Notes under the pieces: generated by a model
What the model was told of the DNA's origin: nothing
Databases searched by the model: none
The model's input: the letters and a program-made list of their open reading frames with translations, nothing else
Origin: Limisphaerales bacterium
GTDB taxonomy: Bacteria; Verrucomicrobiota; Verrucomicrobiia; Limisphaerales; UBA11358
Direction of reading: 5' to 3'
NCBI GenBank assembly: GCA_025360325.1
Contig: JANYCI010000126.1
Location: 1 to 38,437 of the forward strand
Length of the DNA stretch: 38,437 bases
Position numbers and translations under genes: made by a program
In this document: positions 1-38,437 of the stretch, piece after piece
Numbering within the stretch: position 1 is the stretch's first letter
Layout of the letters: the number at the start of each line of letters is the position of its first letter

Positions 1-1
1 C

Positions 2-1342
2 ATCTACACGCCGACGGTCGAACCCGGCGCGCGGCCCATCATCATCCATCCCGATGGCGACCTGACCATCAATTATCTCGACACGAAAGGTCTGCCGCTC
101 ACGTCCGACCATCTTTCCGCCGCGACTGCGCTCGTAGCGCGCATGATCGGCACATCGGCGCATGAAGATAAACAAATGCTGCGGCAGGCGCAGATCGCCA
201 AGTATCTGAATTTGCTCTACGAGGATTCATTTCAGGACTGGCAGAAGAAACGGCACGACCAGTTGCTCGACCTCGCCCGGCACGCTATGGCGCTTCAAAA
301 ATTTCGCGCCGAGAAAATGCCGCCCGGCGCAACGACTTTAGAAACTTTTGCGGACTTCCGCGACCAAGCCAAGCTTGGAACCAATGGGGGAAAGGCAGGA
401 CAGACATCGTCCAATACAGCGATAGGCTTCAATGATTGGGGACAAAATTACCTCGCCCAATTCGATGAAGCAACCGTTCTGAAATTCCTGAAAGACCCCA
501 AGACCTCGAAGGAAGTCCGCAATCTTGCCTTCGCCTGTTTCACGCCGGAGGAATTTCCCACGCACCGGATGCTGCAAGAACTGATGATGCTGGATGCCGC
601 CGGCTCGGAACGCGAACAGATTGTTGAGATCGCCACGCTGATTCTGCCGTGGTGTCGCGATGGCAATTACGGCTGTCTGTTCGATGGCGTGACGAATGTT
701 TCGCTCACCGGAAAAATCGCGCACTTTGAACTCGGCTACATTCCAGAGTCAGCGAAAGAACTAAAAGCCGCTGCGGGTTTCCTCATCACGAATCACGCGC
801 GCAAACACATCATCACGCTGCCGCGCGCGTTGCGGAAACGGAATATCTATGAGGAAGTCGCCCGCTTCCTCGACATTCCCGGCGGACAGGAAATTGTTCA
901 GGAGTCCTACGCGCAGTTGCGAAAATTTAACTGCTGGAACATCTCCATCGTGCAGCAATACGCGCGCTTCAAGCAGTCGCGCATCCGTTCCGCCGTGTTC
1001 GGCAACTCGCGCCAGTTTTTCATCATGCGCCAGAACGACCGCGCGGATTTGGAGGACATGGCCCAGGACATCGCGCTGCCGGAAGTGACCAAGCACGCGA
1101 TCATGAATTACCCGTTGCCCGACCATCAATCGGGTCAGAAGTATTCGCCGTTCGCTTATTTCCATACCGACTCTGGCAGAAATCTTTGCGGCACGGTTCA
1201 CAACATCGCTTCACCAGAGATGCTCTATTGCAGTTCGTCGAGCGGCGAACACTTCGACCAACGTGCGCGCGAACTGCGCGGCAGCGAGAACATCATTGAA
1301 GGCATCATCACCCACGCCAACAAACCAACATCACAACCATGA
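2..1342 (+). CDS. trbE: VirB4/TrbE-like conjugative transfer ATPase, C-terminal part (5' end outside window)
   Basis: Frame stays open to the left edge (ITPTVEPGARPIIIHPDGDLTINYLDTKGLPLTSDHLSAATALVARMIG...). C-terminal pattern resembles VirB4: NYGCLFDG...FELGYIP, RNIYEEVARFL at the Walker B position, NCWNISIVQQYARF, FFIMRQND. First gene of a trb-like order. Confidence 0.68.
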   Translation: MYTPTVEPGARPIIIHPDGDLTINYLDTKGLPLTSDHLSAATALVARMIGTSAHEDKQMLRQAQIAKYLNLLYEDSFQDWQKKRHDQLLDLARHAMALQKFRAEKMPPGATTLETFADFRDQAKLGTNGGKAGQTSSNTAIGFNDWGQNYLAQFDEATVLKFLKDPKTSKEVRNLAFACFTPEEFPTHRMLQELMMLDAAGSEREQIVEIATLILPWCRDGNYGCLFDGVTNVSLTGKIAHFELGYIPESAKELKAAAGFLITNHARKHIITLPRALRKRNIYEEVARFLDIPGGQEIVQESYAQLRKFNCWNISIVQQYARFKQSRIRSAVFGNSRQFFIMRQNDRADLEDMAQDIALPEVTKHAIMNYPLPDHQSGQKYSPFAYFHTDSGRNLCGTVHNIASPEMLYCSSSSGEHFDQRARELRGSENIIEGIITHANKPTSQP

Positions 1343-1749
1343 AAACCATCATTCAACTCACTTTGCTCCTCGCCCTTGCTGGCCTTTTGACCGGCTGCGC
1401 CGCGACCCGAACCGTCAGCGATGTCGGCTTCGGCGCTGGCGGCGCAGCCTTGGGCGGCGTGCTCGGCAAAAATCATCCCGCCGCCATCGCCGCCGGGGCG
1501 GCGGGCGGAATTCTGTTGAGCGAAGGGTTGCACTACGCCGCAAAATCACAGACCGGCAAAGCCTACACCAGCGGCTACGACCAAGGCCGTAGCGACGCCG
1601 TGAAACAACAGTATTGGTTGCAGGTCCAGAACCAGCAACCGAACCAACGCGATGCCCGCATCCGCCTCTACGAAGTGCATTTGCCGGAACAGATGATTGA
1701 CGGCGTGATTTTCCAGCCGACCACAAAATTTTTACGCATCGAAGAGTAA
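1339..1749 (+). CDS. Small lipoprotein with glycine-zipper-like segment, conjugation operon
   Basis: Signal peptide and lipobox LLTGC; Gly/Ala-rich GAGGAALGGVLG...AAGAAGGILL; ATGA overlap with upstream stop. Confidence 0.7.
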   Translation: MKTIIQLTLLLALAGLLTGCAATRTVSDVGFGAGGAALGGVLGKNHPAAIAAGAAGGILLSEGLHYAAKSQTGKAYTSGYDQGRSDAVKQQYWLQVQNQQPNQRDARIRLYEVHLPEQMIDGVIFQPTTKFLRIEE

Positions 1750-1832
1750 CTGCGTTACGGCCACCAGCAAACTGGCTTACACCCAATCATTGCAATCGTT
1801 GATTTCCGAACCAACCAACCACATCAAACACC

Positions 1833-2612
1833 ATGAAAAAATTATTTATCATCGCTGCCATCGCCCTGCCGATGGCCTTCACCGCCCGCGCGCAAGACAT
1901 CGTGTTCGACCCGACGATGAACGCGCAGCAAATCGAACACTTCGCGCAAGAAATCGCTAACCAGGTGCAGCAGATTCATACGCTCACCGACCAGCTCAAC
2001 GAGTTCAAACACTACGAGGATTTGTTCGGCGACCCGTCGAGCATCGCGCTGCCGATGGTGTCGGCGTTGAACAGCGATTTGCAGTTGCCCGAACTCGGAC
2101 AAAACCTCGACGCGTTGATTTCCATCACGGATGGCGCGGCGGCGTTGACCAACACGGTCAACGGACTTTACAACGCCATCGGCGCGACGTTTCAGACGCC
2201 GGATGGTGCGACCATCCAGCGCGCGACGAATGAGTTCAAACCCTTCGCCGCCATCAATCAGATGGCGGACAACTTTATCACCGTCGCGAACAACGCGGCG
2301 GCGCGACGTGCCGCCATCAAGAATCAAATCGCGCAGACCACTTCGCAGTTGAATCGCGCGACCACCGACGCCGAAGTGCAAAAATTGCAAGGCGCGCTCA
2401 CAAGCCTCAACGCCGACCTTGCCAGCACCGGTGACGAAGTGAACCAGGCCATCGGCTCCGCGCTCGTGCAGGACATCCAAAATCGGAACGCCGACCAGAA
2501 GCAGCAGCTCGCGCTGCGCGAGCAAGCCGATGCGGAGTTCCACGAGGCCGTCACGAATTATACCGCGAAGTTTTCACTGCTGAATGAACCCACGTTGTTC
2601 CCAACGCCGTAG
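1833..2612 (+). CDS. trbJ: TrbJ/VirB5-like conjugal transfer protein
   Basis: Signal peptide, then QDIVFDPTMNAQQIEHFAQEIANQVQQIHTLTDQLNEFKHYEDLFG, the typical TrbJ N-terminus; coiled-coil-like body; operon position. Confidence 0.75.
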   Translation: MKKLFIIAAIALPMAFTARAQDIVFDPTMNAQQIEHFAQEIANQVQQIHTLTDQLNEFKHYEDLFGDPSSIALPMVSALNSDLQLPELGQNLDALISITDGAAALTNTVNGLYNAIGATFQTPDGATIQRATNEFKPFAAINQMADNFITVANNAAARRAAIKNQIAQTTSQLNRATTDAEVQKLQGALTSLNADLASTGDEVNQAIGSALVQDIQNRNADQKQQLALREQADAEFHEAVTNYTAKFSLLNEPTLFPTP

Positions 2613-2654
2613 AACTTGCAACCTTCAACCTGCAACTTTTAACCCATCACCTTC

Positions 2655-3722
2655 ATGGCCACGTTCAACAGTCTGTTCCCGACATTCCTCACCAAGTGCG
2701 CTGACTTGCACACCTTGCTGTTGAGCGTGGCCTTCGCGTTTTTCATCACCGGCATCATCATCACGGCGTTTCACAAGCCCACGCATCGCACGCTGCTGCA
2801 TCTGCTGTTGCGCCTGCTGCTGCTGACCACGTTGCTCGTGATGCTGCCGTCGTGGGGCAATCAGATTCAGACGTTGCTGCATGATGACATTTTGTCTGGC
2901 CTCGGTGTTGACCCCGCGCTGGTCTATCAGCAATACAACAACTTGCTCGTCACCAAAACGAACACCACTGCGACCGCGTCGTGGTGGGACATCGTGGGTC
3001 AAATCCAAAGTGCCACCACCAACTTGATTGTCTCGGGCATCCTGTGGCTCATCGGGCAGTTCGCCTCGCTGCTGATCTTCTGGGCCTACATCTTTCAAAA
3101 ATTTATTCTCAACCTTGGCTATGCGTTGTCACCGCTGCTCATTGGCTTCATGGCCATCCCCGCGTTGAAGCACATCGGCACCCGCTACCTGCTGAATCTT
3201 GTCGGTGTCCTGATGTGGCCGCTCGGCTGGGCGGTTGCTGCGCTCATCACGCAAGGGATTTTGGATTTCATGACCGACCGGTCGTTTCTCACGATTGATC
3301 CCAGCGGCAGTCTTTATACGCTGCAAAATTTGATCGGCCTCGTCATCGCCGCGTTCTGGATCATCTTCAGCACCGTCGCCGCGCCGGTTGTCATCCAGCA
3401 CGTCGTCACCAGCGGCGCGCAGGCAGGCGGCGCATTGCTGGCTGGTGGATTCAGTTCTTTTTTACAAACCGCAGCCACGACGGCGGGAGCGGCGGCCACG
3501 GCTTCATCGGCAAAAATGCCGCTCGTCACCGCAGGCGCGGCGGGCATGGCGGCGGTGTTAAGCGCCGCGTCGTCCGCTGCCAACATGGGCAGTGCCGGGG
3601 CCATCATCATCGCCGGTTCCGGCCTGCCCCCGCGCTCCGCGCGCGGGCGGCCCGGCGACGACATCACCGGCGATAAGGCCGTCCGCGAACTCATCGCCAA
3701 ATCTAAACCCAATTACTACTGA
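2655..3722 (+). CDS. trbL: TrbL/VirB6-like polytopic membrane protein
   Basis: Several hydrophobic segments, Ala/Gly-rich C-terminus, position between trbJ and trbF. Confidence 0.68.
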   Translation: MATFNSLFPTFLTKCADLHTLLLSVAFAFFITGIIITAFHKPTHRTLLHLLLRLLLLTTLLVMLPSWGNQIQTLLHDDILSGLGVDPALVYQQYNNLLVTKTNTTATASWWDIVGQIQSATTNLIVSGILWLIGQFASLLIFWAYIFQKFILNLGYALSPLLIGFMAIPALKHIGTRYLLNLVGVLMWPLGWAVAALITQGILDFMTDRSFLTIDPSGSLYTLQNLIGLVIAAFWIIFSTVAAPVVIQHVVTSGAQAGGALLAGGFSSFLQTAATTAGAAATASSAKMPLVTAGAAGMAAVLSAASSAANMGSAGAIIIAGSGLPPRSARGRPGDDITGDKAVRELIAKSKPNYY

Positions 3723-3725
3723 CCT

Positions 3726-4382
3726 ATGGAAAATTTGAATTCCACACGAACCAACTCTAGCTCCACGCCACCGGCAACACGAAAGCATTTTGATCTGTTG
3801 CGACTCCTCGTGCTGCGCGACCGGTTGCCGTGGTTCTGGTTCGCGTTCACGGTGGTCGTGCTGCTGCTTTCCGCCGTGGATCGTTACCATCTGGTGTCGA
3901 TGTTCAAGCAGCGTGAGCGCGTCGTCATCATTGATCCCGCCGGGACGTATTACATTTCACCGTTGCTCCAATTTTCGGAGGCGAAACAACTGCACGTCCA
4001 GCTTGCCGAACTTGCTACGACCACTTTTCTCGAACGCAACCCGCGCGACTTCGATAACCCTGACCTGCTCAAGTTGCTGTTTTTGAAAAAGGCGTTCGCC
4101 AAGGCGCAGGATGAAAAAGTTTCCGAAAGCGTCGAGTTTCGCGCGAAGCAGTTGCACCAAAAATCTGAAATCGGTCGCGTGGACATTCTGGCGACGCGCG
4201 ACGACGAGGTGCTCGCCGCCGTTTCCGGCCAACTCATTCGCAGCGGCATTTTTCAGGAGAAGGCGTTCACCGAGGCCGTGCCGTTCACGCTCCGGCTGCG
4301 CCTGCTCCGCAACCCCAACCTGGCCCTCAACGGCCGCTTCCCCGTCGCCGTCGGCGACTTCAAATATGAAATCAACCGCTAA
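3726..4382 (+). CDS. trbF: TrbF/VirB8-like inner membrane protein
   Basis: Single N-terminal TM (LPWFWFAFTVVVLLLSAV) and NTF2-like periplasmic body; operon position. Confidence 0.6.
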   Translation: MENLNSTRTNSSSTPPATRKHFDLLRLLVLRDRLPWFWFAFTVVVLLLSAVDRYHLVSMFKQRERVVIIDPAGTYYISPLLQFSEAKQLHVQLAELATTTFLERNPRDFDNPDLLKLLFLKKAFAKAQDEKVSESVEFRAKQLHQKSEIGRVDILATRDDEVLAAVSGQLIRSGIFQEKAFTEAVPFTLRLRLLRNPNLALNGRFPVAVGDFKYEINR

Positions 4383-5337
4383 TACACTACTCCTTTCATC
4401 CGCAGATTGCGCAGATGAACGCAGATTAAATCATCGGCGAAAATCAGCGTCATCTGCGGAAGGTGTCTTCTGCCTCTTGCTGTTGAGCGGCACGCTAGCC
4501 TTGGCCGACTCGCCCGCAATCCAGCGAACATGGCTGGATGATCGTGTCGTCGTCACCGTGCCAGTCGCGACGAACCGCGTCACCACGGTCAATTTTCCCG
4601 GTGCGATTGAGGCCATTGATGGCGTTGGCTTCACCGTGGACGGAAAAACTTCCGGCGCGTTCCAACTCGCGCACGCAAACCGTTCGGCGTTCTTTTCCGT
4701 GCGTGCGCTCGCCCTCGGTGTTTCCGCCAATCTCAATGTCCGGTGGAACGAACGCACCTATGTTTTGGAGTTTATCGAAAGTAACCCACCTATGCTGTCG
4801 CTGAATCTTGAACTGCCGCCAACACCGATGGAAAACGGTGCGGTTCGTGCGTCGGAGTTCAATCCGCTTAAACTGCTTGCGCTGCTTGACAAGGCGAAGG
4901 CGTTTCCGTTGCTCAAGCAGCAGCACCCCGAAGCCGTCAGCGATGTCAGTTTCACCAGCTACGACGGCCATCCGCTCGTCAGCGATTTCAACGACTACCA
5001 AATTCAGATCGAACAGGCGTTCCGTTTCAATGCCGAGGACTCGCTCGTTTTCCGCATCGCCATCACCAACGCCACCGAAGCGCCGCTCATGTATCAGCCG
5101 GACAGTTTCATGGTTCGTGCCGGCAACCGGCTTTATCCGCAATCCATCAGTGATGCGGATGGTTCTGTTGGGCCGCACGGAAAGAGCATCGTTTATTTCG
5201 CCATCACCGGCACGCCCGATGGCGGACGTAATGACCTGTCATTAAAAAATAATTTCACCGTGCTGATGAAACGTCTTTCACCGCCGCCAGTAGTCAGCAC
5301 CAACGTCCCCGTCACAATTCAAACGCCAAAAAAATGA
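4366..5337 (+). CDS. trbG: TrbG/VirB9-like outer-membrane channel protein
   Basis: ORF track starts at 4111, but ATG 4366 overlaps the end of the upstream gene and gives MKSTANTLLLSS...VFCLLLLSGTLALADSP (signal peptide). Body VTVPVATNRVTTVNFPGAIEAIDG fits a VirB9-like N-domain; located between trbF and trbI. Confidence 0.5.
   Translation: MKSTANTLLLSSADCADERRLNHRRKSASSAEGVFCLLLLSGTLALADSPAIQRTWLDDRVVVTVPVATNRVTTVNFPGAIEAIDGVGFTVDGKTSGAFQLAHANRSAFFSVRALALGVSANLNVRWNERTYVLEFIESNPPMLSLNLELPPTPMENGAVRASEFNPLKLLALLDKAKAFPLLKQQHPEAVSDVSFTSYDGHPLVSDFNDYQIQIEQAFRFNAEDSLVFRIAITNATEAPLMYQPDSFMVRAGNRLYPQSISDADGSVGPHGKSIVYFAITGTPDGGRNDLSLKNNFTVLMKRLSPPPVVSTNVPVTIQTPKK
4399..4460. repeat. Short palindromic repeat (TCCGCAGAT ... 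ATCTGCGGA) with three CGCAGAT units
   Basis: Perfect 9-bp terminal inverted repeat at 4399-4407 and 4452-4460; CGCAGAT at 4401, 4410 and 4420. Lies inside the signal-peptide region of the trbG-like CDS. Confidence 0.7.
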
Positions 5338-6308
5338 AACCGCGCGAATTTCTTAATTTCTTTAAGACCAAAAGCGGCCGGCTGGTTGCCTTCGGCGCCC
5401 TCTTCGCCGCCGCGCTGACCATCTTCGGCGTGATCCGCAAACATCAGGCGGCGGGCGACGAACCGGTTTCGCCGCTGTTGTCCACCAACCAGCCGCAAGT
5501 GATTCACTCGCTCGTGCGCTCGCTATTCCCGTTCAATCCGCCGCCGGAAAAACCTGAACCCAAATTAACTGTCACGGAAAAATCAAAATACCAAACCAAT
5601 TTTGTTTCGCCGCCCGTCGCAGCCTCGCTACCTGCCATCAGTTTGTTTGCCGATAGCGGAACCGAAACCCCCAAGCCGAAAAAAACAAACGTATTCTCTG
5701 CGCCGTTCGGACGTTTGATCCCGTGCGAAACGATCATCACGGTGGATTCGTCCGCCATCCAGACGCCCATCGTCGGCCTTGTCACTGAGAACATTTTCCA
5801 CGCGGGGCGGCTCGTTATTCCCGTCGGCACGGAAGTTCACGGCACGGCCCAGAACGGTCACGCACGCGACCGTATCGCCAGCGGCGACAATTGGACATTC
5901 GTCTGGCACTCCGGCGAAAAGTTACCGCTCAAGGCCATCGCGCTGGATCGCGAGTTCGTGAACGCCACCAACCAATCCGGCTGGGGCATCACGGATGGCA
6001 GTGCTGGTCTGCGCGGTGAAGTCATCAAGGCGGATGATAACGCGGAACTAAAAATGTTTGGCGCGACGTTTCTGTCCGGCGCGGCGGACGCGCTGACGGA
6101 AAAACAGCCGACGCTGTTCGGCTCGCTCACCAGCCGTTCGCTGAACAACGCTCCGCTCGTCGGCGCGCAGGACGTGCTCAAGACCTACGCGCAGCAGATT
6201 GCCAGCACGCTTCAGCGCGATGGCTTCTATGTCCGCGTGCCGAGCGGCAAACAGTTTTACCTCTACGTCCTGCAAACCATTGACCCTGCCGATGCGACAA
6301 AAAATTAA
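5334..6308 (+). CDS. trbI: TrbI/VirB10-like protein
   Basis: N-terminal TM, Pro-rich region, then PCETIITVDSSAIQTPIVGLVTENIFHAGRLVIPVGTEVHGTAQ...RI...W, typical of the VirB10/TrbI beta-barrel. Confidence 0.82.
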   Translation: MKPREFLNFFKTKSGRLVAFGALFAAALTIFGVIRKHQAAGDEPVSPLLSTNQPQVIHSLVRSLFPFNPPPEKPEPKLTVTEKSKYQTNFVSPPVAASLPAISLFADSGTETPKPKKTNVFSAPFGRLIPCETIITVDSSAIQTPIVGLVTENIFHAGRLVIPVGTEVHGTAQNGHARDRIASGDNWTFVWHSGEKLPLKAIALDREFVNATNQSGWGITDGSAGLRGEVIKADDNAELKMFGATFLSGAADALTEKQPTLFGSLTSRSLNNAPLVGAQDVLKTYAQQIASTLQRDGFYVRVPSGKQFYLYVLQTIDPADATKN

Positions 6309-6320
6309 TGCTCCCTGATT

Positions 6321-6881
6321 ATGAAAACAATCTGCCTTATTCCTTTGCTGTTGTTGTCCGCGTGTTCCACCGCGCCCAAGTTGGTTGTGGCTCCGCTGCC
6401 CTCACCGACAACAGAAAATTCATCCGTCCGTTATCCTGAAATTGTCCGTGCCTATCATGTAGGCCGCTACGCTGATGGCGATTCGCTGCTGTATGAGCAG
6501 CACGCCGTGTATCGCGTGGAGCAAAATGCACGCTGGGATTTTCATCCGGGCGAAGTTGCACCGAAAAATTCCACGCTGCCACGCGACGCGGCTTTCAATC
6601 CCGCGCCCGTCAACGATGCGATTGTCGCGGAGTTAAATTCACAGAAACTCGCCACCGGGCAAATCCTGGCGCAGTCGCGGACACTAGCCGCGTCATTGGA
6701 GCAGTTTCAATCTGCGCTTTCGCAGTCGCACACGAACTGGCAGCAGATGGCAAAACTGCGTAGCTCGCTTTCTGAAATGCAGCGCCGTCTCGACGCGCTC
6801 GAAGCGGCGCGTATGTCCCAGCCATCGCCGGCGGCGACCAATTCTTCCACGGCCAGTCCCTTCGACCCGCTGATGCCGTGA
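6321..6881 (+). CDS. Lipoprotein in conjugation operon
   Basis: MKTICLIPLLLLSACS signal/lipobox; downstream of trbI-like gene. Confidence 0.65.
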   Translation: MKTICLIPLLLLSACSTAPKLVVAPLPSPTTENSSVRYPEIVRAYHVGRYADGDSLLYEQHAVYRVEQNARWDFHPGEVAPKNSTLPRDAAFNPAPVNDAIVAELNSQKLATGQILAQSRTLAASLEQFQSALSQSHTNWQQMAKLRSSLSEMQRRLDALEAARMSQPSPAATNSSTASPFDPLMP

Positions 6882-6943
6882 ACTCAATTTGCCGGCACTT
6901 TAGCCGGCAATTTCAAACACAACAACAAACATACCAACTCATC

Positions 6944-7330
6944 ATGAGCACAAAAACAAAAACACCACCAAACGGCGCAAACGGAGCCGCCGAACCTTAC
7001 ACCTACCGGATCAACCCGGAAGTGGAAAAGAAGCTTGATGGTTACATCAAAGATAATCCGAAATTTTGGACCTATGTGCAGGATATGCCGCGTGACCGGC
7101 TCGAACGCGCCCTGGTGCTGAAAGAGGTTCGCCAAGTGGAACGCATGGAACGCATCCGCGACGGGTTGATGAAGGAAATCAATGGCAACCCGGAGACCAA
7201 GCAGGCTTACGAGACGATCTTGAAGAACGTCCCGGAAAACATGCGCGATTTGGTTATGACGCAGATGGCGGGCCAGGCCAAACGGGCCGTGGCGCGCAGC
7301 AATCGGCTTGCCGAATCGGTCGGCACATGA
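6944..7330 (+). CDS. Small soluble charged protein, conjugation operon, function unknown
   Basis: ORF track starts at 6878; ATG 6944 (MSTKTKTPPNG...) is preferred because the upstream 22 codons look like intergenic sequence. Confidence 0.6.
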   Translation: MSTKTKTPPNGANGAAEPYTYRINPEVEKKLDGYIKDNPKFWTYVQDMPRDRLERALVLKEVRQVERMERIRDGLMKEINGNPETKQAYETILKNVPENMRDLVMTQMAGQAKRAVARSNRLAESVGT

Positions 7331-7498
7331 GGTTTTTCCGGCTCAAGAAAACGCCTGCCCGCCTTGACAATCTTCTATTCGGTAGCAAGTTGCCATAGTT
7401 CAGCGAACGGGATAATCCGCACGTTATCTCGGCTGGAACAATGGTCGCGGTCGGATCAGAAGCGCCGCGTGGTCAGCCTTTGTCAAACGCTGTCGGGG

Positions 7499-7521
7499 GT
7501 TGATGTTCAACCAACATCAAC
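7499..7521. promoter_or_regulatory. Perfect inverted repeat GTTGATGTT-N5-AACATCAAC (operator, hairpin or weak terminator)
   Basis: Read directly; followed by GCGTTTTCTT. Confidence 0.45.
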
Positions 7522-7600
7522 GCGTTTTCTTGAGCCGGTCGTCACCTTGTTTCAACGAGGTTGTGCGATGGCTATTGGCGCGACAATGCGATTGGAGGGT

Positions 7601-7623
7601 CGGTTCATGGAACAATTGAACCG
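7601..7623. promoter_or_regulatory. Perfect inverted repeat CGGTTCA-N9-TGAACCG upstream of XRE regulator
   Basis: Read directly; ~100 bp upstream of the HTH gene start. Confidence 0.45.
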
Positions 7624-7719
7624 CTGCCAAAGTTGTTTTCTTTCGCCAGAACTTTCTTGGCGGTCAAATTCTTCTTTTGAAATTCAGACCAGCGTTGCCT
7701 GCGGAAAGGAGCGTTGGGC

Positions 7720-7980
7720 GTGAAAGTCTGGGCGAATGACATTGGCCCGAACCTGGCCCGCCTCCGCCTCCGCCGTGGGTTGACGCAGGAGCAGTTCGCC
7801 GCGCAGTTGCAGGTCTTGGGCTACGACTTCAGCCGCCAAGTCATCGCGAACATCGAGTCCCGTCGCCGCCGCGTCTTTGAAGATCACCTGCGGGCATTCA
7901 TCCGGGTGCTGCGCTGCACGCTGGACGAACTGTTCTTCGGCGTTTCCCTGGTTTCGACCACCCATCCTGCGCGCCGGTGA
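7720..7980 (+). CDS. XRE-family helix-turn-helix regulator
   Basis: NLARLRLRRGLTQEQFAAQLQVLGYDFSRQVIANIESRRRRV is an XRE HTH; GTG at 7720 with GGAAAGGAG upstream (track starts at TTG 7714). Confidence 0.8.
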   Translation: MKVWANDIGPNLARLRLRRGLTQEQFAAQLQVLGYDFSRQVIANIESRRRRVFEDHLRAFIRVLRCTLDELFFGVSLVSTTHPARR

Positions 7981-8019
7981 GCAACCGGCATTTGCAAATT
8001 TCCCTGTCTGAGAGTAATT

Positions 8020-11000
8020 ATGGCCGCGCGAAAAACCAATGGCAACGACAGCCAGCAGCTTGATTTTTTCACAGCCGCTCTGCGAACTTATGACAACTCT
8101 GACGCAATACGGACGGATGGCCGAGAAACATTGGCGCGAACATCGCCCGAAACTCGTGCGCGAGCTGGAGGCGAAGGGGCAACTGCACGAGGCGTTGCTG
8201 GAGGCCGAGGAGAACACGAAGGACGAGATGCTGGAGCTGACGCAGCAGTTTCGCAGACAGGGAATGACTCCGCAGCAGGCCCACGACCGCGCGTGGGAAA
8301 TGGTGCGGGAGAACCACATCCTGCTGCCACCCGAGTCCTAGCGGACGGACACCAGTCAGCTAATCCACCGCAGAATTCAAACAACTATCGCATCACCGAC
8401 GCCGACCGGCTCGGCGATGGCTCGGCGAAACAAAAATTCAATCAAAACCTCGACGCCATCCGCACGCTGCTGCGGGTGGAAAAAGAACAGCGCCCAGCCA
8501 CAAACGAGGAGCGGGCCAGACTGGTAAAATATGTCGGCTGGGGCGCGTTCCCCGGCGCGTTCGCCAAGGACGGACAGCCCGCCGCACAGCTCATCGAACT
8601 TTTGAGCGCGGATGAGATCAAAGCCGCCCGCGCTTCCACCATCAACGCACATTACACGTCGCCGACGGTCATTCGCGCCATGTATCAGGCGGCGCAGCAG
8701 TTCGGTTTTCAGGGCGGCAACATTTTGGAACCTGCCTGCGGCATCGGCCATTTCATCGGACTTATGCCGGAAGAAATGCTCCGGCAATCAAACATCACCG
8801 GCATCGAGATTGATCCCATCACCGCACGCATCGCCAAAGCACTTTATCCCGACGCCGATATTCGCGAGCAGCCGTTTGAAAAATCCAAACTCGCCGAGGA
8901 ATCTTTTGACCTCGCCATGTCGAATGTTCCGTTTGGAGATTACGGCGTCCACGATCCGCGTTGGAACGACTACAAATTTTCCATCCATGATTATTTTTTT
9001 GCCGCCGCGCTGGAAAAAGTCCGTCCCGGCGGTTTGATGATGTTCATCACGTCGCGGCACACGCTGGACAAACAGGATTCTTCATTGCGCGAGTTGCTTT
9101 CTACAAAGGCGGAATTTCTTGGTGCAATCCGTTTGCCCAACACGGCGTTCAAGAAAAACGCCGGCACGGAAGTGACGACCGACATTGTGATGCTGCGGAA
9201 GTTGCGCGCGGGCGAAACGCCGCACGGCCCGGCATGGAAATCATCGGTGTCATTTACGAACGACCGCAAGGAGGAATTTTTCATCAACGAATACTTCGCC
9301 ACGCATCTCCACATGATGCTCGGCACGATGCGGCTGGCGCGCGGGATGTATCGCGAGGGCGAACCGACCCTCTCGCCCACCAGTCGTGAATTGAGTGAAG
9401 CATTGAAAGAAGCCGTCGCCAAACTTCCGCAAAATGTCTTTGTTGTCGAAACCAAATCCGTAGAACAAAAAACGCTCGACACCAACATCCCCGCACCCGA
9501 CCACATCAAGCCCAACGCTTACTGCGTCCATTCCGACGGGCGGATTTGTCTCAATGAAAACGGCACGTTAGAACCGCTGGATGATCTACCGGCCGAGACT
9601 CGCTCGCGCATCCGCCGGCTGGTTGACATCCGCGACCGGGTGCGCGGATGTCTGCGCTCGCAGCTTGATGGCAGCAGCGAGGAGCAGGTTGTCGAAGCCC
9701 GCTTTCAACTGAACCTAGTCTATGACCGTTTCATTGCCCGGTTTGGGCCGGTCAATGTTCCGGTCAACCAGCGCGCGTTTTATGGCGATCCAGATTTGCC
9801 GTTGCTGTTGTCGCTCGAAAATTACGACGACGAATCGCGCAAGGCGACCAAGGCCGCAATTTTCCGCGAACGCACCATCCATCACAAACAGGCTATCGAA
9901 TCCGTCGGCACACCGAAGGAAGCATTGCTCGTCACGCTGAATGAGAAAGGCCGGGTTGACCTTGACCGCATGGGCAGTCTGCTGAACAAACCTGTTGATG
10001 AAATCTTGCCCGACCTAAAAGGTTTGATTTTTCTGAATCCACTGTCGAAGCAATGGGAGACGGAAGATCAATACCTCTCCGGCAATATCCGTGAAAAATT
10101 GCTAGCGGCTGACACAGCCAGCACGAGTGATCCGCGCTTTCGCGAAAATGTCGAGGCATTGAAATCTGTCATGCCGCAGGATTTGCCGGCCACGGAGATT
10201 GACGTTCGGCTTGGAGCGTCGTGGTTGCCGTCTTCCGATGTGTGCGATTTCGTTCACAGCTTGCTTGGCATTCCATCTGGAGTTGAAGTCGGTCATATCC
10301 ACGCGCTCGGCACATGGAGTGTTGGCGGAAATTGGGAAGCACGCGGCGCTACCGCCAACACGACGGATTGGGGAACAGATCGTTATACCGGTTTGGAACT
10401 CATTGAGGAAACGTTGAATCTCAAAACGCCCACGGTCTATGATTATGTGGACAAGAAACCGTTTGTCAACGCGCAGGCCACCGAGGCCGCGCGTGAAAAA
10501 CAGGAGCGCATCAAGGAACAGTTTTCCAAATGGATTTGGTCAGACGACAGCCGCCGAGAACGGCTGTGCCGCCTTTACAATGACACGTTCAATCACTCTC
10601 GATTGCGGACGTTCAACGGCGAGCATTTGACTTTGCCCGGCGCTAGTTCAGTCATCAATCTGCACGGCCATCAAAAATCCGGCGTCTGGCGAATTTTGCA
10701 GACGGACAATACCTTGCTCGGCCACGTCGTCGGCGCGGGTAAGACGTTCACGATGGTTGCTGCCAGCATGGAGTTGAAGCGATTGAAGCTGGCGAACAAG
10801 CCGCTGTTCACCGTGCCCAATCACATGCTCGGCCAGTTCTCGACCGAGCTGCTCATGCTCTATCCCGGTGCAAATATATTGGTTGCGGGCAAAGAAGATT
10901 TTGAGGCACAGCATCGGAAAAAATTGTTCAGCCGCATTGCTACGGGAAATTGGGATGCCGTCATCGTCACGCACTCCGGCTTTGAACGCATCCCGCTGTC

Positions 11001-13161
11001 ACACGAAACCCAGGTGCGCTTTTTTCAGGAACAACTGGAAGACTTGGAGAAGATAAAACGTGAACACGCCGCACCGGAAAATCGCCGGATGGTGAAAGAA
11101 CTGGAAAAGGCCAAGAAACGGCTCGAAGCAAAATTGGAAGATTTGGCGGCGGCGCACAAAAAAGACAACACGCTCACTTTTGAAGAACTCGGCATAGACC
11201 GGCTGTTTGTGGACGAGGCGCACTATTTCAAAAATCTTTTCTACGTTTCCAAGATGACGCGCATCGCTGGCCTGCCACAGACGGCCAGTGAACGCGCGTT
11301 CGATATGTATCTGAAAGTCCGCCATGTCCAGTCGGTGAACAACGGCGGCGGCGTGGTGTTCGCCACGGGCACGCCCATTGCGAACAGCATGGCCGAGATG
11401 TTCACGATGCAGCGATACTTGCAGCCACAGGCATTGCTGAAACACAATCTGCATCACTTCGACGGTTGGGCGGCCACGTTCGGCGAGCCGGTGACGGCGA
11501 TGGAACTTTCCCCCGATGGTGCAGGCTATCGGCTCAATACGCGTTTCGCCCGCTTCGTCAACGTGCCGGAACTGATGCAGATTTTTCGGCAGACGGCAGA
11601 CGTGCAAACCGCCGCGATGTTGAACTTGCCACGCCCAAAGCTAGAAGGCGAAAAGCCAACCATCCGCAGCGCACCGGCATCCGAAGAATTGAAAAAGTTC
11701 GTTGAAGGTCTTGCACGCCGCGCTGAAGCGATGCGAACTGGACGTGTTGATCCGCGCGAAGACAATATGCTCAAAATCACAACGGAAGGACGCAAGGCGG
11801 CATTGGATTTGCGTTTGATGAAGCCCACATTGCCAGACGATCCACAGAGCAAGGTGAACCTAGCCGTCGAAAACATTCACAAGATTTGGGAAGCGACGAA
11901 GGACGGACGATTGGCTCAACTTGTGTTCTGCGATTTGTCCACGCCGCAGGCCAAGGGATTTTCAGTCTATCACGACATGGCCGACAAATTGGGGCGGCTC
12001 GGCGTTCCTGAAAATGAAATTGCCTTCATCCAAGATTATGATCCCGATGCCGCGAAGCTCGCATTGTTCCGCGATGTGCGATCAGGGAAAATCCGACTCT
12101 TATTCGGTAGCACGCAAAAAATGGGTTCGGGAACCAACGTGCAAGAACGGTTGATTGCCCTGCATCACCTCGACGCACCGTGGCGACCAGCGGACGTGGA
12201 GCAGCGCGAGGGCCGTATCTTGCGGCAAGGGAATAAAAATCCGTCCGTGCAAATTTATCGCTACGTCACCGAGGGCAGTTTCGATGCCTATATGTGGCAG
12301 ACATTGGAGACGAAGGCGAAGTTCATCGCGCAGGTGATGAGCGGGGACATGACCGTGCGGCGATTGGAAGACATGGACTCTGCCGCGCTGACGTATGCCG
12401 AAGTAAAAGCCATCGCTTCGGGCAATCCACTTGTCATCGAAAAGGCGCAGGTGGACGCCGAGTTAATGCGGCTCTCGCGGCTGCGCCATGCCCACGCCGA
12501 GGAACAGTATCGCATCCGTAACAATCTCCGTTATGCCCGCGACGAGGTGACGAAATGGAGCGAACGATTGGCAAACATGGGCGAAGATTTGAAGCTACGG
12601 CAGGATACGTCAGGCGAAAAGTTCTGCATCATGCTGGACAAGCAGCAGCTCGACAATCGCGGCATCGCCGGTGAATTGATTCTGCGGCGGGCGGAAAAAA
12701 TGTCGCAGCGTTTTGGCGACGACGTCCGGCTCGGCGCATTTGCGGGATATGATCTGTTTCTCCGCTGCGGTTTTAACAACGCCGCCGAACTCGTGCTGCG
12801 CGGCAAAAGCAGTTACAGCATCCGTGTCACCGACACGGCCATCGGAACCATCCGTTCACTTGAAGCGATGGCGCAGGGCTTTGAGGAACGCATGGCAAAA
12901 CTGGAAACGGATATTAAGGATTCGCAGAAACGCGCCAACGAACTCGAAACAAAAGTCGGTGCAGTATTTGAAAAAGAGAAACGCTATCATTTTTTGGTTC
13001 AAAGGCAGACTGAAATCGAGGACAAACTTGATCTCACTAAAAATCAGGCTCCGGTGCAGGTCGAGGACATCGCGCAAGAAACCAATCAAGAATCTAAATC
13101 CATCCAGTTGGCCACCAAGCCAAGCCACAACAAGAATAAACGGGCTGCCTTGCGAGTTTAA
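8020..13161 (+). CDS. DarB-like DNA methyltransferase-SF2 helicase (1713 aa)
   Basis: SAM-MTase motif I ILEPACGIGHFIGLMP and motif IV-like SNVPFGDY; Walker A VVGAGKTFTMV; DEAH FVDEAHYFKNL; helicase C-domain GSTQKMGSGTNVQERLIALHHLDAPWRPADVEQREGRILRQG. Confidence 0.85.
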   Translation: MAARKTNGNDSQQLDFFTAALRTYDNSDAIRTDGRETLARTSPETRARAGGEGATARGVAGGRGEHEGRDAGADAAVSQTGNDSAAGPRPRVGNGAGEPHPAATRVLADGHQSANPPQNSNNYRITDADRLGDGSAKQKFNQNLDAIRTLLRVEKEQRPATNEERARLVKYVGWGAFPGAFAKDGQPAAQLIELLSADEIKAARASTINAHYTSPTVIRAMYQAAQQFGFQGGNILEPACGIGHFIGLMPEEMLRQSNITGIEIDPITARIAKALYPDADIREQPFEKSKLAEESFDLAMSNVPFGDYGVHDPRWNDYKFSIHDYFFAAALEKVRPGGLMMFITSRHTLDKQDSSLRELLSTKAEFLGAIRLPNTAFKKNAGTEVTTDIVMLRKLRAGETPHGPAWKSSVSFTNDRKEEFFINEYFATHLHMMLGTMRLARGMYREGEPTLSPTSRELSEALKEAVAKLPQNVFVVETKSVEQKTLDTNIPAPDHIKPNAYCVHSDGRICLNENGTLEPLDDLPAETRSRIRRLVDIRDRVRGCLRSQLDGSSEEQVVEARFQLNLVYDRFIARFGPVNVPVNQRAFYGDPDLPLLLSLENYDDESRKATKAAIFRERTIHHKQAIESVGTPKEALLVTLNEKGRVDLDRMGSLLNKPVDEILPDLKGLIFLNPLSKQWETEDQYLSGNIREKLLAADTASTSDPRFRENVEALKSVMPQDLPATEIDVRLGASWLPSSDVCDFVHSLLGIPSGVEVGHIHALGTWSVGGNWEARGATANTTDWGTDRYTGLELIEETLNLKTPTVYDYVDKKPFVNAQATEAAREKQERIKEQFSKWIWSDDSRRERLCRLYNDTFNHSRLRTFNGEHLTLPGASSVINLHGHQKSGVWRILQTDNTLLGHVVGAGKTFTMVAASMELKRLKLANKPLFTVPNHMLGQFSTELLMLYPGANILVAGKEDFEAQHRKKLFSRIATGNWDAVIVTHSGFERIPLSHETQVRFFQEQLEDLEKIKREHAAPENRRMVKELEKAKKRLEAKLEDLAAAHKKDNTLTFEELGIDRLFVDEAHYFKNLFYVSKMTRIAGLPQTASERAFDMYLKVRHVQSVNNGGGVVFATGTPIANSMAEMFTMQRYLQPQALLKHNLHHFDGWAATFGEPVTAMELSPDGAGYRLNTRFARFVNVPELMQIFRQTADVQTAAMLNLPRPKLEGEKPTIRSAPASEELKKFVEGLARRAEAMRTGRVDPREDNMLKITTEGRKAALDLRLMKPTLPDDPQSKVNLAVENIHKIWEATKDGRLAQLVFCDLSTPQAKGFSVYHDMADKLGRLGVPENEIAFIQDYDPDAAKLALFRDVRSGKIRLLFGSTQKMGSGTNVQERLIALHHLDAPWRPADVEQREGRILRQGNKNPSVQIYRYVTEGSFDAYMWQTLETKAKFIAQVMSGDMTVRRLEDMDSAALTYAEVKAIASGNPLVIEKAQVDAELMRLSRLRHAHAEEQYRIRNNLRYARDEVTKWSERLANMGEDLKLRQDTSGEKFCIMLDKQQLDNRGIAGELILRRAEKMSQRFGDDVRLGAFAGYDLFLRCGFNNAAELVLRGKSSYSIRVTDTAIGTIRSLEAMAQGFEERMAKLETDIKDSQKRANELETKVGAVFEKEKRYHFLVQRQTEIEDKLDLTKNQAPVQVEDIAQETNQESKSIQLATKPSHNKNKRAALRV
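8090..8341 (+). CDS. TnpV-like small protein, wholly overlapping the helicase N-terminus in another frame
   Basis: MTTLTQYGRMAEKHWREHRPKLVRELEAKGQLHEALLEAEENTKDEMLELTQQFRRQGMTPQQAHDRAWEMVRENHILLPPES; resembles TnpV-type YGRM..K...EHRP...L...G.L..LLE. GC-rich third positions in this frame. Confidence 0.5.
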   Translation: MTTLTQYGRMAEKHWREHRPKLVRELEAKGQLHEALLEAEENTKDEMLELTQQFRRQGMTPQQAHDRAWEMVRENHILLPPES

Positions 13162-13301
13162 GGAATGACAGCTAAAAAAGCTCGCAGCCCACGCGCGAGT
13201 AACTTTCCCCCGCACGGGTAGTTGCCACGCACACGCAAACTGCGAGCAATTCAGTCCAGCCGTTTTTGGTATTTCCCGGAATAATTTTTACCACCTGCAC
13301 G

Positions 13302-15041
13302 TCAGCGGGTGATTAGCCGATAACGATCTATTGCCGCGCCGAGGCCGGTTTTATGGTCGAAACCCTGCTCGAGATAAATTGAGGCGCAACCGGCGTGATG
13401 TTTTGCCAGCTCTCGCCACTCCAGCCAGAGCGCATCGTAACGCTTGATCGCATCATTGATTCGGGTGCGGTCGTATTGGCCCGATAAATCCCCTGACTTT
13501 CCATAAAGCAAAACCGTCCACGCCTGCTGGATGATTTCGTATTTGATGCGGCCGTAAGCGCAAGAAACCTCGACAAATTCCTGCGTGTTCGTATCCGCAA
13601 AATGAATTTCGCGGGCAAGCTTCTCAATATGTCTCCACATCGCCACTGATTCCGCTTTCTCCGCAACCGCCTTTTCTACCAGCCCTTTTTTGATGAAGTC
13701 ACTCAAGTCGGGTTCGTCAAAAAAATGGTCACGCGCCCACCAGACATTGATCTTCGCGCCGAGCGTCGTGAGTTGCCCGCGCAGCACGGCTCGCTCGGAA
13801 AGCAGGTTCAACTCGCGGAATTTTTTTGTGTCGGCTTCGGATAGTTTCAATTTCTCCCGCGCGAACCGGTTGAAATAAAATTCCTCGGTGCGCGTCGGGT
13901 CTTTCGCAAACTCGGCCACGACATAGGCATTCAAGTCGCACCACAATTCATTCTTGATGTAAGGCCCTTCCCAGCCGCCGCCGCGCGACCACGTCCACAC
14001 GCCGGCGCAAAGTTTGTTCGTGATGACATCGCGCAGGCCGCGCGGCTCGCCGGGCTTCATCAGCCAGGCGTATTCCTCCCAGCCGTTGATGACGCCGTCG
14101 CCGACGTAGTAGGGATGCGCGCCCTTGCCGTAAGCTTCGCGCTGGCACTGCACCTCGATGAGCTGCCGATGCTGGCCAATCATCAGCGTGGGATTGAACG
14201 GCGTGAGCTGGTGGAAATCGCCCTGCTGATGCTTGATGGAAAAAATCAGATTCGTGTGCGGGGCAATCGCATCCGTGACCTTGAGATAATAATTCGTGCT
14301 CTCGTGGAAATTCTGCGGGCCAAAACTCCATGTCCGATAAATGATAATCTTGTTCAACTTCTCACAAACCTCCTCGCGAAAAATGTTCAGCAGTTCGATG
14401 TGGCTCTGCTCGCCGTGCAGAATCGCCGAGCCACCCTGACGTTTACCTTCGGAAAAATTCCCGCTGGCCGCGTGATACGGATAATCCTGCAAATAAACTT
14501 CGCCAGTGCGGACGACGATGCTATCCAATTCTGGCACACGTTGGAAGGTCTCGCGCAGCAACGCGCGAAAAATTTCCTGCGTCTTCGGCCGCGAAATGTC
14601 GATACGGCCCTGCGAATCGCAAATCTCATCCTTGAATTTTGCGATGAGCTTTTTCGGCAGCAGAATCATGTCCGTGCCGGCGCAGCATTTTATCCCAGCG
14701 TCATGCGCGGCCTGCACTTGCGCCCGCAACGTCGCCGCCCGTTGCAAGGCCCAGTTGCGTTCCACGCTCCCCTCGGCGAGCAGTCCGGGCGCAATTTCAT
14801 CGAAAGTTTGGATGCCGCCAATCGAGCCGATGACCTGTCCGTTGTAGCCGCGTTCCGCGAGAAAGTGCGGATTCACGAAAGTGGACGCGGGGTAGCCCTC
14901 GCCCGGATTTCTGTGCGTCATGTCCAGCAGAAATTCCGGCGCGGCGAGTGCGAAGTCCGCGACCGCCGACGATAAAAAAAGAATCAGCAGCGCCAGAAAA
15001 CTGTTCCTGACGCTGCTGAAAATTGTAGCCGCAATCCTCAT
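13302..15041 (-). CDS. Secreted GH67-like (alpha-glucuronidase-like) TIM-barrel glycosidase
   Basis: ATG at 15041 in ATGA overlap with upstream gene (track starts at 15086). Signal peptide; IEVQCQREAYGKGAHPYYVGDGVINGWEEY resembles the GH67 E.Q..QEY.G...H.....W.E segment; C-terminal helical domain. Confidence 0.45.
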   Translation of the reverse strand: MRIAATIFSSVRNSFLALLILFLSSAVADFALAAPEFLLDMTHRNPGEGYPASTFVNPHFLAERGYNGQVIGSIGGIQTFDEIAPGLLAEGSVERNWALQRAATLRAQVQAAHDAGIKCCAGTDMILLPKKLIAKFKDEICDSQGRIDISRPKTQEIFRALLRETFQRVPELDSIVVRTGEVYLQDYPYHAASGNFSEGKRQGGSAILHGEQSHIELLNIFREEVCEKLNKIIIYRTWSFGPQNFHESTNYYLKVTDAIAPHTNLIFSIKHQQGDFHQLTPFNPTLMIGQHRQLIEVQCQREAYGKGAHPYYVGDGVINGWEEYAWLMKPGEPRGLRDVITNKLCAGVWTWSRGGGWEGPYIKNELWCDLNAYVVAEFAKDPTRTEEFYFNRFAREKLKLSEADTKKFRELNLLSERAVLRGQLTTLGAKINVWWARDHFFDEPDLSDFIKKGLVEKAVAEKAESVAMWRHIEKLAREIHFADTNTQEFVEVSCAYGRIKYEIIQQAWTVLLYGKSGDLSGQYDRTRINDAIKRYDALWLEWRELAKHHAGCASIYLEQGFDHKTGLGAAIDRYRLITR

Positions 15042-16810
15042 TTCGCCGGTTGGAGCGTGACGGAACGCAGGTTCATCGCCTGCCAATTTTCCGCGACCGG
15101 TTTCACCGTTAGCGTGACGCTGCCGGCGGCGAGGTCAAGCGTGCCCGTCAGATTGGAGCGCTTGAACTTCGTGTAATCCTTCGTGGCCGGCGACGTGCCG
15201 GAAAGTTTTTGTCCGGCGACGCTGACCTCAAACTTGGCCGATTCCAGTGCGGCGATTTCGGCGCTCACTTTGAATTTTCCGGCGCGGTCAATCTTGAATG
15301 TCCACGCCGCCGCATCTTCCGCGTTCCCCCAGTATCCGATATTGTCTTTGCCGTCGCCCTTTTCGTATTGCAGCGCACCGCGCAAATCCGCCTCGCTCGC
15401 CATGAGCCGCACCGAGCCGTCCGACTCCTGCGTGATGGCCGTGGCCGAGATGTCCGGCGTGCCCTTGATTTTCAAAACGACGGTGGAAGAAATTATATCC
15501 GGCGCCGTTTGCGGAACCGAAACCGTGACGCCGTCCACGCCGCTGGCGGTCGAAAGTTTTTTGTATCCGCCAAGCCAGTTCTTTTGCAGCAGATGCGCTG
15601 CGACAATTTCATTTTTCAATCCCGGCACAACCAGTTTGCCGTCCGCAGGCCAGTTGAAGACGTGGAGGTAAAGCGTCGTCTCGTTGCCGGAAATTTTCTT
15701 CGTGCAGCGACCCCACGGCAGCCGCTTGAACGGCGTCGCGGTCGTGCCGTAGATGCCTTCGCCGTTCACCTTCATCCATTCGCCGACGGCCTTGAGCCGC
15801 TCGATGCTGGGCGCGGGAATTTCCCCCGCCGAGGTCGGCCCGACGTTGAGCAGATAATTTCCGCCCTTGCTCGCGATGTCCACGAGGTTGCGGAGAATCG
15901 TCTCGGTGGATTTCCAATTGTTGTCGTAGCTCTTGAAACCCCAGGTGTCGTTCATCGTCATGCACGTTTCCCAATCGCGGCCGGGGAAACCGGTGGCGGG
16001 AACGTATTGCTCCGGCGTCTCGGTATCGCCCTTGAAATCGCCGCCGAGCCGGTTGTTGTGGATGATGCCGGGCTTGAGTTTCAGCAGCTCGATCAATTTC
16101 GCGGCACGCTCCTGATTCATGTCGCACGACGTGTCCCACCAAAGCACGGCGGGAAATTCGCCGTAGTTCGAGAGTAGCTCGCGCATCTGCGGCACGGCAA
16201 CTTTGTCAATGTATTCGTCCATGTCGTGTTTCTGCGCCGGATCCCAAGCGCCCTTACATTCCGAACCGCCGTTGTTCCAGTCCTGCGCCTGCGAATAATA
16301 AAAACCGAGCTTCACGCCGTATTTGCGGCACGCGGCGGCGAGCGGCGGCAACACATCTTTGCCGTAAGGCGTCGCGTCCACGATGTTCCACAGACTCGCC
16401 TTCGTCGCGAAATTCGCGAAGCCGTCGTGATGCTTCGCCGTGATGACGATGTATTTCATGCCCGCCGCCTTCGCGAGCTTCACCCACGCATCGGCATTGT
16501 AGTTCGTCGGGTTGTAGCCCGTCGCAAATTTCTGATACTCGGCCATCGGGATTTTTCCGTTGCACATGATCCACTCGCCGATGCCGGAAATTTTTTTGCC
16601 ATCATAAGTTCCGGCGGGCACGGAATACACGCCCCAGTGGATGAACATCCCGAAGCGCGCCGCGCGAAACCATTCCAGGCGTGCATCGCGCTGGGCGGCG
16701 GTCTCGTTCGCGTAAGGATCGGGCGATTCGGCGGCGTAAGACGCGAATTGCAGGCTTGCAGCCGCAAGCAAAGCAGCACAGATAGATTTTAGTTTGGTTT
16801 TGTGTTTCAT
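15038..16810 (-). CDS. GH29 alpha-L-fucosidase-like, secreted, with C-terminal beta-sandwich
   Basis: MKHKTKLKSICAALLAAASL signal; WFRAARFGMFIHWGVYSVPAG, KYIVITAKHHDGFANF, VLWWDTSCD (nucleophile motif), GGNYLLNVGPTSAGEIP. Confidence 0.9.
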   Translation of the reverse strand: MKHKTKLKSICAALLAAASLQFASYAAESPDPYANETAAQRDARLEWFRAARFGMFIHWGVYSVPAGTYDGKKISGIGEWIMCNGKIPMAEYQKFATGYNPTNYNADAWVKLAKAAGMKYIVITAKHHDGFANFATKASLWNIVDATPYGKDVLPPLAAACRKYGVKLGFYYSQAQDWNNGGSECKGAWDPAQKHDMDEYIDKVAVPQMRELLSNYGEFPAVLWWDTSCDMNQERAAKLIELLKLKPGIIHNNRLGGDFKGDTETPEQYVPATGFPGRDWETCMTMNDTWGFKSYDNNWKSTETILRNLVDIASKGGNYLLNVGPTSAGEIPAPSIERLKAVGEWMKVNGEGIYGTTATPFKRLPWGRCTKKISGNETTLYLHVFNWPADGKLVVPGLKNEIVAAHLLQKNWLGGYKKLSTASGVDGVTVSVPQTAPDIISSTVVLKIKGTPDISATAITQESDGSVRLMASEADLRGALQYEKGDGKDNIGYWGNAEDAAAWTFKIDRAGKFKVSAEIAALESAKFEVSVAGQKLSGTSPATKDYTKFKRSNLTGTLDLAAGSVTLTVKPVAENWQAMNLRSVTLQPAK

Positions 16811-16817
16811 AAATCGT

Positions 16818-19800
16818 TCACCGGTTTGGTTCAATGTTTTGTTCCGGCAACAGCGACCAGTGCTGGCCGTCGTTGGAACTCAATAATCCGAAGGTCGTGC
16901 GATCCTGCGCCACGCTGCCCATCAAAATCATCAGCCATTGGTTGCCATCACGCCACACAAAGGGCGCTCCATATTTGTGGGTCATCCATTGCTGGCGCGG
17001 AATTTCTATCAGTCCTTCCAGCTTCCAGTTGACCAAGTCCGGGGAGGTCGCCCGCGCGAGGTGTTGGGCAATAAGTCCTTCGCTGTAAATCATCGTCCAG
17101 TGATCTCCCGTGCGAAACACCATCGTGTTCTCCACGCCGTCGGGCGCGCGTTCCGAGAGGCCGATCAGCGGCGCGTTGGTGGTGAGGATTTCCCACTCGG
17201 CTAATTTCGGATCGCGCGTGCGGGCGTGACCCATGAGATTGACCTTGAACTTGTCGCCGCTGGCATTGGTGCGATACGCCGAACCGACGAACCAGCAATG
17301 CAACGTGTCGCCAGCCACCACAAAACTCGGATCAATCACCCGTTGAATTTCATTCCACGGAAGTTTTAGCGCCTCGGTCAGAAACGGTCGCGGCGCGCTC
17401 CATTCAATCAGGTTGGTGGATTCGGCAAAGACCAACTGCGTCGGTTTGCTGGGATAAGTTTGATACGGCAACACCCAGCGACCATGCCACCACACCACGT
17501 CGCCGGGCGAGGCGCAGCCGGCGGGTGAAAGGTTGCGGTCGTTGGTGAACGTCAGAAAATCTTTCGTGAAAACTTCCGCGATGTGCCAGTTTTGAGGATC
17601 GCCCCAGCCGCTGGTCTGGCCGGAAAAGCGCGAGTAAAATACATGATAGCCGCCGTCGGTTTTCAAAACCGAAGGATCGCGGAGGTTGTCCTTGGAAACC
17701 CAGACCGGGTTGCGGAGCGGGGCAAGATTTAAGTCGGTCGGCGTGCCGCGCTCCGTGTTATTCACCATGCGCGCTCCGTAAATCCCGCCGGCCATTTGTT
17801 TCGGATGCGCCTGGAGGCAGATGCTCACAAGCGTTTTCCCATTGATTAAATCAGCGGCAAGCGGATAGGACACATCGAAGAATTTTCCCGGCTGATGGTT
17901 CGCCAATTGTTGTTCGGTAATTATTTTTCCATTCACCAAAATGTCAAACGCCCGTTCGCCGCCGTCGCCGCCCCAATAGGTGATGGTCAGCAGCATGGGT
18001 TTGTCCGGCTGCACTTTCATGTCCCAGGTCAGTGAACCCCCGCCATACGCGTCGCGCCATTTGCGTCCATTGGCCTCGCCGGAGCCGGATTGCACGCCGC
18101 TGAAATTATGATCCCGCTCGGGCTGCATTTCGCCGGGCTGAAAAAAATCCACGATGCGCGCTTCAAGCTGCCGTTGTTTTTCGCGAGCGGCCTCGTAGTC
18201 CGCCTGTCGCGCACGCCATTGGTCGGCAGTAAAAATGTCCCAATAAACGGAATACCGCCGGTCGTGAATCCGAAAGAAGGGACGCAAATCAACCTCGCGC
18301 GGCCGCCCGACGTCTTCCGTTCGGAACGTGCAAGGCTGTCCCGCCACGGGCTTCAACCAGTCATTCAGCGGCCGATTTTGCACGAGCAAGACGGGCACAT
18401 AGTCTGGCTGGTTGGCCGACGAATCGTTTTCCGGGCCGAGGTCGCCGGCGAGGACGAGCGGGCCATACAGGATGGCCGCACGCTGCGGATTGTCCGGCAT
18501 GGTTTGCAGATGCAATTCTTCCGGCAAATTAATTTCCACCCGATCTCCGGTTTTCCATTCGCGGCTGATGGTTTCGTAACTGGACGGAGTTGAATGGATG
18601 GTGACGGGCTGTCCGTTCACCAAAATGCCAAATCCGTTTCCAGCCCAATACGGATGACGGACGCGCAACGCCAGCTCGCAAGGTTTTTCACATTGAAAAA
18701 TCAGCGTGGTCTTGCCCTCGTCGGGGAATCGGGTTTCTTGCCGCAGCTTGATTCCTTTTTCTTTCCAGTCCACTTCAGAAGCGATAAACAGGTTCACGAA
18801 CAAACTGTCCTCGGTATGGAAATAAATTCCCGCGCCATGCCGGGCGTGGTTTTCCATGCCCGTTCCCACGCAGCAGGTGAAACTTTCAAATGGTGTCTCG
18901 TATCTTTTCTTGCCGCCCGGCGCGAGGGTCAGGTTGTAAATCACCGAGCCGTTTTCGGGATGCTGGCTGGACAGGATGTGATTGAACAGGGCGCGCTCGT
19001 AAAAATCCGCCGCCGCCGGACGGGCATCCCATTCAAAAATATGCTGCGTCAGCTTCAGCATATTATAGACGTTGCAGGTCTCCGTAGTTTTTTCGCCGAG
19101 CCGGTCATTCAAATGATCCGGCTCACCCAGATGTTCGTTCAGACCATTGCCGCCGGTGACGTATGAATGATGATTCACCATCCGTTCCCAGAAAAATTCT
19201 GCGGCGACCAGGTCGTTCGTTTCGCCGGTCAGTTCGTAAAGGTCGGCGAGGCCGATCAGTTTTGGAATTTGGGTATTGGCGTGAAGGCCGTTGAGCTTGT
19301 CCTCACGTTGCGTCAGCGGCGTCAGCACCGCCTCGTGATAAAAGCGCCGCGACAATTTCAGGTATTTTTTATCACCTGTGTCCGCGTAAAGATCGGCCAA
19401 CACCTCGTTCATGCCGCCATGCTCACAGGCCAGAATTTTTTGCATCTGCTCATGGCCGATGACTGCCAAAGCGCCGTCAATGAAATCCGCCAACTTGCGC
19501 TCCACTTCCAACGCCTGGTCAATGCCGCAAAGCCGATACGCATCCCGCAGGCCGGCCATTTCCTTGTGCAAAGTATAGAATGGCACCCAACCGCCATTCA
19601 GATCAAACCCTTGCGACGTCACAATGCCTTGGCTGATCTCGGAAAAGATTTTTTTGCCGTCGGGAATCGCGGCGACATAACCATTGCTGTTGGCGGTTTG
19701 GCACAGGGCAAGTTCGCCCACGATATATTTTGCCCGTTGCCGCAATTTTTCATCGCCCGTCGCCTGATACATTTCCGCGCAAGCGGAAAGATAATGCCCG

Positions 19801-20099
19801 AGGGAATGTCCCGCGATGCCGCGCGATTCCCAGCCGCCATAAGCTGCGGCCCTGGGCTTCAATCCCGCCTCTTTCCGAAACCACGCCAGCAAACGATCCG
19901 GTTCCAGTTGCAACAAATAATCGTGATCCAGTTCCTGCGAATGTTTGAACGGCCCGTCCAGCAGGCGCACGTCCGCAAGCTCAAAGGCCATCGCTTTCGT
20001 CGTCACCACCGGTTTGACCACGGGAGCGGACTGGCAATCTTGCCCGGAAAAAACCGCGCGCCACATCAAGATGGCGATGGCGAGTGAGAAAAATTTCAT
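16818..20099 (-). CDS. GH127/GH146 beta-L-arabinofuranosidase-like (DUF1680) fused to a GH43-like beta-propeller
   Basis: Start MKFFSLAIAI at 20099 (track extends to 20267). GHSLGHYLSACAEMY, GHEQMQKILACEHGGMNEVLADLY, ETCNVYNMLKLT and FTCCVGTGMENHARHG (metal/catalytic Cys and Glu motifs of GH127). C-terminal NPVWVSKDNLRDPSVLKTDGGYHVFYSRF... (GH43-like blade) at about 16,821-17,740. Confidence 0.85.
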   Translation of the reverse strand: MKFFSLAIAILMWRAVFSGQDCQSAPVVKPVVTTKAMAFELADVRLLDGPFKHSQELDHDYLLQLEPDRLLAWFRKEAGLKPRAAAYGGWESRGIAGHSLGHYLSACAEMYQATGDEKLRQRAKYIVGELALCQTANSNGYVAAIPDGKKIFSEISQGIVTSQGFDLNGGWVPFYTLHKEMAGLRDAYRLCGIDQALEVERKLADFIDGALAVIGHEQMQKILACEHGGMNEVLADLYADTGDKKYLKLSRRFYHEAVLTPLTQREDKLNGLHANTQIPKLIGLADLYELTGETNDLVAAEFFWERMVNHHSYVTGGNGLNEHLGEPDHLNDRLGEKTTETCNVYNMLKLTQHIFEWDARPAAADFYERALFNHILSSQHPENGSVIYNLTLAPGGKKRYETPFESFTCCVGTGMENHARHGAGIYFHTEDSLFVNLFIASEVDWKEKGIKLRQETRFPDEGKTTLIFQCEKPCELALRVRHPYWAGNGFGILVNGQPVTIHSTPSSYETISREWKTGDRVEINLPEELHLQTMPDNPQRAAILYGPLVLAGDLGPENDSSANQPDYVPVLLVQNRPLNDWLKPVAGQPCTFRTEDVGRPREVDLRPFFRIHDRRYSVYWDIFTADQWRARQADYEAAREKQRQLEARIVDFFQPGEMQPERDHNFSGVQSGSGEANGRKWRDAYGGGSLTWDMKVQPDKPMLLTITYWGGDGGERAFDILVNGKIITEQQLANHQPGKFFDVSYPLAADLINGKTLVSICLQAHPKQMAGGIYGARMVNNTERGTPTDLNLAPLRNPVWVSKDNLRDPSVLKTDGGYHVFYSRFSGQTSGWGDPQNWHIAEVFTKDFLTFTNDRNLSPAGCASPGDVVWWHGRWVLPYQTYPSKPTQLVFAESTNLIEWSAPRPFLTEALKLPWNEIQRVIDPSFVVAGDTLHCWFVGSAYRTNASGDKFKVNLMGHARTRDPKLAEWEILTTNAPLIGLSERAPDGVENTMVFRTGDHWTMIYSEGLIAQHLARATSPDLVNWKLEGLIEIPRQQWMTHKYGAPFVWRDGNQWLMILMGSVAQDRTTFGLLSSNDGQHWSLLPEQNIEPNR

Positions 20100-20133
20100 T
20101 GGTGGAAGTTGCAAAATTTCTACGCTGCAAAAT

Positions 20134-23025
20134 TTATTGGCTGACTGTGCCGAGGACATTGAACTCACGATACACATTGAAACGTTCACGGCCATCCTGA
20201 AACTCGAAGCGCACGGCCACCACTGCGTTGGCCGTGACAGGCAAACGAATTTCCGTCGCGCCGCCATCGGCGGCCTTGAAGCCGGTGGCCAGCTTCACAA
20301 ATTTTTTGGGTTCGCTGGCGTAAGCCGCCAGCACCGTGAACGCCTGGCTCGCGCGGGCGTCAGCGTGGCGGGCGAAGCTGCGAATCTCGGTCAGGTCACT
20401 GGGTTGCTTGAATTGAAATTCCAGCCAGTCGCCCCGGCCGTAGCCGCGAAAAGTTTTTCCGTCATCCATCGTTTCGCTGCCACCCGAACCATTGCGCGTC
20501 GTGCCGTTGAAAACCGCGCTCGCGTCCTGTCCGCCGCCCGTGTGCGTGCAATGATCCACGGCACTGGCAAGATTGGAATGGAGCAAATCATATTTCTCGA
20601 TGCCGGCGTCATCGTTGCCCGGCTTTTCGGCGTTAGTAGATTTATCGTCGGACATGATGGCAAACGGTTTCAGTTTGCCACTCACTTCAAAATGATGCGC
20701 GCCGGCTGGCACGCGGATTTGCGGGGCGGTTTTTTTCCCATCCGCCGTGGCAGCCGGATTCTCAAAACGTGAAACCGGCAAAATGATATCGGCTTCCGCC
20801 CCCGGCGGAACAACCACATCCAGCGAGAATTTGTCATCCTGCAACGTCCACGACACCTCAACATCGCCGCGCGGCGTTGGCACTTTGCCTTTGGCCCATT
20901 TCAGATCGGCGGGCTGCGGACGAATGGAAATTAAATTGAATCCGGGAGCAGCCGGTTCAACGCCCAAGCTGCGTTGCGCCATTTGCACCAGCGGCGTCGA
21001 GCACCAGCCGTGGCTCAAATCACCGCTGGCCCACATTTCGCGGAACGATTTTGTTTCCGGCACGATCTGCCAGCGGTGCATTTGCGGCGTCGCGTATTCG
21101 CCGAACAATCCCGCATGATCAATCGCCTGAAAAACCCAGTGCATGAACCACGGCTGCGTGTTCACCGGCTTTTCCGCCATCACTTGCTTCACGATGGCCG
21201 CCTGTTTTTCCTTCGGCGCGAGATCGTAAAGCACGGCGAGCATGTTGGCGTGCGGGCTGAAGGTCTCGATGTCTTTGTCCGCCGGCAACCATTGGCCCGG
21301 CTTGACCGAGGTCTGAAACGGCTTGCCGTCGCGGTAAAGCCCTTTGTCCGCGTTCCACAATTCGCGGTTGAACGCCACGGCTATTTCGCCGCGCAATTTT
21401 TTATATTTCTCCACGCGCGCCGTGTCGCCAGAGATTTCGGCCACGCGCGAAGCCATTTCCAGACCGTGATAATAAAACGCCGTGAGATAGCCCTGGCCAA
21501 TCACTGCGGGCGGATGATGACATTCAAACCCGGCGATTTTAATCCAGTCCATGAACATATAATTCGGGGCTTCAGAAATAATTCCGTTCGTGCCGCGCCA
21601 TGACGTGTAAGTGTCAAGCAGCTCATGCACATAAGGCGTCATTTCCTCGACGAGCGATTTATCGCCGGTGTAGTCGTAGTAATCCATCAGCATTTGCAGC
21701 CAGCCGATGGAGTAGCTCGTGTGGAAGTTGTGGTAGTTTTCGTCCTTGAGCAGCCATGCAAATTTGCGGAGGTCCTGCCGCGCCAGCCACGGCTGGGCGA
21801 AGGCGTAATAGTTCACCATGGACTCAATCAGATAATCGCCGGGGTCGCTGATCGGCTCCTGGTGGTTGGGCGAATCAAGATGGTGCGTCTGCAAACAAAT
21901 CTGCACCGCCCACCGCGACACGTCGTAAATGCGGTTCAGTTTTTCATCGCTGCATGAAAACTCGCCGCGATAGTCTAACGGCTGCGAAGTGAAAATTGCG
22001 CCGGCATCTTCGATTTCCAACGGCGCGTTCACGTTTTTCACGGTGACCGAGAACGCCGGAACAATTTCCGTCATGTTTGGAAATTCAAAAATTTGTTCGC
22101 CGCCGCCGAGGATTATTTTCGCCTCGTTGTTTGCCTTGATGGTCAGCTCCGCGCCTTGGCCGCCTTTTACTTTCAGCGTGGGATAGCCGCTCAAGACACG
22201 ATCGAACACCACGCGAAAGCTGGTGTCATTCGTGATGACTTTGTTTGGCAACCCCTCGACGCGCAAAACCGGATAATGCGCCTCCATCAGCGGCGGAATT
22301 TCGCTCGCCACCAGCGGCGACCAGACATCCTTGACCTCGGCACTCAACGGCCAACCCGCGTCATCAAAGCCCGGCGAGCGCCAGCCGGGCACTTCCTTGC
22401 CCGCGTCGTAGGTCGTAAAATTCGGAAATTGCGGCGCGACTTGCGAATGCCAGTTCGTGTCCGTGGTCACGATGGTTTTGTGGCCGTCACGGGAAGTGAT
22501 TTCCGCCTCGAATAAAAACCCCGGCTGCCCGCGTGAAACCGTCCAGCCGGTCCAATTCCGAAAAACCTCGGCGGCGATCACGTTTGTCCCTTTCACAAAA
22601 AACGGTGTCAGGTCGCGATAATCATAAAACCAGCGGTGCGTGTTCCCGCCCGCGTAGTCGCGCCCCATGTCCACCGGCCCACGCGAAACCAGCCGGCCAT
22701 TGACGAACAGCCGGTAGCGCGCATCCGCCGTCAGCCACGCTTGCGCCGTTTGCGGCGCGTCGGCCAGCACGATTTCCTTGCGAAACATCGCGGCTTCGCC
22801 CGATTTTTCGCCGCCCAACCAAATCCATTTCGCCCGCCACGCGCCGGGCTTCTGGCAGTCGTTTTGAAATTGATAGCCGACGGCCTGCACGCCATTCGTA
22901 TTGGCCACCGCGGTCATTCCGGGATATTCAATCGGCCCGCGCGGATCAGCAGCGGCGGACGTTTCGCCCCAGGCCATTTGAACCATGAAACCGGCGGCAA
23001 TGACCGACTTATAAAAATTTTTCAT
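20134..23025 (-). CDS. GH78-like alpha-L-rhamnosidase with C-terminal carbohydrate-binding-like domain
   Basis: N-terminal WRAKWIWLGGE...MFRKEIVL..AP..AQAWLTADARYRLFVNGRLVSRGP, then (alpha/alpha)6 region and C-terminal jelly-roll-like segment; signal peptide. Confidence 0.8.
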   Translation of the reverse strand: MKNFYKSVIAAGFMVQMAWGETSAAADPRGPIEYPGMTAVANTNGVQAVGYQFQNDCQKPGAWRAKWIWLGGEKSGEAAMFRKEIVLADAPQTAQAWLTADARYRLFVNGRLVSRGPVDMGRDYAGGNTHRWFYDYRDLTPFFVKGTNVIAAEVFRNWTGWTVSRGQPGFLFEAEITSRDGHKTIVTTDTNWHSQVAPQFPNFTTYDAGKEVPGWRSPGFDDAGWPLSAEVKDVWSPLVASEIPPLMEAHYPVLRVEGLPNKVITNDTSFRVVFDRVLSGYPTLKVKGGQGAELTIKANNEAKIILGGGEQIFEFPNMTEIVPAFSVTVKNVNAPLEIEDAGAIFTSQPLDYRGEFSCSDEKLNRIYDVSRWAVQICLQTHHLDSPNHQEPISDPGDYLIESMVNYYAFAQPWLARQDLRKFAWLLKDENYHNFHTSYSIGWLQMLMDYYDYTGDKSLVEEMTPYVHELLDTYTSWRGTNGIISEAPNYMFMDWIKIAGFECHHPPAVIGQGYLTAFYYHGLEMASRVAEISGDTARVEKYKKLRGEIAVAFNRELWNADKGLYRDGKPFQTSVKPGQWLPADKDIETFSPHANMLAVLYDLAPKEKQAAIVKQVMAEKPVNTQPWFMHWVFQAIDHAGLFGEYATPQMHRWQIVPETKSFREMWASGDLSHGWCSTPLVQMAQRSLGVEPAAPGFNLISIRPQPADLKWAKGKVPTPRGDVEVSWTLQDDKFSLDVVVPPGAEADIILPVSRFENPAATADGKKTAPQIRVPAGAHHFEVSGKLKPFAIMSDDKSTNAEKPGNDDAGIEKYDLLHSNLASAVDHCTHTGGGQDASAVFNGTTRNGSGGSETMDDGKTFRGYGRGDWLEFQFKQPSDLTEIRSFARHADARASQAFTVLAAYASEPKKFVKLATGFKAADGGATEIRLPVTANAVVAVRFEFQDGRERFNVYREFNVLGTVSQ

Positions 23026-23066
23026 CTAGTGTTACAGAACGATACTGCGCCACGAACGGCCTTAAC

Positions 23067-23083
23067 CCGACAAAATTTTTGCA
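23067..23083 (-). promoter_or_regulatory. Shared upstream motif copy 2 (minus strand TGCAAAAATTTTGTCGG), followed by GTAAC (23035-23031)
   Basis: See copy 1; lies in the GH78/ECF sigma divergent intergenic region. Confidence 0.4.
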
Positions 23084-23096
23084 TTTAATTGTGCAA
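23079..23096. promoter_or_regulatory. Inverted repeat TTGCA-N8-TGCAA in divergent intergenic region
   Basis: Read directly, between the GH78-like (-) and ECF sigma (+) starts. Confidence 0.4.
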
Positions 23097-23149
23097 TAAA
23101 ACCATCCTGATTGTTTGAGTTGAATTGCTAGTGCCGTTATATTTCCGCC

Positions 23150-23716
23150 GTGCTCGAACCAGACGTAACCCTGCTGCTGCAATTCTTGGGGAAGGATGAC
23201 GGTCGCGCTTCCAATGAGCTGCTGCCGTTGCTCTACGCGGAATTGCGCCGGCTGGCGGGCGCGCGGATGCGACGGGAAAAAGCGGGGCACACCCTGCAGC
23301 CGACTGCGCTGGTGCATGAGGCGTGGATGCGGATGGTTGGCGAAACTGACCGCACGTGGGCCAACCGCGCGCATTTTTTTGCGGCGGCCTCGGAATCCAT
23401 GCGGCGCATCCTGATTGAAAGCGCCCGGCGCAAGTCCCGAATCAAACGCGGCGGCGGTGGCTTGGTGAAAATCAATCTGGACGATTTGGATCTCGCGGCC
23501 GGCGAAGTGGATGACAACATTTTGTTGATTGACGAGGCGATTGAAGAGCTGGAGAAAAGTGATCCCGAAAAAGCCGGCATCGTGGTGATGAAGTTTTTTG
23601 GCGGCATGACCAATCAGGAAATTGCGCAGCACCTGGGCGTGACCGAACGAACCGTTGAGCGGCATTGGGCTTATGCGCGGGCATGGCTGTTGCGAGCCGT
23701 GACGAAAGAGCAGTAG
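23150..23716 (+). CDS. ECF-subfamily RNA polymerase sigma factor
   Basis: ELLPLLYAELRRLAGARMRREKAGHTLQPTALVHEAWMRMV...RAHFFAAASESMRRILIESARRK...TNQEIAQHLGVTERTVERHWAYARAWL; GTG start. Confidence 0.9.
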   Translation: MLEPDVTLLLQFLGKDDGRASNELLPLLYAELRRLAGARMRREKAGHTLQPTALVHEAWMRMVGETDRTWANRAHFFAAASESMRRILIESARRKSRIKRGGGGLVKINLDDLDLAAGEVDDNILLIDEAIEELEKSDPEKAGIVVMKFFGGMTNQEIAQHLGVTERTVERHWAYARAWLLRAVTKEQ

Positions 23717-23802
23717 CAACGCTGGCCTTTCATTTGTGGCGATGGCCTGTCGGATTAACAGGCGGTTCGTCGCTTGAAGGTAGTGTGACGAGTTCGAGCC
23801 AG

Positions 23803-26046
23803 ATGAATTCAAAACAGGAACAGGAAGAATTAATCTTCGACCAGGCGCGTGAATTAAAGAGCCTGGCCGAGCAATCGTCTTTTCTGGAGCAAGCCTGCAA
23901 CGGCGACGCGGAAATGAAGCGCCGGCTGCTCGAACTTTTAAGTTTTGAACCCAAGGCGCAGCGGTTTTTGGACGGCGTGATGGGCAAAGTGAAAGACTCG
24001 CATCTGTTGGAAGAAATTCCCGACGCGCCGGATGAATTCGATGATCAGGTCGGGACGATGGTCGGACGTTACAAGCTTCTGGAAAAAATCGGCGAGGGCG
24101 GCTGCGGCAGCGTTTACATGGCCGAACAGACCGAGCCGGTGCGCCGCCGCGTGGCGCTCAAAATCATCAAGCTGGGCATGGACACCAAGTCCGTCGTCGC
24201 ACGTTTCGATGCGGAACGACAGGCGCTGGCGCTGATGGATCATCCCAACATCGCACGGGTGCTGGACGCGGGCGCGACGGAAACCGGCCGGCCTTATTTC
24301 GTCATGGAACTGGTGCGCGGTTTCAAGATCACGGAATACTGCGACGCCAATCAGCTCACGATGCCACAGCGGCTTGGGTTGTTTATTCAAGTATGCCACG
24401 CCGTGCAGCACGCGCATCAGAAAGGCGTGATTCACCGGGACATCAAGCCGTCAAACATCCTGGTCTCGGTGCATGACAGCGGGCCGATGCCGAAGGTCAT
24501 TGATTTCGGCATCGCGAAGGCGATTGAAGAACCGCTGACGGATTTGACGCTGTTCACCGCGTATTCGCAATTGATCGGCACGCCGGCTTATATGAGTCCC
24601 GAGCAGGCCGAAATGCGCGGGTCGGATATTGACACGCGCAGCGATATTTATTCGCTGGGGGTTTTGCTCTACGAATTGCTGACCGGCAAAACGCCTTTTG
24701 ATGGTCAGGAACTCATCCGGTCGGGCCTTGATAACCTGCGGCACACCTTGCGGGAGCAATATCCGCAACGGCCTTCCACCATGGTGACGACCATGCAAGG
24801 AAATGAATTGCAGGCCACCGCCAAACGCCGCCAGTCCGAACCGCTCAAGTTGATCTCGGCGCTGAACGGTGATTTGGATTGGATCGTGATGAAAGCGTTG
24901 GAAAAGGAACGGCAACGGCGTTATCAAACCGCCAATGCACTGGCCATGGAAATCCAGCGGTATCTGGATCACGAACCCGTGCTCGCCCGCCCGCCCAGCC
25001 GGTTCTATCGGTTAAGAAAATTGGTCCGCAGAAACCAGATCGCGTTTGCCGCCGCCGCCGCCGTGTTTTTGGCGTTGGCGGCCGGGTTTGGCGTTTCCAC
25101 CTGGATGTTTTTTCGCGAACGCGAGGCCACGAAAATTGCCGTGGACGCGAAAGAACACGAGGCCCAGTTGCGCGCCGCCGCCGAACGCGGCGCGGCCAAT
25201 GAAGTGGAGCTGCGGCAGGCAGCAGAGTCGCACGCGAAAAACATTCAGGCGGCGGGCTTGATTCAGAACAACCGTTTTGAAGAGGCGGAAAAGCTCATGA
25301 CGACCATCCCGCAGAAGTATCAAACGATGGAAGGAATTCAGGCGCTGCGTAGTTTGGGGGAATGGCACGCCATCCGCAAAGAATGGCAGCCAGCGGCGAA
25401 ACTTTTCGATTTGGTTTTGAAAGTCAATCAATCGGAGGCCACTTATTATTCCTCGCTGGATTATGCCCGCCAGGCTTGCACGCTGATGAAGCTGAAGGAT
25501 GCGGCGGCGTATGAAACTTTGCGCCAGGACATGATTCGCCGTTTTGCCGGAACCACTGAACGGCACATCGCGGATCGGGTTTTGAGATACAGTCTGCTGT
25601 CTCCACCGGACGCCAAACTTTCCGAACGTCTTTCGCCGTTTGTCGGTTGCCTGACGAATCAGCCCATCAATCCTGCGTCATTCGCGGATGATTCCGCCTG
25701 GCATTATCTCGGGGTCGCCATGTATGAATACCGGCAAGGGCAATATGCGGACGGTGCAAACTACTGTCAGAAATGCCTCAACTACATCGGTCGGGCCGGC
25801 CCCGGAAGCGCCCGCATTGCCGTGGCCAACATTTTGCTGGCGATGTGCGACGTGCAACTGGGCAGAAAGGACGATGCCCAACCGCACTTTGCCGATGGGA
25901 AAGATCTGGTTGATCAAAAATTCAAAACGCCCTTGCCCGCGACCGATGGATTTTCCAGTTGGTTCGACTGGATTTACGCGCGGATTTTACTGGACGAGGC
26001 TGAATCATTGATGACCTGCGAAAACTACATTTCACCAGGTCATTGA
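23803..26046 (+). CDS. Membrane Ser/Thr protein kinase with TM and TPR-like C-terminus
   Basis: IGEGGCGSVYMAEQ, VALKIIK, GVIHRDIKPSNILV, KVIDFGIAKA, GTPAYMSPEQAE; TM IAFAAAAAVFLALAAGFGV; start MNSKQEQEE at 23803 (track starts at 23665). Confidence 0.92.
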   Translation: MNSKQEQEELIFDQARELKSLAEQSSFLEQACNGDAEMKRRLLELLSFEPKAQRFLDGVMGKVKDSHLLEEIPDAPDEFDDQVGTMVGRYKLLEKIGEGGCGSVYMAEQTEPVRRRVALKIIKLGMDTKSVVARFDAERQALALMDHPNIARVLDAGATETGRPYFVMELVRGFKITEYCDANQLTMPQRLGLFIQVCHAVQHAHQKGVIHRDIKPSNILVSVHDSGPMPKVIDFGIAKAIEEPLTDLTLFTAYSQLIGTPAYMSPEQAEMRGSDIDTRSDIYSLGVLLYELLTGKTPFDGQELIRSGLDNLRHTLREQYPQRPSTMVTTMQGNELQATAKRRQSEPLKLISALNGDLDWIVMKALEKERQRRYQTANALAMEIQRYLDHEPVLARPPSRFYRLRKLVRRNQIAFAAAAAVFLALAAGFGVSTWMFFREREATKIAVDAKEHEAQLRAAAERGAANEVELRQAAESHAKNIQAAGLIQNNRFEEAEKLMTTIPQKYQTMEGIQALRSLGEWHAIRKEWQPAAKLFDLVLKVNQSEATYYSSLDYARQACTLMKLKDAAAYETLRQDMIRRFAGTTERHIADRVLRYSLLSPPDAKLSERLSPFVGCLTNQPINPASFADDSAWHYLGVAMYEYRQGQYADGANYCQKCLNYIGRAGPGSARIAVANILLAMCDVQLGRKDDAQPHFADGKDLVDQKFKTPLPATDGFSSWFDWIYARILLDEAESLMTCENYISPGH

Positions 26047-26096
26047 ACGGCCAGAATCATGGGCGGATTGCGTCCAACCGGATTTTTCTCCCGATT

Positions 26097-26114
26097 TGCA
26101 AAAAAAATTGTCGG
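26097..26114 (+). promoter_or_regulatory. Shared upstream motif copy 1 (TGCAAAAAAAATTGTCGG), followed by GTAAC at 26143
   Basis: Matches TGCAAAAATTTTGTCGG upstream of the GH78-like gene, with GTAAC at similar spacing. Confidence 0.4.
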
Positions 26115-26200
26115 TTTCCGCGTGGATTTTGCGCCTTCATAGGTAACAAGACCGGGAATTTTGAGAATGATTTGGCGTCAACTCATGCCCGAATTGACCT

Positions 26201-28135
26201 ATGAAAATTAAATACCTGACCTCTGTTGTCGCCACGGCTTTGTCCACGGCTTGCCTGGCTGCCGATCTTTCCATTGCGCCAGGACCGTTCACCGGCACCC
26301 AAAATTCATTGACGAATTATGCGTGCCCGGAGTGGTTCCGCGACGCCAAGTTCGGCATCTGGGCACACTGGGGGCCGCAAGCCGTGCCGATGGAAGGTGA
26401 TTGGTATGCCCGCAAAATGTATCAGGAGGGTTCAGACGTGTATAAGGATCACCTCGCACGCTATGGGCATCCGTCAACTAATGGCTGGAAGGACATCATC
26501 CCGCTGTGGAAAGCCGAGCATTGGGATCCTGACAAGCTCATGGCACTTTACAAAAAAGCCGGTGCGAAATATTTCGTCAGCATGGGCACGCACCACGACA
26601 ATTTTTTCCTCTGGAACTCCCCATCACACCGCTGGAACTCCGTCAATCTGGGGCCGCATCGCGACGTGGTGGCCGATTGGCAAAATGCCGCGAAGAAAAA
26701 CGGCCTGCCGTTCGGCGTTTCCGAGCATTTGGCCGCGAGCTTCACTTGGTTTCAAGATTCGCACGGGGCGGACAAATCCGGGCCGATGGCGGGCGTGCCG
26801 TATGACGGCGGCAATTCCAACAACTGGGACTTGTATCATTTCCCCGCCAAACCCGGCGACAACCAGTGGTGTTCCAATGACCCGCGCTGGCAGCAGCAAT
26901 GGTTCAATGAAATCAAGGAGTTAGTGGACAATTACCATCTCGACCTGCTTTACAGTGACAGCCAAGTGCCGTTTGGCAACGAAGTCGGCTTGATCCAGAT
27001 TGCCAATTTTTACAACGCGAGCGCCGCCAGCCACGACGGCAAATGCCAGGCCGTCTATAATTGCAAGCAACCGTCCGGCGGCCGCTGGGTGCAGGATTAC
27101 GAGCGCGGAGTGAATGGCGGCATCAATCCGAATCCTTGGCAGACGGACACTTCCATCGGCGACTGGTTTTACAACAAGCATTGGAAGTATCAGCCGTTGA
27201 GCTGGATGGTCACGATGCTCGTGGACATCGTCAGCAAGAACGGCAACCTGCTGCTCAACGTCGTGCTGCGTCCCGACGGCACGCTCGATCCCGAAGTCGA
27301 GACCATGCTGCACGAACTCGCGGATTGGACGGCGGTGAATGGCGAGGCCATTTACGGCTCGCGCCCGTGGCTCGTTTATGGCGAAGGCGCGGTGAAAGCC
27401 AAGGGCGGAATGTTCAGCGAAAATTTCAAATACAGCGCCAAAGACATCCGCTTCACCACGCAGGGCAAAACCCTTTACGCCATCGCGCTCGGCTGGCCGG
27501 AAGAAAACAAACTGCTGATCCGTTCACTCGCCAAAACCGAAGACCTCAAGCAGAATGAAATCAAGCGCGTCGAACTGCTGGGCAGCATAGGCAAACTCAA
27601 GTTCACGCAGACCGCCGAAGGACTTTTGGTCGAGCTGCCCGAAAAGAAAACCAACGCCATCACCTGTTCACTGCGCATCACCGGCAACAACCTCAAGCCC
27701 GCCGCGCTGCCGGCCACGGCGGCGCTGGTCACGCCAGACGCCCAAGGCCAACTGCTGCTCACCGCCGACGATGCCACGCTGCACGGCGAAAAAATCAAAC
27801 TGGAAGAGCAAGGCGGCAAATCCAACATCGGCTTCTGGGACAATCCCCAGGAGTGGGTTTCGTGGACTGCAAAAATCTCCCGGCCAGGGAAATATAAAAT
27901 CACCGCCACGGTGGCCACCGCCTATGGCAATGCTGCGTTCGTCGTGGAGGCTGGCGATCAAAGCGTGGCCGCCACCGTTGCGCGGACTGCCGGCTGGGAC
28001 AAGTTTTCCACCACGGAACTCGGCGTGGTTGAAATCAAGCAGTCCGGGAATCTCACGGTAAATGTAAAAGCCAAAGACGAAGCCAACTGGCTTGCCATAA
28101 ACCTAAACTCAATCCGACTGACACCGACCGAATAA
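26201..28135 (+). CDS. GH29 alpha-L-fucosidase-like, secreted (paralog of 35630-37573)
   Basis: WFRDAKFGIWAHWGPQAVPMEGDWYARKMY, AKYFVSMGTHHDNFFLWNS, DLLYSDSQVPFGNE, KNGNLLLNVVLRPDGTL. Confidence 0.88.
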   Translation: MKIKYLTSVVATALSTACLAADLSIAPGPFTGTQNSLTNYACPEWFRDAKFGIWAHWGPQAVPMEGDWYARKMYQEGSDVYKDHLARYGHPSTNGWKDIIPLWKAEHWDPDKLMALYKKAGAKYFVSMGTHHDNFFLWNSPSHRWNSVNLGPHRDVVADWQNAAKKNGLPFGVSEHLAASFTWFQDSHGADKSGPMAGVPYDGGNSNNWDLYHFPAKPGDNQWCSNDPRWQQQWFNEIKELVDNYHLDLLYSDSQVPFGNEVGLIQIANFYNASAASHDGKCQAVYNCKQPSGGRWVQDYERGVNGGINPNPWQTDTSIGDWFYNKHWKYQPLSWMVTMLVDIVSKNGNLLLNVVLRPDGTLDPEVETMLHELADWTAVNGEAIYGSRPWLVYGEGAVKAKGGMFSENFKYSAKDIRFTTQGKTLYAIALGWPEENKLLIRSLAKTEDLKQNEIKRVELLGSIGKLKFTQTAEGLLVELPEKKTNAITCSLRITGNNLKPAALPATAALVTPDAQGQLLLTADDATLHGEKIKLEEQGGKSNIGFWDNPQEWVSWTAKISRPGKYKITATVATAYGNAAFVVEAGDQSVAATVARTAGWDKFSTTELGVVEIKQSGNLTVNVKAKDEANWLAINLNSIRLTPTE

Positions 28136-28215
28136 ATCCCGGAGCAAGGCCAGCAACAGCGGTTTGCCTTTGGTCGCTTCTCGAACACCCCAAGCGAATT
28201 GAGGAAACAAATGTC

Positions 28216-31035
28216 ATGTGCATGAACTACGGTAAAATTACTTTCGCCATCGCGATACTCTGGACGGCAACGCTGGCAAACGCAGAACCGACGCCGGCTT
28301 ATCTCGACGCCTCGCAACCGCTGGAATCGCGTGTCGAAGATTTGCTCTCTCGGCTCACGCTCGAAGAAAAAATTTCCATCATCCACGCCGATTCCAAATT
28401 CACTACCGCCGCGATTCCGCGTCTGGGCATCCCGCGTCGCTGGCTCGATGACGGCCCGCACGGCGTGCGCGAGGACATCGGGCCGGACACCTGGAACCCC
28501 GCCGGGCGCACGGATGATTTTGCGACGGCCATGCCCGCCGGCATCTGCCTTGCGGCGACGTGGAATCCCGAACTCGGTTTCAAGGAAGGTGAAGCCATCG
28601 GCCAGGAAGCGCGCCGGCGCGGCAAAGATATTATGCTCGGACCCGGCGTAAATATTTTGCGCACGCCGTTGTGCGGAAGAAATTTTGAATACCTCGGAGA
28701 AGACCCGTTTCTCTCCGGCGTGATGTGTTCCGGCTACATTCGCGGCGAGCAGTCGCAGGACGTGGCCTCGTGCGTGAAACATTTTGCGTTGAACAATCAG
28801 GAATTTCAGCGCGGCACGATCAACGTGGAAGTGGACGAACGCGCGTTGCGGGAAATTTATCTGCCCGCGTTCAAAGCGGCGGTGCAAGACGGCGGCGTGT
28901 GGACAGTGATGGGCGCTTACAATCAACTGCGCGGCGAGCATTGCTGCCACAACGATTATCTGCTGAACAAGATTTTGAAGGACGAATGGGGCTTCAAAGG
29001 ACTGGTGATGTCCGACTGGGACGGCACGCACGACACGAAGCAGGCCGCGCTCAACGGCCTCGATCTTGAAATGGGCACGGAAACCAACTACGCCAATTAT
29101 TATTTGGCGCAGCCGTATCTGGCTGGCTTGAAGTCCGGCGAATTTCCGCTGGCGGGCCTCGACGAAAAAGTCCGCCGCAACCTGCGCGTGACGCTCGCGA
29201 CGCACGTTCTCGCCGCCGACCGCAAGCAAGGTTCGCTCAACACCGCCGCGCATCAGACGGTCGCGCGGCAAGTCGCCGAGGAAGGCATCGTGCTTTTGAA
29301 AGATAAAAATCAACTTTTACCGCTCGACGCAACCAAACTTAAAACCATTGCCGTCATTGGCGAAAACGCCACACGTCTCCATGCGCACGGCGGCGACAGT
29401 TCTGGCATCAAGGCGTTCTATGAAGTGAATCCGCTCGACGGCATCGTGAAGCGCGCGGGCGGCAAGGTGAACGTGATTTACTCCGAGGGCTATCGCAAGG
29501 ATGGCGGCGCAGATTTGGCCGAGCGTGCGGTTGCCGCCGCGAAATCGGCGGACGTGGTGGTTTACATCGGCGGCTTAAATCACGACCGAGGCTTCGATTG
29601 CGAAGGTGCGGATCGCAAGGACATGAAATTGCCCTATGGTCAGGACGAGTTGATCCAAAAGATTGTCGCCGCAAATCCGAAAACCGTCGTCGTGCTCGAA
29701 GGCACGATGGTCGAAATGGATTCGTGGCTGGATAAAGTTCCCGCGTTGTTGCAGGCGTGGTATCCCGGCATGGAAGGCGGCAACGCGCTCGCGAAAGTTT
29801 TGTTCGGCGACGTGAATCCAAGCGGCAAATTGCCCGCGACCTTTCCGAAAAAACTGTCTGACTCACCCGCGCACGCGCTGGGAAATTATCCCGGCACAAA
29901 TGGCACGGTGAATTATGCGGAAGGATTGCTCGTCGGCTACCGCTGGTTCGATACGAAAAAAATCGAGCCGCAATTCCCTTTCGGCTTCGGCTTGAGCTAC
30001 ACGACGTTCAAGTATTCCGAACTGAAATTGATTCCGGGCACGAACGGAATCGTGACTGCACAGTTTGAGATTGAAAACACCGGTAAAGTCGCCGGTGCGG
30101 AAGTCGCGCAGCTTTACGTCCACGAAAAAAATCCAAGCCTGATGCGGCCAGAGAAGGAGTTGAAAGGCTTCAAAAAAGTTTTTCTTAAACCGGGCGAGAA
30201 GCAGACGGTTTCCATTCCGCTGAATCAATCGGCGTTTTCGTATTTCGACGACACGAAAAAATCATGGGTGGCGCAAGCGGATGATTTTGAAATTTTGATC
30301 GGCAGTTCGTCGCGGGACATCCGGCTGCGCGACCATTGGCAACTCGCAGCGGCGCAAAAGCCGGGGCACGCGAGGGTGTTCAATCTGTATCCGCCTTACT
30401 ACGCCTTCAAAAATAATTGGAGCGGTCGCGAGATCAGTTGGCAACCCGGCACGGGGGATGCGCCGCAATGGACGGCCAGTTTCAACTTCACGACCAATAA
30501 CCTTTACGCTTACCCAGCAAGTGCGCGCGGCTGGCATTACGGCTGGAACCCGACGGATGACGATTTGTTTCCGAAAAAAATCTCGGACATCAGCAGCCTG
30601 CCGTGCAGTTTTTCCTATGACTGCGGCGGCGAAGATTTGCATGGCGATTTTGCCTACGACCTGTTTTTGCGGAATGACGACAAAAAATCCGCGCCGCAAC
30701 TGGAAGTCATGGTGTGGGGCGCGAACAATTCGACGCCCATCGGGAAAATTATTGCCGCCAATGTGATTGCAGCGGACGGCGTAACGTTCGACCTGTGGGC
30801 GGGCACGAATGCGGCGGCGGGTTACTATGTCTATTCCTTTGCGCCGCATCAAAAGAGCGACAAGCTTGCGGGCGGCGGCGCTCTGAATGTGGATCTGGTG
30901 GATTTTTTCAACGATCTCAAAGGCCGGGAGTTTTTCAATGCGGATATGTATCTCGACGTCGTCGAGGCCGGCTTTGAAATCGTGCGCGGCAAAGGCTGGG
31001 CCACCTGCGGCTGGTTTAGCTGCGAGGCGAACTAA
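28216..31035 (+). CDS. GH3 beta-glycosidase fused to a C-terminal GH12-like endoglucanase/xyloglucanase domain
   Basis: GH3: RLTLEEKISIIHADS, GPHGVRE, GKDIMLGPGVNILRTPLCGRNFEYLGEDPFLSG, KHFALNNQE, GLVMSDWDGTHD, FnIII tail. GH12: NNWSGREISWQ, APQLEVMVWGANNSTPIG, VTFDLWAGTNAAAGYYVYSF, VDLVDFFNDL, YLDVVEAGFEIVRGKG at about 30,370-31,035. Confidence 0.88.
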   Translation: MCMNYGKITFAIAILWTATLANAEPTPAYLDASQPLESRVEDLLSRLTLEEKISIIHADSKFTTAAIPRLGIPRRWLDDGPHGVREDIGPDTWNPAGRTDDFATAMPAGICLAATWNPELGFKEGEAIGQEARRRGKDIMLGPGVNILRTPLCGRNFEYLGEDPFLSGVMCSGYIRGEQSQDVASCVKHFALNNQEFQRGTINVEVDERALREIYLPAFKAAVQDGGVWTVMGAYNQLRGEHCCHNDYLLNKILKDEWGFKGLVMSDWDGTHDTKQAALNGLDLEMGTETNYANYYLAQPYLAGLKSGEFPLAGLDEKVRRNLRVTLATHVLAADRKQGSLNTAAHQTVARQVAEEGIVLLKDKNQLLPLDATKLKTIAVIGENATRLHAHGGDSSGIKAFYEVNPLDGIVKRAGGKVNVIYSEGYRKDGGADLAERAVAAAKSADVVVYIGGLNHDRGFDCEGADRKDMKLPYGQDELIQKIVAANPKTVVVLEGTMVEMDSWLDKVPALLQAWYPGMEGGNALAKVLFGDVNPSGKLPATFPKKLSDSPAHALGNYPGTNGTVNYAEGLLVGYRWFDTKKIEPQFPFGFGLSYTTFKYSELKLIPGTNGIVTAQFEIENTGKVAGAEVAQLYVHEKNPSLMRPEKELKGFKKVFLKPGEKQTVSIPLNQSAFSYFDDTKKSWVAQADDFEILIGSSSRDIRLRDHWQLAAAQKPGHARVFNLYPPYYAFKNNWSGREISWQPGTGDAPQWTASFNFTTNNLYAYPASARGWHYGWNPTDDDLFPKKISDISSLPCSFSYDCGGEDLHGDFAYDLFLRNDDKKSAPQLEVMVWGANNSTPIGKIIAANVIAADGVTFDLWAGTNAAAGYYVYSFAPHQKSDKLAGGGALNVDLVDFFNDLKGREFFNADMYLDVVEAGFEIVRGKGWATCGWFSCEAN

Positions 31036-31078
31036 AGCCGGTGATTTTTTGAGAAAACCTTCGAATCAATTTGCCAAA

Positions 31079-33460
31079 ATGTTTCCTTCGCTTAAACCAA
31101 CCGCTGCCAGCGTGGTTTGCTGGATTGCCCTGACCATAAATGTTCAAGCAGCGACACCCTATTTGTTGAACGCGCCGGTGGATGTGAGCGGCGACTTCCA
31201 CGATTTCGCCAACACTATCTTCACGGCGGACAAGCTCGGCGAGTTTGATGCGGCTACCGCCAGCGGCAAAATCCAATACCAGCGCAACGCCTGGCAGACG
31301 GCGCAGGCGTTCGACAATATGCTCGCCACGCTGAAGCCGGTTGCGGGCAATGAATTTCCGGGACGCGAATACGCCGCGAATCCTGAGTTGCCGTTCACGC
31401 TGGAATTTGTCTCGCCCCGCACGGTGCGAATTCGCATGGCGAGTGGGGCGAACTTCAAGCCGTTTGATTCGCTCATGCTCGCCGGGCCGGTGCCGCATGA
31501 CAATTCTTGGAAATACGAGAAAGTTGACGGCGGCCACCGCTACACCAGCCAGTTCGGTTCGGTGACCATCACTGAAAAGCCGTGGCACATCGAGTTTCGC
31601 GACGCGCAGGGCAGACTGCTCACGCGCAGCTATCACGATGGCGATGACGGCAGTTTCACGCCGCGCCTGCCGTTTTCGTTCGTGCGCCGTGCGGCGGATT
31701 ATTCGCGCAGCCTGGCGGCGGTGTTCACGCTGTCGCCGGGTGAAAAAATCTTCGGCTGCGGCGAATCGTTCACCAGCCTCGACAAGCGCGGACAGAAAAT
31801 CGTGCTCTGGACGACGGACGCCAACGGCATCCAGAACCAGAAAATGTATAAGCCGATTCCGTTTTTCATGAGCAGCGCCGGCTACGGTATGTTCATGCAC
31901 ACGACCACGCCGATCACTTGCGACTTCGGTAGTTCCTTCGCCGGCCTGAATTCGCTGCTCATCGGCGACGACGAGCTGGACCTGTTTGTGTTCCTCGGTT
32001 CGCCCAAGGAAATTCTCGGCGAATACACCGCGCTCACCGGCCGGCCGCCGCTGCCGCCGCTATGGTCGTTCGGTTTGTGGATGAGCCGTTGCACTTACGA
32101 CAACGAAAAGCAGGTGCGAGAAATATCAGCGAAACTGCGCGAGAATAAAATTCCCTGCGACGTGCTGCATCTCGATACCGGCTGGTTTGAAACGGACTGG
32201 CGCTGTGATTATCAATTTTCCACAAACCGTTTCACCGATCCGGCGAAGATGATTTCCGATTTGAAGAACGACGGTTTCCGCGTCTGCCTGTGGCAACTGC
32301 CGTATTTCGTGCCGAAGAACAAATTGTTTCCCGAAATCATTGAGCAGAATCTCGCGGTGCGTGACGCGAAAGGAAACATTCCCGAAGAGGACGCGGTGCT
32401 GGATTTTTCCAACCCGAACACGGTGAATTGGTATCAGGAAAAAATCGCCAGCCTGCTCAAACTTGGCGTGAGCGTCATCAAAGTGGACTTTGGCGAAGCC
32501 GCGCCGTTGAACGGGATTTACGCTTCCGGTCGAACCGGATTTTACGAGCACAATTATTATCCGCTGCGCTACAACAAAACCGTTTCCGACATCACGAAGC
32601 AAATCACTGGCGATAGCATTATCTGGGCGCGCAGCACTTGGGCGGGCAGCCAGCGGTATCCGCTGCACTGGGGCGGCGACGCCGAAAGCACGGACGACGG
32701 CATGGCGGCGGAATTACGCGGCGGCTTGTCGCTGGGCTTGAGCGGTTTCACGTTTTGGAGTCACGATGTCGGCGGCTTCGTCGGCAAGGAAACGCCGGAT
32801 TTGTATCTGCGCTGGCTGGCGTTCGGCATGATGACGTCGCACAGCCGCTGTCACGGGCAAAAACCGAAAGAGCCGTGGACTTACGACGCGGCAACGATGG
32901 ACCAATTCCGCGCCATCGTGGAACTCAAGTATCGCCTGATGCCCTACGTCTATGCGCAGGCGAAGGACAGTTCCGAACGCGGTCTGCCGATGCTGCGCGC
33001 GTTGCTGGTCGAGTTTCCTGAAGATCCCGGCTCGTGGCTGGTGGAGGATGAATATCTTTTGGGTTCGAGCATTCTGGTCGCCCCGCTGCTGCACGAAGGC
33101 GCGACCGGGCGGAATGTTTATCTGCCGCCGGGAACGTGGATTGACTATCAGACCGGCAAAAACTATTCCGGTGGCTGGCAGAAAATCGAAGCGGATAAAA
33201 TTCCCGAAATCATTTTGGTGCGCGACGGCACGGTGCTGCCGCGCATCGCGCTGGCGCAATCCACGGCGCAGATGGACTGGTCGAAAATCGAACTGGCGGT
33301 GTTTGCTAAGGACGCGACGAAAGCCAGCGGTCAAGTTTGCCTGCCGTCGGATCAGCAGTTGCGCGCTATCTCTGTCACCAAATCTGGCGCGGGTTGGAAA
33401 ATCCAAAACGATCCTCTGCTCGGCAAAGTTTCGTGGGCCATCACGGCGGCACAGCCATGA
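31079..33460 (+). CDS. GH31 alpha-xylosidase (YicI-like), secreted
   Basis: Start MFPSLKPTAAS at 31079 (track starts at 30887). VSVIKVDFGEAAP nucleophile motif, RYPLHWGGDAESTDDGMAAELRGGLSLGLSGFTFWSHDVGGF. Confidence 0.9.
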   Translation: MFPSLKPTAASVVCWIALTINVQAATPYLLNAPVDVSGDFHDFANTIFTADKLGEFDAATASGKIQYQRNAWQTAQAFDNMLATLKPVAGNEFPGREYAANPELPFTLEFVSPRTVRIRMASGANFKPFDSLMLAGPVPHDNSWKYEKVDGGHRYTSQFGSVTITEKPWHIEFRDAQGRLLTRSYHDGDDGSFTPRLPFSFVRRAADYSRSLAAVFTLSPGEKIFGCGESFTSLDKRGQKIVLWTTDANGIQNQKMYKPIPFFMSSAGYGMFMHTTTPITCDFGSSFAGLNSLLIGDDELDLFVFLGSPKEILGEYTALTGRPPLPPLWSFGLWMSRCTYDNEKQVREISAKLRENKIPCDVLHLDTGWFETDWRCDYQFSTNRFTDPAKMISDLKNDGFRVCLWQLPYFVPKNKLFPEIIEQNLAVRDAKGNIPEEDAVLDFSNPNTVNWYQEKIASLLKLGVSVIKVDFGEAAPLNGIYASGRTGFYEHNYYPLRYNKTVSDITKQITGDSIIWARSTWAGSQRYPLHWGGDAESTDDGMAAELRGGLSLGLSGFTFWSHDVGGFVGKETPDLYLRWLAFGMMTSHSRCHGQKPKEPWTYDAATMDQFRAIVELKYRLMPYVYAQAKDSSERGLPMLRALLVEFPEDPGSWLVEDEYLLGSSILVAPLLHEGATGRNVYLPPGTWIDYQTGKNYSGGWQKIEADKIPEIILVRDGTVLPRIALAQSTAQMDWSKIELAVFAKDATKASGQVCLPSDQQLRAISVTKSGAGWKIQNDPLLGKVSWAITAAQP

Positions 33461-35553
33461 GAGTGATTTTCAAAATTCTGGTTCTGGCTCTCCTCGTTCC
33501 CAGCGCATGGGCGGCGGATTTTTCTCTGCGCGACGGCACGCTCTGGCTGGGTGAACAGGCCGTGCTGAAAAATGTCCCCGAAAATTTTTACATTCAAGCC
33601 GACCGCACCGGCACTGGTGTGTTCTTGAAATTTTCGGCAACGCATCCGTCAGCGCGCTTGCAAACGCAGCTCGGTGACATTGCCGGCTTGCGCCGGTTCA
33701 CAAGCTGCCATCGGGACGAGCCGTTCTGGATGATTCCGCGCACGGGCACGAACGAATCGCAAGTGGCGCTGGAGACGCAATGGTTGCTGGCGCAAACGGA
33801 CGCTGGCGATTGCGTGATGCTCGTGCCGTTGATGACGGACAAACTAGTCTTCACTTTGAGCGGCGGGACAAACGGATTAAATCTCACGGGAGAGAGCGGT
33901 GATAAATCCGTGACCAGCCATGGCGGCGTCGCGCTGTTTGTCAGCGTCGGCCATGATCCCTATGCGTTGGCCGATTCCGGCGCGAAGGCCGTGATGAAAT
34001 TTCTCGGCACGGGCAAATTGCGCCGGGAAAAACCAATGCCTGCCTTTGTGGATCAATTCGGCTGGTGCACCTGGGATTCGTTCTACAAAAAGGTTTCCGC
34101 CGACGGCGTGCGGCAAGGTCTGGAATCATTTCGTCGCGGCGGGATTGAGCCGCGCCTGCTGATTTTGGACGACGGCTGGCAGGACTTTCGTGCCATGCCC
34201 GGCGGTGAGGAGCGGCTGGTTTCGCTCGAACCCAATCAGGCGCAATTCAGCGGCGACCTGCGGCCAACGGTGCAGTTGGCGAAAAAAGAATTTGGCGTGG
34301 AAACATTTCTCGTCTGGCACGCCTTCACCGGCTATTGGGGCGGCGTGGATGGCGCGGCCCTGCCGGAATACGAAGTGAAGGAACGGTGGCGGTCATTCGG
34401 GCCGGGCATCCTCGCGCAGCACGCCAACTTGAACACGCAATACTGGGGCAGCGCCGTTGGGGTCATCCCGCCTGACCACATTGGAAAATTCTATCAGGAC
34501 TATCATCGCCGGCTGGCGGCGGCAGGCGTGGACGGCGTGAAGGTGGACAACCAATCCATGATCGAAAGCGTGTCCCAAGGACTCGGCGGGCGCGTGGCGG
34601 TGACGCGCGCGTATCGCACCGCGCTGGAAAAATCTGTGGCGAAATATTTCGATGGCCGGCTCATCAACTGCATGGCGAACGCGATGGAAACCTATTACTG
34701 CTCGCCGCGCTCCACGCTCATGCGGACATCGATTGACTTCTGGCCGAAGCGCCCGGAGACGCACGGCCAGCACCTGTTCTGCAACGCGCAGATGGGCCTG
34801 TGGTTTGGCGAATTCATGCAGCCGGACTGGGATATGTTTCAGACCGCGCATCCGATGGGCGCGTTTCATGCGGCGGGCCGGGCGGTTTCCGGCGGGCCGG
34901 TTTATGTGAGCGACACGCCGGACCAGCATGATTTCACGCTGCTCAAAAAATTGGTTTTATCCGACGGCTCGGTGCTGCGCGCGGATTTACCCGGGCGGCC
35001 CACGCCGGATTGCCTGTTTGCCGACGTGACCCGCGAGCCGGTGCTGCTGAAAGTTTTTAATTTCAATCGCAACTGCGCCGTGATCGGTATTTTCAACTGC
35101 AACTATCACCCGCATGAAAGTGAACGCATGGTGGTTTCGGGAACGGTCGCGCCGTCCGATGTGCCGGGATTGCGTGGGACAAATTTCGTCGGCTTCGCGC
35201 AGCGGTCGGGCAAGCTGTGGCGCGGCGACCGCGGCGACCGCGTTCCGCTGTCGCTCGGCGAAGGTGATTGGGAAATTGTCTCCTATGCGCCCATTGAGCG
35301 CGGTGTGGCCGTGCTGGGATTGGCGGACAAGCTGAACAGCACCGGCGCGGTCGCAGGCAAAAGCCGGGGTCGGGATGGCTCGTTGGTGGTGACGTTGCGC
35401 GACGGCGGGAAATTTCTGGCGTGGTGTGAGCATAAGCCAAGTCAAATCACCGCCGGCGGCCAGCCGATGGATTTTCAATATGAAACCGCCACGGGAAAAT
35501 TATCCTGCCAGATTCAAACGGGCGGCAAGATCGAGCTTCGTTTGAAATGGTGA
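33457..35553 (+). CDS. GH36 alpha-galactosidase / raffinose synthase-like, secreted
   Basis: Start MRVIFKILVLALL at 33457 in ATGA overlap with GH31 stop. FGWCTWDSFYKKV, LLILDDGWQDF, GVKVDNQSMIES, QPDWDMFQTAHPMGAFHAAGRAVSGGPVYVSD. Confidence 0.87.
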   Translation: MRVIFKILVLALLVPSAWAADFSLRDGTLWLGEQAVLKNVPENFYIQADRTGTGVFLKFSATHPSARLQTQLGDIAGLRRFTSCHRDEPFWMIPRTGTNESQVALETQWLLAQTDAGDCVMLVPLMTDKLVFTLSGGTNGLNLTGESGDKSVTSHGGVALFVSVGHDPYALADSGAKAVMKFLGTGKLRREKPMPAFVDQFGWCTWDSFYKKVSADGVRQGLESFRRGGIEPRLLILDDGWQDFRAMPGGEERLVSLEPNQAQFSGDLRPTVQLAKKEFGVETFLVWHAFTGYWGGVDGAALPEYEVKERWRSFGPGILAQHANLNTQYWGSAVGVIPPDHIGKFYQDYHRRLAAAGVDGVKVDNQSMIESVSQGLGGRVAVTRAYRTALEKSVAKYFDGRLINCMANAMETYYCSPRSTLMRTSIDFWPKRPETHGQHLFCNAQMGLWFGEFMQPDWDMFQTAHPMGAFHAAGRAVSGGPVYVSDTPDQHDFTLLKKLVLSDGSVLRADLPGRPTPDCLFADVTREPVLLKVFNFNRNCAVIGIFNCNYHPHESERMVVSGTVAPSDVPGLRGTNFVGFAQRSGKLWRGDRGDRVPLSLGEGDWEIVSYAPIERGVAVLGLADKLNSTGAVAGKSRGRDGSLVVTLRDGGKFLAWCEHKPSQITAGGQPMDFQYETATGKLSCQIQTGGKIELRLKW

Positions 35554-35629
35554 GTGGGTGCGGATGAAATAATTCTGTAGCCGTCGGCATTTGCTCGCGC
35601 CGTTTCCCCTCACGACACGGCCATTGACT

Positions 35630-37573
35630 TCATTTCGTTTCCAACGTGAATCGGAGCGACACGACGTTGAGTGGCTTCCAACTCGCCGCATCTTTTGCGC
35701 GGATGTTCACGGTGAAATTGCCGGCGGATTTGATTTCCACCGTGCCGATGTCAGTCGTGGCAAACTTGTCCCAGCCGGCGGTCTGGGGTGCTTTCGCGGA
35801 CAGTTTATCACCGGCGGCCTCCAGCAGAAATTCGCCGTCGCCGTTGGCCGAGGCGATGGTGGCGCTGACGAGATACTTGCCGGGCTGGTCAATGTGCGCG
35901 CTCCACGACGCCCACTCGTCGGGCTTGTCCCAATAACCGATGTTCGGTTTGCCGCCATGCTCTTCCACTTTGATCTCTTCGCCGTGCAGCGTGGCGTCGT
36001 CCGCGCCGAAGATCAGCCGCCCACGCGAATCGGGCGTAATCACCGCCGGCAAAACTGGCACGGGCACGGGCTTGAAACCGCTGCCCGCAATGCGGAGCGA
36101 ACACGTCAGGTCACTCAATTTTTCACCAGGCAATTCCACCGCGAGTCCGTTGGTCGTCTGCGAAAATTTTAATTCGCCGGCATGACCGAGCAGTTCAACT
36201 TTTTCAATTTTATTTTGCGCGGTATCGCCCGTCGCGGCGAGCGAGCGGATGATGAATTTATTTTCCTCCGGCCAGCCAAGCGCGATGGCGTAAAGCGTCG
36301 AACCTTTGGTCGTGAAACGAATGTCCTTCGCGCTGTATTTGAAATCTTCCTTGAACGCGCCGCCTTTCACCTTCACCTCGCCTTCGCCGTAAGTCAGCCA
36401 CGGACGCGTGCCGTAAATCGCCTCGCCGTTCAGCGCCGTCCAATCCGCGAGTTGGCGCAGCATGGTTTCGACTTCGGGATCGAGCGTGCCGTCGGGACGC
36501 AAGACGACGTTGAGCAGCAGATTTCCATTCTTGCTCGTGATGTCCACGAGCATATGAACCGTCCAGCTCAACGGCTGATACTTCCAATGCTTGTTGTAAA
36601 ACCAGTCGCCGATGGAAGTGTCCGTCTGCCACGGATCGGGGCTGATGCCGCCGCCCACGCCGCGTTCGTAATCCTGCACCCAGCGACCGTTACTCGGCTC
36701 TTTGCAGTTGTAGATCGCTTCGGATTTGCCGCCGTGATCCGCCGCGCTCAAGTTGTAGAGGTTCGCAATCTGGCTCAAGCCGACCTCGTTGCCGAAGACC
36801 ACCGGGCCATCGCTGTAAAGCAAATCGGGATGATAGTTGTCCACGAGTTCCTTGATCTCGTAATACCATTGCTGCTGCCAGCGCGGGTCTTTTGTATACC
36901 AAGAACTCTTGTCATCCGACGCGGCGGGAAAATGATACAAGTCCCAGTTGTTCGAGTTCGCACCGTCGTAAGGCACTCCCGCGAGCGGACCGGATTTGTC
37001 CGACTTGTGCGAATCTTGAAACCAACTGAAGCTCGCGCCGAGATGTTCGGACACGCCGAAGGGCAATCCATTTTTCTTCGCTGCGGCCTGCCATTCACCG
37101 ACAACGTCGCGGTGCGGGCCGACCTGAACGGAGTTCCATTTGTGCAATTTGGAATTCCACAAAAAGAAATCGTCGTGATGCGTGCCCATGCTGACGAAAT
37201 ATTTTGCGCCGGCTTTTTTGTAGAGTTCGATCAATTTTTCCGGCTCCCACTTCTCGGCTTTCCACAGCGGGATGACATCCTTCCAACCGTTCGTTGAGGG
37301 ATGGCCGTAGGTTTCAAGGTGATGTTTGTATTGCGGTGTGCCTTGCTGATACATCTTGCGGGCATACCAATCGCCTTCCATCGGCACAGCCTGCGGCCCC
37401 CAGTGCGCCCAGATGCCAAACTTCGCGTCGCGGAACCAGTCGGGGCAGGAATAATTCGTCAGCGAATCGCGCGTGCCGACAAATGGGCCGGTCGCCACCG
37501 GCAAATCCAGCGCGGCGCGTGTTGTTTGAATTGTGAGCAGAGCAAAAGTTGAGATGATGGTCAGTTTTTTCAT
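35630..37573 (-). CDS. GH29 alpha-L-fucosidase-like, secreted (paralog of 26201-28135)
   Basis: Collinear with the 26201-28135 product; DLLYSDGPVVFGNEVG nucleophile region; same C-terminal beta-sandwich. Confidence 0.88.
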   Translation of the reverse strand: MKKLTIISTFALLTIQTTRAALDLPVATGPFVGTRDSLTNYSCPDWFRDAKFGIWAHWGPQAVPMEGDWYARKMYQQGTPQYKHHLETYGHPSTNGWKDVIPLWKAEKWEPEKLIELYKKAGAKYFVSMGTHHDDFFLWNSKLHKWNSVQVGPHRDVVGEWQAAAKKNGLPFGVSEHLGASFSWFQDSHKSDKSGPLAGVPYDGANSNNWDLYHFPAASDDKSSWYTKDPRWQQQWYYEIKELVDNYHPDLLYSDGPVVFGNEVGLSQIANLYNLSAADHGGKSEAIYNCKEPSNGRWVQDYERGVGGGISPDPWQTDTSIGDWFYNKHWKYQPLSWTVHMLVDITSKNGNLLLNVVLRPDGTLDPEVETMLRQLADWTALNGEAIYGTRPWLTYGEGEVKVKGGAFKEDFKYSAKDIRFTTKGSTLYAIALGWPEENKFIIRSLAATGDTAQNKIEKVELLGHAGELKFSQTTNGLAVELPGEKLSDLTCSLRIAGSGFKPVPVPVLPAVITPDSRGRLIFGADDATLHGEEIKVEEHGGKPNIGYWDKPDEWASWSAHIDQPGKYLVSATIASANGDGEFLLEAAGDKLSAKAPQTAGWDKFATTDIGTVEIKSAGNFTVNIRAKDAASWKPLNVVSLRFTLETK

Positions 37574-38437
37574 TTGATTGAATCTTGAGATGCAGAATTG
37601 AGTTTAGAGGTTTCGCGATTACTAATTGGATTTGCCAAAACGATAATTGCCCTGAAGGCGGGCTTTGGTTTTCCGTCGCGGTCAAAAAGCAGCGGATAGG
37701 CCGTGCGTCCGGCCACCGGCCAGTCGTTGAGCCAGGAATCGCCGTCGGTCACGCCCCAGAACGTGACGCGCTCGACGGCATCGCGATGCTTCAAGAAAAT
37801 CTTGAACAACGCCGGATACCTTGTCGTCAGTTCGGCCTGCACGCTTTCAGGCAAGCCGTTCGGGTATGGGTTTAACTTGGGGTCGGATTTTGCCCGCAAC
37901 GAAACATCCGCCGACAACGCCGCCCACGCGGAAGGCAGCACATCTATGTCCAGTTCCGTGATCATCACTTTCATGCCCAACCGCGCGAATGCCGCGATGG
38001 TGTCGTCCACTTCCTGCAGCGTCGGGCTGTTCGTCGCCAACTGATAATGCCCCTGCAAACCCACGCCGGTGATTTTGACGCCGGCCGCCTGCAACTGTTT
38101 CACCAGCGCCAGCGCCCCTGCCCGCTTGGTGGGATTTTCCAAGCCGTAATCGTTGTAATAAAGTTCCGCTTGCGGGTCGGCTTCGTGCGCAAACTGAAAC
38201 GCTTTCACCAAATAATCCTGACCGATGATTTTTCGCCACGGCGTCATCCGCAATTTTCCGTGTTCATCCACTGCCTCATTGACGACGTCCCAGCCGCCAA
38301 TTTTTCCCCGGTAACGACCCACGACGGTGAAAATATGGTCGTGCATCCGGCGCAACAGCAGCGCGCGGTCATCCGCGTTCGTGCCGCTCAATTCGCGCCC
38401 GCGACTGTCTTGAAACACCCAGTCCGGTGTCTGCGCG
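37570..38437 (-). CDS. GH10 endo-beta-1,4-xylanase, C-terminal part (5' end outside window)
   Basis: IGGWDVVNEAVDEHG (acid/base Glu), ELYYNDYGLEN, GVGLQGHYQL, KVMITELDIDVLP (nucleophile Glu), FWGVTDGDSWLNDWP; frame continues to the right edge (...AQTPDWVFQD). Confidence 0.93.
   Translation of the reverse strand, partial: AQTPDWVFQDSRGRELSGTNADDRALLLRRMHDHIFTVVGRYRGKIGGWDVVNEAVDEHGKLRMTPWRKIIGQDYLVKAFQFAHEADPQAELYYNDYGLENPTKRAGALALVKQLQAAGVKITGVGLQGHYQLATNSPTLQEVDDTIAAFARLGMKVMITELDIDVLPSAWAALSADVSLRAKSDPKLNPYPNGLPESVQAELTTRYPALFKIFLKHRDAVERVTFWGVTDGDSWLNDWPVAGRTAYPLLFDRDGKPKPAFRAIIVLANPISNRETSKLNSASQDSIK

Follow-up and report, generated by a model that had tools for sequence, protein, structure and literature searches.

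Phages and conjugative elements encode DarB-like antirestriction proteins of very large size, whose mechanism is poorly understood. The window analyzed here, i.e. the whole stretch of 38,437 nucleotides from a Limisphaerales bacterium, carries a candidate darB gene whose 5' part is open in two frames of the same strand. The locus raises the question whether the second frame encodes a protein of its own, is joined to the first by frameshifting or is open by accident. If a second protein inside darB is real, darB deletions, clones and expression constructs made from carriers have unwittingly removed or included it.

The locus and its two predicted products

The features of the locus are outlined in Table 1. 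Two open frames between 8090 and 8341 had been described in an initial annotation of this DNA, and they are borne out by ORFs at 8020-13161 and 8018-8341, the latter measured from stop to stop and closed by TAG at 8339-8341. The tnpV frame is +1 relative to darB, codon position 3 of tnpV being codon position 1 of darB, and the third reading frame across the overlap always contains stops. In most loci the methyltransferase (MTase) region begins tens of bases 3' of the tnpV stop. The ORF listing places the start of the alternate ORF at ATG 8039, a candidate that was rejected as tnpV start since it is not the conserved one, whereas 37 of 44 homologs have a start codon exactly at 8090.

Table 1. 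Positions of the darB/tnpV features in coordinates of the window.
Feature	Position	Strand	Basis or description
Predicted darB-type N6-adenine methyltransferase / SWI2-SNF2 helicase gene	8020..13161	+	ORF, 1713 aa
QLDFF motif at the DarB N-terminus, resembling a beta-sliding-clamp binding motif	8056..8070	+	motif comparison
Predicted tnpV-like nested gene	8090..8341	+	83 aa, four helices; PF14198 match, homologs, dN/dS, AlphaFold
Putative tnpV start codon ATG	8090..8092	+	start codon kept among homologs; RNA-structure minimum
Disordered linker in the DarB frame over tnpV, Gly/Ala/Arg/Asp-rich	8089..8361	+	pLDDT, dN/dS, stop-free
Beginning of the conserved region with N-terminal helices and MTase, YRITDADRLGDG..., directly 3' of the tnpV stop	8383..9250	+	alignments
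HTH regulator gene, just 5' of darB and outside the overlap	7714..7980	+	HTH_31, 40.1 bits

In the long frame, Pfam analysis gave the order MTase, then SNF2/Helicase_C, with Methyltransf_11 above and SNF2-rel_dom and Helicase_C just below the cut-off. The protein is about 39-43% identical to phage proteins, many of which are annotated as DarB-like, across 95-98% of the query. At the position of the catalytic MTase motif, for which the family form is NPP(Y/F), NVPF is found here (SNVPFGDY) and in related loci, and mostly NPPF in the phages. The 1713-residue protein is classified by its sequence as a DarB-type methylase-helicase, in which a predicted N6-adenine MTase is followed by a SWI2/SNF2-type helicase in one chain. 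Iyer et al. (2017, PMC5512222) described the same architecture for the DarB-type dyad among the polyvalent proteins, which occur in phages and conjugative elements, with a GxG(G/A/S)-like motif in the helical N-terminal region.

The product of the nested frame matched Pfam family PF14198 (TnpV) with 29.7 bits (gathering cut-off 27, E 6.8e-7), which corroborates the TnpV-like signature recognized earlier. The phage members tested scored below the cut-off, yet the same invariant residues were aligned. AlphaFold predicted four helices for the TnpV frame with a pLDDT of 95.9; for DarB residues 1-114, encoded by the same DNA, the pLDDT was about 28. A fold search of the PDB with TnpV returned no similar solved structure; weak IcmS/W-like matches at E > 5 were disregarded.

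As in the present case, TnpV proteins of Tn4451 and of C. difficile Tn6104 are borne by mobile elements. The C. difficile genes are located on elements with large serine recombinases, and for Tn4451 TnpV a role in excision was postulated by homology with lambda Xis (PMC3158075). Unlike these genes, the present tnpV is nested inside darB and found together with it; instead of a stand-alone gene next to a transposon recombinase, the bacterial and viral loci found carry tnpV within darB. We file the nested protein as a TnpV-like homolog and not as an excisionase.

The HTH regulator gene 5' of darB probably belongs to the same element. Type IV secretion genes at 1833-2612 and 5334-6308 (T4SS family PF07996, TrbI) place tnpV/darB beside conjugation genes. 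The 3' side is occupied by a glycoside-hydrolase island (13302-35553) with two alpha-L-fucosidases, GH127, a rhamnosidase, GH3/GH12, GH31 and a raffinose synthase, together with a Ser/Thr protein kinase.

Recurrence of the nested arrangement

A second copy in the source genome (contig C115; TnpV 74% and DarB 60% identical) retains both frames. A third darB copy is represented by its 3' part only, at the end of contig C245 (28854-30110). Scanning of a genome collection yielded 43 loci, nearly all from Verrucomicrobia, and in nearly every one the tnpV ORF lies inside darB at the same offset; in a sample of 289 genomes from the phylum, TnpV matches always coincide with a darB locus. In phages, tblastn unveiled TnpV inside the DarB-like-annotated genes of Pavtok, PEp14, LASTA, SopranoGao, POI1126, Atu_ph08 and VvAW1 and within the corresponding genes of Stean and Itty13, in each case unannotated, out of frame and at the offset seen in Verrucomicrobia. 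A scan of viral contigs added 57 further loci with the same nested offset wherever the MTase could be placed. Leaving aside the cyanobacterial loci, all plus-strand TnpV homologs that were found by protein search and confirmed beside an intact MTase lie inside darB at one frame offset, in 45 Verrucomicrobia and 58 distinct phage or viral loci, the phages being those of many different hosts. Alignment of homologous loci had been proposed as a check on whether only one frame is conserved; both are kept. A tblastn search of plasmids with TnpV gave no matches, and a nested family of plasmids surfaced only via the MTase (see below).

In cyanobacteria, tnpV and the MTase-helicase gene are neighbors with a small overlap. 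As here, tnpV lies directly 5' of the MTase-helicase gene in Acaryochloris (pREC3) and Phormidesmis, but the neighboring genes share only a few to tens of bases and have another frame offset. Plausibly, this gene order would be the older arrangement.

A few loci are irregular. In Sinorhizobium phage PBC5 (L064, 5709-6285) the upstream protein shares its frame with TnpV, and the MTase-helicase occupies the other one. Either a real rearrangement or a sequencing error may account for this, the genome being an old one. A TnpV domain is also found at the C-terminus of PHROG 938 ('endolysin'). An Opitutaceae locus (L052, 6900-7400) has a darB that is interrupted shortly 3' of the overlap and a truncated tnpV, and this copy appears to be decaying. 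A contig binned as Methanoregulaceae archaeon (L037) contains a typical Verrucomicrobia-type tnpV/darB and is probably mis-binned.

Start signals, selection and openness of the frames

An ATG, GTG or TTG is present near the expected tnpV start in 44 of 45 bacterial and in all 58 phage loci. A Shine-Dalgarno sequence accompanies the nested start in 57/58 phage loci (background 13.6%) and in 4/44 Verrucomicrobia loci, and most genes of the window are likewise without one. In both groups local RNA structure is weakest at the nested start. Start codon, phage Shine-Dalgarno and structure minimum all argue against programmed frameshifting, by which TnpV would be joined to the N-terminal tail of DarB or to the phage polyprotein and a short product would end at the TnpV stop. 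Moreover, two bacterial and eight phage loci have a stop in the nested frame only one or two codons 5' of the start, so that a frameshift could hardly be accommodated there. In most bacterial loci the nested frame extends at least about 9 codons 5' of the start, the T-rich LDLF codons could slip, PHROG 938 carries the TnpV domain at its C-terminus, and TnpV is in frame with the upstream protein in PBC5, which is one old sequence; on the whole we regard frameshifting as improbable. Of the two explanations offered in the initial annotation, dual coding is supported, as homologs keep both frames, and a frameshift-mediated relation is disfavored.

In the DarB frame 5' of tnpV, a QL[DENS][LF][FL] motif was found in 41 of 45 loci and in none of 1586 control windows, usually 12 residues after the Met and 6 before the tnpV start; in locus L033 the QLDLF tail is absent. 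We take QLDLF to be a putative clamp-binding motif (a QL[SD]LF-type peptide binding DnaN). Conservation of the motif supports the DarB start at 8020 as real and MAARKTNGNDSQQLDFF as the true DarB N-terminus, as had been supposed for the helicase from its appearance. Similar xLDLF tails occur in three Verrucomicrobia DarBs without tnpV (L147, L148, L151).

In close Verrucomicrobia pairs, TnpV had a median dN/dS of 0.169 and the adjacent MTase one of 0.162, against 2.3 in the overlapping part of the DarB frame; the corresponding values of the more diverged phage pairs were 0.61, 0.46 and 1.2. Standard dN/dS is biased in overlapping genes, and these values serve as a contrast and not as estimates. 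Together with the concentration of substitutions at tnpV codon position 3, this contrast points to tnpV as the constrained frame, under purifying selection as a protein, and to the DarB frame as open but free in sequence. Up to moderate divergence, the evolutionary rates at 4-fold sites are about equal in tnpV and the MTase, which suggests for the DarB linker no clear selection at the amino-acid level and only openness; the DarB segments flanking the overlap on both sides are conserved. The dN/dS comparison per frame that had been suggested as a check thus turned out differently for the two frames, TnpV being constrained and the DarB overlap frame merely open. The description of TnpV as overprinted on the linker holds for the overlap itself, but its direction is probably the reverse, with TnpV as the sequence-constrained protein and the DarB linker written over it.

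For the analysis of openness, TnpV proteins were recoded with synonymous codons at local codon usage, and the fraction of trials with an open DarB frame was determined. This fraction averaged 11.6% for bacteria and 8% for phages, and the observed DarB frame was open in 43/43 Verrucomicrobia and 56/56 phage loci. Irregular loci, e.g. L029 and L054, were excluded from the set of 43; an earlier run that included L029, which has a stop in the DarB frame, gave 46/47. When each cluster was represented by a single locus (below 70% nucleotide identity), the frame was open in 6/6 bacterial (0.5 expected) and 32/32 phage lineages (3.3 expected), i.e. in 38/38 combined against about 4 expected. Both frames are kept open beyond chance in independent lineages.

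These results also bear on the reading in which only TnpV is real, DarB starts 3' of 8341 and the open DarB frame upstream is a by-product. Pseudomonas and Burkholderia plasmid records are annotated in this manner and the dN/dS of the DarB frame in the overlap exceeds 1, but the frame is free of stops in every lineage tested, the QLDLF tail is conserved in it, plasmid DarBs have a QLxFDF tail 5' of the annotated start, and in phages the DarB polyprotein continues in frame upstream for thousands of bases; we consider this reading very unlikely. Even less credible is the converse, i.e. a real DarB with a TnpV ORF that is open by chance. Alternate frames of GC-rich DNA are often long, and 5-21% of control positions have an ORF of at least 60 codons. 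Recoding, however, leaves DarB open in about 12% of trials against the 43/43 observed, and the PF14198 profile is matched above its cut-off, so that the nested ORF is not regarded as a chance open frame; the confident predicted fold, the dN/dS of 0.17 in DNA whose DarB frame is unconstrained and the Shine-Dalgarno of the phage copies point the same way. A sequencing or assembly indel that split one protein has a negligible probability: the window stems from a 372-contig draft, but the same geometry recurs on plasmids, in phage genomes that are finished and in dozens of MAGs of independent origin, and an indel between 8090 and 8390 in one assembly, as considered initially, cannot recur in dozens of unrelated ones.

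Proposed relation of the pair and further nested families

A genuine same-strand nested gene pair, with dual coding by independent initiation, is in our judgment highly probable, and the nested tnpV appears to be a real, mostly unannotated gene and not an accident. By sequence, DarB begins at 8020 with a short tail bearing the clamp-binding-like QLDFF, followed by the disordered linker and the methyltransferase-helicase, and a complete tnpV-like gene lies within the linker, one base out of phase. The linker may tolerate the overlap because it needs only openness and flexibility. Translation of tnpV would proceed by internal initiation at ATG 8090, independent of DarB; a Shine-Dalgarno would serve the nested initiation in phages and plasmids, and in Verrucomicrobia an unstructured start without one, like that of most window genes. 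We give an even chance to TnpV acting as a small helical partner of DarB, be it an assembly or DNA-loading subunit or a chaperone. The clamp motif could recruit DarB to element DNA that is newly replicated or just entering, which would then be methylated before restriction, and the nesting would hold both genes together in horizontal transfer, with both products made from one mRNA.

In order to avoid selection by TnpV, a viral sample of 83 distinct loci was chosen by the MTase alone. An ORF of at least 60 codons ending beside the MTase was observed at offset 2 in 65/83 and at offset 1 in 0/83 loci. Eight loci scored as lacking it are contigs with tnpV further upstream, before an extra domain. 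Among the 65, locus L226 owes its score to a spurious ORF, and its tnpV, too, has a more upstream position (L077). The TnpV profile is matched by about half of the nested ORFs; others fall into families that have a W...P...L...G.L core in similar form. In hhalign comparisons of TnpV with other nested families, P values of 4e-4 and 1.3e-4 and probabilities of 34-54% were obtained, which is only suggestive of homology.

A second nested family is seen in proteobacterial conjugative plasmids. In Pseudomonas, Burkholderia, Paraburkholderia, Methylovorus and Citrobacter plasmids another small ORF occupies the same site at the same offset, and its start has a Shine-Dalgarno in 6/6 loci; a QLxFDF-like DarB tail is present in most and was not seen in the Citrobacter locus (L251). 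No E. coli genome with the plasmid-type nested pair was found when looked for. The DarB of phage P1 has no nested ORF, and since some DarBs are without one, the nested gene is not universally needed. The P1 DarB partner Ulx was considered as an equivalent of TnpV and gave no convincing match to the TnpV profile. Polyprotein-type darB loci of the same phylum as the window (L146 and the mutually similar L149 and L150) have long nested ORFs at the same offset without a TnpV match. On balance we lean slightly towards a nested out-of-frame small gene before the MTase as a standard second DarB component in conjugative elements, plasmids and tailed phages, whose families (TnpV proper, the 'RWMLGWPKRV' phage, the Bcep22-like and the 'DRWALNSP' plasmid families) would form one distantly related superfamily, an unannotated subunit of a two-subunit DNA-protection machine.

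The main text of the polyvalent-protein analysis (PMC5512222) contains no occurrence of TnpV, 'overlap' or 'out-of-frame' and describes no nested gene, and the available text of the phage JC1 and Parlo papers (PMC9144972, PMC6606913) and of the P1 work (PMC9024508) makes no mention of a nested gene in darB; our search missed most subscription papers, and earlier notice elsewhere is possible. In analogy to tnpV in darB, the whole of Rz1 is nested out of frame and in the same orientation inside Rz and has a start of its own, but these are well-known lysis partners (e.g. PMC9144972), whereas tnpV/darB would concern DNA modification. ardD inside tniA of Tn5053 is likewise an antirestriction-related gene overlapping a large mobile-element gene, but is located on the complementary strand (PMC3533173). 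The tnpV/darB pair would be a clear example of same-strand dual coding that is both long-lived and widespread and that pairs a folded protein with a disordered linker.

Current annotation loses one of the two products, i.e. the nested gene in phages or the DarB N-terminus in plasmids. Several plasmid records label the nested ORF 'hypothetical protein' and place the DarB start 3' of it. In four Pseudomonas and Burkholderia-group plasmids (L130, L248, L249, L250) a QLxFDF-bearing tail lies 5' of the annotated MTase-helicase start, which is probably too far downstream and drops the N-terminus.
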